Part shown: piece after piece, positions 1 through 64,000 of the stretch
How positions within the stretch are numbered: the stretch's first letter is position 1
Layout: the number at the start of each line of letters is the position of its first letter
From: Aeriscardovia aeriphila
GTDB lineage: Bacteria; Actinomycetota; Actinomycetes; Actinomycetales; Bifidobacteriaceae
Length of the DNA: 64,000 nt
NCBI GenBank assembly: GCA_949290445.1
Contig: CASERW010000004.1
Span: 1 to 64,000, forward strand
Reading direction: 5' to 3'
Made by a program: the position numbers and the translations under genes
The notes under the pieces: model-generated
Told to the model about the DNA's origin: nothing
The model's database searches: none
Seen by the model: the letters and a program-made list of their open reading frames with translations, nothing else

Positions 1-1472
1 GCGGAGCTGTGCAGCCTGTTAATCGGGCTGAAAGCACCGAGCCAGAACCAGCGCGCTTCCAACTCGTCATCGCGCGTTCCCAACATATGCCCGCCGATGT
101 CATGGCTCCACCAGCCGTAGCCCACGTTCGAAGCTGTAGCAGTGAAGTACGGTTGGAACTTCAAGGAATCCCACGAAATCACCGTGTCACCAGAGAAGCC
201 GACCGGGTAGCGGTGAGAGCCGACTCCCGCGTACCGCGAGAACGTGAGTGGCCAGCGACCATCCCTGCCCGAATCGCAGTAGTGAGCGTGGTCGAGCATC
301 CACAGAGGGTCAAGCCCCGGTTCGCGAGAAAGTGAGCCTTGCTGCCAGTCGATCCACCAGAAGTCAACACCCTGCATTTCTAAGCGATGATGCATATGCA
401 TCGATGTGCGCAAGAACAGCGGGTCAGCGATGTCGAAATTCACGGTTGCGCCGCTATCCGGGTCGATGCCCATAGCTTGCGCGGCTTCAGCATAGCCGTC
501 TTCGAAGCTGCGGTAGCCGTCGCGAGGGTGGTCGTTGAGGGTAATGTGCATTCCCATGTCATGCAGGCTCTTGAGGAAGGCGGGAGGGTCGGGGAACAGC
601 TCTTTGTTCCACGTGTAACCAGTCCAGCCGTGGCCATACTGCGCGGGGATATCAACGAGGTGCCAATCCATGTCGAGAACAGCAACGCTAAATGGCAAGT
701 TCTCTTCGCGGAAACCGCGCATCAGCTGCTCGTATTCGCTCTGCGAGTAGCGGTAGTAGCGGCTCCACCAGTTACCCAGAGCCCAGCGTGGCAGCAGCGG
801 CTGAGGCCCGGTCAGGCGGTAGAGGTCCTGCACGGCGCTGGCGTACTCATTTCCATGCGCGAAGATGTAGATGTCGGTTTCTTGGTGGCTGCGCGGGGTG
901 AGCCATACACCGTAAGGGTTTGCCTTGCCTTGGCTTGGCCCGTCAGGGATGGTGGGCATGTCACGCCACACGTTGGAGCGCGAGTCGTCGATAACTGCCC
1001 AGCCGTGGCGGGAAGCAACGCCCTTGTCGAGCGTGGTTGCGCCGTCGCATTCGTCGAGGGTGCGCGCTGTTCCGCCGAGGTTTCCGTTGTGGTCACCATC
1101 GCCGTAATGCCAAATTCGGTAGTGGCTGGTCGATCTTTTTGCTGCAACGCTCAGGCCTTCAGAGCTGAAAGGCTTTTTGTTGTAACTCAGCGTCAGTGCT
1201 GGGGTTTCGATGACCACAAGATTATCACTGTTATGTGTCACGTGAAACTTTGGAGTGCGGCCGAAGCTGCGGTTCATCACAATCTGCGTAGCGTGGTCTT
1301 CAAACAGGCCTGATTCTGACCATTCCACGCGCACGAGCGCTTCGGAGAGAATGCCAATGCGCCATTGCTCGCCTTGGATAACGGCCTCTTCATTCATCTG
1401 CGGGGTGGCCGAGGCGAGGTAAGAGCGCAGCACATCGTTTGCTGGGACGCCTTTGTTCTCGTTTATATTCAT
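1..1472 (-). CDS. GH31 family alpha-glycosidase, C-terminus beyond the window
   Basis: This frame is open from an ATG at 1472 to the window edge, so about 490 N-terminal residues are visible and the C-terminus is missing. Family GH31 enzymes hydrolyse alpha-linked glucose or xylose from oligosaccharides. An N-terminal beta-sandwich region is followed by the barrel, with the motifs LLPRWALGNWWSRYY, VLDMDWHLVDIP and FWWIDWQQG. The Asp in WWIDW matches the GH31 nucleophile position. WWSHDIGGHMLGTR follows near the visible end. There is no signal peptide, so it is probably cytoplasmic and acts on imported oligosaccharides. It is transcribed divergently from the L31 gene across 136 bp. The exact substrate cannot be read from the sequence. 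Confidence 0.88.
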   Translation of the reverse strand, partial: MNINENKGVPANDVLRSYLASATPQMNEEAVIQGEQWRIGILSEALVRVEWSESGLFEDHATQIVMNRSFGRTPKFHVTHNSDNLVVIETPALTLSYNKKPFSSEGLSVAAKRSTSHYRIWHYGDGDHNGNLGGTARTLDECDGATTLDKGVASRHGWAVIDDSRSNVWRDMPTIPDGPSQGKANPYGVWLTPRSHQETDIYIFAHGNEYASAVQDLYRLTGPQPLLPRWALGNWWSRYYRYSQSEYEQLMRGFREENLPFSVAVLDMDWHLVDIPAQYGHGWTGYTWNKELFPDPPAFLKSLHDMGMHITLNDHPRDGYRSFEDGYAEAAQAMGIDPDSGATVNFDIADPLFLRTSMHMHHRLEMQGVDFWWIDWQQGSLSREPGLDPLWMLDHAHYCDSGRDGRWPLTFSRYAGVGSHRYPVGFSGDTVISWDSLKFQPYFTATASNVGYGWWSHDIGGHMLGTRDDELEARWFWLGAFSPINRLHSS

Positions 1473-1608
1473 GCGTTCTATCTTGGCATGCGCGGTGAAA
1501 ATCTAAAGATGTTCGTGTTGAGGCAACTGGCCAGCCGGGCTTTCATCTGTAGGCTGCTCATGGTATAAAGATAGTTTGTATTCTCGTACGTACGAAAGAG
1601 AAGGCATT

Positions 1609-1875
1609 ATGAAGCAGGATATTCATCCAGAGTATGGCCCAGTGGTCTTCCGCGACCGCACTGGCAACCTTACTTTCATGACCAAGTCCACCCTGGTGAA
1701 CGACCCTCGTTACACCGAGACCATCACCTGGGAAGATGGCAACGAGTACAAGCTGATCGACGTTGATACGTCCTCCGCTTCTCACCCGTTCTACACCGGC
1801 AAGCGCACCGTTCTCGATACCGCCGGCCAGGTGTCCAAGTTCGAGGCTCGTTACGGCAAGAGGAAGAAGAACTGA
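1609..1875 (+). CDS. rpmE2: 50S ribosomal protein L31, type B (zinc-free)
   Basis: Encodes 88 residues starting MKQDIHPEYGPVVFRD, the typical opening of bacterial L31. There is no cysteine, so this is the zinc-independent C-minus (type B) form rather than the CxxC form. Type B L31 often replaces the zinc form under zinc limitation, but no Zur-type operator was recognised here. I chose the ATG at 1609 because AGAGAAGG lies just before it; an upstream in-frame ATG at 1576 has no such site. The basic KRKKN tail is typical. It stands alone, followed by a strong terminator. Confidence 0.95.
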   Translation: MKQDIHPEYGPVVFRDRTGNLTFMTKSTLVNDPRYTETITWEDGNEYKLIDVDTSSASHPFYTGKRTVLDTAGQVSKFEARYGKRKKN

Positions 1876-2004
1876 GCACGTCTGCTCACGTGCAGTTCGT
1901 TTGAGCGCCTGAAAGTTTGCCACTTTGAGGTCGGCGGAAGCCTTACTTATGCTAGCGGGTAAGTTTTTCACCGTGTCGCTCAGCCTCTGACGAAGTCACG
2001 TCAC

Positions 2005-2046
2005 AGCCCGGCAGAGCTCATCGCAAGAGTTCTGGCGGGCTTTTTC
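2005..2046 (+). terminator. Rho-independent terminator after rpmE2
   Basis: A long imperfect stem (AGCCCG..CTC pairing with GAG..CGGGCT, two mismatches) is followed by TTTTT at 2041. It lies 130 bp after the L31 stop. The rest of the 308-bp gap to the next gene is GC-rich and I see no gene in it. Confidence 0.75.
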
Positions 2047-2183
2047 ATACCCAAAGCGCGACCGCTGGTACGCGGGCCGCCGATACTGGCCAAGACGGAC
2101 GCTGGCGACAAACAGCCGCCGGCGACACGGGCCGCGCGGCAACCAGCCAACCCCAGCCGCGCGGCCATCAAAGAGGAGGAGAA

Positions 2184-2927
2184 ATGTGCGGACGCTTTGC
2201 TGCAGCCTGGGAGCCCAGCCTTATCGGCGAACTGCTTCACGCCGAACTCGCCCCTCACCTGCCCCAACCTTCCTGGAACATCAGCCCGCAAAGTAGCATC
2301 GCCATCGCACTTGCTACAGCTCAAGGCCACACCAAGATTGTCAGCGCGTATTGGTCGCTGATCCCCACAACGTCTTCCACTGCGCATTTGGCCTACCCCA
2401 CCTTCAACGCTCGTGTAGAAAGCGCACTGAGCAAGCCCACCTACGCTGCCAGCGCTGAGCGCATGCGAGCCATCATTCCGGTGAGCGGCTACTACGAGTG
2501 GAAAAGCGGGCGCGAACCGTATTATTTCTCGCTCACCGACGGAAAGCCGCTGTGGTTAGCTGGCCTCTACTCGTGGTGGCCTGAGCGCGAACTGAGCGAG
2601 GAAGAAGCCAGTAAGCGTGGGTACGTGTACCCGGTTCCCGGTAAGAATTTTTCCTCGCGGCTGAGCGCAACCATTCTTACTCAACAAGCTCAAGGCGAAC
2701 CCGCTCAGGTTCATTCGCGCATGCCTGTTTTTGTTCCTGATAATCTTGTGCCAGACTGGCTGAATAGAAGCGTACCAGGACGTGAAATTTTCCCTGAGCT
2801 CCAGCGCATTTCCACAAGCCTTCTGCCCGAGCTTGACCAGCATCGTGTGGCGCCACTGAAAGGTGACGGCGAGCAGTTGACTAACGAGTGGTCTCCCGCA
2901 CAATCAAGTCTCCCCTTCGACGAATAA
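2184..2927 (+). CDS. yedK: SRAP-domain protein (YedK/HMCES type)
   Basis: Encodes 247 residues beginning MCGRF. SRAP proteins form a thiazolidine crosslink through Cys2 with abasic sites in single-stranded DNA and protect them during replication. The active-site set is complete: Cys2 (exposed after Met removal), Asn75 in FNARVES, Glu105 in GYYEWK and His177 in QVHSRMPVF. The start is fixed by the invariant MCGRF and by AGAGGAGGAG just upstream. The 3' end overlaps the converging LacI remnant by 47 bp. No LexA box was recognised upstream. Confidence 0.93.
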   Translation: MCGRFAAAWEPSLIGELLHAELAPHLPQPSWNISPQSSIAIALATAQGHTKIVSAYWSLIPTTSSTAHLAYPTFNARVESALSKPTYAASAERMRAIIPVSGYYEWKSGREPYYFSLTDGKPLWLAGLYSWWPERELSEEEASKRGYVYPVPGKNFSSRLSATILTQQAQGEPAQVHSRMPVFVPDNLVPDWLNRSVPGREIFPELQRISTSLLPELDQHRVAPLKGDGEQLTNEWSPAQSSLPFDE

Positions 2928-3190
2928 GCTCAGCAGGGCCTTCCAACTTGCCTTCAATACGGTCAATCAGGCGGTTCACTGCAGTATCAGCCGTCCAGTT
3001 GATCATCGAATCCATCGTGCTCAAAGGCGGCTGCAAGTAGCGTGCTTCTTCAATATTGTCGAAACCGATAACTTGAACGTCCTGAGGGACACGCAAACCG
3101 TGACCGATCAACGCTGAAATAGCGCCGATGGCAAGCTGGTCGTTGAGGGCGAGAATGGCGTCGAAATGCGTGCCTCGCAGCCCTCTTATC
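2881..3190 (-). pseudogene. Truncated LacI-family regulator, C-terminal remnant
   Basis: The frame ending at 2881 encodes the last ~100 residues of a LacI/GalR effector-binding domain: FDAILALNDQLAIGA, DVQVIGFDNIEEARY, LSTMDSM and a C-terminal LIVRETT. The helix-turn-helix and the first two-thirds of the ligand domain are missing. Homology stops near 3180, exactly where the DUF4186 gene ends on the same strand. This looks like a deletion junction. The frame can be extended to an ATG at 3246 inside the DUF4186 gene, but those residues do not resemble LacI. A functional repressor is not expected. Confidence 0.8.
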
Positions 3191-3722
3191 GCCCAACGTT
3201 GCGCCCCTCGGTGAGCGTCTCGTCGTTGACTTGCGCGCTGATCCACGTCATGATGAGCACGCTGAAACGTTCAATTTGCGCGGGAGTAAGCGGTACGCCT
3301 TGCTTGACTCCCCACCACTTGTGCATGCATCCGCGGCAGCAGGTTGCCGTAGCATGTTGGGCGGTGAATACGGGGTGGCCTCGCCAGGGCGTTTGCCGCC
3401 CGTCATTGCTCGGGTTTGCCGCCGCAAGACGTTGGATGAGGAATTGGCGCGCATGCTGATGGATGGTGACTGGGCCCTTTTTGAGCGCGTAGTCGAGGTC
3501 TGCGCCACTTAAGCGGAAGCTGGAGCGAAATTTCGAATGGGCAAGCCGGTAAAAGCAGTTTTCCACCCATTCTTGCGTCGCTGCATCGACGGAAACTACT
3601 GGCATCACCGCTTCGCTGACAACTGGCTCAGCCGTCTCGAATTTCTCAAGATTATCACTGTCGTTATCGTCCTCATCGAAGTCAAAGCTCAACTGTTGGG
3701 CGTTATCGAGATCGTGAACCAT
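3186..3722 (-). CDS. DUF4186 family protein
   Basis: Encodes 178 residues. The C-terminal ~115 match the DUF4186 pattern: HARQFLIQRLA, NDGRQTPWRGHPVF, TAQHATATCCRGC and a closing IMTWI. The CCRGC segment and nearby His suggest a metal or redox site, but the family has no established function. The first ~65 residues are acidic and low complexity (many Asp and Glu) and are probably disordered. The start at 3722 is supported by AGGAGG about 15 bases upstream. An AGATTATCA motif copy lies in the coding region at 3649. The 3' end abuts the LacI remnant, so the gene may have been joined there by a deletion. Confidence 0.82.
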   Translation of the reverse strand: MVHDLDNAQQLSFDFDEDDNDSDNLEKFETAEPVVSEAVMPVVSVDAATQEWVENCFYRLAHSKFRSSFRLSGADLDYALKKGPVTIHQHARQFLIQRLAAANPSNDGRQTPWRGHPVFTAQHATATCCRGCMHKWWGVKQGVPLTPAQIERFSVLIMTWISAQVNDETLTEGRNVGR

Positions 3723-3805
3723 GTGCTACCTTCTTCCTCCTCTATTATCGCTGTTCTTAGGCCCAATTTGCGGGCAGAATAGGAGCGGCTCACCCAGGCG
3801 CGGGC

Positions 3806-3839
3806 AAAAAATAAGGCCGGGGAGAGAGAAGCCCCGGCC
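3806..3839 (-). terminator. Rho-independent terminator (minus strand)
   Basis: GGCCGGGG and CCCCGGCC form a perfect 8-bp stem with a 9-base loop; on the minus strand it is followed by TTATTTTTT. It lies 190 bp beyond the permease stop at 4029 and upstream of the DUF4186 gene, insulating the two. The remaining ~300 bp between them shows no gene. Confidence 0.8.
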
Positions 3840-4028
3840 ATACTATGAGAGAAGAAGAAAGATTCAATTATCATGCCGAAGCATGGTCACCAGAAGGATC
3901 ACTCACTGTTGACTCCACCATTATGAAATAGGATTTTCGTTCTGCCAAGAGGTTTTTCCTGTGAATTTCCTTAAAAATTTAACAGAATGTCACCCTTTGT
4001 TCATGATCCTGTCGGAAATTCCTCGACA

Positions 4029-5519
4029 TTACCCCTTGCGCCGTTCAGTGAGGAGACTAAACGTACCAAAACCAGCAAACCACACCACACCTAAAAGCGC
4101 AGGCAATAATGTCTCCGAGCTGAAAAACAGCGTGACATACACAAACAGGAAGAACACAATCGCCACGCGATCCCACACCTTGTAGCCGCGCAGCAAGAAG
4201 CCATCTTCCAAAAAATCCTCACTCTGGCGATAACGCATATGCGCAATCATCACCAACACGTAGATGACGATAATCACCGCCGACGAGGTCGAAGAGAACA
4301 GGGTAAACAGCGCTGGCAAACCGGGCAGCAAACTCAGCGCAGGAGAAATCAGAATAATCGCCACTGACAGCACAATAGCGCGTGCTGGAACGCCATGGCG
4401 AGAGACTTTCACCAAGGCCTTCAGCTTCGGCTCATGGCTTCTGCGAGCCACCGCATACAGCTGACGGCCAGCGGTAAACACCAGCGAATTCATCGAACTC
4501 ATCGCAGCCGTAATCACCACGAAGAACACGAGAGCCGACGCCCAGTTCACGCCTGCAAAGCGGAAAACCATAATAAACGGCGAAGCAAAGCTGCCATCCG
4601 CAGCAGGCTTAAACATCCTCCACGGCACAATCGCCATAATGGCAAGCAAAGCACCCACGTAGAAGATCAAAATACGGTTGATAATCTGGTTGACTGCCTT
4701 GGGCAGCACATGGCGAGGGTCCTTCGTCTCGGAAACAGTATTGCCGAGAAGCTCAATCGTCTCATAAGCGAAGAAGACCATCTGGAAGCTGAGAATAAAG
4801 TTCATCCAGCCATTAGGTGCGAGCTGATAATCTTGGAAAATATTGCTCACACTCGCCTGCCCCGGAGCAATTTTCACACCTTGAACCACGTGCGCTGGGT
4901 AGTTAAAGTGCGTCACCACCATGACGATTCCGGTGATAATCATGCCAATAATGAGGCTGATTTTGATCATGGCGAACCAAAATTCCGTTTCACCAAAAGC
5001 CTTCACCGAAATCAAGTTGATGAGCAGGATCAGCGCGACGGTACACACCTCGATAAGCCAGCGCCAGGGCGCAAGATTAACACCGAAGCCTAAGAAGAAC
5101 GTGACAAAATACTGCGATACTGCGGTGAGCTCAGTCATGCCAATGATGAGCAAGACGAGCCAGTACGACCAGCCAGAGAAGCGTCCCCAGCCAGCGCCTA
5201 AATAGCGGCCAATGAAGTTAATAAAGCTGTGCTGAGTAGGGTCTTGGTAGAGCATTTCGCCGATGGCGCGCATGAGAACAAACATCACCGCGCCAACGAG
5301 CATATAGACCACAACGATGGAAGGGCCGGTCAGAGCGATGGACTTTCCTGAGCCAAGGAACAGGCCAGTGCCAATAGCTCCACCGATGGCGATGAATTGG
5401 ATGTGGCGGCCAGTCAGGCTGCGCTCGAAACCATCTTCACCCTGGGAGTCCGTAGCAAAACGATTCTGATTGGCATAATCGATGTTAATCTCACCGTCTT
5501 GGCCGGATGAGGTAGTCAT
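4029..5519 (-). CDS. AAT-family amino-acid permease (APC superfamily, CycA/YifK-like)
   Basis: Encodes 496 residues with about twelve hydrophobic segments. The hallmark of the AAT family, GGAIGTGLFLGSG, is in the first helix (residues ~46-58), preceded by SLTGRHIQFIAI. Other family motifs are GEMLYQ, EFWFAMIKI and VSETKDPRHVLPKAV. Such proteins are proton-coupled importers of amino acids in the cytoplasmic membrane. Similarity in the first helices recalls CycA (D-Ala, D-Ser, Gly), but substrate cannot be assigned safely. AAGGAGG lies just before the ATG at 5519. The gene is transcribed alone, with the GH13 terminator upstream. Confidence 0.9.
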   Translation of the reverse strand: MTTSSGQDGEINIDYANQNRFATDSQGEDGFERSLTGRHIQFIAIGGAIGTGLFLGSGKSIALTGPSIVVVYMLVGAVMFVLMRAIGEMLYQDPTQHSFINFIGRYLGAGWGRFSGWSYWLVLLIIGMTELTAVSQYFVTFFLGFGVNLAPWRWLIEVCTVALILLINLISVKAFGETEFWFAMIKISLIIGMIITGIVMVVTHFNYPAHVVQGVKIAPGQASVSNIFQDYQLAPNGWMNFILSFQMVFFAYETIELLGNTVSETKDPRHVLPKAVNQIINRILIFYVGALLAIMAIVPWRMFKPAADGSFASPFIMVFRFAGVNWASALVFFVVITAAMSSMNSLVFTAGRQLYAVARRSHEPKLKALVKVSRHGVPARAIVLSVAIILISPALSLLPGLPALFTLFSSTSSAVIIVIYVLVMIAHMRYRQSEDFLEDGFLLRGYKVWDRVAIVFFLFVYVTLFFSSETLLPALLGVVWFAGFGTFSLLTERRKG

Positions 5520-5607
5520 AGTCCTCCTTGAGCTCGCGCCACTGTACCGGCTTGCAAGCTAATATTCGTACCTTCACAGGCTAGCACTCAGACTCACTGA
5601 AGCGCAT

Positions 5608-5642
5608 AAGAAAAATGGCTCTAGCACGAAACTAGAGCCATT
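5608..5642 (-). terminator. Rho-independent terminator of the GH13 gene
   Basis: A perfect 11-bp stem (AATGGCTCTAG with CTAGAGCCATT, 7-base loop) ends in TTTTTCTTAT on the minus strand. It lies 77 bp after the GH13 stop. Confidence 0.85.
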
Positions 5643-5718
5643 CTCTCACGGTGTCTGCGCAGCCTGCCACGCTGGTCACCGGACTCGACCAGCATGGCAC
5701 GCGCGCGAGCCGTTAGCT

Positions 5719-7586
5719 TTACAGGCGGGTGACGAGAGCCTCCCATGGGTCCAAACGCTCATTGAGCAAAGAACCAGCGATGTTAGATGGGTCGTCATTG
5801 GCGATCACCACGCGGGTTGGGCCAATCTTGCCTTCCAGCAACTGCTGGCATTCAACAGGGATCAGCGAATAGGTGGAGCTCATATTCACCATCACCAAGT
5901 ACTGTTCGCCCTCATGCTTGACGCCGTCCTCATCGGTGTAAGAAGCAAGGGTGCGCGTGAATGCATACACATTCTTGTCGTCAGCGGCCACGAGCTCCCA
6001 GGAGCCTGCTGCCACAACCATGTCGTGGTGGCGAAGGTCGATGAGCTTCTTGTAGAAGGCACGCACCGAGTCAGGATCATCCATCTGCGCTTGAGCGTTG
6101 ATGTGGTCCTTATTCGGGTTGACGTTGATCCATGGCTCGCTGCTCGAGTCGGCAGGCATGAAACCGGCGAAAGTGGAAGAATCCCACTGCATTGGGGTGC
6201 GTGCATTATCGCGGCCCACGCGGTAAATTCCTTCCATCATCTTCTCTGGAGTCGTCTCTCCCGCTTCAATGCGCTGGTGGTACAGATTAATAGACTCCAG
6301 GTCACGATAGTCGGAGAGCTTGTCAAAACGAACGTTGGTCATGCCCAGCTCTTCGCCTTGATAGATATACGGAGTACCGCGATGCATGTGCAAAAGCAAA
6401 GCCAATGCCTTTGCCGAGCGCACGCGCAAATCCTCCGTTGAATCGTCACCAAAGCGCGACACCATGCGTGGCTGATCATGGTTATCCAAGAACAGAGAAT
6501 TCCAGCCCTTACCAGCGACAGAAGCTTGCTGTTTACCCAAGCTCTTCTTCAAGTCAAGAGGGCTTTGAGCTGGGGCATCCCACTTTGGCCTGCCTTGCGG
6601 GTCGTCCAGATGGGTGAAGATGAAGAGCATGTCCAACTCATGATTATCAGGATTGGTAATCTCTTCTTGGCGCTTACCTTCAATACCTGGTGCTTCACCT
6701 ACGGTGAGGAAGCCCTGACGGCCTTCGAACACTTCGTGGCGCATTTCCTTCAAGAACTCGTCCAGGCGAGGGCCATTGGAGCAGAAGGGGTAGGGGCTGG
6801 AGAAACCGTCAGCACCCGCAGGCTCTGTTTCCAATTCACTGCCTGGTTCGCCTGGAAGGCGACCGTGAGAATCAATACGCTTGGAAATCTGGGTAATGAC
6901 GTCCATGCGGAAGCCGTCAATGCCGCGGTCAAGCCAGCGGTTCATCATCGCATACACAGCCTTGCGAACCTCAGGGTTCTCCCAATTGAGGTCAGGCTGC
7001 TTCTTGGAATACTGATGGAAGAAGTATTCTCCTCGCTTTTCGTCGTACTGCCATGCAGAACCGCCAAAGTAGCTACCCCAGTTGTTTGGTTCTGCACCTG
7101 GAGTGCCTGGCTTGTGTCCCGGACGCGCAGGACGCCACCAATACCAATCAGCATGAGGATCATTCTTATCGCGGGATGCTTGGAACCAGGCGTGCTCGTC
7201 GGAAGTGTGGTTGACCACGAGGTCCATGACGATCTTCAAACCACGAGCATGAGCCTGCTTGAGCAACTCATCCATATCAGCCATAGTGCCGAACATGGGA
7301 TCGATATCCTCATAGTCGGAAATATCATAGCCATTGTCATCCTGGGGAGAACGATAAACAGGAGATAACCACAACACATCAACACCCAGATCAGCCAAAT
7401 AATCCAAGCGAGAAGTAATACCCTTTAAATCACCAAAACCATCATTATTCGTATCCTGAAAACTATCGTATCCTGAAAACTACGCGGATAAATCTGATAC
7501 ACCACCGCATTCGACCACCACGGGTTTGGCGTTGCGCCGTTGGTATGGATGGAATCAGGTACTGACAGCCTATTCTGAGCAGTCAT
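5719..7586 (-). pseudogene. GH13 oligo-alpha-glucosidase, frameshifted near its N-terminus
   Basis: The intact part (5719-7407, 562 codons) has all GH13 landmarks: VMDLVVNHTSDEH, DGFRMDVI with the nucleophile Asp, FLTVGEAPG with the acid/base Glu, and FLDNHDQPR. The pattern fits oligo-1,6-glucosidase or alpha-glucosidase. The expected N-terminus lies upstream in another frame: it starts at an ATG at 7586 (or 7589) behind AGAAAGG and reads TPNPWWSNAVVYQIYPRSFQDT. It is then thrown out of frame by an exact 17-bp tandem duplication at 7449-7482. Removing one copy restores NNDGFGDLKGITSRLDYLADLG. As written, translation from the natural start stops soon after; initiation at 7407 would lack the first barrel strand. 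Probably inactive, but slippage could revert it. Confidence 0.88.
7449..7482. repeat. 17-bp exact tandem duplication inside GH13
   Basis: The unit TCGTATCCTGAAAACTA occurs twice head to tail at 7449-7465 and 7466-7482. Seventeen bases shift the reading frame by two. One copy encodes the conserved SFQDT of the GH13 N-terminus. Confidence 0.95.
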
Positions 7587-8000
7587 CATTGACCTTTCTC
7601 TCTTGCCTACTATTTTCTTTCATTATAAAAATAATTCAGAGACTATACAAGACCTTGTCCATTTCCTGATTAGCCTCAATAATCCTTCTTGACCTGCTCA
7701 AATTAATAACTTTTCAAAGACTTTGAATATGTTGCATCATCCCATATCCATAGAAATACACAATTATGACGTTTTCATAATCCTAACTATAAAATTATTT
7801 ATATGTACATTTTTCCAAATATGCATCTTATTGAATGTTTCTTCATCATGACCTTTTGAAGTTCTCTCTTTTGGAAAGTACTAGTGTCAATTGAATTTTA
7901 TAATTCAATAAAAAAGAATATCGATATATATCAGCAATTATAGTATACTGAAAGAGATTCTTCATTCAAGGGCGAATGAAGAATACAGAAAGGGTCAACC
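7587..8000 (+). promoter_or_regulatory. AT-rich leader with promoter and 5' stem-loop
   Basis: This 414-bp gap is strikingly AT-rich and contains no gene I can support. Near its end a -10-like TATACT (7944-7949) lies 17 bases after a weak -35-like TCGATA (7921-7926). Just downstream, ATTCTTCATTC (7957-7967) pairs perfectly with GAATGAAGAAT (7974-7984) around AAGGGC. If the promoter guess is right, the transcript begins with this 11-bp stem, directly before the ribosome-binding site GAAAGGG of the secreted-protein gene. Confidence 0.5.
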
Positions 8001-8342
8001 ATGAAAAGCAAAAAAGCAAACATTCTGATGGCAGGTGTTCTCTGTATTGCATTTTTCTGTGCACCTGCTATTACAAATGCAGAGACTCTCACCATTTATA
8101 CACAAGAAAAGTTCCAAGGGAATAGCCTGATCTCTTCAACATGTAACCTTGACGTTGTTGACAACGTTTACGATTCAGGCGCATTCGAGAGTCAGATAAA
8201 AGGCCATAAATGGACATCAGTTTGGAATAATACAGTTCTTTTTGGAGATGAAAGAATCGCAAAAATCTGGAATGGGACGAGTATCGGTTCATTCAACTAC
8301 AAGAATACAGCTGATCATTTCACTTGTAATGGAGGAGATTAA
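8001..8342 (+). CDS. Small secreted protein with a beta/gamma-crystallin-like signature
   Basis: Encodes 113 residues. A signal peptide (KSKK, a hydrophobic core, then TNA before Glu28) predicts a mature protein of ~86 residues. The mature part opens with LTIYTQEKFQG, which fits the Greek-key pattern Y-x6-G; HKWTSVWNNT later resembles the second half of that fold, without the usual Asp/Asn calcium ligands. Two cysteines (STCNL, FTCNG) could form one disulphide. The nearest formal look-alikes are secreted crystallin-type or peptidase-inhibitor I36-type proteins, but similarity is slight and no function is assigned. It is first in an AT-rich cluster followed by a terminator-like hairpin, a lipoprotein and an export system, a position typical of secreted effectors or bacteriocins (inference). 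Confidence 0.72.
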   Translation: MKSKKANILMAGVLCIAFFCAPAITNAETLTIYTQEKFQGNSLISSTCNLDVVDNVYDSGAFESQIKGHKWTSVWNNTVLFGDERIAKIWNGTSIGSFNYKNTADHFTCNGGD

Positions 8343-8366
8343 TCTCTCAATATAAGAATATAAGAC

Positions 8367-8400
8367 GAGAGAGATAGAGAAATCTATCTCTCTCCTTTTC
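8367..8400 (+). terminator. Hairpin with GAAA tetraloop after the secreted-protein gene
   Basis: GAGAGAGATAGA and TCTATCTCTCTC form a perfect 12-bp stem capped by GAAA, followed by CTTTTC. It sits 25 bp after the stop and 13 bp before the lipoprotein gene. The short U-tract suggests partial termination, which would give more transcript of the small protein than of the downstream genes. Confidence 0.65.
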
Positions 8401-8413
8401 AAGAAACACAATT

Positions 8414-9334
8414 ATGAAAAAGATAATCCTCTTGCCAGCAATTGTATTAGTACTCATTTCAATAAGTAGCTGTGGAACACAAAGCACTCAAATATCCGAC
8501 ACTACATATCACGCAATACGGAGCATCTCTGATCCATCAAATAAAGTGTTTTCAGCTCATAATATACTTGAATTACAATGTCTCAATGCTCACGGATTTC
8601 ACTATCCTATCTCCTACACGACCGATGAAACAGATAATACAACTACATCGATCCGAGGAATTTGGAAAGATCAAAAGTCCGCGCTTCTTCGAGGCTATGA
8701 TTCAACATTTTCACCTCAGACTGATGATTCAATAGAGGACTATATCGCGAATTTCTCCGACGAAGAGAAAAAGGTACATGACATTCTGGTTGACGTGTCG
8801 CAACCATCAAACTGCCCAACATATGCTTGGAGCATTTTATTTGATAATAAAAAGAGTGCTGTCGTTCTCACAAACTCGTACAACGAGTTATATCCGCACA
8901 TACGGTTAACTGACTCATACCGTCATGATATTCAAAAACTGATGCAGGAAAAATACTCCCCTTGCATGAAAGGTTACGGATACAACGTCAATAATCCGAC
9001 AGAGATGATCAAATATGCAAAAGAAAAGTTAGGAACATACAAAATAGACAGGCCAAATGCACGAGAACAGGAAATGATCATAAACGACTATTCCTGTCAA
9101 GATAAAGCTCAGCTACGCAAAAAAATCCAATATTACGAACGTCATAGCACGGACTCATGGATAGCAAGTCACGAAGCTCTCATTCTTGAACGCGCGGAGA
9201 AAATGCATAGTGCAGAAGCAGTTGCAAATAAAGTAATCAACGGCTCCTACAGCTATCAAACATCACTAACTGATACAAGAATTTCAAAACAAGAAAGGGA
9301 AAAAATCCAGAATATTCCCTCGCTCCCGCAATAA
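8414..9334 (+). CDS. Putative lipoprotein of unknown function
   Basis: Encodes 306 residues with a lipoprotein signal ending in the lipobox SISSC, so Cys20 is probably lipidated and the protein anchored outside the membrane. The remainder is hydrophilic. Further cysteines (LQCL, NCPTY, SPCMKG, YSCQDK) could form disulphides. No known domain is recognised. The ribosome-binding site is weak (AAGAAAC). Codon use is AT-rich like its neighbours and unlike the flanking genes. Its place between the secreted protein and the transporter suggests a partner, chaperone or immunity role; this is inference only. Confidence 0.7.
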   Translation: MKKIILLPAIVLVLISISSCGTQSTQISDTTYHAIRSISDPSNKVFSAHNILELQCLNAHGFHYPISYTTDETDNTTTSIRGIWKDQKSALLRGYDSTFSPQTDDSIEDYIANFSDEEKKVHDILVDVSQPSNCPTYAWSILFDNKKSAVVLTNSYNELYPHIRLTDSYRHDIQKLMQEKYSPCMKGYGYNVNNPTEMIKYAKEKLGTYKIDRPNAREQEMIINDYSCQDKAQLRKKIQYYERHSTDSWIASHEALILERAEKMHSAEAVANKVINGSYSYQTSLTDTRISKQEREKIQNIPSLPQ

Positions 9335-9396
9335 AGATAGGTGATTGAAGCTGAATTACCTTTTTGCAAAGAACAGTGGAAGAGAAAGAGAATCTC

Positions 9397-10671
9397 ATGT
9401 GGCGCAGCCGATCCCATGTTTACAAAGAGAAAGTGAAGAAAACCAATCAGCACGTCTCTGTATCACGTGCATACACGAGTATGCTAACTATTGCTTCTCT
9501 TTTCTTGATTATTTTATGTACCATTATTGCCACAGTAGGTGTTACTCACTCCCTTTACCACTCTGCGACAACGACGGAAAAACTTGCAGTAGTGGCTGTC
9601 GAAAAGAAGCGCATTGAGCAAAACATTCACGGCTCTCTCGTCCGTACTGCTCTCTATTCAATTTCTGTACCTTCTCAGGGAATTGTCACACGAGCGGGTA
9701 GTACACAAGGAAGTGAGCTCAACCTAGGCTCTGTCATAGGAGTTGTTAATGAAATCCCCATTTTCCTCTTTGCTGGCGAAGTGCCCTCATATCAGCCTCT
9801 TGGACGAGGAGCACAGGGAGAAGACGTTGCACAATTACAACGAGGCCTGAGAGGATTAGGCTATAGTATTTATGATCCTGACGGAATTTTTTCGGATTCA
9901 ACCGCCCTTGCACTGTTCCACTATTATCGCAAACTTGGGTTCGTTCCCCATACTGCTGAAGGAACAACGCTAAGCCTTGATACCGAAGCATGGAAATCTA
10001 CTGGGATCCCCCAGAACAACATCGTTTTCTTCCCGCAGCTGCCTGCTGTTGCTACCACGAACTGTGGCAAGCAAGGGCAGGAAGTCTCTTCAGAATTATG
10101 CAAAATCGAGTCGACAGCAGAATCCTACTCTCTCTCCATCCCCAGCGGTGAACTCGCTACCCTTAACAACAGTTCTCTCACAGGGAAAAAAGTTCGAATC
10201 CTTTCTTCTCCCCAGCAAACCGCCACCATAGAAAACGAAATTACAGTGCCCGCTTCATCTTCATCTACTAGTGGTCAAGATGAATCTTTCTCCTCACAAG
10301 AAGACGCATTGTCACTGACCCATCAATCTGATTCAACTCTTACGCATTCTGATGGCGATCCATCTCAGAAAAGCACTACTTCGCATCGCATATTTTCTCT
10401 CTCTATTCCTCAAGAAACGAAGCTTCCTGATAACATCTCCGATATTCCAGTAACTGTTATTCTCAAAACCACGAGCAACCCAGTTCTAACTCTTCCAGCG
10501 ATCGCTTTGCAGCATGAGAAAAACACTTTCATAAAAACCGATAAGGGCACTCGTATCAATGTCAGAGTTGGCTTATGCAATGCAGGAACCTGTGAGGTTT
10601 CTGGGCCTCATCTCAGTGAAAGCACGCGAGTCGTTATTCCTGCCCAGTTGAGCACACCAGGAGGAGAATGA
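9397..10671 (+). CDS. Membrane-anchored adaptor with peptidoglycan-binding domain (MacA-like role)
   Basis: Encodes 424 residues from the ATG at 9397; an in-frame TTG at 9364 is possible, but GGAAGAGAAAGAG favours the ATG. Residues 1-27 are basic, ~28-50 form one membrane helix, and ~134-181 (PLGRGAQGEDVAQLQRGLRGLGY) match the peptidoglycan_binding_1 fold. A Ser/Thr-rich linker follows, then a C-terminal part resembling adaptor beta-domains. In Gram-positive bacteria such proteins couple MacB-type ABC transporters to the cell wall. The gene overlaps the ATPase gene by four bases (ATGA), a sign of coupled translation. Confidence 0.8.
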   Translation: MWRSRSHVYKEKVKKTNQHVSVSRAYTSMLTIASLFLIILCTIIATVGVTHSLYHSATTTEKLAVVAVEKKRIEQNIHGSLVRTALYSISVPSQGIVTRAGSTQGSELNLGSVIGVVNEIPIFLFAGEVPSYQPLGRGAQGEDVAQLQRGLRGLGYSIYDPDGIFSDSTALALFHYYRKLGFVPHTAEGTTLSLDTEAWKSTGIPQNNIVFFPQLPAVATTNCGKQGQEVSSELCKIESTAESYSLSIPSGELATLNNSSLTGKKVRILSSPQQTATIENEITVPASSSSTSGQDESFSSQEDALSLTHQSDSTLTHSDGDPSQKSTTSHRIFSLSIPQETKLPDNISDIPVTVILKTTSNPVLTLPAIALQHEKNTFIKTDKGTRINVRVGLCNAGTCEVSGPHLSESTRVVIPAQLSTPGGE

Positions 10672-11423
10672 TGGAAAAGAAATCCCTTCCTCAACATCCT
10701 CTTGTTTGTTTGAAAGACATAACAAAAACATTCTTACCAAACACTCTCGCTCTGAAAAAAACAAATGTGACAATCTATCCAGGTAAATCTATTGCAATTA
10801 TTGGCCCTTCCGGCTCAGGGAAGTCAACATTGTTGTCGCTGTTAGGTCTTCTTGATACACCAACAAGCGGAGAATATTTTCTCGACGGCAAAAGCACTTC
10901 TTCTCTGAGTGCGAATGCATTGTCACGACTTCGTAAAAACTACATTGGATATATCTTTCAGTCATTCAATCTCATTAATTACCTCACCGTCGAAGAGAAT
11001 ATTCTTCACTGCCTCGCTATCAACTCGATAACGGGGAAAGAGGCGCACATGAGAGCTCAAGAAGCTTTGCAAAGTGTCCAACTCGAGGAAAAAGCAGATG
11101 CATTCCCTGAACAGTTATCAGGTGGGCAAAGGCAAAGAGTTGCTATTGCCCGTGCTATTGCCACTCGACCGCGATTACTTTTGTGTGATGAGCCGACAGG
11201 CAATTTGGATACTCATACGTCTGATCAGATTCTTTCGCTGCTCTTACGCATGGTTTCTCCACAATCTGCCGTTCTCATCGTCACTCATAACCCTGCCATC
11301 GCACAATCATGTGACGAAAGAATCGCCATTATAGATGGAATCGTCACACTCGGGCAATCTGCAGAGGGAACAAGTGATACTGTAATAACGGAAAGGGATA
11401 ACAATGAAGTTTCTCTTCCATGA
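10668..11423 (+). CDS. ABC transporter ATP-binding protein, MacB/LolD type
   Basis: Encodes 251 residues with every ABC ATPase motif: Walker [10 protein letters not shown] (residues ~46-54), a Q-loop in YIFQSFNLI, signature [16 protein letters not shown], Walker [13 protein letters not shown] and a switch His in IVTHN. The layout fits the LolD/MacB/FtsE branch, whose members drive mechanotransmission rather than conventional import. The start overlaps the adaptor stop as ATGA behind GGAGGAG, and the end overlaps the permease gene by 20 bp. The three genes therefore form one translational unit. Confidence 0.93.
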
Positions 11424-12549
11424 AGCTCTTCGATCACTTTTCCGACGCTTTTCTCATAACATTCTCACGCTGATAGCCGTTCTACTTTCTGCCGCGACCT
11501 TTACTGTCCTTCTGGGCATTACTGATAGCTCTGCTGCGCAAACAGCTCGTCGTTTCCAAGCGTTAGAAACTCCTATTCTCAGTGCTATTCTTCCCGCTGA
11601 TTCTTGGGAGGAATCAGAAACATGGATAGAACGGCAGGCAACGCAATTCCATCATGTCCAAAACGCGGGAACATTCAGCATGATGGATACTGATTCGCCG
11701 CTTATCATTCGTTCTTCGCAGTATCACACCACGAGTTCAGTTTCCGTTGCAATAGCTGGGAAAGGAGGATTAAAAGCGCGAGGAGCTCAACTCATCACCG
11801 GTCACCTCTGCCCTGATAGTTCCAATGAACTTTCCTGTGCAGTGCTTGGTCAACAAGTAGCAAAGCAATTGGGAACTCAACCAGGAAGTTATATTGACGT
11901 TAAAAATGTACAAATGCGAGTAATGGGAATTATTCATGATTCTGCAACAGAATCGAGCCTTGCTGCAGCACTGATTCTCTCTCCCCGCACCGCACGATCA
12001 CTCAAGCTCTATCCTACTGAGAGAACAGTTATTGCTCGAGTTACTCCTCATTCCGCTGAAATAGTTGGCTCTCGACTAGCTCAAGCTCTTTCTCCTACTC
12101 AGCCTGAGAATGTGACCATCAAATACCCTGCTAATCCAGAGAAATTGCGCGCTCAATTCGCTTCAGATTCGCAGACATTAATCACCGTGACAGCAACAAT
12201 TATGGCTGTAGTGACAGCTTTCAGCATTGTCAACACCATGCAGATAGCTGTTTCACAACGGAAAAGTGAAATTGGCCTTGATCTAGCTCTAGGGCTTTCT
12301 CGCAAAAGTATTGCCGGTAAGTTTCTTATTGAGTCGACTTTCTTAGGATTATCAGGTTCACTGATCGGCACCCTTCTCGGTTCTCTCTTCGTGGCAATAG
12401 TCACAATGCTCAATCAATGGCCTTTTCTTCTTCCTCCGTTCATTGCTCTTATTCCCGTTTTCGGCCTTGTTCTCGGCGCACTGGGCGGTGTAATTCCAGC
12501 AATCATGGCTTCGCGAGTCAACCCCGTAGAGCTGCTGCATTCCACCTAA
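11404..12549 (+). CDS. ABC transporter permease, MacB/FtsX type
   Basis: Encodes 381 residues: an N-terminal helix (~15-38), a large extracytoplasmic domain (~40-240) and three C-terminal helices (~255-280, ~305-335, ~345-370). The closing motif ALGGVIPAIMASRVNPVELLHS is typical of FtsX-like permeases. The start follows GGAAAGG and lies inside the ATPase gene. With the ATPase and adaptor it makes a complete MacAB-like exporter; the natural cargo candidate is the small secreted protein or a peptide outside the window, though the Sec-type signals of the neighbours do not need such an exporter. A resistance or immunity role against an antimicrobial peptide is equally possible. Confidence 0.9.
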   Translation: MKFLFHEALRSLFRRFSHNILTLIAVLLSAATFTVLLGITDSSAAQTARRFQALETPILSAILPADSWEESETWIERQATQFHHVQNAGTFSMMDTDSPLIIRSSQYHTTSSVSVAIAGKGGLKARGAQLITGHLCPDSSNELSCAVLGQQVAKQLGTQPGSYIDVKNVQMRVMGIIHDSATESSLAAALILSPRTARSLKLYPTERTVIARVTPHSAEIVGSRLAQALSPTQPENVTIKYPANPEKLRAQFASDSQTLITVTATIMAVVTAFSIVNTMQIAVSQRKSEIGLDLALGLSRKSIAGKFLIESTFLGLSGSLIGTLLGSLFVAIVTMLNQWPFLLPPFIALIPVFGLVLGALGGVIPAIMASRVNPVELLHST

Positions 12550-12563
12550 TGGAAATATGTGAA

Positions 12564-12598
12564 CGAGAAAGGCCGAGCCACAACAGTGACTCGGCCTT
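12564..12598 (-). terminator. Terminator between converging operons
   Basis: AAGGCCGAG pairs with CTCGGCCTT around a 12-base loop. On the minus strand it is followed by TCTCGTTC, so it probably ends the sugar permease operon. The plus-strand T-tract is poor, although it may also stop transcription from the MacAB-like genes. Confidence 0.6.
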
Positions 12599-12641
12599 AC
12601 GAAAAGGTTCAGCTACATCAGTGAGCAAAGGCTCAGTAAGC

Positions 12642-13574
12642 TCACTCGCCCTTCACAGCGCCACGCATGACGCCGGAGATGACCCACTTCTGCGAGATGA
12701 CGTACACCACCAACACTGGCAGCATAGCCATCAAGTAGGAGGAGAAGGCCACTGGGTAGTTCGTAGCGAACTGGCTGGAGAAGACGTACTGAGCCAGAGG
12801 AATCGTGGTGTTCGACGCATCGGTCATCACAATCAACGGCATCAGGAAGTCGTTCCAGGCCCACAGAGTAGTGGTAATCGCGATGGTGGCATTAATCGGG
12901 CCCATCAGCGGCATGATAATCGTGAAGAAGATCTTCCACGTACCAGCACCGTCGAGGCGAGCTGCCTCTTCCAAAGAGAATGGAATCGAGTTAATAAATG
13001 CCGTCGCGATAAACAGGTTCGTACCCAAACCGAAGATCACATACAGAATGATCAGGCCAATGCGGTTATCCAAGTGCAGCATGCCCATCTGCTTTGCCAG
13101 AGGAAGCATGAGAACCTGGAATGGCACGAACATTGCGGCGATGAAGAAGTAGTAGAGGAAGCGGAAGAACTTCTTATCTTGGTTCCTTGCCACTGCGTAA
13201 GCCACGAAGGTGTTCGTCATCAAGGTGAGCACCACAGCAGCCACAGTGATAATCAAGGAGTTCAGAGCAACATGGCCCAAATCAACCATTTGCGCTGCAG
13301 AGGAGAAGTTCTCCCAATGCATCTTGTTTGGCCAGTCGAAGCCACCAACTGTTGCTGGAGTCTTCAAAGCAGTAACCAAGGTGAAGTAGAGAGGAACGAG
13401 CACCACCAAGGAGAGCACTGCCAAAACAATGGTCAGCGGCCAGTTGACGGTATGCCTATCCTTGCTCTTAATCGGCTTGCCATTGGCATCCTTAGCCGAC
13501 GCCTTCTCGCGAGCGGCGAGGGTACGAGGGTCAGCTCCACGCATAGGAGCAGCAGAAACGTTTGCCATTGTCAT
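12642..13574 (-). CDS. Sugar ABC transporter permease, CUT1 MalG type
   Basis: Encodes 310 residues from the ATG at 13574 behind GAAAGG; a longer frame upstream overlaps the neighbouring gene and is not needed. Six membrane helices follow a ~45-residue hydrophilic N-terminus. The cytoplasmic EAA loop (EEAARLDGAGTWKIFFTIIMPLMGP) that contacts the ATPase is clear. It forms a heterodimer with the MalF-type permease 16 bp upstream. No ATPase gene is present; in bifidobacteria a shared MsiK-type ATPase encoded elsewhere commonly serves such systems. Confidence 0.93.
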   Translation of the reverse strand: MTMANVSAAPMRGADPRTLAAREKASAKDANGKPIKSKDRHTVNWPLTIVLAVLSLVVLVPLYFTLVTALKTPATVGGFDWPNKMHWENFSSAAQMVDLGHVALNSLIITVAAVVLTLMTNTFVAYAVARNQDKKFFRFLYYFFIAAMFVPFQVLMLPLAKQMGMLHLDNRIGLIILYVIFGLGTNLFIATAFINSIPFSLEEAARLDGAGTWKIFFTIIMPLMGPINATIAITTTLWAWNDFLMPLIVMTDASNTTIPLAQYVFSSQFATNYPVAFSSYLMAMLPVLVVYVISQKWVISGVMRGAVKGE

Positions 13575-13590
13575 CAGAACCTTTCGCTTC

Positions 13591-14526
13591 TCACTTCTCG
13601 AGCTTCTTGGAGATGGCCAACTGGATGCCTGCAATGACGAGCAGGACCAGGAAGAAGACCACTGCATTAGCCGTCTGGTAAGCGAACTCGCCACCAGTCA
13701 GACCGTTGTTGAAGATCAAGTACGTCACCGTCTCGGTCGCAGAGTTCGGACCACCACCGGTCAAAGCCACGACCTGGTCGAAGGTGTTCATAGCGTTCTT
13801 CATCGTCAGAACAAGGTTGATGGTGAAGAATGGTCCGATCAGTGGGAAGGTGAGCTGCCAGAATGCCTTCCAAGCGTTGGCACCATCGAGGGACACAGCT
13901 TCATACAAGCTCTGGTCGATAGTCTGCAAGCCTGCAAGGTAGAGAAGAGTGGAGTAAGCCACACCCTGCCATACGGAGAGGAAGACGATCGGGAACCATG
14001 CCATCGAATCAGACGTCAGCATGGATTCCGACAGCCAACCAATATGCAATGCCTGGCCCCACGCTGGAAGAACAGCCATGAAGATGTACTTAAACACATA
14101 GCCAATAACCAGCACGGAGAGAATGTATGGCACGAAGAAGATGGCACGGAAACCGTTCTTAAAAGCGATCTTCGAATTCAAAGCCACAGCCAGGAACAGT
14201 GCGATTACATTGACGAAAATGGTAATCACAATGGCGATGGCAATGGTGAACAGGTAAGCGTGACCAACGCGATCATCCTGGAACAAAGCGCCGTAGTTAC
14301 GCAAACCAATGTAGTGATAATCTCCGTAACCCTGAGAGTTGGTGAAGGAGTAGAGAACACCCCTCACAAACGGCAGGTACAGGAAGAGACCAAACAAAAT
14401 TGCTGCAGGAACGGCCATCCAATAATAAGCCGGATCCACATGGCGAGTGGAGAAGGACGAGACCTTTGCCTTCTTGGCCTTACCTGCAAGGCGAGCCTGA
14501 CCGGCGGAAACTGTCGTAGACGTCAT
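13591..14526 (-). CDS. Sugar ABC transporter permease, CUT1 MalF type
   Basis: Encodes 311 residues with six helices and the EAA loop EAVSLDGANAWKAFWQLTFPLIGP. The stretch VVALTGGGPNSATE is typical of MalF-family sugar permeases. It lies 25 bp downstream of the binding-protein gene and 16 bp upstream of the partner permease, forming a binding protein-permease-permease operon. Together with the GH36 gene it suggests import of alpha-galactosides such as raffinose or melibiose (inference from context). Confidence 0.93.
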   Translation of the reverse strand: MTSTTVSAGQARLAGKAKKAKVSSFSTRHVDPAYYWMAVPAAILFGLFLYLPFVRGVLYSFTNSQGYGDYHYIGLRNYGALFQDDRVGHAYLFTIAIAIVITIFVNVIALFLAVALNSKIAFKNGFRAIFFVPYILSVLVIGYVFKYIFMAVLPAWGQALHIGWLSESMLTSDSMAWFPIVFLSVWQGVAYSTLLYLAGLQTIDQSLYEAVSLDGANAWKAFWQLTFPLIGPFFTINLVLTMKNAMNTFDQVVALTGGGPNSATETVTYLIFNNGLTGGEFAYQTANAVVFFLVLLVIAGIQLAISKKLEK

Positions 14527-14551
14527 TTCACTATCCTTTCTTTACTCACGC

Positions 14552-15835
14552 TCACAGGTAGGAGAAGTTGCGGGACTGAACCTTGTCCCACTCCTTCTGC
14601 ATTCCCGAGATGAACTGTGGAACGTTCTTGCTAATCACGGCGGTCTGCATCATGCCACCCAGGTTGATGGAGGATGGGATGTTGTGGTCAGCGAAGTCGA
14701 CGAGCCTGTTTTCCTTGTAGAACTTCTGAATGGTCTTCAAAGCAGGATCGCCAAAGTGAGTGTTCTTCAGAGGGGTAATGGCGCTCTGCTCGTCGGCATA
14801 CTGGTTCAGTGACTTCTCGCTCATCAAGAAGTTGATGAACTCCATCGCTTCCTTTGGATGCTTGGTGTTCGCGCCCATGGTGAGCATCACGTCGTCACCA
14901 GCAACCAGCAACTGTTCTTTAGGATTATCAGTAGCAGGAAGCTGTGCAAAGCCGAGGTCAGCGTCCTTCTTCACCATTCGCACCTGAGGAATGGCGTATG
15001 TTCCCAGAGGAATGATAGCTGCCTTGCCTTGTGCAAGAAGCTGAGTGCCCTGCTGGTAGGTCACACCCTTGGTACCGGTAGTCATATCCAACAAGTCAAT
15101 GGTGAGCTGAACTGGCTTGGTCCAGATGTCCTTGAAGGTTGCCTCACCCTTGCGCAGCTTGTCGTAATCGGAAACAGGAGTGGTGGTGCCTGCGAAGGAG
15201 GAGAGTGGAGCCTGAGTGGTCCAGCCGTCAGCGACGGTGGCCTGAACAGGGTTCACACCGCAATCCTTGAACTTTTGCACGATGGCCTTGAAACCAGACC
15301 ACGTCTCTGGTGGGTTTTCTGGGTCGACGCCGCACTTGTGCCACACCGTCTTGTTGTAGATGTAGCCAGAAGCATTTCCTGCAAATGGCAGACCGTACAC
15401 ACGCTTCTTTGCGGGGTCGGTGGTCTGAACCAGGTTGCGAGAAATTTCAACCATGCCCTTGTTGAGCTTCTTGACGATCGGGTCGTTGGTGAAATCGTGG
15501 AACATGCCTGCAGCAGCGAATGTTCCAAAGCTGATATCACCGTTGAAAGTAATAACATCAGGCACGCGGTTCTTCACGAAGCGCGTACGCAAATCGGTCT
15601 GTGCGTTGGCCGAATTGTTGATGTTGATATGAATATGCGGGTGTTCTTTTTCAAACTGACGAGCCAAAGTCTCAAACTGATTCTTTGCTTCGGCCTTAAA
15701 TTGGAAGAAGTCCAGGGTGACGTCATCACTGCCCATCACTCCACAGCCCACAAGGGACATCGTGGTAGCAACCGAAACCGCGATAGCTGCTGCTGCCCTG
15801 GCCACCTTCCTGACCGTGCCGGAATGTACCTGCAT
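14552..15835 (-). CDS. Sugar-binding lipoprotein of ABC transporter (CUT1)
   Basis: Encodes 427 residues starting at the ATG at 15835, chosen because AGGAGAAAGG lies upstream; an alternative ATG at 15868 has no such site. The signal ends in the lipobox SLVGC. The mature protein has the solute-binding family 1 pattern ([44 protein letters not shown]). It captures oligosaccharide outside the cell for the two permeases downstream. A 42-bp imperfect repeat array lies in the region between it and the divergent ROK gene, which probably holds the operators. Confidence 0.92.
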
Positions 15836-15914
15836 CGGATGTGACCTTTCTCCTCGTTGATACTTCATCAGTCGTTCTCAAGAACTTGTTTTCCCACCAC
15901 CAGCTGGACCTCAA

Positions 15915-16030
15915 TTGCTGAGCAAACGTTGCCTCTCGAAATTTGCCGAGCGACTGTTGCTGGGCGAACCTCGCTGTGCAAACTTTGCCGAGCGACCATT
16001 GCTGAGCAAAATATGCTGTGCAATTCATGC
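15915..16030. repeat. 42-bp imperfect tandem repeat upstream of the binding-protein gene
   Basis: Two full units (15915-15956, 15957-15998) and a partial third begin with TTGCTG and contain TTTGCCGAGCGAC at the same phase. It lies in the 484-bp divergent gap between the binding-protein and ROK genes. The phase of 14 codons means a hidden frame repeats, but no gene is supported. It could be a cluster of operator sites or a decayed duplication. The rest of the gap (16031-16319) shows no clear structure. Confidence 0.6.
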
Positions 16031-16319
16031 CATCCTTGCTGAATGAACTCTGGGAAAATTCATTCTGAGGAAATGCTTCCTCACATTTCCATCTCTTTCA
16101 TTGTCGACGGTCTTTTTTTACTTTCAAAACCACGACAAATGCAATAAGATGAAATTAATAACGAAATGCCAGAGGAGTAGTGCAGGCGCTTGCGCTTGAG
16201 CCCTAGGGTGTTGAGCTGCGTGAGTTTGCGTCTCGCGTGCTTTGGATTATGTGAGTTTGTGTTTTGCAAGCTGCGCGGACGCGAGCCACCTACTTCTGAG
16301 TGAATGAGAGAGAGTTACT

Positions 16320-17573
16320 ATGGCAGATTTCGATAAGGCAGCGCTTTTCCCGCCACAAGCCGCTCAACCATGGTTTGACGGTTCTGAGTGGACGCACCGT
16401 CTCGCCGCCGATATTTTGATGTATGGCCCTATTTCTCGCACAGGCCTCGCTCGTCTTCACTCTCTCAGCCAGGGTACGGTTTCACGCATTACCGCCGACC
16501 TTATTTACGATGGTGTTATTACTTCTACCGATGAAGAAAACTCCAACTCCCCTGTCGATGAGCAAGACGCAGAAGATAAAGACTCTGCAGGCCGCGGCCG
16601 CCCACAGACTAATTTGCGCATCATCGACGACGCCAACACCTTTGTGGGAATTAATCTGCGCGGTGAAGTCGCCCGCGCAATGCTCGTGAACACCTCCTGC
16701 AAGCAGCAAGGAAACGTGCACGAAGAGTACTTCACTGACACTACCCCGCAAAATGTGACGCGCGCTTTAGCCAAGCTCATCTACCAGTGCTGCGACGAAG
16801 CAAAATCGTTGAATTTGCCGACTCCGCGCATGGTGGGCGTGAGCATTGGCGGCCACATTATGGACGATGGAACTGTTGACCAAGCCCCATTCTTGGCATG
16901 GAACCATCGTGTTGATGTGGGTGGAATGGTGTCCGAATTGACGAATATTCCGTGCTATATTTTCAACAATTTGGACTCTCTTCTGCGCTACCAGCAGTGG
17001 TTCGGTGCAGGGATTGGCGAGACTGATTTCGCTATTGTTACCGTGGGCGCAGGAGTCGGCTACGGCCTGGTTTCTGGTGGCGAAGTGGTGCAAGCTCCTG
17101 GAGAATCCTACGGATTAGCAGGCCATATTCTCATCGACCCTGACGGCCCAGCCTGCTTGTCCGGTCGTCGTCATCGCGGTTGCTCGCAGTGCTTGACGAA
17201 TGATTCTTTGGCTCAGGAATACTCGGAAATGATTGGCTCTCCGAAGACTTTCGACGACTATGCTCATGACGTTGAGCAAGGCGTTCCTCAGGCAAAGCGC
17301 CTAGTTCAGCGCGAAGCCTTCCGCGTAGGCGCACTCTTGGCAGTAGTGGCCAATATGGCTATGCCTCGCACCATTTTCATCTCTGGTGAGTCTTGCTCTA
17401 TTTTGAAGTACGCGATGGAGTCGATTCGCATGGGATTGTCAGAATACCGACCCAGCCGCGCACCTCAAGTTGAGTTCAGCATTCTTCAGGATGACGATTC
17501 CCCATGGATGATGGGCGCCGCAACTGAAGCAATCCGCCTCTTCGTCCTCGGCCCGAAGATGGCGCTGAAGTGA
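16320..17573 (+). CDS. ROK-family transcriptional repressor (NagC/XylR type)
   Basis: Encodes 417 residues. An N-terminal winged helix (GPISRTGLARLHSLSQGTVSRITADLI, residues ~38-65) precedes an acidic insertion and a ROK sugar-kinase-like domain with VGVSIGGHI, GAGVGYGLV and the zinc site GHILIDPDGPAC..GC..C. ROK repressors release DNA when they bind a sugar or sugar phosphate. It is divergent from the ABC operon and faces the GH36 gene on the far side, so it probably controls this alpha-galactoside locus (inference). The ATG at 16320 follows GAGAGAG. The kinase catalytic function is not expected in this branch. Confidence 0.9.
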   Translation: MADFDKAALFPPQAAQPWFDGSEWTHRLAADILMYGPISRTGLARLHSLSQGTVSRITADLIYDGVITSTDEENSNSPVDEQDAEDKDSAGRGRPQTNLRIIDDANTFVGINLRGEVARAMLVNTSCKQQGNVHEEYFTDTTPQNVTRALAKLIYQCCDEAKSLNLPTPRMVGVSIGGHIMDDGTVDQAPFLAWNHRVDVGGMVSELTNIPCYIFNNLDSLLRYQQWFGAGIGETDFAIVTVGAGVGYGLVSGGEVVQAPGESYGLAGHILIDPDGPACLSGRRHRGCSQCLTNDSLAQEYSEMIGSPKTFDDYAHDVEQGVPQAKRLVQREAFRVGALLAVVANMAMPRTIFISGESCSILKYAMESIRMGLSEYRPSRAPQVEFSILQDDDSPWMMGAATEAIRLFVLGPKMALK

Positions 17574-18327
17574 GTGCGCTGAGGGGCTCAGCTCGGCGCT
17601 GACGATCTCAAGTGCTGACAGGTTGAGCGAAACTCGAGTACCGACGGACTGACAGCGTTGGAGTGACAGCATTCCCGACATTTTATAAATCAAAATTTGT
17701 ATGGGCGGCTTGTGATGAGCAAGCCGCTTTTCTTATGCGCTCGTGAGGAACAGAAGTCGCGGCTTTGCTACGGCCGCAGCGGTTGCGAGGTGAGTGGAAT
17801 TCACTGCGTTCATGGCATTCATGCCTTTCATGAGGTTCACGGCGAAACATGAATTCCTCAGCAACTGAGCAGCCTCACAAATGGCTCTCTTATTTCTTGT
17901 ACTTTTTTCTTCTCACAAGCGCGATTTATTGCAAAATAGCGAAACAATATTTTCGCAAATGGTAGAGCAGAAGAAAATCGCGGGAAACTCAGCAATAAAA
18001 TGGATTTCTGGAACGTTCAAAAGTGGTGAAACCTTCACAATTTTTATTGCAAAAAGTGAAAAACGGCGTGTTGAAACGCGGATGGCGCCGCTTCCTCATG
18101 CGCAGCATGAAGAGAGGCCACCCACCCTCGAGCAATGATTCATTGTACGAAGAGCAGGTGGCCTCTCTTGCGCCGGTTGCCAAGCGTTTCCACACCCGTG
18201 AAAGCCAGCACCTGCAAGCGTGTAACAGGTGAATATTCTGGCAGCAACCAGCACGGAAGCGGCTCAGCCATTCGTTCTCAGATTGACCAATTCTGACAAT
18301 CTCGAGAAACTAACTCACCAGCTAGCG
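17574..18327. other. 754-bp gap between the ROK and GH36 genes, with a hairpin
   Basis: No convincing gene is present; small frames here lack ribosome-binding sites and recognisable products. The one clear structure is an inverted repeat with 12-bp perfect arms: AGAGAGGCCACC (18111-18122) and GGTGGCCTCTCT (18157-18168). It lies ~160 bp beyond the GH36 stop and may act as its terminator, although no long T-tract follows on either strand. Confidence 0.5.
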
Positions 18328-20736
18328 TCACTCTTCCACTTCGTCGACGACGAAGAGAACAGCTTGAGCCGGGTGGAGGGACGGCGGGCGAATTCCGTAA
18401 CGAGAAAGAGCCTCGCCATCCAGCGTCACCGAACCGCTAAATGCAGGAGAAACTGGCGAATTCGAAGAGACCGCAGCACCCGCACCAGCGCCACCAACAC
18501 CCGCCGAGCCAACAGCCCAGAGCAGGTCGCTCTGACCGTTGCCCTTGTCAGGCATGTCAGTAACGGAGGCAGGCAGGAGGTTGACGCGGTAGAGGGAACG
18601 CGGGTTCAGGCCCGGCAAGCGCACTGGTTCAGCTGGGTAGCTGCGCGATGCCGTCAGCTGAGTGAAACGATAGACCGCCTTCGAACCGTCCTGAGCGACA
18701 ACGCCATCAACATAGGCTGCCGGCTCATCACTATCATCTGGCCCGGAGTGCACGACAACACCCGTCGAGAAGAGTGGACGCAAAGCCTTGTATGCATCCA
18801 CCCACATGGCCAGCTGCTCGAGCTGATCGGCAGGAACCTTAAGCAGGTTCCATTCCACACCCAAGTGGCCAAAGAATGCCATGGCAGCCCTCAAGCTCAG
18901 GCTCGTCGCACGCTTGGTCGAGTCAGCAGGAGATTTTCCAATATGCTCGCCCAAAATTTCTGGTGGAACAATCACGCTATCCCAGCGCTGGTTCTCTTCA
19001 CGCTCGACAGGGTCAACACAGTCAGACACCCACACACGGTCTGCGAATCGCAGCATGCCGAGGTCGATACGGCCGCCGCCAGAGCTGCAGGATTCGATCT
19101 CCAAGCCAGGGTGGTTCTTTTTCAGACCTTGGAAGATTGAATACACGGCGCGCGTTTGTTCATGCACAGCAGGTCGGCCAGAATAGAGCGAAATCGGCTC
19201 GGTGACGAGCTTGTTGTGGTCCCACTTGATGTAGTCGATGTGCAGCTGTGAAACGAGCGTGTCCATGGCGGAGAACACATGCTCATAGGCTGCCGGATTT
19301 GTCAGGTCGATGACTTGCTGGTTGCGCCCTTGCATTGGCAGGCGAGAAAGCGCGCTGCCCTGCTCTTCAACGCTGGCGTGCAAAATCCAATCAGGGTGGG
19401 CGCGAGCAGTGTCGGAATCTGGGTTAATCATTTCTGGCTCAAACCACAAGCCGAACTGCATTCCCTTTTCATGCACATGCTCAGCCAAAGCTGCGAGGGA
19501 ATGATCGCCTTCAGGCCACACAGCAGGGTCAACCGACCAATCTCCTAACCCAGCATTATCTGTACGCCTGTGCATGAACCAGCCATCGTCGACGACGAAG
19601 CGTTCCACACCCGCTTCGGCTGCCTTATCAGCCAAAGCTGCCAAAGTGGCGTAAGAGTGCTCAAAGTACACAGCTTCCCACGTGTTGAGGAGTACAGGGC
19701 GCTGGACCTTGGCAAACTGAGGATGAGCTGCGCGTACAAACTGGTGGAAACGCTTGCTGGCTTCGTTGAGACCATTTCCATAAGAGCCGTACAGCCATGG
19801 AGTTGCGTACGTATCACCTGGCTCGAGTGAGACTTCCCCGCCGTAGAGAAGCTCTGCACCAGAAATCTGTGGCTCGCTATATGGCAGCTTTTCAGCAGCC
19901 ATCACCGAGTTTCCAGACCAGCCGAGGTGCTCAACGTACACCTCACCCTCTTCAAAAGTGAAGCCGGGAGTTCCTGCAGCAAGCAGAAGGCTGAAGTCGA
20001 AGTCAGGACGGCCTACCATCGACACCTTTTCGATGCGCGTCATTCCCAGCTTTTGCCTTTGCGCTCGCCTCTCATGCAGGTGGTGACCTGTGGTGGTGAG
20101 CACTTCGCTGGCACGAGATGGCAGTGGCCAGCCTAATTCCACTTTGGAAATCTCAAGATTGTCAGCACCATTATTCTCGCCGCGTTCCACTGACTCGTTG
20201 TTCACCAGGCGCGCGCTTTGGCGGATCAAGCCTCCAGGAAGCATTTGCAAACGCCAGTTCACCATAATGTTGTGAGCCACGTCGCGAGCTACAACGAGAG
20301 CTTGCACACCACCCGCTGCTCCTGGGTCCTGCTCTGCATCGAGGCCATCGCCCTGTGCAGGATCAATCAGGCTGATAGAGATGTCTTCCAGCTCAAAGTG
20401 CGGAAATAGTTCGCGCGTTCCACGGCGAATGTCGAGGCGCTTGGCGCCAATCCACGCTTCTGCTTGGGTAGGCAGAATAGATGGCCAGCTCGTGTCATCC
20501 AGTTCACCAGAGACGCGCTGTGGACGCTGTGCTTCATATAGATGGACAGCATGCTGTGGGTGTGCCAAGGCTCGGCCCCAGTGAACGAGGCGAGGAAGTT
20601 CTTTTCCGCGGGCAACGAGAGCAACGCCAACGTTGTCGCTTTCCAGGTAGGCGCCGCGCAGGCTGTGCTCACCATCGAGAGTGGTGCCTGAAAGGCTGAC
20701 AATGCGCACTCCCGCTGAGGACGTCAGTTCAGTCAT
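18328..20736 (-). CDS. GH36 alpha-galactosidase
   Basis: Encodes 802 residues. GH36 enzymes hydrolyse terminal alpha-1,6-galactose from melibiose, raffinose and stachyose. An N-terminal beta-supersandwich precedes the barrel, which has FVVDDGWFMHRR, FGLWFEPEMINPDSD, the nucleophile Asp in YIKWDHNK, ESCSSGGGRIDLG and the acid/base Asp in VWVSDCVDP. There is no signal peptide, so it acts on imported sugar. GGAAGGA precedes the ATG at 20736. A short Gly/Ala/Ser-rich insert (VGGAGAGAAVSSNS) interrupts the C-terminal domain near residue 770. It probably works with the ABC transporter and ROK regulator just downstream. Confidence 0.95.
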   Translation of the reverse strand: MTELTSSAGVRIVSLSGTTLDGEHSLRGAYLESDNVGVALVARGKELPRLVHWGRALAHPQHAVHLYEAQRPQRVSGELDDTSWPSILPTQAEAWIGAKRLDIRRGTRELFPHFELEDISISLIDPAQGDGLDAEQDPGAAGGVQALVVARDVAHNIMVNWRLQMLPGGLIRQSARLVNNESVERGENNGADNLEISKVELGWPLPSRASEVLTTTGHHLHERRAQRQKLGMTRIEKVSMVGRPDFDFSLLLAAGTPGFTFEEGEVYVEHLGWSGNSVMAAEKLPYSEPQISGAELLYGGEVSLEPGDTYATPWLYGSYGNGLNEASKRFHQFVRAAHPQFAKVQRPVLLNTWEAVYFEHSYATLAALADKAAEAGVERFVVDDGWFMHRRTDNAGLGDWSVDPAVWPEGDHSLAALAEHVHEKGMQFGLWFEPEMINPDSDTARAHPDWILHASVEEQGSALSRLPMQGRNQQVIDLTNPAAYEHVFSAMDTLVSQLHIDYIKWDHNKLVTEPISLYSGRPAVHEQTRAVYSIFQGLKKNHPGLEIESCSSGGGRIDLGMLRFADRVWVSDCVDPVEREENQRWDSVIVPPEILGEHIGKSPADSTKRATSLSLRAAMAFFGHLGVEWNLLKVPADQLEQLAMWVDAYKALRPLFSTGVVVHSGPDDSDEPAAYVDGVVAQDGSKAVYRFTQLTASRSYPAEPVRLPGLNPRSLYRVNLLPASVTDMPDKGNGQSDLLWAVGSAGVGGAGAGAAVSSNSPVSPAFSGSVTLDGEALSRYGIRPPSLHPAQAVLFVVDEVEE

Positions 20737-20876
20737 ATTTCATCCTTCCCTATCCGTGTATTAGGGTGAGAAAGCAAGTAAACTTCTCCACACCGAGGAC
20801 ACTGGATATCCCCCTTCTTCTCTGAAGAGAGAATCACTGTATTCCAGAATAAACAGAGTCTGAATTTTTGTCAGAA

Positions 20877-20922
20877 AGTAAAAAAATGGATATTCGGCAA
20901 GCAAAGCCCACCGAATATCCAT
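20877..20922 (-). terminator. Rho-independent terminator of the aldo/keto reductase gene
   Basis: A perfect 12-bp stem (ATGGATATTCGG with CCGAATATCCAT) ends in a run of seven T on the minus strand, 56 bp after the reductase stop. Confidence 0.9.
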
Positions 20923-20977
20923 CAATGCAACAAGTTCAGGCCTGATAACTCAATGAATACCCGCCTGACGAGGTGAA

Positions 20978-22009
20978 TTAATTCTTCTGCAATCCGCAGA
21001 TTTCATCGATTTTCGCAAGCTCTTCAGCGCTAAATTCGATATTGCGCAAAGATTTCACGTCATCAAGCACCTGCGACGGGCGGGAAGCACCCACCAACAC
21101 CGAGGTGACCTGCTTATGAGAGAGCAGCCAGGCAATAGCCATTTCAGCCAACGTCTGACCACGCTGCTCGGCCATATCGTTGAGTACGCGAATTTGAGCG
21201 AGCCTCTCGTCGGTCAGAGCGCTCTTGTTGATGTAACGCGGGTCGCGGCCGATGCGAGAGTCTGCCGGAATGCCGTTGAGGTAACGGTTGGTGAGCAAGC
21301 CTTGTGCCAGTGGCGAGAAGGCGGTGATGCCAATGCCGTTGTTTTCTGCGGTTTCGAGCAGGCCGTCACGCTCCACCCAACGCTCGAAAATGGAGTAGCT
21401 GACTTGGTTGATGACGAATGGCACATGCATTTCGCGCAGCATATTGGCTGCTTTCACGGTGTCACGAGAACCGTAGCTGGAGATTCCCACGTAAAGAGCC
21501 TTGCCTTGGCGAACGATGTCGGCCAGAGCGGTCATGGTCTCTTCCAGTGGGGTGTCAGGGTCGGGACGGTGGTGGTAGAAAATATCCACGTAGTCGAGGC
21601 CGAGGCGCTTGAGCGACTGGTCGAGGGATGCCATGAGGTATTTGCGCGAGCCAAAGTCACCGTAAGGGCCAGGCCACATGTCCCAACCGGCTTTGGTGGT
21701 GATAATCAGCTCGTCGCGGTGGTGGGAGAAATCTTCTTTGAGAAGCTTGCCCAGGTTCTTTTCTGCTGCTCCGTAGTGTGGGCCGTAGTTGTTGGCCACG
21801 TCGAAGAGGGTGATTCCTGCGTCGAAGGCGGTGCGCAGAATTTGGCGCATATTTTCGTAGTTGCCGTTGTCACCGAAGTTGTGCCACAAGCCCAGGCTGA
21901 TTTGTGGGAGTAGAAGGCCTGAGCGGCCAGAACGGTTGTAACCCATGCGTCCGTCGTAACGGTGAGGATCCGGGGTGTAGGACGGATCGATATCGCACAT
22001 CTCGACCAT
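20978..22009 (-). CDS. Aldo/keto reductase (YghZ / Kvbeta-like, AKR14 type)
   Basis: Encodes 343 residues from the ATG at 22009, chosen for AAGGAG just upstream; a longer frame exists but its extra residues are unlike the family. The NADPH-dependent catalytic tetrad is visible: Asp and Tyr in FDVANNYG, Lys in ITTKAGW, His in FYHHRPDPDTP. WDMWPGPYGDFGSRKYL is typical of the YghZ branch, which reduces L-glyceraldehyde 3-phosphate and methylglyoxal. It would help to detoxify reactive aldehydes from sugar metabolism. It is transcribed alone. Confidence 0.92.
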   Translation of the reverse strand: MVEMCDIDPSYTPDPHRYDGRMGYNRSGRSGLLLPQISLGLWHNFGDNGNYENMRQILRTAFDAGITLFDVANNYGPHYGAAEKNLGKLLKEDFSHHRDELIITTKAGWDMWPGPYGDFGSRKYLMASLDQSLKRLGLDYVDIFYHHRPDPDTPLEETMTALADIVRQGKALYVGISSYGSRDTVKAANMLREMHVPFVINQVSYSIFERWVERDGLLETAENNGIGITAFSPLAQGLLTNRYLNGIPADSRIGRDPRYINKSALTDERLAQIRVLNDMAEQRGQTLAEMAIAWLLSHKQVTSVLVGASRPSQVLDDVKSLRNIEFSAEELAKIDEICGLQKN

Positions 22010-22254
22010 AAATTCTCCTTTATGAGGTGTTCTGCGCTGGTGCGCTCGCCATATGGCGAACGGTGAGGCTGAAGCGTCACGCCCATCACTGCAGCGTGAA
22101 GCTGCTTCATGAGCTTGCATCGCTTGATTTTCACTACGCGAACACGGCACGTCTGTGTGCCGACCCTTCTAGCCTAGTCAATCATGGGCGCACCATGCCA
22201 GAACATCAGTCGAAGGATAGAGAACATCCATCAAAGAATGTAAGGAGAAGTTTT

Positions 22255-22527
22255 TCATCGATAGATCTCTCGACGATGTCCTATTTCCAATGCAAGTATT
22301 AACAATTTCTCATCGACAATATCGCAGATAATCCGATAATTACCCACACGATAACGCCAATAACCGGCGTAGTCTCCCGTCATCGCTTTTCCACGGGATC
22401 GAGGATCATCCATCTTGCTAATCTCGATAAGCTCGCGGACAATCCTCTCACCTGTTTGCGGCGAGCCCTTTTTGAGCTTTTTCAGTTCTCGCGCAGCGCG
22501 TTTATTGAAATCAATCCTCCATGCCAT
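22255..22527 (-). CDS. relE: RelE-family toxin, type II toxin-antitoxin
   Basis: Encodes 90 residues matching RelE/ParE-fold mRNA interferases: FNKRAARELKKLKKG, GYWRYRVGNYRIICDI and a C-terminal IGHRREIYR carrying the basic catalytic residues. RelE toxins cleave mRNA in the ribosomal A site. The gene overlaps the antitoxin gene upstream by 17 bp on the same strand, the normal order antitoxin then toxin. The length is typical. Confidence 0.92.
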   Translation of the reverse strand: MAWRIDFNKRAARELKKLKKGSPQTGERIVRELIEISKMDDPRSRGKAMTGDYAGYWRYRVGNYRIICDIVDEKLLILALEIGHRREIYR

Positions 22528-22804
22528 AGAAAGCCTTCATTTCATCAAGGCTCACTGTTTCAAGTTTGCCCGCGCGATAATCTGCAGAGTCCTGCCTCAG
22601 TGAACGGAAGTACTCGTCACGAGTTTCAGCCGGTGCTGCAAACTCAAAAGGAATTCTTTTCTCGTCACCAACAAAACGCAGGAATCCTACAAGTGCGCTC
22701 GACATAGGCAATCCCATTTCCTTGCATGCTTCTTCAGCGCGCTTCTTAATGTCGTGAGGAACGCGCACAATTACCTGATCCTTGGTAGAAACTGCAGTTG
22801 TCAT
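22511..22804 (-). CDS. relB: RelB/DinJ-family antitoxin
   Basis: Encodes 97 residues. The N-terminus (DQVIVRVPHDIKKRAEEACKEMGLPMSSAL) is a ribbon-helix-helix DNA-binding domain. The C-terminal ~50 residues, ending SLDEMKAFYGMED, would wrap the toxin. The pair should repress its own promoter; an inverted repeat 79 bp upstream is a candidate operator. The two genes are compact and lie between unrelated housekeeping genes, as transferable toxin-antitoxin modules often do. Confidence 0.9.
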   Translation of the reverse strand: MTTAVSTKDQVIVRVPHDIKKRAEEACKEMGLPMSSALVGFLRFVGDEKRIPFEFAAPAETRDEYFRSLRQDSADYRAGKLETVSLDEMKAFYGMED

Positions 22805-22882
22805 CGTATTCCTACTTTCTTGAGTACCTGGCTAAAGTGAATATCAAGTCCTCAACCATCAATATGAAATTTATAGCAACTA

Positions 22883-22899
22883 GATATACTTAATATATC
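22883..22899 (-). promoter_or_regulatory. Inverted repeat upstream of relBE, candidate operator
   Basis: GATATA-CTTAA-TATATC has perfect 6-bp arms and is followed by a further GATATC at 22905. It is embedded in an AT-rich region that would hold the relBE promoter. Ribbon-helix-helix antitoxins usually bind such repeats. Confidence 0.5.
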
Positions 22900-22916
22900 A
22901 CTTAGATATCATTTTG

Positions 22917-22955
22917 CTATAAGAAAAGCGTCTTGCAGTATAAACTACAAGACGC
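22917..22955 (-). terminator. Rho-independent terminator of the long TetR gene
   Basis: GCGTCTTG pairs with CAAGACGC around a 12-base loop and is followed by TTTTCTTAT on the minus strand, about 97 bp past the TetR stop. Confidence 0.8.
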
Positions 22956-23051
22956 CAAAATCCTCGCAGACACAGGCCAAAACGAGCTAACTTGCGAAGT
23001 AACCAACACACCTTCACACCCCAGCTCGCCGGCCAGTCACCACAACACTGT

Positions 23052-24638
23052 TTACAGCAAGTACCTTGCTGGTGCGGTAACGAAGATTCCGTAGATCATA
23101 CGGGCAAACTCTTCATCGGGTTCCTGCGCGCCCTTGGAAAGCCAGCGAGCGGTCACAGAAATGCAGGCGGAGAGGAGAACTGCAGTGCCGTAATCTTCTG
23201 GCATGCCGCAGTACGACATGCTCAAGCCTGGAATCTGCTGGGTTCGCATGCGGAACACTCGCGTAATAGCGCGGATTGCACGCTCCGAGAAGTATGGGTC
23301 ACCATTCGGGCCGACGAGCGGCTGGAGGAACCCGATGTTCTCGTGCATGTAGCGAATGCACTGCAAGATCGCCTCATAGGTGAACACGGACATGCCTTCG
23401 CCCTTGACCCAGCGGTCCACTCGGGTGTCATCACCCACGCGGCGGCGAATATCCAAGGATTCGTTGAGCTGGTCGACATGTTCTGCCGAGCTGGGAACCG
23501 GAGCAGTCATAGAGAACATGAGCGAGCAGATGTGGGAGATGATGATGTCTTCCACCGAGGCGATGAGGTCTTCCTTACCGGCGAAGTACAGGTAGATTGT
23601 GCCGCGGGAGAGCCCCGATTCGCGGGAAATATCCGCCACGGAGATGGTGCTGAGCTTCTTCCTGCTCATCAGCCTTCCCAGTGCTGCCACGAGTTGTTCG
23701 ATGGTGCGGCGCACGCGGGGAGAGGTGAAGTGCAGGCGGCGGTGTGCGGCCTTGTCGCCGGTGCGCTTCTCTTCTTCAAATCTCTCTTGGGTTTCGTTGC
23801 GGTTGGGTACTTCGACGGGGTTTCCGGCGGTGACCATAGCCGAGAGGCTGGTGGTCAGGCTTGCGGTGAGGTCGTCGCTGCTCATGGCGATGTCTGCGAG
23901 CACTTGGCTTTCACGCGTAATATTCGTGTCGTCGGTCAAGGAGAAGCGGTCGGAGTTGATCATCTGCTGGCCGAGTTGCTCAGCCGCTTTGCGCGTTTCA
24001 GCGCTAACCCTATCCTGCTCTTCTTTCAGCCAGGCTTGGTAATCTTCGTCATGGTCGTCGCCGTAGAGGCTTTCGATCAGCTCGTCTCGGCTCATATCTT
24101 TCGCTTCAGGATTATCACTGCTCTGATTCTTCTTCGCAGCTTCATCCTGTGCGTTTTCGTCCGCTGCGGCTTCGCCTGGCGTGCGTGTCCCTGCGCTTTC
24201 GCGCGCATTCTTCGAAGGGCGCGCGCCATCCGCGGAAGTGTCACTGTTCACTGCAGTTTTCGGGCCACGCTTGCGCAATGGTTGCGTTCGCTCGCTCTCG
24301 TCGAGCTCGCTTGCCCGCTGGCTTTCTTCGGCTGCGCTTTCCGCGCGTTCGCTGTCGCGAACTGCGCGGTCGAGCAGGCGGCTTGCCAGCTCGCTGCTCA
24401 CATCGTTATGACGCTTTTTCACTGCTCGTGCAGCTTTTCGAGCCTGTTCAACAGCATGGCGGACAGCGTCTTCGGTTTGGGCGGGGCTAGGTTCGGCGTC
24501 AAAGCCGTGAGCAGCATCCTCAAAGCTGTTGTCAGCTGGTGGGAAGCCGTTTGCTGCCTCGTTATCCTCTTGCGGATGAAGCTGAGCCCGCTGCTGTTGT
24601 GATGAGAAATCAGGCATCTGGTCTGTCATCCTTCCCAT
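23052..24638 (-). CDS. TetR-family regulator with a ~300-residue N-terminal extension
   Basis: Encodes 528 residues, against about 200 for a normal TetR protein. The TetR helix-turn-helix is at residues ~310-360 (RTIEQLVAALGRLMSRKKLSTISVADISRESGLSRGTIYLYFAGKEDL), followed by an all-helical ligand domain. Residues 1-300 are low complexity and rich in Glu, Ala, Asp and Ser, with basic patches near 120-130; no domain is recognised. The divergent YhgE/Pip genes are the obvious targets, a pairing common in Gram-positive bacteria. The start is uncertain: the ATG at 24638 lies inside a 23-bp palindrome and has no good ribosome-binding site, and ATGs at 24629 and 24617 are alternatives. Confidence 0.87.
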   Translation of the reverse strand: MGRMTDQMPDFSSQQQRAQLHPQEDNEAANGFPPADNSFEDAAHGFDAEPSPAQTEDAVRHAVEQARKAARAVKKRHNDVSSELASRLLDRAVRDSERAESAAEESQRASELDESERTQPLRKRGPKTAVNSDTSADGARPSKNARESAGTRTPGEAAADENAQDEAAKKNQSSDNPEAKDMSRDELIESLYGDDHDEDYQAWLKEEQDRVSAETRKAAEQLGQQMINSDRFSLTDDTNITRESQVLADIAMSSDDLTASLTTSLSAMVTAGNPVEVPNRNETQERFEEEKRTGDKAAHRRLHFTSPRVRRTIEQLVAALGRLMSRKKLSTISVADISRESGLSRGTIYLYFAGKEDLIASVEDIIISHICSLMFSMTAPVPSSAEHVDQLNESLDIRRRVGDDTRVDRWVKGEGMSVFTYEAILQCIRYMHENIGFLQPLVGPNGDPYFSERAIRAITRVFRMRTQQIPGLSMSYCGMPEDYGTAVLLSACISVTARWLSKGAQEPDEEFARMIYGIFVTAPARYLL

Positions 24639-24658
24639 ACCAGTGAAGTACTGGTATG
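24636..24658. promoter_or_regulatory. Palindrome at the TetR gene start, candidate autoregulatory operator
   Basis: CATACCAGT-GAAGT-ACTGGTATG has perfect 9-bp arms. It covers the first codon of the TetR frame, so binding there would block the promoter or leader. Confidence 0.6.
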
Positions 24659-24762
24659 TGTCTCTCTGTGAGGCTTATGAGAGAGAACTTGTATTGTCGA
24701 TATCGGCCCGCAAGCTTCATAAGCCTCGGACGCACACTTACCCGATGTCACCTGAGGTAAAT

Positions 24763-24776
24763 GAGCGTGCGCTCAC
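24763..24776. promoter_or_regulatory. Palindrome in the TetR/Pip divergent region
   Basis: TGAGCG-TG-CGCTCA resembles the short palindromes bound by TetR repressors of export genes. It lies midway in the 486-bp gap between the TetR gene and the first YhgE/Pip gene. A further palindrome, GGCCGTT-A-AACGGCC, is at 24873-24887. I see no gene in the gap. Confidence 0.45.
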
Positions 24777-25124
24777 TTTCACTATCTGCTTGAATAGCTT
24801 GACAGAAAGTCTTGCTATTCCTGATATTTCAAACTGACGTTCACATAAACTTCACATTTGTTAATCATCATGGCCGTTAAACGGCCGCCTTCAATAATAC
24901 ACTTCTATTGTTTATGTTCAATTTAGCCTTGTGATAAACACGCTCACATTCCTCTCTCATGAATGTGAGATGCTAGAAAGACAGCATAGAGAAATAAATA
25001 ATTCCCTGAAATTTGAACACTTTGTTCATTTCCAAGGAAGGAGTTGCGCGCTAAGAAATGGCCCGAGCCACGCTTTAGCACACTGACAAGTATACGGCTT
25101 CACCTCATAAGCCGAAGGAGAGAT

Positions 25125-27734
25125 ATGCGCACGATCTGGGCAATATACCGGCGAGACATTCGCCGCCTCTTTGCCTCCTTCCCTATGGTGGTCATCACCC
25201 TGGGTATCAGCATCATTCCCTGCTTCTACGCATGGTTTAACATCGCTGCTGATATGGACCCCTATGGCAGCACCTCCAACATCCAAGTTGCCGTGGCCAA
25301 CGAGGACGAACCCGTAGAATCGCAGGTTGCAGGAAAACTCGACGTCGGCTCCCAGATCATTGATAATCTCAAGAAAAACAAGGATATCGGCTGGCGCTTC
25401 ACCACCAAACAAGCCGCCCTCAACGGAGTCAAAGCCGGCAACTACTTCGCCGCTATCATCGTCCCCACCGACTTCAGCGCGCGCCTCGCCTCTCTAGCCG
25501 CCTTCGATGGCACGCCCAAACAGCCGAAATTGCAGTATTACGTCAACGAAAAGGCGTCAGCAGTCGCACCGAAAGTCACCGACTCCGCCTCCTCAACCCT
25601 GCAACAACAGCTGATTTCCACCGTTGTTACTGAGGCTTCCCATGCGGTTGCCAGCCAGGTGAAGAGCTTCGCCACCACCTACGACAAGCGCCAGCGCTCG
25701 CTTCTCTCCCGAACACTCGCCCAAATCGCGCAGGCCAGCGACAAGCTCACCACCACCAGCGACTCGCTTCAGGATTACTCCGAAACTCTCTCCACCACCC
25801 GCACGACTTTAGCCGCAACCACCGGAACCCTGCGCACTCTCTCCAGCCAAGCGCAGAAAGTCAAGAAGGACCTCGCTTCCGGCGACACCACCCTAGCACA
25901 AGCTCGCCAGGACGCTCAAAACCTCGCGCTCTGCCTCAACCAGGCCTCCAGCAAGGCAGCTTCCGAGGTGAGCAGGATCTCGGCGAACGCTACGGCAACT
26001 TCATCGAGCGTTGCCAGCGATATTCATTCTGCCCACGGCACCGCCTCCGGCGTTCTCTCCCGCGCACAGTCGGCACTCGACGAAGCACAGGGCATTCGCG
26101 ATAGCTTGCCTGACCTCGCCAGCTCCCTGCGCGACCTCGCCAGTTCGCCCAACGTTCCCACAAACGTGAGCGACCAGCTCATTCAAGCCGCTGTGCTCAT
26201 CGAAGGCGTGAATACCATCGCCGACTCGACGCATGAGGCAACCCAAACCTTGGTTTCTGCGGTAAGCTCTACCGTCGACTCGCTCGATTCCACGGCCAAC
26301 CAGGCGGATACTGCTATTCACCAGCTCGCCGATTCGACGAGTACACAGGTCAACGCCCTGGCCGGGTTGAACACGTCCTTGCAAAACACCGCTGTTCCCG
26401 CGCTTTCTCACGGGCTCGACTCTCTTTCCTCGGCAAGCTCGCGTTTGACGGCTGCCCTCGACGAAGTGTCCGAGCTGTCCAGCAGCTCCGTCACCGTGAT
26501 CTCGCGGCTCGACCACTCGCTGGCAAAGCTTGACGACGCTCTCACTACTACGCGCCACGAGTTGGATACCACGCGCGATCAGTTGAAGAATATGGCCACC
26601 GACATGGCTGCGCTTTCTTCTTCGCAAGCGGTTGCTGACATTGCGTCGCTCATGCATCTGGATGCGAAGGGTATCGCCTCCTTCATGGCGTCGCCTGCGC
26701 AATTGGTAACGAAGACGGATTACCCGATGAAGAACTATGGCTCTTCTATGACGCCTGTTTTCGTGTCTGTGGCAATCTGGGTGGGCTCGTATATGTTGGC
26801 CATGGCCTTCCGCTTCGATGTGGATAAAGAAGGCCTTACCGACAAGCGAGGCCGCACGCTGCATATTTCTGCACGCCAAGCCTATTTGGCCCGCCAGCTC
26901 TTCTTCGCCACCTTCGCCACTTTCCAGTCGCTCATCTGCTCGATAGTTTCCATGTTCTTGGGCATCGGCGTGGAGCATCCGGTGGCTTTCGCGCTCACCA
27001 GCGTTCTGTGCGCACTCGTGTACAACAGCATTATTTACTCGCTATCCGCCTGCTTCGCTCATGTGGGTAAGGTGCTCTCGCTCATCATTTTGATTCTGCA
27101 GATTCCAGGCGGCACAGGCATTTACCCGATCGAAATGATGCCGAAGGTGTACCAGGATATCAGCCCTTGGCTGCCGTGGACGTATGGCATCAAGATGATG
27201 CGCGAGACGATCGGCGGCTACTACCAGTTCACCTGGCTCAACAGCTTCTCGATTCTGATGCTCTTCTTCACCTTCTCCCTCGTGTTGGGCTTGGCGCTCA
27301 AGCCGTACTTGGTGAATGTGAACTCCTTGTACGACAGACGTTTGCTCGCAACCGAATTCTTCGCCACCGAGTCGGGCGACGATCTGCCGACGACTGGTAT
27401 TCCGCGTTTGTCGTCCATTCTGTCGACTTTGGGCTCGCGTGGGGTTTACCGTGCAAAGCTGGTCGAGCAGGTGGATCGTTTCGACCGCGTCTACCCGTAC
27501 CTCATTCGCGGCGGCTTCGTGGTGGCCTTGCTTTTGCCGTGGCTGCCATTCGCCCTTATCCCGACGAATAACGCCCGCCTGGCCTCTTTGGGCATTTGGT
27601 TGATTGTCAGCCTGGTGGACATCCTCTTCCTCACAATCGTGGAGGATATTCACGATAATTTGCATCGCAGTCTGTCAATCTCGGATATGACGGATCAAGA
27701 TTTGCACGCTTTGTTAAACGAAAGGGGTGAATGA
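25125..27734 (+). CDS. YhgE/Pip-type membrane protein (ABC-2-like)
   Basis: Encodes 869 residues from the ATG at 25125 behind GAAGGAGAG. An N-terminal helix containing PMVVITLGISIIPCFYAWFNI is followed by an extracytoplasmic region with the YhgE signature (VAVANEDEP, LDVGSQIIDNL, GWRF). A long Ser/Thr/Ala/Gln-rich coiled-coil region spans ~190-540, and about five helices with the ABC-2 permease pattern follow (GIYPIEMMPKVYQDISPWLPWTYGIKMMRE). A last helix pair lies near the C-terminus. The family includes the lactococcal phage infection protein and parts of type VII-like export systems; its transport role is unsettled. It is translationally coupled to the next gene (ATGA). Confidence 0.9.
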   Translation: MRTIWAIYRRDIRRLFASFPMVVITLGISIIPCFYAWFNIAADMDPYGSTSNIQVAVANEDEPVESQVAGKLDVGSQIIDNLKKNKDIGWRFTTKQAALNGVKAGNYFAAIIVPTDFSARLASLAAFDGTPKQPKLQYYVNEKASAVAPKVTDSASSTLQQQLISTVVTEASHAVASQVKSFATTYDKRQRSLLSRTLAQIAQASDKLTTTSDSLQDYSETLSTTRTTLAATTGTLRTLSSQAQKVKKDLASGDTTLAQARQDAQNLALCLNQASSKAASEVSRISANATATSSSVASDIHSAHGTASGVLSRAQSALDEAQGIRDSLPDLASSLRDLASSPNVPTNVSDQLIQAAVLIEGVNTIADSTHEATQTLVSAVSSTVDSLDSTANQADTAIHQLADSTSTQVNALAGLNTSLQNTAVPALSHGLDSLSSASSRLTAALDEVSELSSSSVTVISRLDHSLAKLDDALTTTRHELDTTRDQLKNMATDMAALSSSQAVADIASLMHLDAKGIASFMASPAQLVTKTDYPMKNYGSSMTPVFVSVAIWVGSYMLAMAFRFDVDKEGLTDKRGRTLHISARQAYLARQLFFATFATFQSLICSIVSMFLGIGVEHPVAFALTSVLCALVYNSIIYSLSACFAHVGKVLSLIILILQIPGGTGIYPIEMMPKVYQDISPWLPWTYGIKMMRETIGGYYQFTWLNSFSILMLFFTFSLVLGLALKPYLVNVNSLYDRRLLATEFFATESGDDLPTTGIPRLSSILSTLGSRGVYRAKLVEQVDRFDRVYPYLIRGGFVVALLLPWLPFALIPTNNARLASLGIWLIVSLVDILFLTIVEDIHDNLHRSLSISDMTDQDLHALLNERGE

Positions 27735-30190
27735 TGGACCCCAAGCTTCAAGCGCAAGTGCACAACGACATTAAGAAGCTCGCCGAACATGTGAGCCACC
27801 GCAATGAGGGCTTCTGGAAGCATTTTTGGAATTTGCCGTTCTTCAACCCCTTCCGCATTTTCTGGCGTGATTTCCGCTCGGTGACGAACTCGGCTATTCC
27901 GCTCATCTGCGCGGTCGGCCTGGTGATTATCCCGAGTTTGTACGCCTGGTTTAATATTGCGGGCGCGTGGAATGTGTATAACAACACCGGAAGCTTGAAG
28001 GTGGCTGTCGCTAACCTCGACGAGGGCTACCGCTCCGATATTGTTCCGACGCGCATCGATGTGGGTGAGAAGCTCGTCTCCGCCCTGCGTTCGAACGACC
28101 AGTTGGGCTGGACTTTCACTTCGCGTCATGACGCAGTGGAAGGCGTGCGTTCGGGCGAGTATTATGCGGCTATCGTCATCCCCCAGAGCTTCTCTCGCGA
28201 CATGATGACGCTGTTTAGCCCGCAGATTCGCCATGCAAAGATCACGTATTACACGAATGCGAAGCAGAACCCGATGGCTCCGATTATTACGGGCAAGGGT
28301 GCTACCACCGTTCGTGACCAGATCAACCAGACTTTCACCAAGACGATGACGAGCGTAGCTTTGGATGTTGCCTCGGCGATGAGTTCGGCTCTGCGCACGG
28401 ATGAAGCGCGCACGTCTTTGAATTCTTTCGTCAAGAATGTAGATGTGGCCGCTTCTCAGGCACGCTCGCTTTCTGGCGTGATTGGTGCGTATTCTGCGGT
28501 GCTGAGCTCTGCTGGTGACGTGGTGGATGCTGCGTCGGCGATGCTGCCTGCTGGCGACGGCGCTAGTGACGGCACTGGCTCTACAGGCGATGGCTCTGGC
28601 GCTTCGGGCTCCACCACCGGCTCTGGCACCGGCTTGCAAGACGCTGCTCGCTCGGCCATCGACTCAGCTTCCCGCGAGGCAAAAGCTGCTCGTAACAGCG
28701 CGCGCGATGCTTCCTCTGCGGTGAAGAACGCGCTCAAGCAGTCGGATGATGCTTTTGCCAACGCGCAGAAAGCGGTGACCTCACTGCTCGACACGGTGTC
28801 GACGTCGTCGCGCACGTCAGCTTCTGAGCTTTCTTCGTTGGCCGAGCGTACGGATGCGCTGGCACAGTCGTATGCTTCGCTGTCGGGTAAGCTGACGGAT
28901 TTGGCGTCGCAGTTGCATTCTCGTGCGGGACAGCTACGCGATCAGGCGAATTTGTCGAGTTCGCAGCTGGTTTCTTCGGCGCTGACTCAGGCTGCTGACA
29001 AGCTTGATTCGACGGCGGATCGCATTGCGTTGCAGGCGCAGGCTCTCACTCGCGTTCATGATTCTCTGTCTTCCGGTTCTGCGGCGCTGAAAAAGGCGGC
29101 CGAGGCGGTTACTGGGCGCACTGATAATCTGGAGAAGCAAAAGCTGGAGGCCAAGCAGGCTCTCGCTTCGGCACGACGTGAGATTACCAGCGCGCAAAAT
29201 CAAGCCTCTTCCCAGCTCACTTCTGCTACTTCGTCGCTGGCGCAGATCGTGAGCGACGCTTCTTCCACTGGCCTGACCCTCACCGGATTAATGGATCAGG
29301 CGTTGAATAATGCCGGCCAGGCGAGCGAGAAGATGAACGGCTCGCTTGCCATGACGCTTGGTAATCTCACGGATACGCAGAAGAGGTTGGGCAAGCTTGC
29401 CGACGAGCTGAGCAGTTTCAGCCAGCGCGCGCGTGAGGCTTTGAATTCGAGCGCAACGGATGCGCTCAAGCAGTTGAGTTCGGAGGAGCCGGAGACTTTG
29501 GCAGGCCTTGTTTCCCAGCCGGTGGGTGTGGAGAGGCATGCTGTTTTCGAGGTGAAGACTTTCGGTTCGCAGATGACACCTTTGTACGGCATTCTTGCGG
29601 TGTGGGTGGGCGCGACCCTCATGTCGGCGAGCACGTCGGGCGTGGTGAGCGAGCGCAAGAAGCGCGGTTTGAGGAGGCTGACGAAGAACCAGGAGTTCTG
29701 GGGTCGTTACCTTTCGATCGTGTTTATGACTGAGCTTCAGGCCTTGTGCTTGAGTTTGGGCTGCTTGTTCTTCTTGAAGGTGCAGTACGCAAGGATGGAT
29801 TTGTTCATTCTCACCTTCCAGATTGCGGCTTTCGTGTTCTCCTTCTTCATTTATTGCATGGGTGCTGCGTTTGGCGTGGTGGGTAAGGCGATCTGCGTGA
29901 TTGTGATGATCATTCAGGTGTCGGGCTCGTCGGGTCAGTACCCCACCCAGCTCATGCCGCCGTTCTTCGGCCGGGTGCGCCCGTGGCTGCCAGCGACTTA
30001 TGCGATGGATGCTTTGCGCGCTGCGATTGCTGGTGTTTACAACAACGATTGGCTGTGGAATATCGGCATGCTCTGCCTCTTCCTCATCCCGTCAGCGCTG
30101 TTGGGCTTGGTGGTGCGTGAGCCGTTGAAGAAGCTGATGGCTGGCCCGACTGCGCTCTCTCATCGCTCGCATCTCATGGCGCTAGGCTGA
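27731..30190 (+). CDS. Second YhgE/Pip-type membrane protein
   Basis: Encodes 819 residues and is a paralogue of the preceding product, with the same plan. A first helix (SAIPLICAVGLVIIPSLYAWFNIAGAW) precedes VAVANLDEGY and IDVGEKLVSALRSNDQLGWTF. A Ser/Ala-rich coiled coil and a Gly/Ser/Thr-rich linker (near 275-300) follow, then five C-terminal helices with QYPTQLMPPFFGRVRPWLPATYAMDALRAA. Its ATG overlaps the stop of the first gene. Two subunits in one operon, adjacent to a TetR gene, suggest a heteromeric complex. A strong terminator ends the operon. Confidence 0.9.
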   Translation: MMDPKLQAQVHNDIKKLAEHVSHRNEGFWKHFWNLPFFNPFRIFWRDFRSVTNSAIPLICAVGLVIIPSLYAWFNIAGAWNVYNNTGSLKVAVANLDEGYRSDIVPTRIDVGEKLVSALRSNDQLGWTFTSRHDAVEGVRSGEYYAAIVIPQSFSRDMMTLFSPQIRHAKITYYTNAKQNPMAPIITGKGATTVRDQINQTFTKTMTSVALDVASAMSSALRTDEARTSLNSFVKNVDVAASQARSLSGVIGAYSAVLSSAGDVVDAASAMLPAGDGASDGTGSTGDGSGASGSTTGSGTGLQDAARSAIDSASREAKAARNSARDASSAVKNALKQSDDAFANAQKAVTSLLDTVSTSSRTSASELSSLAERTDALAQSYASLSGKLTDLASQLHSRAGQLRDQANLSSSQLVSSALTQAADKLDSTADRIALQAQALTRVHDSLSSGSAALKKAAEAVTGRTDNLEKQKLEAKQALASARREITSAQNQASSQLTSATSSLAQIVSDASSTGLTLTGLMDQALNNAGQASEKMNGSLAMTLGNLTDTQKRLGKLADELSSFSQRAREALNSSATDALKQLSSEEPETLAGLVSQPVGVERHAVFEVKTFGSQMTPLYGILAVWVGATLMSASTSGVVSERKKRGLRRLTKNQEFWGRYLSIVFMTELQALCLSLGCLFFLKVQYARMDLFILTFQIAAFVFSFFIYCMGAAFGVVGKAICVIVMIIQVSGSSGQYPTQLMPPFFGRVRPWLPATYAMDALRAAIAGVYNNDWLWNIGMLCLFLIPSALLGLVVREPLKKLMAGPTALSHRSHLMALG

Positions 30191-30218
30191 TAGTCGCTGA
30201 ACTGAGATTATCATTGCG

Positions 30219-30248
30219 AAGGCCAGAGGCTTGTCTCTGGCCTTTTTC
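30219..30248 (+). terminator. Rho-independent terminator of the YhgE/Pip operon
   Basis: AAGGCCAGAG pairs with CTCTGGCCTT around GCTT-like loop bases and is followed by TTTTTC, 30 bp after the stop. An AGATTATCA motif copy precedes it at 30205. Confidence 0.92.
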
Positions 30249-30287
30249 ATATCTGCGTTCCTACACAACGCACACGAGCCGCAGTTA

Positions 30288-30409
30288 TCTTTACATTTCT
30301 CACCGTATAAACTGTGCTTTCTGAGCTATAATGGATAGTTAACCTAAGTGGCACGAAGATGTGCCGGAAGGAGGCTACCATGTCGTCGATTCACAGCCTT
30401 TCGCAGCAT
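30288..30409 (+). repeat. 122-bp direct repeat, copy 1: promoter, hairpin leader, RBS and first codons
   Basis: This segment recurs at 31353-31473 with a handful of substitutions and a one-base deletion. It carries a consensus -10 TATAAT (30327-30332), a small hairpin GGCAC-gaagat-GTGCC directly before AAGGAGG, and the codons for MSSIHSLSQH. Conservation of the whole leader suggests that both genes share one expression signal. Confidence 0.9.
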
Positions 30410-31297
30410 CACCCCAATGGTCAGAAACCTACGTTGTACTCACCTCAAGGCCAGCCACCGACGCAATCTAAACAATCAGCAGCTCGGCTTGCCTTGAGTT
30501 TCACGTGGGATAAAGTGCAAATGTCGATGGTTTTACTTTCTCTCGCCGTCGGCACCCTTGCAGGTTTGGCCCATATTCTCGTGATTACGCTGACACATGC
30601 TTATAACAACCCTCTTGCCTTCGGTGTAGACCTCTATGCCGTAGTCGCAATTTTTGCACTGGTATGCGCATTGGTGCCATCAGTCAGTTTGACTACTCCT
30701 GTCTTTTCCATGGTGCTTAACGGCCTCGGATGGATAGCAGGAATGGCCATTTTCTTGGCACTCAACCCTTCTCCTTACCTTTTCCCAGAAAAGATCCTTC
30801 CCTACACAGCACAACTGGTAGGGATTTCTGCACTCGTTCTCTTCGCTGTTTATTTCGGCGTTTCACAGCTCGTGCGGCCTTTTATTTCCCGTCACGTAGC
30901 GAAGCGTAAAGATAGCTCTCGCACGAAGTTGCCTGCTGTAGCAATCATCTTCGATGTCCTTCTGCTGCTCCTCACAGCCCTGGCGATCTATTCCATCGTG
31001 ATGGATTTCATCTATCCGAAGGGGCTGTATACCATAGTCTTCTTGTACTACATCCAGCCCGAGTTTACGCTCGTCCTCACGTGGATTGCTCTTGCAATGC
31101 TTCCTCAAACGCGAGGCTTCTGTGTGCTCTATCTGGCTTCTGTCGTTGCCATGATCATTGCACAATTAAGTAGAGCATGGGCTAACCTTCACTGGCAATC
31201 ACTGGGTGCGTTCGTTCCCCTCCTCATTCCACTTGCCGTAGGTTGCCTTGCAGGTTTCCTCACGGTGCTCTGGAGAAAGCGAAGGAATGCACAATAA
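30380..31297 (+). CDS. Multi-pass membrane protein of unknown function, paralogue 1
   Basis: Encodes 305 residues from the ATG at 30380 behind GGAAGGAGG. A ~40-residue hydrophilic N-terminus rich in Ser, Gln and Pro precedes the shared signature LSFTWDK and seven or eight membrane helices. A basic cytoplasmic loop (RHVAKRKDSS) interrupts them in the middle, and the C-terminus is basic (WRKRRN). No known domain is recognised. The next two genes encode related proteins with the same plan, so this is a local gene-family expansion. The first ten residues are identical to those of paralogue 2 because they lie in the duplicated segment. Confidence 0.78.
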   Translation: MSSIHSLSQHHPNGQKPTLYSPQGQPPTQSKQSAARLALSFTWDKVQMSMVLLSLAVGTLAGLAHILVITLTHAYNNPLAFGVDLYAVVAIFALVCALVPSVSLTTPVFSMVLNGLGWIAGMAIFLALNPSPYLFPEKILPYTAQLVGISALVLFAVYFGVSQLVRPFISRHVAKRKDSSRTKLPAVAIIFDVLLLLLTALAIYSIVMDFIYPKGLYTIVFLYYIQPEFTLVLTWIALAMLPQTRGFCVLYLASVVAMIIAQLSRAWANLHWQSLGAFVPLLIPLAVGCLAGFLTVLWRKRRNAQ

Positions 31298-31352
31298 AGT
31301 ATTAACATCTCATTCACTGCCTCTTCTACTTCACCCCGTAGGAGAGGTATTT

Positions 31353-31473
31353 CTTTACATTTCTCACCGTATAAACAGTGCTTTCTGAGCTATAATGGAT
31401 AGCTAACCTAAGTGGCACGATGATGTGCCGGAAGGAGGCTACCATGTCGTCGATTCACAGCCTTTCACAGCAT
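31353..31473 (+). repeat. 122-bp direct repeat, copy 2
   Basis: Second copy of the promoter-leader segment, with TATAAT at 31391-31396, the hairpin GGCAC-gatgat-GTGCC and the same AAGGAGG ribosome-binding site. The hairpin loop differs by one base while the stem is unchanged. Confidence 0.9.
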
Positions 31474-32388
31474 GAGCCCCATAACGAAAAGTCCACTCTG
31501 CATTCGCCAGAAGGTCAACCTCTGCAAACTGCTGAGGAACCATCAGCAGTTCCTGCGTTTAGTTTCACGTGGAACTCATCGCATACTGTGATGACCGCAC
31601 TCTCCTTACTCATCGTTGGTTTCTTCGCCATCGCGTTTTTAACCATGACTCCCTGGTCAGCGAACATTTTTCTGTCCCCTGCAGGCTGGGCAGGAACATG
31701 TGACCTTGCCATTGGTGCTGCTGTTTTCTCACTCTTGTGCGGCGCAATTCCTAACTTGAGCTTGAGTGTCATTGCCTCAAGCGCAGCAGTGAATATTCTT
31801 GCTTTACTCGCCATCTCCACACGTAATATGTTGTCTGCCACCGCCTATTCAGCTGGAGTGGTGCTTAATATTTTTAATTCCATCGGCATGGCTGCAGGTG
31901 TAGCTGCAGTATTCTTTGCTTTCTATACTTTGTCTGCAATCACTCTCCGCCCACTCGTACTGCGCTGGGAAAGCCACCATCCCAGCAGCACCGGAAGAAA
32001 ACGAGACATCCCGTTCTACATCAGTGGACTAGTTATCGTTTTAGTCGAGCTCGTAGTAGTTGGGGCATTCCTTACTGATCTCTTTGCTCTAGGGCAAATG
32101 CCTGTCACCGTACTCGCCTTGGCTTTCCTGGTACCTGTTCCTGCGTTCATTTTCTCTTGGCTGGCAATCTACCCTTATTCTCAGCTGCGCTGGTTTGTTG
32201 TTTGCTCAGCCGTTCTCAATATGGGATTTTACTTTGCTCTCTTTGTACACATTGGCCAAACGATGGATGTAAGAGATTACGCAGCAGTCTTCGCCATTCT
32301 CATCCCCTATGTTCTGGGTGCTATTGCTGGCACAATAACCAAAGGGATTATTATGCGTCGTAGAGCACGCATGGAGAAGAAGGCTTAA
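31444..32388 (+). CDS. Multi-pass membrane protein of unknown function, paralogue 2
   Basis: Encodes 314 residues from the ATG at 31444. It shares MSSIHSLSQH and the FSFTWN signature with paralogue 1 but has diverged through the membrane part, which again shows about eight helices, a mid-protein basic loop (RWESHHPSSTGRKRD) and a basic tail (RRRARMEKKA). It has its own copy of the promoter. The third paralogue begins 14 bp after its stop, so the two are probably cotranscribed. Function unknown. Confidence 0.78.
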   Translation: MSSIHSLSQHEPHNEKSTLHSPEGQPLQTAEEPSAVPAFSFTWNSSHTVMTALSLLIVGFFAIAFLTMTPWSANIFLSPAGWAGTCDLAIGAAVFSLLCGAIPNLSLSVIASSAAVNILALLAISTRNMLSATAYSAGVVLNIFNSIGMAAGVAAVFFAFYTLSAITLRPLVLRWESHHPSSTGRKRDIPFYISGLVIVLVELVVVGAFLTDLFALGQMPVTVLALAFLVPVPAFIFSWLAIYPYSQLRWFVVCSAVLNMGFYFALFVHIGQTMDVRDYAAVFAILIPYVLGAIAGTITKGIIMRRRARMEKKA

Positions 32389-32402
32389 TCAGGGAGGCAG
32401 CT

Positions 32403-33371
32403 ATGAAGGCTATTCGTTCCGCATTTCGTTTCACGTGGAATAAGGAACACTTCCTCGCTTTCATCGCTGCCGCCGAGGTGATTCTCTTCTCCTCCACCTT
32501 CCTCACCCGCATGGTGGTGTGGTCAGTAGTGCCGGATTCGAATAGCAATTGGCTCCTTTTCTTCTTCCCCATTCTGATCAGCACCGTCATCGTTTCCGTA
32601 TTTCTGGGAATGACCGATGGCATGAGCCTCACCGCTCCTGCCATCGAAATTCCTCTCATCAGCTTGGGCCTCTTCGCTCTTTCTGCATACAACACGAAAA
32701 AGTACAGTCTGGTTCATCTCTCCCTTGGCAAGACTGCACTCTACAGCGCCCGAGTACTGGGCATCATTGCTCTCATCGTTCTTCTCTTCTATTGCGTCGG
32801 AGTAGCCTTCAGGCCTGTTCTTGCTAATCTTGAGCGTCAATGGGAGAAAGACCACAACAAAAGCCTGCCGTTTGAAGATAAAGGCTTCTTCTTCATCGCC
32901 GCACTCATGTGCCTGCTCGTGGCCTTCATTGTCATGACTTCCCCGATGCACACGCTGTATCTGCTCTCGGAACTCGCCTGCTTCCCTGCAGCAATGTTTG
33001 TGCTCGTGTGGTACAGCGTCGACCACTACCCACAGCTCAACAAGCTCGTCGCCATTCTGGCCGGCATCACTGTTCTCAGCCTCGCAGTGTTTTACGGTTT
33101 TGTCGCTGCTACGCACACGCATATTAACGACCCTGCAAATTGGGCTATCGCAGCAATTGCACCGTTTATTTGCGGTAGCGCACTCGGTGTGCTCACCAGC
33201 ATGATCGGCGCTGCAATTAAGAAAGCCCGTGTCAAGCGTGCAGCCACTCGCCCATCCCACCGCAGCGCTGGCCACCCATCTCGCCACCCATCTCGTCGCG
33301 CAGCTCGCCGCTTTCGTCTGTCAGCGCAAGCCGGCCCCGCTCAGCACCAACGCGCACCGAAGAAGAAGTAA
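32403..33371 (+). CDS. Multi-pass membrane protein of unknown function, paralogue 3
   Basis: Encodes 322 residues behind AGGGAGGC. It lacks the MSSIHS leader and starts just before the shared signature FRFTWNKEH. About eight helices follow, with a charged loop (ERQWEKDHNKSLPFEDK) near residue 155. It ends in a 45-residue Arg/His/Pro/Ala-rich tail not seen in the other two. The tail is strongly basic and could bind nucleic acid or lipid head groups; this is speculation. It forms an operon with paralogue 2 and lies 45 bp before the aldo/keto reductase gene. Confidence 0.76.
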   Translation: MKAIRSAFRFTWNKEHFLAFIAAAEVILFSSTFLTRMVVWSVVPDSNSNWLLFFFPILISTVIVSVFLGMTDGMSLTAPAIEIPLISLGLFALSAYNTKKYSLVHLSLGKTALYSARVLGIIALIVLLFYCVGVAFRPVLANLERQWEKDHNKSLPFEDKGFFFIAALMCLLVAFIVMTSPMHTLYLLSELACFPAAMFVLVWYSVDHYPQLNKLVAILAGITVLSLAVFYGFVAATHTHINDPANWAIAAIAPFICGSALGVLTSMIGAAIKKARVKRAATRPSHRSAGHPSRHPSRRAARRFRLSAQAGPAQHQRAPKKK

Positions 33372-33416
33372 GGTAAAAAGCGTAAGCATTCGTCGCACTC
33401 GCAGAGAGAAGGCACA

Positions 33417-34373
33417 ATGGCAGTAGCACAAGTCACCCTCGGTTCCTCTTCCGTCACAACCACCCCGCTCGGCTTGGGCGCAAACGCTGTCGGCGGTGTT
33501 AATCTTTTCCCCAACTTGAAGGACGAAACCGGCATCGAGATTGTTCAAGCAGCCCTCGATAACGGCATTCAGCTGCTCGACACAGCTTTTGTGTACGGTT
33601 TGGGTCACTCCGAGGAGCTGATTGGTAAGGCAACTGCAGCGTATAAGCGCGACACCTTCCAGATTGCCGATAAGGCTGCTCAGGATCTCTCCTCTGGTGA
33701 GATGGTGGTGAGCAATAGGCCTGATTTTTTGAAGAGGTCGGTGGATGAGGCTTTGACTCGCCTGAACACTGACTATATTGACGTTTTCTACATTCACTTC
33801 CCGGATGCTGATACGCCGAAGGCTGAGGCTGTTGGCGCTTTGCACGACCTCAAGGTGGCGGGCAAGATTCGCGCTGTTGGCGTTTCGAACTTCTCTTTGG
33901 CTCAGATTGAGGAAGCCAATCAGGATGGTTACGTCGACGTGGTGGAGAACCAGTTTAGCTTGCTGCACCAGGATGCTCGCGCTGATGTGATGCCGTACTT
34001 GGCTGAGCGCAACATCAGCTTCGTGCCGTTCTTCCCGCTGGCTTCCGGCTTGCTGACGGGTAAGTACACGGCTGATACTGACCTGAACTTTGGTGAGGGT
34101 GATATCCGCTCTGGTATGGATGACTTTAAGCAGCCTCGCTACTCCCAGATTCTCACCGCTGTTGATTCGCTGGCTCCTTTGGCTGCCGCGCACAAGGCGA
34201 GCATTGCCCAGTTGGTGTTGGCTTACTACATCGCTAACCCTCAGGTTTCCGTGGTGATTCCTGGTGCGAAGCGCCCGTCTCAGGTTGAGGCGAATGCTCA
34301 GGCTCTGCAGGTGAGCTTGAGTGAGGAGGAGTACGCGGCAATTGAGAAGGCTTTCTCCGCTTTCGCTGCCTGA
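33417..34373 (+). CDS. Aldo/keto reductase
   Basis: Encodes 318 residues of the AKR barrel fold. The tetrad is visible as Asp and Tyr in LLDTAFVYG, Lys in QIADKAAQD and His in FYIHFPDADTP. NADPH contacts are suggested by GAVGVSNF-like VGVSNFSLAQI and by VVIPGAKRPSQVEAN near the C-terminus. The substrate is not predictable. AGAGAAGG precedes the ATG. The gene is not closely related to the reductase at 21 kb. It may be cotranscribed with the membrane-protein operon 45 bp upstream. Confidence 0.92.
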   Translation: MAVAQVTLGSSSVTTTPLGLGANAVGGVNLFPNLKDETGIEIVQAALDNGIQLLDTAFVYGLGHSEELIGKATAAYKRDTFQIADKAAQDLSSGEMVVSNRPDFLKRSVDEALTRLNTDYIDVFYIHFPDADTPKAEAVGALHDLKVAGKIRAVGVSNFSLAQIEEANQDGYVDVVENQFSLLHQDARADVMPYLAERNISFVPFFPLASGLLTGKYTADTDLNFGEGDIRSGMDDFKQPRYSQILTAVDSLAPLAAAHKASIAQLVLAYYIANPQVSVVIPGAKRPSQVEANAQALQVSLSEEEYAAIEKAFSAFAA

Positions 34374-34641
34374 GTCGCTCAGAATTTCTTGAGATTATCA
34401 GTACGGGTTGATGACGCTTGCTTGCGCCGCGCTCTGCAGTTTGAGGCATACCCACTCCTTCGTGGACGGGCTGGTACTGGTATGCAGAGTGCCGAGCACA
34501 TGCTCAGGCCAGTACCACCACACTCACGCCTGGTGAACGACTGATTGTCACGAGGCTACTGGCATAAACCTGAGTTAAACGTTTAACTCAAGTTAATGCC
34601 GAGACAAAAACAGATAAAGTTCACTTGAACGAGGAGAGCAA
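34374..34641. other. Convergent gap with three palindromic elements
   Basis: Between the converging reductase and tadA genes lie an AGATTATCA motif copy (34392), an inverted repeat TGGTACTGG/CCAGTACCA (34472-34480, 34509-34517) and a perfect 20-bp palindrome TGAGTTAAAC-GTTTAACTCA (34571-34590). The last sits inside a wider GGCAT...ATGCC hairpin (34561-34600). It has the even, CG-centred form of a LacI-family operator, yet no gene starts here. Confidence 0.55.
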
Positions 34642-35367
34642 TTACTTTCTGCGATCGCGGAAGAAGGAGGTGAGCAGCTCCGAGCACTCTTGTTCGAGCA
34701 CTCCCCCAATCACCTCCGGCTTCGAACCCACATGAGGGTCACGCGGAATATCCCACACCGAACCGCAAGCACCCATCTTCGCATCCCAGGCGCCAAACAC
34801 AATGCGGCCGATATGGCTCATCACAGCAGCACCCGCGCACATCGGGCAAGGCTCCAAGGTGACCACGAGGGTGCAATCTTGCAAATTCCAGTTGTAGGTG
34901 CGGGCAGCAGCAGAACGCATAGCCTCAATCTCCGCATGGGCGAGAATGTCTCCATTCGCATCACGGCGGTTGTAACCGCGAGCAATCACGCGATCATGAC
35001 GGTCGAGAACGACTGCGCCGACAGGGACATCAGCCAATGCTGTCATCGCCGACATTTCGTTAATCGGTTGAACTAAGTTGCGTCCGCGCTGATGGAGTTC
35101 GTGTAAATCTTGAGTAGTAGAGCCAGAACCCAAACCAGAAACGTAACCACCGGCGCTCACGGCAATACCCGGGCGAGCGATCGCACCCATAGCGATAGCT
35201 TCTTGGCGCTGACGAGCGGCAACAGTCTGTGTCATCTGAGCTTGACGCAAAGCCAGGCGCATAGCAGGAACGAAACGATGGTTCACACCTTGCTCGAAAG
35301 CCGACGCATTCACCGAACCCTTTTCTGCATCGCTACCGGAAACGGCAGTACGAATGTTATGACTCAT
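34642..35367 (-). CDS. tadA: tRNA-specific adenosine deaminase TadA with an internal insertion
   Basis: Encodes 241 residues; TadA is normally ~150-170. It converts A34 to inosine in the tRNA-Arg anticodon. The zinc site is complete: His144 and Glu146 in HAEIEAM, and Cys174 and Cys177 in PCPMCAGA. DVPVGAVVLD and HIGRIVFGAWDAKMGACGS are typical. The first helix MRLALRQAQ (residues 36-44) is split from DVPVGAVV (113-120) by ~65 residues with a Gly/Ser-rich core (AGGYVSGLGSGS), whereas these elements are normally almost adjacent. A 30-residue extension precedes them. AGGAGG sets the start at 35367. Confidence 0.92.
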   Translation of the reverse strand: MSHNIRTAVSGSDAEKGSVNASAFEQGVNHRFVPAMRLALRQAQMTQTVAARQRQEAIAMGAIARPGIAVSAGGYVSGLGSGSTTQDLHELHQRGRNLVQPINEMSAMTALADVPVGAVVLDRHDRVIARGYNRRDANGDILAHAEIEAMRSAAARTYNWNLQDCTLVVTLEPCPMCAGAAVMSHIGRIVFGAWDAKMGACGSVWDIPRDPHVGSKPEVIGGVLEQECSELLTSFFRDRRK

Positions 35368-35441
35368 CACTACCTCCTGCATTTGGCACCTGAATCAAGC
35401 ATAATTGATTTTTCTGCGATTGACACTGCACAACCACCGCA

Positions 35442-35478
35442 CAAACAAAAGGAGCTCCCCGCGTAGGCAGGGAGCTCC
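35442..35478 (-). terminator. Rho-independent terminator of the orphan binding-protein gene
   Basis: A perfect 9-bp stem GGAGCTCCC/GGGAGCTCC is followed by TTTTGTTTG on the minus strand. An AGATTATCA motif copy (reverse) lies at 35521. Confidence 0.8.
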
Positions 35479-35535
35479 GTGAATCAGTGCAGGTGAATGC
35501 GAGCAGGTGATGAAGCGCAGTGATAATCTCAAGCG

Positions 35536-36906
35536 CTACATATCAAACTTGCCAGCAGGCGGCAGCATTCCTTCAGCCTGCTTGTAGCTCTCCCATTGCG
35601 CAGTCCAGTCCTTCGTGAAAGCCTCCTGAACCTTATTCCACTTGCCCGTACCCTGCGAGTACTCAAGCAAAGCGTTCGAAAGGTCATCAATATATTGCTG
35701 GCCAGGAATGTTGATGGAGAACGGCGACGGCTTGCCCTCCTTCTGGTACTGCTTGGCGGCGGTCGTCAAAGGATTATCAGGCTGGTACTCGTCACCGAAC
35801 GTCGTAAACGGGACAGAGAAGCCCATCTCCTTACTCAGCGCCGTGCGGCCTTCCTTCGAGGTGACAATCCACTCCAAGAACTTCAAGCACGCCTCCTGGT
35901 CAGCCTTCGACGCGCGCTTGTTAATTGCCCAGTTCGCGTCGTACACACCAAACGGGCCGTACTTCTCTTCGCCCTTGATGCCCATCCAATAAGGAAGCAT
36001 GCCGAGGTCCTCATCCTTGACGGCATTGCCCTTGATCTGCGCGTAGGACCAGACGCCGTTGGGGTAGAAGGCGACCTCACCGCGAGCAAATTCTCCCGTG
36101 GAATCGTCGTAGGAAACAGTGGAAATACGGTGAGGGTCCGTCGGGCTATTTTTCAGCTCGAGGTCCCACAGATCCTTGTATTGAGGAACGTACGTGCCCT
36201 TCATGTTGAGCGACCAACGCACACCCTTATCACGCATTTCGAAGAAGTACGGAACGCGATTCATATGAGCCGCATAACGGTAGTTATTCGACGGGTCGAG
36301 GCCTGGAGTGGAGAACGCGCCTTTGATGCCCAGGTCAGCTTTATGCTCCTGCATCGACTCGGCAACCTTCTTCAAAGTGGCGTAATCCTTAAGCTCTGAG
36401 GCTTGCTTGATGACGGCGTAAGGCTTGGAAACGTACTTGTTGAGAATTGCCTTGTTATAAATGATGCCGTACCACTCGCCTGCATAAGGAAGCGTATACA
36501 CGTTCTTACCATCACCAAAGGCGTTCGACTTTCCTTCTGCGTCTAGCTGCTTATACAGCTTCGTGTTTTGCAGCGGGCGGAGGAACTTGCGGAAGCGAAT
36601 GTACTGGTCGAAACCTGCGAGGTTGAACAAGCCAGGGCCGTTCTTCTTGCCCAATTCAGACGTGATGGTGGAGTTTGAGGTTCCGGAAGCTGCAGTGCGA
36701 ATTTGAACTTCAACACCGGTTTCCTTCTGGTACTTCTTACCGAGGTCTTGCAGCTCTTTCACTATTTCTGGCTTGGTGTTGAGGTAGTAAACCTTACCCT
36801 TCGACGAGCTCGACCCGCAACCTGCCAGAGGGATCATGCTCATGGCAAGCGCTGCAATACTCGCAACAGCTATCCGCGCTTGATGTGTGAAATGAAGCGA
36901 TGTCAT
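35536..36906 (-). CDS. Orphan ABC-transporter sugar-binding lipoprotein
   Basis: Encodes 456 residues from the ATG at 36906 behind GGAAGGGGA. The signal ends in the lipobox PLAGC. The mature protein has the family 1 solute-binding pattern (IVKELQDLGKKYQKETGVEVQI, LPYAGEWYGIIYNKAIL, FARGEVAFYPNGVWSY). It should bind an oligosaccharide for a CUT1 importer. No permease or ATPase gene is adjacent, so it must use permeases encoded elsewhere or be a remnant of an operon. It lies beside the GH94 gene, separated by a terminator. Confidence 0.9.
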   Translation of the reverse strand: MTSLHFTHQARIAVASIAALAMSMIPLAGCGSSSSKGKVYYLNTKPEIVKELQDLGKKYQKETGVEVQIRTAASGTSNSTITSELGKKNGPGLFNLAGFDQYIRFRKFLRPLQNTKLYKQLDAEGKSNAFGDGKNVYTLPYAGEWYGIIYNKAILNKYVSKPYAVIKQASELKDYATLKKVAESMQEHKADLGIKGAFSTPGLDPSNNYRYAAHMNRVPYFFEMRDKGVRWSLNMKGTYVPQYKDLWDLELKNSPTDPHRISTVSYDDSTGEFARGEVAFYPNGVWSYAQIKGNAVKDEDLGMLPYWMGIKGEEKYGPFGVYDANWAINKRASKADQEACLKFLEWIVTSKEGRTALSKEMGFSVPFTTFGDEYQPDNPLTTAAKQYQKEGKPSPFSINIPGQQYIDDLSNALLEYSQGTGKWNKVQEAFTKDWTAQWESYKQAEGMLPPAGKFDM

Positions 36907-37140
36907 AATTTCCCCTTCCCGGTGCGACAGCGCACCGTTGTATTTCAGCAGCATCGGTGAAATAACACTTCCACGCTACACCTAAATAGTTTCTGTGCGC
37001 AATTAATGTGTGGAGGCAAAGGCAAACTGCCCAGATTCACAGCACTAGCTCATCGACCGGTTCGAGAGCATAATTCTAATACTTGTCAGCTACTCACTCT
37101 GGGCGGGCGCCTGAGAAGTATTGGCGCAGGGCGGTCGGCG

Positions 37141-37213
37141 CGGGACGCGGGACGCGGGACGCAGGCGAGCAGCCACGCGAGGGCAGGCGGCCACACGCGC
37201 AGGCGGCCACACG
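37141..37213. repeat. GC-rich short tandem repeats
   Basis: CGGGACG occurs three times head to tail (37141-37161), and GCAGGCGGCCACACG occurs twice at 37183 and 37199. They lie in the 511-bp gap between the GH94 terminator and the orphan binding-protein start. No gene is supported in this gap. Confidence 0.7.
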
Positions 37214-37240
37214 GGTAGGCGGCGGCGTGCGGGCAGTGGC

Positions 37241-37272
37241 AAATAAAAAGCTCCCCGCCGAAGCGAGGAGCT
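37241..37272 (-). terminator. Rho-independent terminator of the GH94 gene
   Basis: AGCTCC pairs with GGAGCT around a GC-rich 12-base loop and is followed by TTTTTATTT on the minus strand, 146 bp beyond the GH94 stop. Confidence 0.75.
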
Positions 37273-37417
37273 GGAGAATTCTGATGAAGGTGAGCTCATC
37301 AGCTCATGAGGAAGATGCTCATCAGCTCACAAAGGACTGCAGCTGAAGCTGAGTCAAACCCGGGACCGGCTCACCGGTTGTACGAGGCAAACCGTGAACC
37401 GACGGGCGCGCTACAAT

Positions 37418-39955
37418 TTAGATTTCCACCTCCACCTTGACGGTCGAGCCAGGCTCGAAGTTACCCGAAATAACCGGAATCACGCGGCCGTTTGCCTCAT
37501 GCGAGACAGACGTTTCTGGCAATCTGGAGCCATTGACGCTCACACGAGGAGTGCCAGAAGCCTGCGACGTGCGATGCATGTGAATGTCATACGTCACAGA
37601 GCGATACTGACGCTGAACATGAACCTCAGGCAAACGCTCAGGCAAGTGAGGGTCGATTCCCAAGCCATCCAGCGTCGGGCGGATGCCGAGAATGTACTGG
37701 GAAATATTGAGGAAAGTCCAGGCAGCAGTACCCGTCAGCCAGGAGTTCTTACCCTCGCCAGGCTGGTACGCTTCAGGGCCAGCCACCATCTGGCAGTAAA
37801 CATAAGGCTCCGTCTTGTGAATCTCGGAAATCTCCTCCGTATTCGCAGGGCAGGTGCGCCAGTACACGTTGAAGGCTTCCTCATCATTGCCTGCAATAGC
37901 ATTAGCAATGCTGATCCACGGGTTATTGTGGCAGAACACGCCACCATTCTCCTTGTAACCACGAGGGTAGCTGGAGATTTCGCCCAGCTCGATGCGGTAG
38001 GTGGAGTAAGCAGGAGCCAAAATTGCAGTTCCCCACTTGCTCGTCAGAATATCCTTCGTCGAAGTGAGAGCTTGCTGAGCTTTGCCATCATTGAGGCCAA
38101 TTCCAGCCATCACGCACATGCCTTGAGGCTCAATGAAAATCTTGCCCTCGCTGTCAGAATCGCTACCTACAGGGCGAGAGTCAGCATCGTAGGCGCGCAG
38201 GAACCACTTGCCATCCCAGCCAGCAGATTCGACAGCATTATTCATGCTGATAATCTCCTGACGAACGTCACTCATCTCTTGAGCAACCTCAGTGGCATAC
38301 ATACCAGCAGCCTGACCATAATGCTGCAAAATTTGGACGTAGCGGCCAGCATAGAGAACAAACATGCCACCGATAAACACCGATTCAGCGACATTCTCTG
38401 GCTTATTCGACTTCACCGTCTGGAAGGACTCTCCTGGAGTTGCCGTGTAAGCATTCAAATTCAGGCAATCATTCCAATCTGCGCGGCCAATCAAAGGCAA
38501 ACCGTGAGGGCCCTTATGGCTCATGGTGAAGTTTACCGAGCGACGCAAATGCTCCAGCAGAGAGACTTCTGTACCTGGGGTGGAATCGAAAGTCACCTGT
38601 TCAGTGAGAATGCTCGAGTCACCTGTTTCTGCCAGGTAAGCGTAAGTGGAAGCCACAAGCCACAGAGGATCGTCGTTGAAGCCGCCACCAATGCCAGCGT
38701 TACCCTTCTTGGTCAGAGGCTGATACTGGTGCCATGCCGAACCATCAGGAAGCTGAGTGGAAGCGAGATCGAGAATGCGCTGGCGAGCGCGCTGAGGAAC
38801 CATGTGCACGAAGCCCAAGAGGTCCTGGTTGGAATCACGGAAGCCCATACCGCGGCCAATGCCCGACTCGTAGTAAGAAGCAGAACGAGAGAGGTTGAAG
38901 GTGATCATGCACTGGTACTGGTTCCAAATGTTGACCATACGGTCCACACGCTCGTCACCAGTCTGTGCGCTGTACACACCCAAACGCTCATCCCAGTAAT
39001 TCTTGAGCTTCCCAAATTCACTCTCCACAGCATCATCAGTGTTGAGCTGTGAGAAGAGTTCGCGAGCAGGAGCCTTATTGATCACTCCGTGGCGAGGATC
39101 ACCTTCCCACTTGTTTTCCACAGGAACCTCGACATAGCCCAACACGAAGATCAAGCTCGAGCTCTGCCCGGGCTTCAGCGTCAGGCTCACGCGAGGAGCA
39201 GCAATAGGAGACCACCCATGAGCATGAGTGTTGAAAGCATGGCCTTGGCTGATAGCTGCCGGGGTATCCCAGCCGTTGAACTGGCCCAGGAAGGTTGCAC
39301 GATCAGTGTCATAGCCTACGCTGCTGTGGTTGACGGCGAAGAATGCATAGTGGTTGCGGCGCTCTTTGTATTCCGTCTTGTGGTAAATGGTTATGGAATC
39401 ATCGGCAGTGGCAATCTCCACTTCTCCCGTAGAAAGGTTGCGCTGGAAGTTCGTGGAATCGTCGACAGCATCCCACAAGCACCATTCCACTGCACCGGTA
39501 ACGTCGATCTTCTTGACGCTGTCAGTCGTATTCGTGACGACGAGCTTGTTCACTTCGGCATTCTTATGCAAAGGCACGAAAGTGAGCAGATCAGTGGAAA
39601 TTCCCGCTTTACGAGCCAAGAAGCGCGTATAACCCAAACCGTGGTGGCATTCGTAGAAGTCAAGTGCAGTGCGAGTTGGCAAGAAGGTTGGGCTGAAAGT
39701 AAGTTCAGGAGTGCCATCCTCATTCATCACGCTGATGTAGTAGCTGCGAGAGCCGTTGTCGGTAGGAACTCCGTTATAGCGATAGCGTGTAATACGGCGC
39801 AATTTGGCATCGCGGTAGAAATCGTAGCCGCCACCTGTGTTGGAAATCAGGCCGAAGAAGGCTTCATTGCCCAGGTAGTTAATCCATGGAAGTGGCGTGG
39901 CAGGCGTGGTGATGACGTACTCGCGATGCTCGTCGTCAAAATGTCCGTACTTCAT
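37418..39955 (-). CDS. GH94 cellobiose-type phosphorylase
   Basis: Encodes 845 residues. It begins MKYGHFDDEHREYVITTPATPLPWINYLG, nearly the textbook start of cellobiose phosphorylases, and contains RGMGFRDSNQDLLG and the catalytic Asp in GRADWNDCLNLN. Such enzymes split a beta-1,4-glucoside with phosphate to glucose 1-phosphate and glucose, saving ATP. The protein is cytoplasmic. GGAG precedes the ATG at 39955. A TetR-type operator candidate lies ~105 bp upstream in the gap shared with the divergent TetR gene. Related GH94 enzymes differ in acceptor (cellobiose, cellodextrin, laminaribiose), so the exact substrate is open. Confidence 0.93.
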   Translation of the reverse strand: MKYGHFDDEHREYVITTPATPLPWINYLGNEAFFGLISNTGGGYDFYRDAKLRRITRYRYNGVPTDNGSRSYYISVMNEDGTPELTFSPTFLPTRTALDFYECHHGLGYTRFLARKAGISTDLLTFVPLHKNAEVNKLVVTNTTDSVKKIDVTGAVEWCLWDAVDDSTNFQRNLSTGEVEIATADDSITIYHKTEYKERRNHYAFFAVNHSSVGYDTDRATFLGQFNGWDTPAAISQGHAFNTHAHGWSPIAAPRVSLTLKPGQSSSLIFVLGYVEVPVENKWEGDPRHGVINKAPARELFSQLNTDDAVESEFGKLKNYWDERLGVYSAQTGDERVDRMVNIWNQYQCMITFNLSRSASYYESGIGRGMGFRDSNQDLLGFVHMVPQRARQRILDLASTQLPDGSAWHQYQPLTKKGNAGIGGGFNDDPLWLVASTYAYLAETGDSSILTEQVTFDSTPGTEVSLLEHLRRSVNFTMSHKGPHGLPLIGRADWNDCLNLNAYTATPGESFQTVKSNKPENVAESVFIGGMFVLYAGRYVQILQHYGQAAGMYATEVAQEMSDVRQEIISMNNAVESAGWDGKWFLRAYDADSRPVGSDSDSEGKIFIEPQGMCVMAGIGLNDGKAQQALTSTKDILTSKWGTAILAPAYSTYRIELGEISSYPRGYKENGGVFCHNNPWISIANAIAGNDEEAFNVYWRTCPANTEEISEIHKTEPYVYCQMVAGPEAYQPGEGKNSWLTGTAAWTFLNISQYILGIRPTLDGLGIDPHLPERLPEVHVQRQYRSVTYDIHMHRTSQASGTPRVSVNGSRLPETSVSHEANGRVIPVISGNFEPGSTVKVEVEI

Positions 39956-40059
39956 TGCGTATCTCCACTGTGAAGTGTGCGTGGAACTCTGCTTCGAGTT
40001 CCTGTGTCAATGTCAAACTGAAGCATCTTCGCTCAGTTCCTGTTTTTAGAATAGCACTG

Positions 40060-40081
40060 TTATTGATAAAGTTATAGATAA
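40060..40081. promoter_or_regulatory. 22-bp operator-like palindrome, GH94/TetR divergent region
   Basis: TTATTGAT-AAAGTT-ATAGATAA fits the pattern TTATYGAT-N6-ATCRATAA seen before four other units in this locus, with one mismatch in the right arm. It lies in the 301-bp gap between the GH94 and TetR genes. No gene lies in that gap. Confidence 0.72.
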
Positions 40082-40256
40082 GAAACTCGCAGATCGAGAA
40101 AACTTCTCGTTAGGACGCTGGCCTGGCTTTGGGTTTCGCACCTGCTTGTGCACACGAGTTTTCACACCCTCTCACACACACGAGTTTCCGCTGGTGAGTA
40201 GAGTAGAACTTAAATGCACAACGACCGTGCCAACCGCGATGCAGAGAGCTGAAACT

Positions 40257-41021
40257 ATGAGCATTCCCATCTGGAAAACTGTTCTTCACGAATACAGCAG
40301 CAAACCAGAACCCGCAAGGCTGCCGCCCGCAGACCCCAAACGCCGAAGGCTCAAACCCCACGAGCGTAAAGCTTTCATCATTCAAGCTGCCGCTGACATC
40401 ATCGCCCATAAAGGTTTCCAAAGCATGAGTATGCAGGATGTTGCCAACGAGATTGGCACATCGGAAGCAGCACTCTACCATTACGTTCACAGCAAGGATG
40501 AATTGCTCACTCTGGTTCTCGACCGCACGTATGAAAACCCAGAAGCAGACCACGCTACTTACGCAGAAGCCAGTGGCACAGACGTCGATGGCCACCGCTT
40601 CTTCTATTTCCCTCGCTCCTGCGTGAACCTGATCGGCTACAACATGTCCCGCCCGCAAATGGTGCGCATGTTCTCCCTGCTCAATGGTGAGTCGCTGAAC
40701 CCCAACCACCCCGCTCACGAATACTTTACTCAAAGGTACTTCAACAATTGGGCTTACTTCTCTCAGATCAATTGGGTTTTGCCTCAAGGTATGAGCCTGG
40801 ATGATTTCCACCACTTGTGGCGTTTGACCATGTCCGCAATGGATGGTCTGCAGTATCGCTGGTTCGCTGGCGAAATTGACAATCTGGGTGAAGAATGGCT
40901 GCATTTTTCCGACAACCTTTTCCCGCCCAAAGAGTGGAACCACCTGCTCGACCCTACTCTGTACACGCCTGAGGATGGCTGCTTGTCACACTTAGGCTTG
41001 CTGACGAGGGCCCAGAGCTAA
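40257..41021 (+). CDS. TetR-family transcriptional regulator
   Basis: Encodes 254 residues from the ATG at 40257; an upstream in-frame start is possible, but its residues are not TetR-like. The helix-turn-helix is at ~40-85 (RKAFIIQAAADIIAHKGFQSMSMQDVANEIGTSEAALYHYVHSKDELL). The C-terminal domain is helical with aromatic residues (YFNNWAYFSQINW, DGLQYRWFAGEID) suited to a sugar or other small ligand. It is divergent from GH94 and surrounded by glycosidase genes on the other strand. The shared 22-bp palindromes make it the best local candidate for regulator of the locus (inference). Confidence 0.9.
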   Translation: MSIPIWKTVLHEYSSKPEPARLPPADPKRRRLKPHERKAFIIQAAADIIAHKGFQSMSMQDVANEIGTSEAALYHYVHSKDELLTLVLDRTYENPEADHATYAEASGTDVDGHRFFYFPRSCVNLIGYNMSRPQMVRMFSLLNGESLNPNHPAHEYFTQRYFNNWAYFSQINWVLPQGMSLDDFHHLWRLTMSAMDGLQYRWFAGEIDNLGEEWLHFSDNLFPPKEWNHLLDPTLYTPEDGCLSHLGLLTRAQS

Positions 41022-41052
41022 CCTCGCTTCTTATGCCTCCAGATTATCAGCA

Positions 41053-41086
41053 CGAAAAACGGTGCAGCTGAAATTCAGCTGCACCG
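41053..41086 (-). terminator. Rho-independent terminator of the GH43 gene
   Basis: A perfect 13-bp stem (CGGTGCAGCTGAA with TTCAGCTGCACCG) is followed by TTTTT on the minus strand. It also lies 40 bp after the TetR stop and may work both ways. An AGATTATCA copy is at 41041. Confidence 0.88.
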
Positions 41087-41144
41087 CAAAGTCACTTGTT
41101 TATTTCACTGTGTTTATGTCACAGTGACAATCTCACAAGGCAAG

Positions 41145-42707
41145 CTACTCTTCAGAAACGTTGAAGGTAGCCTCTCCCTTGCCATGAGCAAAAGCAGAGA
41201 GCAAGGTGCCAGTAAAGCCGCCAGCTGAGGTTGCCGCAAAAATCTGGCAGGGAACAAAGCCCATCATCACGCACTCGCCCATCTTGCTCGGGTCAGAAGC
41301 GTAGAAACGATACCCATCTTCACTGCTATGCACTTGCAAGCGCAAACCTTCCGGATTGTTCAGTACAAAAGAGTGGCCATGGGCGATCAAGCCGTGATCA
41401 TTAGTGATGAGCTGAACCTTCTGGGTTTCTGTCGAGTACATGAGTTGAGCCCACACATCACGGTTCGCGTACACCGCAAGGCCCATCCAACCTTCGTCAA
41501 CAGGGCTCACCACATCCACAGTAAAGCTATCATCCATCTGAAGCTGGCGGCGACCAATGAGCCGAGGACCATGCTCAGCAGCGAAAACTTCACTGTAATT
41601 AAATGGCGCAGGTACAGCAGCATTGGCAGCAATACGGATCTGGGTCCCCACACCGCCGAAGTCAGAGTCGAAGCTGCCATCGCTGCTCGTTTCAGCCAAG
41701 CTCACGTGGAAGTGCTGGTCGCGGTCGACTCCAGGGCAGATCCAGTCGTGACGGGAGCTTTCGACGCAGCCGTTGTCAGCAGGGTCGACTTCGAAGGATT
41801 GGTCTTTGAGGTCTGGCCAGCCTTCTTCGTTCCACGTGAAACTGGAGAGGAAGGCTTCGCGGCCGAGGAAGCCTTGCTGAGGGTAGGAAGCGTTTGTTCT
41901 CAAGCCTAAGAACACCAGCAGGGAACGGTTCTCGTCCAGTGGAGCGAAATCTGCATGGCCGATGCACTGTGGCGAAAGATGAGTGGAACGGTTCGTCAGA
42001 ATTGGGTTATCCGGGTTGGCTTCATAGGGGCCGAACACTGCTTGAGAGCGAGCGATGCATTCCATGTGTCCAGCTTCGGTGCCACCCTCTGCCCACATGA
42101 GGTAGAAGGTGTTGCCGCGCTTGTACATATGCGGGCCTTCCGGGTTCGAGCCAGTGATACCACCGATGAGGAAGTGGCGCTCGCTCAGCAGGTGGGCAGT
42201 GTCTGGGTTGATGCGCGCTGCGTAGATTCCTGGCTTTTCACTGCCATTTCCTGCTTCGTTGCCGCAGATGTAAGCTTCGAATTCTCCTGACCCGCTTTCG
42301 TCTGCGTCGAGGAAGAGCAGGCTGGGGTCGATTCCTGGCCAGCCTTCGATCATCATAGGATCGCTCCACTGACCGTGCAGGTCGTGAGTGGTGAAGATCA
42401 TTGCGCCACGATTCACATCCGTGACGATCAGGTAGTAGGTGCCTGCATGGTAGCGAATTGTTGGCGCGTAGAAGCCTTGCGAATTACCCAGTGGCGTGTT
42501 GGTGAACTGCTCGGGGCGTGCCGCTACATGTGAGCAGAAGCTCCAAGTTTTGCCTTCGTCGAAGGATTCGTACACGGGTAGGCCTGGGAAATACTCAAAA
42601 GAGCTGAATGTGAGAACGTAGTGGCCTTTTTCTGCTTCGCAAATGCTGGGGTCAGGGTGGAAGCCGGGAACGATCAGCTTTGCTGAGCGCACGTTAAACA
42701 GTGTCAT
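41145..42707 (-). CDS. GH43 family beta-xylosidase/alpha-L-arabinofuranosidase
   Basis: Encodes 520 residues. The five-bladed propeller opens with LIVPGFHPDPSIC, whose second Asp is the general base. WPGIDPSLLF supplies the modulator Asp and GSNPEGPHMYKR the acid Glu. From about residue 330 a beta-sandwich typical of GH43 enzymes with this start follows. No signal peptide, so intracellular. AAGGAAAGG precedes the ATG at 42707. Between the start and the GH31 stop lies CCTCAT-N12-ATGAGG (42745-42768), a possible operator, but no TTATYGAT palindrome. It could remove arabinose or xylose branches from plant oligosaccharides. Confidence 0.9.
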   Translation of the reverse strand: MTLFNVRSAKLIVPGFHPDPSICEAEKGHYVLTFSSFEYFPGLPVYESFDEGKTWSFCSHVAARPEQFTNTPLGNSQGFYAPTIRYHAGTYYLIVTDVNRGAMIFTTHDLHGQWSDPMMIEGWPGIDPSLLFLDADESGSGEFEAYICGNEAGNGSEKPGIYAARINPDTAHLLSERHFLIGGITGSNPEGPHMYKRGNTFYLMWAEGGTEAGHMECIARSQAVFGPYEANPDNPILTNRSTHLSPQCIGHADFAPLDENRSLLVFLGLRTNASYPQQGFLGREAFLSSFTWNEEGWPDLKDQSFEVDPADNGCVESSRHDWICPGVDRDQHFHVSLAETSSDGSFDSDFGGVGTQIRIAANAAVPAPFNYSEVFAAEHGPRLIGRRQLQMDDSFTVDVVSPVDEGWMGLAVYANRDVWAQLMYSTETQKVQLITNDHGLIAHGHSFVLNNPEGLRLQVHSSEDGYRFYASDPSKMGECVMMGFVPCQIFAATSAGGFTGTLLSAFAHGKGEATFNVSEE

Positions 42708-42809
42708 AGTACCTTTCCTTTTCTCGCCGTCTTTGCCGAGGAAGCCTCATGTCTCCTTTGATATGAGGTACGAACTTTCCTAGATTGTCACAGCCCTGAG
42801 ACCTGGGCG

Positions 42810-42842
42810 AAGAAGAGAAGTAGCCCAGATGAACTACTTCTC
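42810..42842 (-). terminator. Probable terminator of the GH31 alpha-xylosidase gene
   Basis: GAGAAGTAG pairs with CTACTTCTC and is followed by TTCTTC on the minus strand, 72 bp after the stop. The U-tract is interrupted, so strength is uncertain. Confidence 0.5.
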
Positions 42843-42913
42843 CCCTTCGTTTGTACTTTCAATTTGTACTTTCACCAGTAATCTGAGCGCAGCACATCAA
42901 TAGCTCATGCTGA

Positions 42914-45052
42914 TCAGTAATCAACTGCCGGATGCTGCTCAGCGTAGCGGCGGCCCTCTTCAGCCGTTGCAATGCCACGAGCCTTGCACTGCTCGTCAAT
43001 ATCCTCCTCACTGAGCATCTTCAGGTCGGCACCTGGGCGGACGAGAAGAGGCAGAGTGTGGTAATCGAAGGTCTCGGTGTACCAGTGGCCTGGCTCATAG
43101 CTCTTACCGGTGAGCAGGTTGACCCAAGCCTCGCCAGCGTGGTCGCCACCAGCGTCAGGAACGTAGAAGCGAGCAACGCTATCCTCACGGAAAATCGGCG
43201 CTACCAGCAAGTCAGAACCCAGCATGTACTGCGTATCAATGTCCTCGCATGCAGGGTCATCCTGGAATTCCAATGCCATTGCGCGCATCATCGGAACACC
43301 CGTCTCATGTGTGATCTTCGCCTGAGAGGTGAGGTAAGGAACAAGACGCAACTTCAGGCGTGTAAACTCGCGGGACACCTCAACAGCTTCATCGCCAAAC
43401 AGCCACGGAACCTTGTAAGCGGTCGAACCATGGTAGCGAGAGTGAGAGGAAAGCAGGCCAAACTGCGTCCAGCGCTTGTAGATATCCTGCGTTGGCTTGT
43501 CCTCAAAGCCGGCGATATCGTGGCTCCAATAGCCGAAGCCAGACATACCGAAGGACAGACCTGCACGCAGCGATTCTGCCATTGCTGGGTAAGTGGAGTG
43601 GCAATCTCCTCCCCAATGAATCGGGAACTTCTGCGTGCCAGCAGTTGCAGAACGAGCGAAGAGAATGGCGTTTTCGCTGCCGTTGCGCTCTTGCATCACC
43701 TCGTACACTGCCTTGTTGTACAGGTAGGTGTAGTAGTTGTGCATCTTCACGGGGTCAGAGCCGTCGTAGTAGACGACATCCTCGGTTGGGATGCGCTCGC
43801 CGAAGTCCGTCTTGAAGCAGTCAACACCCTGGTCCATCAAGTGACGCAGCTGGTTCTTATACCATTCCACGGCTTGCGGATTGGTGAAGTCGACAATGGC
43901 CATACCAGCCTGCCAACGATCCCACTGCCATACCTGGCCGTTCGTGCGCTTGATGAAGTAACCCTTCTCTTGGCCTTCCTTGAACAGTGGGGACTTCTGT
44001 CCGATGTAGGAGTTAATCCACACGCAAGCCTTCACACCGCGCTCGTGCAAGTGGCGCAGCAGGCCTTCTGGGTCAGGGAACTTATCCTCATCCCACTGGA
44101 AGTTGCACCACTCCAGTTCCTTCATCCATCGGCAATCGAAGTGGAAGCAGGAGAGTGGAATGCCGCGGTCGAGCATGCCATCAACGAACTCCAACACCGT
44201 CTTTTCGTTGTAGTCGGTGGTGAAGGAGGTGGAAAGCCACAAGCCGAAGGTCCAGTCTGCCAGAAGTGGTGCGCGGCCAGTCAGTGCGGTGTAGTTGGTC
44301 AGAACGTCCTTCATGGAAGAGCCGCCGACCACCGAGTAGGTCATTTCTTGGTCTTCCAAGCTGAACTGGACGCGAGAAACACGCTCGGTAGCTACTTCGA
44401 ATTCGACGCGGCCAGGGTCCTGAACAAACAGGCCGTAATTGCGGTTGGACAGGTAGAACGGGATGTTCTTGTAGCTTTGGTCGGAGTCGGTTCCGCCATC
44501 GCGGTTCCAGATGATCACTTGCTGGCCGTTCTTCACAAAGTTGGTGAAGCGCTCGCCCATGCCGTAGATCTTCTCGTCAACGCCGAGGTCCATTTGGCCC
44601 AGAACATGCGTTTTGCCTTCTGGATCGGTGACCAGGCCCATGCTGCGGAAGCCAGAGTGTGCAATGCGCTTACCGTCATACTCATAACTAAAGTCGATGA
44701 CGTCACCCTTGCCAACGTGCAAGGTGAGCTTGCCGGAACGGTAGCGATACTCGTTGTCATCTTCTTCAATAACAACTGTGTTTTCTGGGTCCACGTCGAG
44801 CGGGAACTTCGGCTCCTTGCTGCGGTCGAGGGCATAATTCACCAAGCGCGTGGTGATGATGTTTTCACGGGGGCTGCTCACTTCAATGGTGAGAATGCCT
44901 CCATCCAAAGTCATGCCAGCGTTGCGAATAGGAGAATTGAAAGGCGCGAAGAGAACGAGTTTGTCTCCTTCACGGCGGGACGTATAGATATTGGCTGCGT
45001 ACTTTGCTTCGAAACCATCTTCGACAAGCCACTCACCATTGAGAAACTTCAT
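42914..45052 (-). CDS. GH31 alpha-xylosidase (YicI-like)
   Basis: Encodes 712 residues, close to 770 for E. coli YicI. The barrel has LADWTFGLWLSTSFTTDY, FHFDCRWM, KACVWINSYIGQKS and the nucleophile Asp in CFKTDFGERIP. IHWGGDCHSTYPAMAESLRAGLSFG and GYWSHDIAGFED follow. These match alpha-xylosidases, which release alpha-1,6-xylose from the non-reducing end of xyloglucan oligosaccharides or isoprimeverose. A TTATYGAT-type palindrome lies 53 bp upstream. It is the clearest indication that this locus deals with xyloglucan-like fragments. No signal peptide. Confidence 0.92.
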   Translation of the reverse strand: MKFLNGEWLVEDGFEAKYAANIYTSRREGDKLVLFAPFNSPIRNAGMTLDGGILTIEVSSPRENIITTRLVNYALDRSKEPKFPLDVDPENTVVIEEDDNEYRYRSGKLTLHVGKGDVIDFSYEYDGKRIAHSGFRSMGLVTDPEGKTHVLGQMDLGVDEKIYGMGERFTNFVKNGQQVIIWNRDGGTDSDQSYKNIPFYLSNRNYGLFVQDPGRVEFEVATERVSRVQFSLEDQEMTYSVVGGSSMKDVLTNYTALTGRAPLLADWTFGLWLSTSFTTDYNEKTVLEFVDGMLDRGIPLSCFHFDCRWMKELEWCNFQWDEDKFPDPEGLLRHLHERGVKACVWINSYIGQKSPLFKEGQEKGYFIKRTNGQVWQWDRWQAGMAIVDFTNPQAVEWYKNQLRHLMDQGVDCFKTDFGERIPTEDVVYYDGSDPVKMHNYYTYLYNKAVYEVMQERNGSENAILFARSATAGTQKFPIHWGGDCHSTYPAMAESLRAGLSFGMSGFGYWSHDIAGFEDKPTQDIYKRWTQFGLLSSHSRYHGSTAYKVPWLFGDEAVEVSREFTRLKLRLVPYLTSQAKITHETGVPMMRAMALEFQDDPACEDIDTQYMLGSDLLVAPIFREDSVARFYVPDAGGDHAGEAWVNLLTGKSYEPGHWYTETFDYHTLPLLVRPGADLKMLSEEDIDEQCKARGIATAEEGRRYAEQHPAVDY

Positions 45053-45104
45053 TTTTCCTCCTGCCCACAGGGCCGGTTACGGATGATTTATTCTTGCTAT
45101 CTTA

Positions 45105-45126
45105 CTATTGATAACTTAATCGATAA
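45105..45126. promoter_or_regulatory. 22-bp operator-like palindrome upstream of the alpha-xylosidase
   Basis: CTATTGAT-AACTTA-ATCGATAA fits TTATYGAT-N6-ATCRATAA with one mismatch at the first base. Confidence 0.72.
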
Positions 45127-45163
45127 AGAGAGAAACACGTTTCCCGGCGACGAAACACAATTA

Positions 45164-45194
45164 CTTGAGATTACCAGCGCTGATAATCTGAAGC
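45164..45194. repeat. Inverted pair of the AGATTATCA motif
   Basis: CTTGAGATTACCAGCG meets its mirror CTGATAATCTGAAG around an AGCGCT centre, giving an almost perfect palindrome at 45168-45189 between the acetyltransferase stop and the GH31 start. It shows that the interspersed motif extends to about 12 bases (AGATTATCAGCG). Confidence 0.7.
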
Positions 45195-45210
45195 GTTTCA
45201 GAGCCTGTGC

Positions 45211-45891
45211 CTACTGCTGAACAGGAAGCGTGCCGTTGGGGAAATCGGCAGGAACCTCACCCACCACATGAGCCGGGTTGCCCACAGCAATAGAGTTTGC
45301 AGGAATAGACTTCACCACAACTGCTCCAGCGCCGATAACGCAATTGTCACCAATGCTCACGCCTGGGCAGACGGTGACATTACCCCCAAACCACACATTG
45401 TTACCAATGCGAACGTCTGAATTATTCTGCCAGCCGTCCAAACGCGGGCCTGCAGCGACAGCATGGTTCGGCGTGTAAATAGAGCAGCGAGGCCCAATCA
45501 GGCAATCCTCACCGATGCTGACAGCACCGCCTCCCACGATGAGGAAATCCATGTTGATGAACGTGCGCTTGCCAATCTTCAAGCCCAAACCATAATCCAG
45601 GCGGATCGGAGGGCGAATGTCAACACCCTCCCCTGCCTCAGGTACGAGCTCATGGAAAAGCTTCATCGCATGCTCGTTATCGGTGAAGAAGGTACGGTTA
45701 ATTTCATCGCAGGTTGCTTGCGCTTCCCACGTCAGCTGCGGCAAAATGTCAGACTTGCGGTATTGCAACCATTCGTCGCCAAACACTTTGGCAACGTCAG
45801 GGTATTTATCCATCATTTCTTGCACGTAAGCGCTCGGAATATACTGCTCGTCATGCCATGCGCCTTGCGCCCTGCGATGTTCTTGAACCAT
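45211..45891 (-). CDS. Sugar O-acetyltransferase (LacA/Maa type, left-handed beta-helix)
   Basis: Encodes 226 residues: an N-terminal helical cap (~40-90, ILPQLTWEAQATCDEINRTFFTDNEHAMKLFHELVP) and hexapeptide repeats (~95-215: GLKIGKRTFINMDF, VSIGEDCLIGP, VRIGNNVWFGGNVTV, VSIGDNCVIGAGAVV). The catalytic His is in SIYTPNHAVA. Such enzymes transfer acetyl from CoA to galactosides or maltose. The family usually begins near the cap; here ~35 extra residues precede it. Its pairing with an adjacent esterase is odd, since one adds and the other may remove acetyl groups. Confidence 0.92.
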   Translation of the reverse strand: MVQEHRRAQGAWHDEQYIPSAYVQEMMDKYPDVAKVFGDEWLQYRKSDILPQLTWEAQATCDEINRTFFTDNEHAMKLFHELVPEAGEGVDIRPPIRLDYGLGLKIGKRTFINMDFLIVGGGAVSIGEDCLIGPRCSIYTPNHAVAAGPRLDGWQNNSDVRIGNNVWFGGNVTVCPGVSIGDNCVIGAGAVVVKSIPANSIAVGNPAHVVGEVPADFPNGTLPVQQ

Positions 45892-45996
45892 AGGATCACC
45901 TCTCGTGTGAAGTGGTTGCGAGTTGCTAGCTGCACGTTCGTAGCACCTTCAGAAAGCAGACTCACAACCCCTTCATTTCGTCATTACTCATTGCGT

Positions 45997-46842
45997 CTAC
46001 TCAGTAAAGACGGCATCAGGGAAGAGCCGGCTCATCCAGGCATGGAAGAGCTCAGGCCATGCTTGAATATCTTTCTCAATGCCGTAGTTATGCCATCCCC
46101 TAATGCTGGTTTCGCGCGTTCCCAAGCTCAGGCCATGGCCTCCTTGTGGGAACACGTGCAGCTCAACAGGAACATGATGTTCAATGCATGCTTGGGCGAA
46201 GTACAAAGAGTTCTCCACTGGCACAGTATCATCTGTTGCGGTATGCCACAGGAATGTTGCAGGAGTGTGCTCGTCGACGCGATTTTGCAAGGAAAGCTTC
46301 TCAATCCATTCTGGATCAGCCTTGTGCTCACCCAGCAGATGGTCGAAGGAACCACGGTGAGCCTTCGCTCCTCCATCAATGACGGAGTAGCCGAGCACCA
46401 GGCCGTTTGGCTTGATCTCATCCTCGCTGAAGCCATGCTCACCAAACACAGGGTCGGTAGCATAAGTCGTCGCAAGATTAGCAGCAAGGTGACCGCCAGC
46501 CGAGAAGCCCATGAGCACGATCTTGTCAGAATCGACATGCCACTGCTCGCTGTTGTGACGAATCACGCGCATAGTTTGAGCCAATTGCAGCAGTGCAGTT
46601 GGCCATACGCTCGGCCAGCACGAGTAGCGCAGGACGAACACGTTGTAGCCATAGCTCACGAGTTTCAGGGCGACTGGCTCTGCTTCCCTATCAGAGGTCA
46701 TTTCATAACCACCACCAGGCACGACGACAATGGTGGCGCGCTTGCGCTCGGCATCCATCTCTTCTGAGTTGTCGATAACGTAGCCCGTCAGCTTTGCTGT
46801 GGTGCCATCGATTCCTTCGATGTTGGTATCAAAGACCTGCAT
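45997..46842 (-). CDS. Alpha/beta-hydrolase, acetyl-esterase type
   Basis: Encodes 281 residues from the ATG at 46842 behind AAAGGA; a longer frame starts inside an upstream palindrome and is rejected. VVVPGGGYEMTSDREAEPVA forms the oxyanion loop, Ser in LMGFSAGGHLA is the nucleophile, Asp in HTATDDTVPVE and His in FPQGGHGLSLG complete the triad. It resembles bacterial esterases of hemicellulose loci that remove acetyl groups from xylose or galactose residues. No signal peptide, so it acts on imported oligosaccharides. Confidence 0.9.
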   Translation of the reverse strand: MQVFDTNIEGIDGTTAKLTGYVIDNSEEMDAERKRATIVVVPGGGYEMTSDREAEPVALKLVSYGYNVFVLRYSCWPSVWPTALLQLAQTMRVIRHNSEQWHVDSDKIVLMGFSAGGHLAANLATTYATDPVFGEHGFSEDEIKPNGLVLGYSVIDGGAKAHRGSFDHLLGEHKADPEWIEKLSLQNRVDEHTPATFLWHTATDDTVPVENSLYFAQACIEHHVPVELHVFPQGGHGLSLGTRETSIRGWHNYGIEKDIQAWPELFHAWMSRLFPDAVFTE

Positions 46843-46864
46843 AGTTATCCTTTCACGTTGCCGT

Positions 46865-46907
46865 GAAGCATACACTTAGTTAAGCCGTTTAACTAAGTGT
46901 ATGCTTC
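46865..46907. promoter_or_regulatory. 43-bp palindrome upstream of the esterase gene
   Basis: Two perfect 19-bp arms (outer GAAGCATACACTT, inner AGTTAA) flank GCCGT. It lies 22 bp upstream of the esterase ATG and 83 bp after the GH29 stop. No T-tract follows on the minus strand, so an operator, or an mRNA hairpin, is more likely than a terminator. Its core AGTTAA-N5-TTAACT resembles the palindrome at 34571-34590. Confidence 0.6.
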
Positions 46908-46989
46908 GCTCTTCCCAATTGTGAAGCGCATGCCTTTATTTGCGCGCAAGGCAGAGCGCTGCAAAACTCTTAAATTGCTCGCCTCTTGA

Positions 46990-48702
46990 TCACTTCTCTT
47001 CCAAGCGCAATACCACTGGCAGAACATCCTCACCCGAGGTAATGAGCGTGCCCGTTGCCTGCATCCTGGCCAAAGCCTCACCCACATGAACATGCAGGCC
47101 TTCGCTATCGCGAGTGAATGGCAAATCAGCATTCTGGGGATCACCGAGAATACTCACGCGCTGCATCACACCATGGAATGGCGAGTGGTCTTCATCTCGG
47201 TATTCGCGATACGCCTTCACAGTGATAATCTCAGGCAAAACTGAGCGATGCAGGTGCTCAGGGCCAACGCCACCAGCAGGCGCGAGAACAGAAGCGTACA
47301 CAACACCAGCGCGAGAAGTGAAACGAATATCGGCTGTCGTGTAGTCAATAGCAGCTTCGTTGAAGGAGCCAGAGCGAGCAGGAGTTGGGCCTTCATCGCT
47401 CTCTTTCCACGCAATAGTGTCGTAAATTGCCTCGCCATTGACTTTCATCCAGCTGCCAATCGTGTGCAAAATGTCACGATCTGTTGTAGCCAGAGAGCCG
47501 TCGGCGCGCGGGCCAACGTTGAGCAGCAGATTGCCATTATGCGAGGTGACATTAATCAGAGTTCTGACAATCTCGCCAGCAGGCTTGTACTCCAAGGTAG
47601 AGGTGTAATCCCACGAGTTATAAGCAATAGAGGTGTCCGTCTGCCAGTGGAATGGCATAGCCGCGTTATAGCCGCCGCGCTCCACGTCCATCATGCCTGC
47701 TCCCCATGGCAGCGCATTTTCCTTATAGCAGATGGAAACGTCACGTCCCCATTGAGCCGCACGGTTGTAATAGTAGGCTGCCATGAGCATCACGTATGGC
47801 TTAAACGCTTCATGGCCGATCCACCAGTCGAAGTACAGCATTTCTGGCTGGTAGGAATCGATGATTTCGCAGGTGCGCATCAACCAATCTTGCAAGTACT
47901 CGTCGCTGGGGTAAGGCTTGGATCGCATATCCATATGGCTTGCTGGCTCTGGCATTGCTGGCCAGTAGAAGCTGCCATGCTTCAAGCCTCGGTATTCAAA
48001 GCCATCCAGATTTCCACCGCGCTGGGTGTTCGTGTTCGCTTCCGCTTCACGACGAATATCAGAATCAAACTCCATGCCATGGCTCATGAACCACCAATGT
48101 TCAGCGCGATGGCTCGAAGTAGCAAAATGCATGCCATGGTCAAGTGTTGCCTCGCGCAGTTCACCGATGATGTCACGCTTCGGGCCCATCTCTACAGCGT
48201 TAAAGTGTGAAAGTCTGCTTGCATACATCTGAAAACCATCATGGTGTTCTGCTACAGGGAAGTAGTAACGCGCCCCAGCATCAGCGAAGGCATCCAACCA
48301 TTCGTGAGCATTGAACTTCTGAGCTGTAAAGAGCGGGATAAAGCTCCGATAGCCATGCTCAGCATGAGCTCCGAAAGTGTCAATCTGATGCTTGAACTCA
48401 TCAGTACCTTGAATATAGAGGTTACGCGAATACCATTCGTTGGCAAATTCAGGAACAGTGTAGAGTCCCCAGTGAGTGAAGATGCCGAACTTGTCGCGGC
48501 CAAACCATGCAGGAGTAGATAGTTGCTCGTGACGAGCGAGGCTTTCTTGCGTAGGAAGCCAGGGGCCTTGAGTGGCGACGCGAACAATTTCGTCGAGGAG
48601 TGCAGGTGTTGCTCTCAAGCTGTGTGCTTTGCTTTGTGCTGCAGGGATTGCAGGCAAAATCCAGCTGGAACGATCTGGCATAGCAGGAATGTGCTGTGAC
48701 AT
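46990..48702 (-). CDS. GH29 alpha-L-fucosidase
   Basis: Encodes 570 residues. The family opening WFGRDKFGIFTHWGLYTVPEFANEWYSRN is clear, followed by YYFPVAEHHDGFQMY, GPKRDIIGELREA and the nucleophile Asp in MLYFDWWIGH. The C-terminal ~130 residues form a beta-sandwich. GH29 enzymes remove alpha-linked fucose, mostly alpha-1,3/1,4, some alpha-1,2. No signal peptide. The gene could serve for fucosylated xyloglucan or for host glycans; context favours the former. No TTATYGAT palindrome lies upstream. Confidence 0.93.
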   Translation of the reverse strand: MSQHIPAMPDRSSWILPAIPAAQSKAHSLRATPALLDEIVRVATQGPWLPTQESLARHEQLSTPAWFGRDKFGIFTHWGLYTVPEFANEWYSRNLYIQGTDEFKHQIDTFGAHAEHGYRSFIPLFTAQKFNAHEWLDAFADAGARYYFPVAEHHDGFQMYASRLSHFNAVEMGPKRDIIGELREATLDHGMHFATSSHRAEHWWFMSHGMEFDSDIRREAEANTNTQRGGNLDGFEYRGLKHGSFYWPAMPEPASHMDMRSKPYPSDEYLQDWLMRTCEIIDSYQPEMLYFDWWIGHEAFKPYVMLMAAYYYNRAAQWGRDVSICYKENALPWGAGMMDVERGGYNAAMPFHWQTDTSIAYNSWDYTSTLEYKPAGEIVRTLINVTSHNGNLLLNVGPRADGSLATTDRDILHTIGSWMKVNGEAIYDTIAWKESDEGPTPARSGSFNEAAIDYTTADIRFTSRAGVVYASVLAPAGGVGPEHLHRSVLPEIITVKAYREYRDEDHSPFHGVMQRVSILGDPQNADLPFTRDSEGLHVHVGEALARMQATGTLITSGEDVLPVVLRLEEK

Positions 48703-48751
48703 GGAAACTTCCTTGTTCTCATAGTGTCATCAAACATTGTCATCAAACTTG

Positions 48752-48785
48752 AGAAGGGCTACAGATTTGTTTCTGTAGCCCTTCT
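48752..48785 (-). terminator. Stem-loop between GH29 and the binding-protein genes
   Basis: AGAAGGGCTACAGA pairs with TCTGTAGCCCTTCT (14 bp perfect, ~6-base loop). It lies ~125 bp after the binding-protein stop. No T-tract follows on the minus strand, so termination by itself is uncertain. Confidence 0.5.
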
Positions 48786-48908
48786 GCACTGCTCTTCAGT
48801 GAAAGCTTTTATAGCTTCACTGCTTATTGACTAGCAGTTATTGACCTAGCAGCAGTAAGAGTGGCGCGAACGCCTTACTGTTCATCAGTAGCTTATGTGG
48901 TGTGCTAC

Positions 48909-50663
48909 TCACTTGGCGTACTGCTTGACGATCTTGATCTGAGCATCCTTGAGCTCGGTCAGGCACTTCTGATCGAAGTCGTAGACTTGCTTGAAGTCAA
49001 GACCGTTGACCTTCTCGGTCATCTGCTTGATCTCGTTGTCGAAATCAGCGTCCGACTTTGCCATTGCAGCCTTCCACGAGTGGGAGACCACAGCAGTGTT
49101 GACCTGGCCGTTAATCGTAGAGATCTTGCTTGGCATTTCAGGCGAAGTGTAGGAAGCACCTGGAGCAACAGCAAGCATCTTGTTCTTCTCGAGGTATTCG
49201 ATGGTGCTCTTTGCTCCGCCCATATGATCGGACCAATCTTGCTTGAGCTTGTTTTCCTTGGCCAGCTCAGTATCCCACAGCTGTGGGTTGTAGCCTTGCT
49301 TGGTCTCTGGGTCGATTGCGTTCTGGGAGATGGTTGGGAAGTTCAGTGCAGAGATACCGTCGTTATAAGAACCGCCACCATACTCCTTTGGCATATTCAG
49401 CCCGGATGCGTCATTCATAGCCTTCAAGCCAAAATCGGTGAGGTATGGCTTGCCTTCGTCGTTGAGCTTCCATGCCAAGCCCTTGATACCTGCGGAGGAG
49501 CCTGCGTTAGAAGCAGAATCGTACACGCCTTCAGAAGAGTAGAGCCAGTCGATGAACTTCACCAAGCGGCTCTTATTCTTTGCCTTAGAACCTACTGCTA
49601 TGACAGTAGAGATGTTGCCTGTTGGCATTGCGCCTGCGGAGTATACCTTCATAGTCTTGAGTGGGGCGAGCATGAAGCCGACACCCTTAGCCATGTTGGC
49701 TTCGGAATTCTGGCGTGGCTGGCCCAGCCAAGACCACAGGGAGAGGAGAACCTTACCTTCTGTCGTCTTCGTGGAGATGTTATCCCAGTTCTGAGTTGCA
49801 GAATCTGGGTCAACAATACCCATCTGGTAAGCCTTGTTAATCCACTTGAGCACCTTCTGGTACACGCCATCCTTGGTGACAGCGCTCTCATAGCCGCTCT
49901 TCTCCGTGCCTGCTGGGTAGAGAATAGAATTCTGCTGGTAGTAGCCAAACCAGTTGGCAATGGCACCAGCATTTTGCATCAAAGCACCATCCCAATCCTT
50001 GAACAGGGAGATGGCGTAGATGTCGTTCTTGCCAGTCTCTTCGCGAGCCTTATCCTGCATTTGCTTCAGCACGTTGAGGAAGGCGTCCATATCCGGGATT
50101 GCTGGGTAGCCGACCTTGGCGTAGTAATCCCAGCGAATATAAGGAGCAGCAGCAGGCTCAATTCCTTCCGATGGAGAAAGAGGAGACTGGTTGGACACGC
50201 TCTGAGGCATACCCCATGTGCCCTTCTTCACCGTGACAAGGTTGGAAACAGCTTTCTGTGCACCCTTGTACCGGTTGAGGTTCTTCATGCCCTTCATGTA
50301 TGGGGTCAAGTCGGTGATGAGGTTTGCCTTTGCCAACTTGTTGAGGTTCGAGCCGGGGGTGATAATCAAGTCACCCAGATTGCCAGCAGCGGTGCGGGTA
50401 TCGTACAGGGTATTGCCACCACCAGCGACGTTTGGCGCGATGATGTTGAGCTTGATCTTGAATTTATCCTGAACAATCTTGCCGAACCAGCCCTTTTGAA
50501 CACCTTGGTAGTTGGCAAGGCTGTCGAACACGTCAACAGTCATCATCTTGCCGTCGTCAGAGGTGTCAACAGCGGCGGACGAGTCAGAGTTACCACAACC
50601 TGCCAGCGCCATAGAAGCAACGCAGAGCAAACTGACTACAGCCATCAGCTTGTTTTTCTTCAT
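48909..50663 (-). CDS. ABC-transporter substrate-binding lipoprotein, tandem paralogue B
   Basis: Encodes 584 residues from the ATG at 50663 behind AAGGGGGAA; a longer frame lacks a signal-like N-terminus. The lipobox is MALAGC. At ~580 residues it belongs to the large LplA-type branch of family 1 binding proteins, which take up complex oligosaccharides. It is clearly a paralogue of the product upstream (shared VDVFDSLANYQGVQKGWF, KLNIIAPNVAGGG, RYKGAQKAVS, VRWDYY-like IRWDYYAKVGYP, WSDHMGGAK, PGASYTSPE). No permease gene is adjacent to either. An operator-like palindrome lies ~170 bp upstream. Confidence 0.9.
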   Translation of the reverse strand: MKKNKLMAVVSLLCVASMALAGCGNSDSSAAVDTSDDGKMMTVDVFDSLANYQGVQKGWFGKIVQDKFKIKLNIIAPNVAGGGNTLYDTRTAAGNLGDLIITPGSNLNKLAKANLITDLTPYMKGMKNLNRYKGAQKAVSNLVTVKKGTWGMPQSVSNQSPLSPSEGIEPAAAPYIRWDYYAKVGYPAIPDMDAFLNVLKQMQDKAREETGKNDIYAISLFKDWDGALMQNAGAIANWFGYYQQNSILYPAGTEKSGYESAVTKDGVYQKVLKWINKAYQMGIVDPDSATQNWDNISTKTTEGKVLLSLWSWLGQPRQNSEANMAKGVGFMLAPLKTMKVYSAGAMPTGNISTVIAVGSKAKNKSRLVKFIDWLYSSEGVYDSASNAGSSAGIKGLAWKLNDEGKPYLTDFGLKAMNDASGLNMPKEYGGGSYNDGISALNFPTISQNAIDPETKQGYNPQLWDTELAKENKLKQDWSDHMGGAKSTIEYLEKNKMLAVAPGASYTSPEMPSKISTINGQVNTAVVSHSWKAAMAKSDADFDNEIKQMTEKVNGLDFKQVYDFDQKCLTELKDAQIKIVKQYAK

Positions 50664-50818
50664 ATATTCCCCCTTGAAAATGGGTCTCAGCCTAGTGCGA
50701 CGATGCACTGCGTTCTGAGCCACTCGGATGAAAGAGCTTACGATCCTTCACCTGATCAGCTCAGAAAGCTGATCACACAACGTTTTGTGTGTAGTGCTTC
50801 GTTGTCAACAGTGACAAA

Positions 50819-50866
50819 CGGAGTAGAACCGTTATTGAACTCTTTATCAATAACTATTCTACTCCG
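50819..50866. promoter_or_regulatory. 48-bp inverted repeat with an embedded 22-bp operator-like palindrome
   Basis: Outer arms CGGAGTAGAA (50819-50828) and TTCTACTCCG (50857-50866) enclose TTATTGAA-CTCTTT-ATCAATAA (50832-50853). The hairpin begins 12 bp after the upstream binding-protein stop, where a terminator would be expected, and precedes the next binding-protein gene, where an operator would be expected. One element may therefore serve both roles. Confidence 0.68.
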
Positions 50867-50877
50867 AATTTTTCGAA

Positions 50878-52629
50878 TTAGTGAGATTCCTCCCACTGTT
50901 TCCTAATTTCGACACGAGCCTTGTTCTGATCCTTCGCATTCTTCATATCCCAGTCCAGAACAGTCTTGAAGTCCAGGCCATTCACTTTCTCGCGCATTTC
51001 GTCGAGAAGCTGGTTGAACTGCGCATCAGAATCAGCCATAGAAGCCTTCCACGAATTGGCGATAATCACCGTCTTGATCTGACCACGCAGGTTAGAGATC
51101 GTGGAGGGCTCTTCTGGAGCAGTGTACGAAGCGCCAGGAGCCACGAGAATTTCCTTATTCTTCTCAAGGTATTCCATTGTCGTCTTCGCTCCACCCATAT
51201 GCTCAGACCAATCAGTGGTCAGTGGATCATCATTCTGCTTCAACACTGATGGCCACAGCTGTGGGTTGAAGGATTGCTTCGTCTGTGGATCAATGTCGTT
51301 AGCAACCTCGGTGCTCATGTTCAGAGCAGAAACGCCATCCTTATAGGTGCCGCCACCCCATTCAGCAGGAACATTTGCGCCTCCGCCGAAGAGTGCCTTC
51401 TGGCCAAACTCAGTGAGCACTGGCTCATCGCCCTTCATCTGCCAGGTCAAGCCCTTGGGGCCAGCAGAACCACCGGTATCCGTGGAAGTTGCATACACAC
51501 CTTCTGGGGAATACAGCCAGTTGATGAACTTCACCAAACGCTGCTTATTCTTTGCCTTCGAACCGATAGCAATGAAAGCGGTGCTCGAGTCTCCATCCGT
51601 CTTTGCGCCATAGGAGAAGATCTTCATGTTATCCATAGGAGCGATCATGAAGCCTTTGCCCTGCTGCTTGTGTTCTGTAGTGTTGTAAGCAGCTTGACCC
51701 AGCCATGGCCAGAAGGAGAAGAGAATCTTGCCTTGCTGGTACTTGGAGTACATGGTGTCGTAATTCTGAGTAGAGGAATCAGGGTCCAGAATGCCTGCAC
51801 GGTGAGCGGCGTTGAAGAACTTCAAAGCCTTCTCATACATGCCACCCTTTTGAGTGATGGACTGATAATCTGAACCGTCGCCCTTTGCCAGAACAAAGCC
51901 AATTTCGTCGTAACCATAATATGTTGTTGGCTGCTTGGCGTTGTTCATCATGTTGCCGTCCCAATCCTTGAACAGGGACATGGCGTAAATATCCTTTTGA
52001 CCGGTTTCTTCGCGAGCTTTATCCTGCATCTGCTTCAAAACCGTGACGAGAGAATCAAGGTCAGTGATCTTTGGATATCCGATTGCCTTGTAGTAATCCC
52101 ACCGAACGTAAGGGCCGAAGGTTGGTTCCAAGCCTTCCGAAGGCTCAGTTGGCGCCTTAGAGGACAGGGAGCTTGGCATGCCCCACACGCCCTTCTTGCC
52201 AATAACTTCACTCAAAGCATTGGTAGCACTCTTGTACTTGTTGATGTACGTCATGCCCTTCAAATAAGGGGTCATGTCGGAAATCAAGCCTGCCTTGACC
52301 AGCTTCTTCGCGCGGCCACCTGCAGAGCCGATAATCACCAGGTCACCGAGATTACCAGCAGCAGAGCGAGTATCAAACAGCGTGTCACCGCCACCTGCGA
52401 CATTTGGTGCAATGATGTTCAACTTCATGTTGAACTTGTCTTTGACAATCTTGGCAAACCAACCCTTTTGAATGCCTTGATAATTGGCAAGACCATCGAA
52501 AACATCAACAGTCATTTCCTTGCCATCATCTTTAGTATCGACAGAGCTTGCCGAGTTACCGCAACCAGCCAAAGCCATAGAAGCAATGGTGATCAGACTG
52601 ACAACGCCCATCAGTTTCTTGGACTTCAT
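50878..52629 (-). CDS. ABC-transporter substrate-binding lipoprotein, tandem paralogue A
   Basis: Encodes 583 residues with signal MKSKKLMGVVSLITIASMALAGC and the same layout as paralogue B. Shared blocks include VDVFDGLANYQGIQKGWFAKIV, LNIIAPNVAGGG, VRWDYYKAIGYPKI, QDKAREETGQKDIYAMSLFKDWDG and WSEHMGGAK; many residues differ, especially in the C-terminal lobe, so ligands may differ. GGAAGGGTG precedes the ATG at 52629. Its operator-like palindrome lies ~87 bp upstream. Neither paralogue has transporter genes nearby, so permeases must lie outside this window. Confidence 0.9.
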   Translation of the reverse strand: MKSKKLMGVVSLITIASMALAGCGNSASSVDTKDDGKEMTVDVFDGLANYQGIQKGWFAKIVKDKFNMKLNIIAPNVAGGGDTLFDTRSAAGNLGDLVIIGSAGGRAKKLVKAGLISDMTPYLKGMTYINKYKSATNALSEVIGKKGVWGMPSSLSSKAPTEPSEGLEPTFGPYVRWDYYKAIGYPKITDLDSLVTVLKQMQDKAREETGQKDIYAMSLFKDWDGNMMNNAKQPTTYYGYDEIGFVLAKGDGSDYQSITQKGGMYEKALKFFNAAHRAGILDPDSSTQNYDTMYSKYQQGKILFSFWPWLGQAAYNTTEHKQQGKGFMIAPMDNMKIFSYGAKTDGDSSTAFIAIGSKAKNKQRLVKFINWLYSPEGVYATSTDTGGSAGPKGLTWQMKGDEPVLTEFGQKALFGGGANVPAEWGGGTYKDGVSALNMSTEVANDIDPQTKQSFNPQLWPSVLKQNDDPLTTDWSEHMGGAKTTMEYLEKNKEILVAPGASYTAPEEPSTISNLRGQIKTVIIANSWKASMADSDAQFNQLLDEMREKVNGLDFKTVLDWDMKNAKDQNKARVEIRKQWEESH

Positions 52630-52715
52630 GTCACCCTTCCTTAAAGGTCCTCTTTGACCTCTGCAATAGATTCCAAGGGCAGAGTTCCTACCATGCAGAT
52701 ATTTCTAGTGTAGCG

Positions 52716-52737
52716 TTATTGATTAAGTTGTCAATAA
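52716..52737. promoter_or_regulatory. 22-bp operator-like palindrome upstream of binding protein A
   Basis: TTATTGAT-TAAGTT-GTCAATAA fits the shared pattern with one mismatch in the right arm. A separate palindrome TTAACCGGTTAA lies just upstream near 52755. The rest of the 468-bp gap has no gene. Confidence 0.72.
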
Positions 52738-52993
52738 CAAATGAGAGAGCTTCTTAACCGGTTAATTTATAGAGTTATAAATTATCTCATATGCGCAACT
52801 GACCGTCTTTACCTCTCTGCTGCTCCATTCCGCTGTTTTTCATCTTCCCTGCATCCGCTTGTCCCAATATCCGCTTGACAGCTGCAGCTGAGAGCCAGAC
52901 ACACAATCTCGCCTATACCCACCATTCTGGCCCGTCGCCCCTACCCGACCTCTCATCATTGACCTAGCGGCAGTACGCAAACGCAGAAACCCA

Positions 52994-53039
52994 GAAAAAT
53001 AAAGGGCGCTGGGAGCTCAAGCTCATACCAACGCCCTTA
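52994..53039 (-). terminator. Rho-independent terminator of the GH42 gene
   Basis: AAGGGCGCTGG pairs with CCAACGCCCTT (one G-U pair) and an inner GAGCTC/AGCTC segment; on the minus strand TATTTTTC follows, about 60 bp after the stop. Confidence 0.82.
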
Positions 53040-53097
53040 TAGCCTCAACGTAGTTGACTGTTACTGGATATTATTCCACAGCCACCTAACCACAAGG

Positions 53098-55305
53098 CTA
53101 CTGCTGAAGAATAAGAGTTTCGAAACCGGCCATCGTCAGCGTGTCCCCAAACTTGACCACCTTACCGGTCAGCAAATCGGTACCAGCAACTGGCGAAGTG
53201 AAGCTCACCGGCGGCTCAGCCGTGTTCATCACAAACACGAGGTCACGAGCACCTGGCTTGTCAGCGCGAGCAACACGACGCGAGATTTCCACTGCGTCAC
53301 CATCACCCATGTTCACCACCATCTGCTCCACATCGAGACCAGCGAGCAAGCGGTCGACAATGCGCTCAATAGCAGGCTTATTCGGCATGGTAGCGCAGTA
53401 GAGAACACCTGCAGCACCATCCTCAAGCTTTCCGCCCTGCTCAGCAGCGTGGAAGGTGAGAGCTGGAGTGCCTACGTAGAACTGGTCGGTATAGGTTGCC
53501 AGAACCTCCGTGTCCGCATCGGCATGCAGCACGTCGAAGAGCATCGTGCCGAACGGCTGCTCGGCAGCGGTGTTTTCAGCAGCGCCGTTGTCACCAGCAG
53601 CCTTCTCACCAGCAGCCTTCTCACCGGCAACCTTTTCACCAGCAAAGTGCAAGCCCACCGGGGTCTGCGGTGCCAGCGAGTCGGTTTCTTCCACCCACAC
53701 ACCAGCAAGGTCACGGAATGGCACAGGCTGCTCGCCCTGGTAGAGGCTGTCATGCTCATCAGCGAGAGCGGTCATGGTGGTCATCAGCAGGCGGCCACCC
53801 TGAGCAACGTAGTTGCGAAGGTTTTCCACGCAGCGCCGGTCAACGCTTTGCAGGCATGGGGTGAGCACAGCCTGATAATCTTGGAGGTTTTCGAGAGGGC
53901 TGACCACGTCGACGGCAATGTTACGCCGGTGCAGCTCACGGTACCAGCGCTGGCATTCAGCGACGTAGTCGAGGGCTTGGGTCGGGCCGACGGAGAATTG
54001 GATGTCCCACCAGGCGTTCCAGTCAAAGACGAGCGCAACCTGGCCGTGGCGTGGCTTGGTGGTGAGGATTGCCGGCGATAGCTTGTCGAGTTGCGCACCC
54101 AGTTCGGCAGCTTCACGGAAACGGCGGGTTTTATTTGTTCCGTCCGCTGAGATGATGCCGGAGTGGAACTTTTCGCAGCCGGAGCGCGCTTGGCGAATTT
54201 GGAAGTATTGCACGGTGTTGGCACCATGGGCGACTGCTTGCCAGGAGAGTTCGGCGAGCTGGCCCGGGCGCTTGACGTAGCAGTAAGGCATCCAGTTTTG
54301 GTTGCTCGGGGCTTGTTCCATCAGCATCCAAGGCTCACCGTGGGCAACACCGCGCATCAGGTCGTGGCGCATGTCGATGGCTGCAGCGTCTTCGCCCAGG
54401 CCTGGGTAGGAATCCCAGCTGACGACGTCGAGCAGTTCGGCCTGCTTGTAGTAGTCGTAGTCGTTGAAGGTGCCCATCATATTGGTGGTGATCGGCGCGT
54501 ACGTGTCGTAGGCGCGCACGGCATCGCGTTCGAGTTGCATGCATTCGCGCACTTGCTGGTTATAGAAGTGGCGGTAGTCCAGCGAGTAGCCTCCGAGAAC
54601 GGCGTGGCCTGCCCAGTAGGCGCCACCTTCCATGCCGTCACCGCGAGTGTTCGGCGGGAAGATTTCGTCGAAGGAGTGATAGGTGTGGCTCCACATGTGG
54701 GCGTTCCATGCTTCGTTTACTTCGTCGATGTTGTTGTGATACCTGGCTTTGAGCCATTCGCGGAAAGCTTGAGCGCAGCGGTCGCACCAGCAGAAGCCGC
54801 TGTATTCGTTGGAAAGGTGCCAGGCGACGATGGGTGAGTCGGCTGAGCCGGCGTCTCCGCGTTCAACATAGTGTTCGGCAATCTTGGAGGCGAGCAGGCC
54901 GGCGTACTTGCGGAAGGTTGGGCTGGAGGCGCAGAAGTTTTCGCGCCCGTTGTGCCTATAGATTTCGCCGTTGTAGCCGATGCGGTTGACGTCAGGGTGA
55001 CGTAGGCACATCCAAGCGGGCAGGGCTCCAGTGCCGGTTGCCATGACGATGCGCAGGCCGTTGTGCTTGCAGATGTCGACGATGCGGTCGAGAAGGTGGA
55101 AGTCGTATTCGCTTTCGCTCGGCTGCAGCAGCGACCAGGAGAACACGTTGAGGGTGACTTCGTTGATATGAGCCTCTTTCATGAGTTTCATATCTTCTTG
55201 CCATACTTCTTCTGGCCATTGCTCGGGGTTGTAATCTCCGCCGTAAAGAATGGTTGAGAGGGAGGAAACGACGCGATCGATCATTTTCTCATCACGAGCT
55301 ACCAT
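53098..55305 (-). CDS. GH42 beta-galactosidase
   Basis: Encodes 735 residues, typical of GH42. LYGGDYNPEQWPEEVW opens the barrel. Glu167 in WHLSNEYSG is the acid/base and Glu330 in MLMEQAPSNQNW the nucleophile. The zinc cysteines Cys125 (NFCASS) and Cys172, Cys174 and Cys177 (GFCWCDRC) are present. It is cytoplasmic. AAGGAG sets the start at 55305. Around residues 550-575 an insert of AGEKxAGEK repeats, rich in Ala, Gly, Glu and Lys, is encoded by a 15-bp DNA repeat. It would remove beta-galactose caps. An operator-like palindrome lies ~157 bp upstream. Confidence 0.94.
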   Translation of the reverse strand: MVARDEKMIDRVVSSLSTILYGGDYNPEQWPEEVWQEDMKLMKEAHINEVTLNVFSWSLLQPSESEYDFHLLDRIVDICKHNGLRIVMATGTGALPAWMCLRHPDVNRIGYNGEIYRHNGRENFCASSPTFRKYAGLLASKIAEHYVERGDAGSADSPIVAWHLSNEYSGFCWCDRCAQAFREWLKARYHNNIDEVNEAWNAHMWSHTYHSFDEIFPPNTRGDGMEGGAYWAGHAVLGGYSLDYRHFYNQQVRECMQLERDAVRAYDTYAPITTNMMGTFNDYDYYKQAELLDVVSWDSYPGLGEDAAAIDMRHDLMRGVAHGEPWMLMEQAPSNQNWMPYCYVKRPGQLAELSWQAVAHGANTVQYFQIRQARSGCEKFHSGIISADGTNKTRRFREAAELGAQLDKLSPAILTTKPRHGQVALVFDWNAWWDIQFSVGPTQALDYVAECQRWYRELHRRNIAVDVVSPLENLQDYQAVLTPCLQSVDRRCVENLRNYVAQGGRLLMTTMTALADEHDSLYQGEQPVPFRDLAGVWVEETDSLAPQTPVGLHFAGEKVAGEKAAGEKAAGDNGAAENTAAEQPFGTMLFDVLHADADTEVLATYTDQFYVGTPALTFHAAEQGGKLEDGAAGVLYCATMPNKPAIERIVDRLLAGLDVEQMVVNMGDGDAVEISRRVARADKPGARDLVFVMNTAEPPVSFTSPVAGTDLLTGKVVKFGDTLTMAGFETLILQQ
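53591..53650. repeat. 15-bp minisatellite within the GH42 gene
   Basis: Four consecutive 15-base units starting TCACCAGCAGCC or close variants encode (minus strand) the AGEKx repeats. The first two units are identical. Units keep the frame, so copy-number changes would alter protein length only. Confidence 0.85.
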
Positions 55306-55461
55306 AACATCTCCTTTGATGCTTGTTTTGGCTTGTTTGGCTCTTGATTATCAGCTCGATGACACAGCTCGAGAAAGCAACTCGAGAAAGCAGAGTGCAG
55401 TGCGTCACAGTGCGATCATCCAGTGCGAGAGTGCAATGCGAGCGTCATGTATTCTTCTAGT

Positions 55462-55483
55462 TTATCGATAAGTTAATCGATAA
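55462..55483. promoter_or_regulatory. 22-bp operator-like palindrome upstream of GH42
   Basis: TTATCGAT-AAGTTA-ATCGATAA has perfect 8-bp arms and is the best example of the shared pattern. It lies in the 380-bp divergent gap between the GH42 and upp genes; an AGATTATCA-type copy is at 55346. No gene is seen in the gap. Confidence 0.78.
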
Positions 55484-55685
55484 GGCAGAGGTATGCTATG
55501 CGCTCCTCAGCCTGCCCTCCTGAAAGCCTTCAGTTATTGCGATTCTGAGGCTTTCTGGCAACTCGCTTTTATGAGGTGCGTGCGTGTCGTTCTGCGCGAG
55601 CAGAGCTTGCACAAGCTGTTACAAAATTTTCTCGTACATATGTCACTCTCTGGTAATATGCGCGCGTATAGTGGGAAGCATGACC

Positions 55686-56327
55686 ATGCATTTAACAGTA
55701 TTGGATCACCCGCTGGTCGACCACAAGTTGACCTTGCTGCGTGACAAGAACACTCCATCATCCGAATTCCGTGAGCTCGTCAAGGAGCTGGTGACTCTCG
55801 AAGCTTATGAGGCCACCCGCAACCTTTCCACCACGGAAAAGACCGTTGCTACTCCTGTTGGTGTGGCACATGGTAAGAAGCTCAACGAAAGCCCTCGCCC
55901 TATGGTCGTGCCGATTCTTCGCGCCGGCCTGGGTATGCTCGATGGCATGATGGCCCTGCTTCCTATGGCAGAGGTCGGATTCCTCGGTTTGAAGCGTAAC
56001 GAGGCAACTCTCGACATCATTACTTACGCACAGCGCCTTCCAGAGGACCTGACTGGCCGCGAGTGCTTCCTGCTCGACCCGATGCTCGCTACTGGTGGTT
56101 CTCTTGCCACCGCTGTTCACTACCTGCACGATCGTGGCGCTTCCAAGATCACTGCAATCGACATCTTGGCTGCTAAGCCAGGCCTCGAGCGTTTGGAGAA
56201 GGAAGTTCGCCCAGACATCGACTTCTCCGTCGTGGTGTGCGGCGTTGACGACGAGCTCAATGAGCACGGCTACATCATCCCAGGTTTGGGCGATGCAGGC
56301 GACCGTCTCTACGGCGTTGTCGACTGA
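55686..56327 (+). CDS. upp: Uracil phosphoribosyltransferase
   Basis: Encodes 213 residues from the ATG at 55686 (GGGAAG seven bases upstream); an ATG six bases earlier is possible. The enzyme converts uracil and PRPP to UMP in pyrimidine salvage. VLDHPLVDHKLTLLRDKNT, PRPMVVPILRAGLGMLDG, the PRPP loop DPMLATGGS (131-139) and the C-terminal YIIPGLGDAGDRLYG are characteristic. The length matches the family. It is transcribed alone and ends at a strong terminator. Confidence 0.97.
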   Translation: MHLTVLDHPLVDHKLTLLRDKNTPSSEFRELVKELVTLEAYEATRNLSTTEKTVATPVGVAHGKKLNESPRPMVVPILRAGLGMLDGMMALLPMAEVGFLGLKRNEATLDIITYAQRLPEDLTGRECFLLDPMLATGGSLATAVHYLHDRGASKITAIDILAAKPGLERLEKEVRPDIDFSVVVCGVDDELNEHGYIIPGLGDAGDRLYGVVD

Positions 56328-56366
56328 TCTCACACTTCTGAGCTAGCAGTAAAGCTGCTGGCTACT

Positions 56367-56401
56367 TAAGCCACTGGTAATCTGCCAGTGGCTTTTTAAT
56401 T
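56367..56401 (+). terminator. Rho-independent terminator of upp
   Basis: AAGCCACTGG pairs with CCAGTGGCTT around TAATCTG and is followed by TTTAATTT. An AGATTATCA copy follows at 56407. Confidence 0.92.
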
Positions 56402-56539
56402 TCTCAAGATTATCAGCGCCATTTTCACTCTTGCTTGCGCTGTTACGCCCCTGCGGTATACTGATTACTTCCCGCCGCATGGTCATTTTGGCGAGAGAAA
56501 GCTTCATGGCTAACCGGGGTCCGGAGGCCATTTCAGCAG

Positions 56540-56580
56540 GTACCGATCGGTTTCGCATGGTCATTTTTCCCGATCGGTAC
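56540..56580 (+). promoter_or_regulatory. Inverted repeat in the leader of the Nudix gene
   Basis: GTACCGATCGG and CCGATCGGTAC are perfect 11-bp arms around a 19-base loop containing ATTTTTC. The block CGCATGGTCATTTT occurs both inside the loop and at about 56481. A repressor site or an RNA hairpin is possible; no known riboswitch class is recognised. Confidence 0.5.
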
Positions 56581-56609
56581 TTGCCGGTATTAAGCACACT
56601 GATCCACCT

Positions 56610-57392
56610 ATGTTTCACATGAAACGGAGCATGATGCTGAATTTACCTGTTTCTCAACCCTCTGAGGCAGCTCTCGAACGCATTGAAAAACGCCTTCAGG
56701 CAACAACAGCCGCTGAAAATGAGACGCAGGCCAGTTCCGGCTCGGTGGTCAACATGCTGGGTACGCCCCAGATTGCCAGAAGTGTGGAAACCTACCGCGG
56801 TGCCATTTTTTCTGTGGATGATCGCACCGTGCAATTGCCTACTACTGCTGATATTTCGATTGATATCCCCCGCCAGATTGTTCACCACAGCCCAGCGGTG
56901 ATTCTCCTCGTCCACGATGTTTCACGTGACGCTTACTTGGTGGAGCGAGAATACCGCGTGGGTTCGAACAGTTTTTCCTTCGGCTTCCCTGCCGGCCTGC
57001 GTGATAATCAAGAGTCGGCCCTTCAGTCGGCCTTCCGCGAGCTTGCCGAGGAAACGGGAATTGTTGTGGAGGGGATCGCGCACCTTGCCAGCGACCCTGA
57101 TTTTGCTGCCGAGAAGCTGCAGCATGCGGTGGAGACGTCCGAGAATGTCGACGTAGATGTTCTCGGCACTTTCTACCCTTCGTCAGGGATGAGCGACGAA
57201 CAGGTAACGCTTTTGACCCTGCACCTGAAAAAGTTCCACGTGGAGGGCCGCCATTTTGACGCCGACGAGCACGTGCAATCGACGTGGGTGAGCTGGAAGG
57301 AGCTGAGCGAAGTCATCCCCTTCCCAGGCTCACACACTAATTTCCTGATTCTCAACGAGAAATTGCGCAGGCTAACTGCGTCAATACATTGA
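56610..57392 (+). CDS. Nudix hydrolase, ADP-ribose pyrophosphatase type
   Basis: Encodes 260 residues. The Nudix box G-x5-E-x7-REL-x-EE-x-G is complete at about residues 130-152 (GLRDNQESALQSAFRELAEETGI), so the Mg-dependent diphosphatase site is intact. FSFGFPAGL before it and GTFYPSSGMSDEQVTLL after it are typical of ADP-ribose pyrophosphatases. The first ~50 residues are extra and low complexity. The start is uncertain: ATGs at 56610, 56619, 56631 and 56634 all fit, and only ACGGAG near 56624 resembles a ribosome-binding site. A parS-like sequence overlaps the start region. Confidence 0.9.
   Translation: MFHMKRSMMLNLPVSQPSEAALERIEKRLQATTAAENETQASSGSVVNMLGTPQIARSVETYRGAIFSVDDRTVQLPTTADISIDIPRQIVHHSPAVILLVHDVSRDAYLVEREYRVGSNSFSFGFPAGLRDNQESALQSAFRELAEETGIVVEGIAHLASDPDFAAEKLQHAVETSENVDVDVLGTFYPSSGMSDEQVTLLTLHLKKFHVEGRHFDADEHVQSTWVSWKELSEVIPFPGSHTNFLILNEKLRRLTASIH
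56611..56626. other. parS-like palindrome at the Nudix gene start
   Basis: TGTTTCACATGAAACG matches the ParB-binding consensus TGTTTCACGTGAAACA at 14 of 16 positions. The centre and last base differ. It overlaps the first codons of the Nudix gene. Whether ParB binds it is unknown. Confidence 0.4.
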
Positions 57393-57548
57393 GCCTCAGG
57401 TGAACCAGGGCAGTGACAATCTTGGGCTACTCATGCTGGTCACGTTCGCCACCTTCACTGTCACTGGCAATCCTGCGCTCTCACCAGGCCCACTCACTAC
57501 GCGCCGCTACAAGTGCAGCTGCCCAGCGATAGCTTTACAGGCACAGCT

Positions 57549-59270
57549 TTACAGCGCCCCATCCCAGTTCGCATCGGAGTAACCTACTTCGCCTTCTTCG
57601 GGTATCACATACACCGGTGGATGAGCAAGCAGATCATTCGTCTTATGCTCCCCTGCTGAATCCGTCCACGTGATGGTTGCGATCGAACGCCACGAAATAT
57701 CCTGCAAAGCGTCGTCACCCAGCTCACGCTCCGCAATCAGGCCCGCGTCGAAATCCAAACGCGCCGAGCAGGAGTGACCGTGCCACAACACCGATATCAC
57801 GCCATACGTCTCGTCATAGCCAATCTGAGCCGAACCATCGAAAGCCGGGAAAGTGTTGCGGAAACGCGCCAAAGCGTTGAGCGCCTGAACCTCCGGGCGC
57901 AACAGAGCATAGTTGAGTTCCATTGCCGAGTAGCTATGCCGGTTGAGCATCGGCTCACGCCTGGTCTGGTTCATCAACTCAACGTCGTTCATGCCCATGA
58001 GCGCGTCCACATAGTACAGCTCCGGAATGCCGGGCAGGAAGAATTGCAAGGCGATAGCTGCCAAATACCGCTGATCATCGCAACCCAGGGAAGAGTAGAG
58101 CGTACTGTTAATCCTGCCAGTTCCCAGCCATTGGTGCACCGAACCGGCCTCCCCATGCGTATTCTTGTGCACGCGGCTGACCATGCGCCTCATCTGCTTG
58201 CGCGTCAGGAAAGGCTTTTCGTCGGTTTCCCGGCTCATAACGTCCGAGATTTCCATTCCGTTTTGCCCGCCGAGCAGCAGCACACAGTTTTCGGGGCGCT
58301 GGTACACCCACTGCGCCAAAGGAGCAGCGTCACCACACAGCAGCGCGTACATCAACAGCGGCGGAGTCAAAGTGTCATACACCCAGTCGGCGTGCTGGGC
58401 GAGCTGCTTAATCTGCTCGCCGCTCGCAGTTTCCGAAACGCCCACCGTCATGCCATGCTTATGCGCTTCTTGGGTAATTGTGTCGACAATCTGCATGGTT
58501 TCCGGCAGCAAAAAACATGTAGTTCCCGACTTTTTCACTGCCGAGCCAAAGTGCATGAGGCAGACTGCTTTCGCACCGGTCTGCTCGAGGCGGTCGAAAG
58601 TATCCTGAACGAATTTCCAACCCTTTTCGCTCATCACGTCGTAGTCGATGCCTTGCTGGCCTAAGCTCGCCCAGAAATACGTGGGCTTATTGTTAATCTC
58701 ATATCGCACAAAAGGCAGCGTGCGAGCAAAAGGCTCGAGGTTAGCTTGCGTAGGGCTCGAGCGGTGAATTTTCTCCAAGTCGTCGACGCTCAAGCCGTTG
58801 GGGAAAACATCAGAAACCGGCTGGAACATGCTGAAGTATTCGGAGTGCTTACCCTTGCGCAGAACGTCTTGGAATTGCTTGGAAAGCACAGACAGCTGGG
58901 AGAAGTTGACGTTGAAAACCATGGGCATGTCGTGCGCCATTTTCGTCACGGTATCCCAGGTATCGATAGGGCTGGGCAGGTGGTTAATATCCTTCATCAA
59001 AGGGATGTCGCCGTATGTCCCCAGATTATCAGGAAGGCCAATCGTATCCGGCCCCATAGTCGGCTGCGGGATAATGTGCACCGACTCGTACACGCCATCG
59101 AAGCGCTCGCGAAGAGTGGGGACGACTGCGGAGGCTGAGCCTGCGAAACGGTCAGCGTAGACCAGCAGGTGCACTTTCGTGTTGGGGGCAAGCTCTTTGG
59201 CTAGTTTTTCGCCGGTTGTTTGAGTAGTTTCCGGCTTCTTCTCGTCAGAAATATGCTCGCCAGTGCTCAT
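57549..59270 (-). CDS. Sucrose-phosphorylase-like GH13_18 protein lacking catalytic residues
   Basis: Encodes 573 residues and aligns along its length with bifidobacterial sucrose phosphorylase (VHLLVYADRF, RFDGVYESVHIIP, SKQFQDVL, KNTHGE, RINSTLYSSLGCDDQRY, AIALQFFLPGIPELYYV). The nucleophile Asp is Met239 (CLMHFGSAVKKSGTTCF), the acid/base Glu is Ser279, and the stabilising Asp is Asn337 (GGQNG). The region I DxxxNH motif is also lost (FNVNFSQ). The frame is intact, so the fold is under selection without sucrose phosphorolysis; a binding, regulatory or structural role is inferred. The N-terminal 30 residues are extra. GGAGGGGTT before the ATG can be hidden in a hairpin. Confidence 0.87.
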   Translation of the reverse strand: MSTGEHISDEKKPETTQTTGEKLAKELAPNTKVHLLVYADRFAGSASAVVPTLRERFDGVYESVHIIPQPTMGPDTIGLPDNLGTYGDIPLMKDINHLPSPIDTWDTVTKMAHDMPMVFNVNFSQLSVLSKQFQDVLRKGKHSEYFSMFQPVSDVFPNGLSVDDLEKIHRSSPTQANLEPFARTLPFVRYEINNKPTYFWASLGQQGIDYDVMSEKGWKFVQDTFDRLEQTGAKAVCLMHFGSAVKKSGTTCFLLPETMQIVDTITQEAHKHGMTVGVSETASGEQIKQLAQHADWVYDTLTPPLLMYALLCGDAAPLAQWVYQRPENCVLLLGGQNGMEISDVMSRETDEKPFLTRKQMRRMVSRVHKNTHGEAGSVHQWLGTGRINSTLYSSLGCDDQRYLAAIALQFFLPGIPELYYVDALMGMNDVELMNQTRREPMLNRHSYSAMELNYALLRPEVQALNALARFRNTFPAFDGSAQIGYDETYGVISVLWHGHSCSARLDFDAGLIAERELGDDALQDISWRSIATITWTDSAGEHKTNDLLAHPPVYVIPEEGEVGYSDANWDGAL

Positions 59271-59318
59271 AACCCCTCCGTACTCGCTATGCTCTCCTAG
59301 TTTATGCGAGAGGGGGTT
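59271..59318 (-). promoter_or_regulatory. Hairpin able to hide the ribosome-binding site of the GH13_18 gene
   Basis: On the minus strand AACCCC (59318-59313) can pair with GGGGTT (59276-59271) and CTCGC with GCGAG (59310-59306 with 59287-59283), placing GGAGGGGTT and the adjacent ATG at the base of a stem. This suggests translational or temperature control. Confidence 0.5.
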
Positions 59319-59406
59319 CAGCTACTCGGCCGTATTGCGCCGTCAGCGAGGTGAATGGCGTTGCGGCGCAGCGGAGTGGCTGAGCGCCGCGGCTCAGTGC
59401 CGCGGC

Positions 59407-59997
59407 TCAGTGCTGTGCGCCGTCGTGTGGCGCTTCGATCTGGCGAATCTCCTGGTGATGCGTTTCGAGGGAGAGCTTGCGCAAGGCATGGCGTGACTCA
59501 ATCTGGTACACCTCGCCATACAGAGCACGCCTCCAGCCTGCGCGACCTCCGCGAGCAGGGAAGTCGACACGGAATTCGCGCACACGCCCTGAAGAGTCGG
59601 CAGCAAACACCGACTCTCCTTGTGGACGCTTGAGCCTGCGCAGTTCGCGACGCAACTCTCTATTTTCTTCTCTCAAATCGAGGATCAGCGCGATTCCAGC
59701 AATTCCGATGGCTTGTTGCGAGAGTTTTTGCGCTTGGTTGAGCCTATCGATGTCGGAAATACTGTACCTGCGCGCTCCTCCTGGTGTGCGCATGGGTTGC
59801 ACAAGACCAGCGCGGTCGTATTCGCGCAGTGTTTGCGGGTGTACATGTGCCAAGCTCGCCGCTTGGGAGACAGGGAACACAGGAGAATGGACGGAAAAAC
59901 CGGCATCCTCTGCTCTCTCTAAGCTCACCGTGCCCATCACGATTGCTTGGGCGCATTGGGCGTACGCTTCACGAATACGTGCTTTCGCGCTGACCAT
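59407..59997 (-). CDS. hspR: HspR, MerR-family heat-shock repressor
   Basis: Encodes 196 residues from the ATG at 59997. The MerR-type winged helix at ~40-90 (FPVSQAASLAHVHPQTLREYDRAGLVQPMRTPGGARRYSISDIDRL) is typical of HspR, followed by a coiled-coil segment (LDLREENRELRRELRRLKR). HspR represses the dnaK operon at HAIR boxes with DnaK as co-repressor. A ~75-residue C-terminal tail goes beyond typical HspR. It begins two bases after the dnaJ stop, as last gene of the operon. No HAIR box is seen inside the window; the dnaK promoter lies beyond 64000. Confidence 0.93.
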   Translation of the reverse strand: MVSAKARIREAYAQCAQAIVMGTVSLERAEDAGFSVHSPVFPVSQAASLAHVHPQTLREYDRAGLVQPMRTPGGARRYSISDIDRLNQAQKLSQQAIGIAGIALILDLREENRELRRELRRLKRPQGESVFAADSSGRVREFRVDFPARGGRAGWRRALYGEVYQIESRHALRKLSLETHHQEIRQIEAPHDGAQH

Positions 59998-59999
59998 AA

Positions 60000-61094
60000 T
60001 CACTCACCCATTCCGCGCAGACGCTCTTGCTCGAGCTTTTCACTCAAGGTTGGCGTCTTTTCATCGAAGGTTTTCAACGCTTTCTTCGCTGCTGCATTCA
60101 GCCGTTGTGGCAATCTCAGTTGAACGCGAAGAAGCAAGTCGCCAGCGCCTTGAGGAGCCTGGACTCCCTTACCAGCAACCTTGAGCCTTGTACCGCCTGA
60201 TGTACCGGCCGGGACGCGAACCTTGATCACTTCGCCGTCAACACCGCGAGTTTCCACCACGTCACCCAAGGCTGCTTGGGCTACGGTCAGCGGCAGGTCG
60301 CGCTCGATGTTGCGCCCGTTCAGGCGGAACACCGGGTCGCTGGCCACGTTGACCTCGAGGAAGAGGTCGCCATTCTTGCCGCCGTTCACGCCTTCATGGC
60401 CGCGGCCTGGCAGGCGAATGGTCTGTCCGTCGTTGATGCCGGCGGGGATGCGAGCTTTGAAGCTCTTCTTGTTCACGCTCAGCTCGACGGTTGCCCCGCG
60501 CACGGCTTGGGCGAAGGTCAAGCTCACGGAGGAGCGAATGTCGCGGCCTTGCTCAGGCCGGGCTGCATAAGGATTGCCAGTGTTGTTGCCAAACCCAGTA
60601 AACCCATTGCCTGCGTAGCCTTGGGAGCCAAAGTTCTGACCCGCGCCGAAGTTCTGGCCACCGAAGCCTTGGCCTGCGAAGTTTTGGCCGCCGCCAAAGC
60701 CGTTGCTGAAGCGCACATGCGTGCCAGAGCCGCCGCCAAATTGACGCAGAATATCGTTGATATTGGCACCACCAGCACCGCCGAACATCGAGCCGAACAG
60801 GCCTTCGAAGTCGTCAGCGTTAAAGCCTTGCGAGCCGCCGCCAGTGAAGCGAGCACCGCCTGCACCCAGGCGACGGATGGCGTCGTACTTCTTGCGCTGG
60901 CCTGCATCGTGCAGAGTGTTGTACGCTTCGTTCACATCCTTGAACTTCTCGTCAGCGCCCTTCTCGTGGTTGAGGTCTGGGTGGTATTTGCGGGCAAGTT
61001 TGCGGAACGCCTTGGTAATCTCGTCGTCTGTTGCGGACTCGGAGACGCCAAGAATTGCGTAATAATCCTTTTTCAGCCAATCTGTTTCGGCCAT
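60000..61094 (-). CDS. dnaJ: DnaJ chaperone, zinc-finger-free form
   Basis: Encodes 364 residues from the ATG at 61094 behind AAAGGAG. The J domain (residues ~8-75) has HPD at 38-40. A Gly/Phe/Gln/Asn-rich region follows (~85-190), with repeated NFGxGQ and GFGG blocks, then the C-terminal substrate-binding domains with [21 protein letters not shown] and [19 protein letters not shown]. There is no cysteine, so the CxxCxGxG zinc finger is absent, as in CbpA-type co-chaperones. It stimulates DnaK ATPase. A terminator precedes it after grpE, so operon read-through may be partial. Confidence 0.95.
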
Positions 61095-61191
61095 GCAGTC
61101 TCCTTTCCTCACGCCGTTTGGCTTCTGCTTGAGCTCTTAAACGAGCTGTACTCCAGTACATATGAGTGACCCTCGAGCTGTACCTGAGCTG

Positions 61192-61225
61192 TAAAAAGGC
61201 GCGCCGTCAGCAACAGCGCGCCTTT
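61192..61225 (-). terminator. Terminator-like hairpin between grpE and dnaJ
   Basis: AAAGGCGCGC pairs with GCGCGCCTTT around an 11-base loop; on the minus strand TTTTTAC follows. It lies 15 bp after the grpE stop. Three direct copies of GAGCTGTA follow downstream (61143, 61174, 61186) before dnaJ. Confidence 0.82.
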
Positions 61226-61239
61226 GCATTACTGTGTTT

Positions 61240-62066
61240 TCACTTCTCTTCTGGAGAAACGACCACTACTTTGGCTGCTCTCAAGATGCGATCACCCATC
61301 TTGTAGCCAGCCTCCACAACCGCGTCAATCTGCGCTTTGCTCACGTCTGGGCTCGTGTGGTGAAGCACGGCCTCGTGGTGAGAAGGATCGAAGGCGTCGC
61401 CCTTCTGGCCAAACTTCTCGATGGAGAACTTGGCGAAGGCACGGTCGAACTGCTTGAGAAGGCTCTCCATTTCGGCGCTCTTCTCGTTGTTCTCACGAAT
61501 TCGATCCAGATTATCAAGCGCTGGGAGAAGTGCCACGAGAGCATCTTCCACTCCGCGTTCACGGGCCAGCTGCTTTTCCTTGTTCATGCGAGCACGGTAG
61601 TTGACGAAGTCGGCGCGTTCGCGCTGCAACGCTTCAAGGTAGTCCGCGGCTTCCTTCTTGGCCTTACCCAGTTCAGTCAGGCCAGAGTCGCCGGCATCCG
61701 AACCATCTGCGCTGGCTGCGTCTGCTGCTGCGCTATGTTGGTCAGAATCAGCGGCTGCGCTGGCATCAGCGTCGCTCGCAGCGGCTGCGTTCTGCGCAGC
61801 GGCATCGTCAGCAGCGGCAGCGGTTTGGCCGGCATCAGCAGCGGCAGAATCAGCCGCGCCCGATCCCTGCGCGCTGGCGCTCGCAGCGCCAGCGGCAGTG
61901 TGAGCACCCGGCTTTTCGCCAGATGCCTGCGAGCTCGCAGAGCTCGCGGCTTCATCGGACTGATAATCTGAAGCGTTGGTAGTGGTTTCGTCAGAGCGAG
62001 CCTGACCTGCGAGCTTATCGAAAGCCTCAGAGTCAGAGAGGTACTCGTCCTTGTCGAAATCAGCCA

Positions 62067-62067
<1 letters not shown>
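61240..62067 (-). CDS. grpE: GrpE nucleotide exchange factor with a low-complexity N-terminus
   Basis: Encodes 275 residues. The C-terminal ~140 are GrpE: AADYLEALQRERADFVNYRARMNKEK, VALLPALDNLDR, GDAFDPSHHEAVLHHTSPDV and GYKMGDRILRAAKVVV. It releases ADP from DnaK. Residues ~25-130 are nearly pure Ala, Asp, Ser, Gly and Gln and are probably disordered; most GrpE proteins are ~190-220 residues. The ATG overlaps the dnaK stop by one base (TAATG), so translation is coupled. Confidence 0.95.
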
Positions 62068-63947
<1,880 letters not shown>

Positions 63948-64000
63948 ACAGGACTCCTTCCCTTAACCGACTCGTAAGCTTTCGCTCAGGTTGCTTCCGG

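Follow-up and report, generated by a model that had tools for sequence, protein, structure and literature searches.

Why does a genome of Aeriscardovia aeriphila carry, in one AT-rich block, genes for a small secreted protein, a lipoprotein and a MacAB-like transporter? The question arises from the window, a stretch of 64,000 nucleotides in which a preliminary description had proposed an acquired antagonism or defence module of a new type. Our analysis points to a horizontally acquired antagonism module, in which A would act as an envelope antagonist, B as an immunity lipoprotein and C, D and E as a MacAB-like helper, a reading that we judge to be finely balanced. The features of the locus are:

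7652 to 12567, forward strand: acquired island (blastn against the sister species and GC profile)
7652 to 8000, forward strand: AT-rich region (29% GC) 5' of A, presumed promoter region (composition)
8001 to 8342, forward strand: A, small secreted protein, remotely I36/beta-gamma-crystallin-like (sequence and profile comparison)
8362 to 8399, forward strand: GAAA-capped hairpin with a 12-bp stem between A and B (RNA fold, -20.0 kcal/mol)
8414 to 9334, forward strand: B, all-helical lipoprotein, proposed immunity protein (family alignments and AF2)
9364 to 10671, forward strand: C, membrane-anchored adaptor with a PG_binding_1-like segment (PF01471 match)
10668 to 11423, forward strand: D, ABC ATPase of the MacB/LolD/lactococcin-972-export type (TIGR03608), overlapping C by 4 nt
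11404 to 12549, forward strand: E, FtsX-like permease with a MacB periplasmic core domain (Pfam), overlapping D by 20 nt

The evidence supports acquisition of the block as a unit, as had been proposed. In the sister species (G001), the two genes that border these 4.9 kb of the window are separated by only 385 bp (window positions 7651 and 12568 align by blastn to 7779 and 8165 of L223), and the flanks are about 91% identical. The island is also missing from G002, and the A gene is carried by 7 of 189 genomes. The AT-richness of the five co-oriented open reading frames was equally confirmed: the GC content per gene is 0.38-0.47 compared with 0.54 in the flanks, and GC3 is 0.34-0.40 compared with about 0.57-0.68 in neighbouring genes. 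The preliminary description had also cited the absence of the AGATTATCA motif. This motif is indeed common elsewhere, with 21 copies in the window against 0.33 expected and 613 in the genome, but its absence from the island is not significant, because only about 1.6 copies are expected in 5 kb (P about 0.2 for zero copies).

Searching the genome contigs with the single A sequence yielded no carriers, and an alignment-based scan of the contigs identified six named ones. Bifidobacterium thermophilum and B. cuniculi are among the natural carriers. A was not found in the plasmids or phages searched, and a second match in G088 (L018) was discarded as spurious, since it reads through stop codons. 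All six other Bifidobacteriaceae genomes with A have the order A-B-C-D-E, at A identities of 36-48%, and no A-bearing genome lacks any part of the transporter set, which is the recurrence that the proposal of a joint module had called for.

A encodes 113 amino acids, including a signal peptide of about residues 1-27 (ending near A27), and the mature protein of 86 residues begins with LTIYTQEKFQG, in agreement with the predicted secreted product carrying a Y-x6-G signature. The suggested disulphide is not a feature of the A family, because among relatives C48 alone is invariant, and the other cysteine, C109, is absent or displaced in both copies of Bifidobacterium vespertilionis (L017). The window A matches no Pfam family at E<=5, has no direct match to PF03995 or PF00030, and reaches no NCBIfam family at E<=1 and no PADLOC entry; no relevant Pfam family was found for seven A members either. 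Profile comparison by hhalign aligned the A family to I36-like proteins with a probability of 95.5 and a score of 44 over 32 columns, while 200 column shuffles scored at most 16. An earlier comparison with 13 I36 proteins had aligned just 14 columns, and the larger set did better; the profile similarity to crystallins is short (32-59 columns). An I36-like model built without A members detects the A proteins of L016 (5.7e-5) and L013 (4e-4), and the window A reaches only E=3.5 against the I36-like family model. Among PDB sequences, 2kp5 ranks first (E=0.79), through two short Greek-key-like segments, and the AF2 model from a seven-row alignment is of low confidence (pLDDT 48.8), with no usable PDB fold match. 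The window A is probably a remote member of the I36/beta-gamma-crystallin-like secreted proteins; the crystallin likeness noted earlier holds at this distance, through profile-profile comparison and through relatives, and does not extend to a confident model.

B contains a lipobox cysteine (C20) and C56, C134, C184 and C228. Alignments revealed the lipidated cysteine and four conserved cysteines in an actinobacterial family for which neither Pfam nor NCBIfam has a model. AF2 gave a confident all-helical model (pLDDT 88.5), for which a PDB fold search returned no match. In the draft genome L015, B has two single-base insertions beside an intact A; both fall within runs of C, which suggests sequencing errors rather than a true frameshift.

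How closely A and B belong together is seen in 80 loci picked by B alone, totalling 0.85 Mb. A secreted I36/beta-gamma-crystallin-like gene lies directly upstream of B in 43 of the 80, and just two such genes occur elsewhere in the same 0.85 Mb. This recurrence, together with the gene order kept in six of six other genomes despite the low A identity, refutes the view of an ordinary drug exporter adjoined by chance by an unrelated small gene, which is hardly credible even though transporters of this kind are common. Among 72 A candidates upstream of B, 43 match PF03995 and three also PF00030, and some other B loci have secreted proteins with SH3-like or peptidoglycan-binding domains. No B partner of I36 is described in Pfam, NCBIfam or the papers searched, and the literature search found no description of I36 proteins paired with lipoproteins or as bacteriocins.

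Within the stretch retrieved for each locus, an adaptor together with an ATPase is missing from 51 of the 80 B loci; A can therefore probably do without the transporter, for which an auxiliary role is the better description. A-B pairs without C-D-E nearby were found in large-genome actinobacteria. Judged by gene neighbourhood, the core unit is A plus B, a pair that is widespread without a nearby transporter and reaches wider than the five-gene block. The five-gene module does recur intact in Bifidobacteriaceae, but the lipoprotein, first described as a mere component, belongs to the core pair. Pairs that stand alone would also suit a role of secreted A in signalling or as a structural protein that binds the cell wall (e.g., developmental or adhesion-related), with B as its receptor, and small Sec-secreted beta domains, some of them SH3-like or peptidoglycan-binding, could bind the wall or be ligands. 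Such patchiness and mobility, and the loss of A, would be unusual in developmental genes, and we consider this explanation rather improbable.

The pair also varies in copy number. It is duplicated in B. vespertilionis (A-B-A-B-C-D-E), and L121 holds the array B-B-A-B-A-B-B-C-D-E. Arrays of B without A precede one transporter in L139 (BBB-CDE), L151 (BBBBB-CDE) and L054 (BB-CDE), an orphan B stands alone in L055, and in L140 a frameshifted A adjoins an intact B. Thus, A and B are co-inherited and B is retained where A is lost, as in toxin-immunity pairs. The duplicated pair, the A-less B arrays and the decayed A beside an intact B fit an antagonist with its immunity protein, and this part of the antagonism proposal gained support, and the transporter would be auxiliary. 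The two B copies of B. vespertilionis share nearly all of their last 125 residues but only about half of the sequence before these, and their A partners share 71 of 113 residues, a pattern that would follow if A were matched to the N-terminal part of B. Alternatively, B genes that lack an A may serve a purpose of their own, independent of A.

The PF03995 matches of the A candidates suggest another function, because SMPI, the founding I36 member, inhibits metalloproteinases. A might be a protease inhibitor of this kind that shields surface proteins, with B as its membrane dock or regulator and C-D-E delivering A across the wall. This unlikely alternative leaves the A-less B arrays, the orphan B and the decayed A beside an intact B unexplained, as well as the SH3-like or peptidoglycan-binding proteins that replace A before the same B family.

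For the preferred antagonist and immunity pair, we infer that A is toxic, that B confers immunity and that C-D-E assists. A would be exported by Sec, form a small crystallin-like beta domain outside the cell and target the envelope of competing bacteria. B would sit on the outer face of the producer membrane and neutralise its cognate A, and C-D-E, with an adaptor able to hold the cell wall, would cooperate with B in removing A from the producer surface or in passing it through the wall.

The four genes behind A were correctly recognised as encoding a lipoprotein, a cell-wall-binding adaptor, an ATPase and an FtsX-like permease. The sole segment recognised in C by Pfam is PG_binding_1-like, at 22.7 bits just below the 23-bit cut-off of PF01471. 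D matches PF00005 (121 bits), and its best NCBIfam match is TIGR03608 (200.6 bits, under the cut-off of 254.85). E exceeds the cut-offs of PF02687 (61 bits) and PF12704 (MacB_PCD, 36 bits), and D and E together supply the MacAB-type combination of a MacB_PCD and FtsX permease with its cognate ATPase. An ATPase, such a permease and a membrane-anchored adaptor are shared with MacAB-type (type VII) ABC transporters; different from these, the window adaptor has a peptidoglycan-binding segment, the host is single-membraned and lacks TolC, and C-D-E is encoded directly behind B. A MacAB/Bce-like exporter for envelope stress or antimicrobial-peptide resistance, in which B captures the compound and A is an accessory ligand-binding protein or decoy, would account for the MacAB-type set, for the B arrays, many of them A-less, that immediately precede C-D-E, and for the LuxR-type response regulators that flank L016 and L017. 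We regard this as unlikely: A stays by B in loci that lack adaptor plus ATPase, and a general pump would need no diversifying secreted gene in its operon.

Lactococcin 972 and streptococcin B (scbABC) operons likewise begin with a small Sec-secreted protein followed by transport genes, and their ATPase resembles D in that TIGR03608 is the best NCBIfam match. Membership in this group is ruled out, as the preliminary description had anticipated for the small protein: the window A does not match TIGR01653, D remains under the TIGR03608 cut-off, and there is no large integral membrane partner (LclB/ScbB) next to the ATPase. The window instead has a five-cysteine lipoprotein, a peptidoglycan-binding adaptor and a MacB-type permease, and six Lcn972-type loci of the same order (L101-L106) contain no B or C homologue. 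In favour of the antagonism reading, a comparable A-less state, with only scbBC kept, occurs in pneumococcal scb bacteriocin loci in 27.5% of strains (PMC11796350). An anti-phage system, the defence part of the first proposal, was rejected: PADLOC matched D only to generic ATPases and E once to a generic LolE-like entry, with no specific hit among defence proteins, whether known or candidate.

A remains outside the Pfam models of I36 and the crystallins, together with its Bifidobacteriaceae relatives, and PF03995 is matched by relatives from other actinobacteria that occupy this place in the operon. Small secreted crystallin-like domains with an antimicrobial role are known from yeast WmKT and Streptomyces AFP1/SKLP, which act on fungi and are not known to have a lipoprotein partner. 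With somewhat less confidence than for the locus itself, we propose that the loci represent a so far undescribed, class-wide antagonism system of actinobacteria, in which polymorphic secreted beta proteins (I36/crystallin-like, SH3-like or peptidoglycan-binding) would each be encoded immediately upstream of a conserved five-cysteine immunity lipoprotein, arrayed before a wall-binding MacAB-like machine, and many annotated I36 inhibitors would be antibacterial effectors. An I36 fold is not by itself a sign of an antagonist role, because many I36 proteins occur without B (13 of 24 I36-driven loci have no B directly downstream). If the proposal is true, a common but misleading annotation, I36 peptidase inhibitor, hides a family of secreted antagonists in actinobacteria, and the unnamed lipoprotein family alongside is the immunity partner, which is testable in several cultured bifidobacteria. 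Few protein bacteriocins are known from bifidobacteria and their relatives, which would gain a concrete competition locus. Should antagonism prove wrong, A and B would still be strongly linked, an association easy to test between one family of secreted proteins and another of lipoproteins that lacks a Pfam or NCBIfam model.

The GAAA-capped hairpin expected after the first gene was found between A and B and is a candidate partial terminator or mRNA-stabilising element. Strong but different hairpins occupy the corresponding place in L012, L014 and L016.

The five genes of the AT-rich island recur together in the same order, which favours the association of small gene and transporter set proposed in the preliminary description. 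A, the small secreted protein, is present in 7 of 189 Bifidobacteriaceae genomes and was not found in the three congeners among them. The order A-B-C-D-E is identical in all six other A-bearing genomes (named carriers: a Bifidobacteriaceae MAG, Gardnerella vaginalis 1500E, two strains of B. thermophilum, B. vespertilionis and B. cuniculi), whose A proteins share 36-48% identity with that of the window.

Co-oriented genes of the window, 8001-12549
A, secreted protein, 113 aa
B, lipoprotein, 306 aa
C, adaptor, 435 aa
D, ATPase, 251 aa, 4-nt overlap with C
E, FtsX-like permease, 381 aa, 20-nt overlap with D

The AT-richness of this block was confirmed: GC content is 0.38-0.47 (surroundings, 0.54) and GC3 is 0.34-0.40 (surroundings, ~0.57-0.68). 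The alignment with the sister species (G001), at ~91% in the flanks, breaks off after window position 7651 and resumes at 12568, and G001 has only 385 bp in between; G002 also lacks the island genes at this site. Thus, the 4.9-kb segment was either gained in the lineage of the window or lost in the others, and its composition favours gain; no IS and no integrase gene were seen at the junctions. The predicted GAAA-capped hairpin is present in the A-B gap (12 bp, -20.0 kcal/mol). Hairpins of other sequences (-31 to -48 kcal/mol) occupy the same place in loci L012, L014 and L016, while no clear hairpin was detected at the corresponding position in L013 and L017, and a block or stabiliser 3' of A is therefore common, but not universal.

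The number of A and B genes varies between loci:

L017: A-B-A-B-C-D-E
L121: B-B-A-B-A-B-B-C-D-E
L139: B-B-B-C-D-E, three consecutive B (5043-8030) directly before one C-D-E, no recognisable A
L140: B-B-B-A-B-C-D-E, with a frameshifted A before the third B
L151 (flipped): five consecutive B (5142-10242) directly before one C-D-E, no recognisable A
L054: B-B-C-D-E
L056: B-C-D-E
L055: B alone

B occurs without A in several of these loci, but no A without B was seen within the Bifidobacteriaceae; some A-less loci may hold an A of a fold missed by the models used. This asymmetry is typical of effector and immunity genes, and a parallel is documented for the pneumococcal scb loci (PMC11796350). In L017, the two copies of B have the same nucleotide sequence across nearly the whole last third, while their proteins are roughly half identical before that, so the C-terminal part has been exchanged and the part nearer A has diverged. 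Compared with DSM 20210, B of B. thermophilum JCM 1207 has two single-base insertions in C runs that split the gene (L015, ~9610-9630); sequencing error is the probable cause, phase variation a possible one. LuxR-type response regulators flank the modules of B. cuniculi (L016, 8174-8965) and B. vespertilionis (L017 flipped, 15407-17391), the latter adjoining a probable sensor kinase, which suggests regulated expression.

The preliminary description called A crystallin-like. Its Y-x6-G signature is real, and the core that is invariant among the A proteins of the window and the other carriers comprises D54-N55-x-Y57-D58-S59-G60, W75, G82-D83 and A104-D105-H106. The fold itself is indirectly suggested, with fair support: window A itself matches no database model directly, but the mature A family aligns to an I36-like set with a probability of 95.5 and a score of 44 (200 column shuffles reached no more than 16). 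When A members are left out of the I36-like model, several of them rank well against it (L016 5.7e-5, L013 4.3e-4, L014 1e-3), whereas window A scores 3.5 over the same region. The proposed check by structure prediction yielded a model of A too poor for use. Protease inhibition is a main rival reading, I36 (PF03995) being a peptidase inhibitor family.

B is described by no Pfam or NCBIfam model, and no description of the family was found in the library searched, which lacks most subscription papers. At the level of the order B occurs in 59 of 228 genomes, and at that of the class in 43 of 198. Twenty-seven diverse relatives (alignment A4) share the lipobox cysteine and four further cysteines (invariant: C20, C56, C134, C184, G189, C228). 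Its AlphaFold2 model is confident and all-helical (pLDDT 88.5), and no PDB entry matches it at E<1. Over 266 columns, the B set collected around I36 genes can be aligned with that of the Bifidobacteriaceae (hhalign probability 99.1).

The core of the system is A plus B. In loci picked by B alone, an I36-like secreted gene lies immediately 5' of B on the same strand in 43 of 80, with only two I36-like ORFs elsewhere in their 845,592 bases; B lies directly 3' of the I36 gene in 11 of 24 I36-driven loci. Of 72 upstream candidates, which include those of I36-driven loci, 43 match PF03995 (Pfam, E<=0.01), three match Crystall, and a single candidate is a secreted protein of the PG_binding_1 type. 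The upstream secreted protein of L059 looks SH3-like (SH3_3 below its cut-off, E=0.02), as do those of L060-L062 by eye. In L162, the PG_binding_1 protein 5' of B (6178-6603, minus) hints at the cell wall as a possible target of the upstream proteins. The I36-lipoprotein pairing was not found described in the same library.

A would be an antagonist that is exported by Sec and acts on the envelope, B an immunity protein bound to the surface, and C-D-E auxiliary machinery working with B, a reading to which we give an even chance. B arrays preceding C-D-E without A suggest that B and C-D-E work together. An obligatory role of C-D-E in exporting A is argued against by A-B pairs without C-D-E nearby; adaptor and ATPase are absent from the fetched stretch in 51 of 80 B loci, some on short contigs. 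Antimicrobial resistance is the other main rival to the antagonist-immunity reading.

Lactococcin 972 loci share the layout, but the island lacks their defining features, in agreement with the earlier view that A is not of this family. In its general make-up the island would match a known kind, in which a small secreted antagonist goes with an immunity protein and a transporter, and a broader novelty is possible, if somewhat doubtful. A separate locus of the lactococcin 972 type with an apparently broken toxin gene lies on contig 9 of the same genome (L101), where a small gene (9587-9790, TIGR01653 E=1.4e-4) with an in-frame TGA precedes genes for a membrane protein of 671 aa and an ATPase (9883-12575).

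The absence of the 9-mer AGATTATCA, earlier taken as a mark of the island, carries no weight because only ~1.6 copies are expected per 5 kb. The window holds 21 copies versus 0.33 expected (for example 1219, 3649 and 30205, plus strand; 2738, 4679 and 14315, minus strand), the whole genome (1.52 Mb) 613, the sister species 612 and two congeners 4 and 0; the reversed-order control gave 0-2. In density the 9-mer is similar to the DNA-uptake sequences found in Haemophilus and Neisseria; a Gram-positive genus would be an unexpected place for such sequences. Beside the island, a 17-bp tandem duplication, ATCGTATCCTGAAAACT (7462-7495), breaks the frame in the start region of a GH13 alpha-glucosidase gene (5719-7589, minus), and the ORF that remains (562 aa) lacks the N-terminus.
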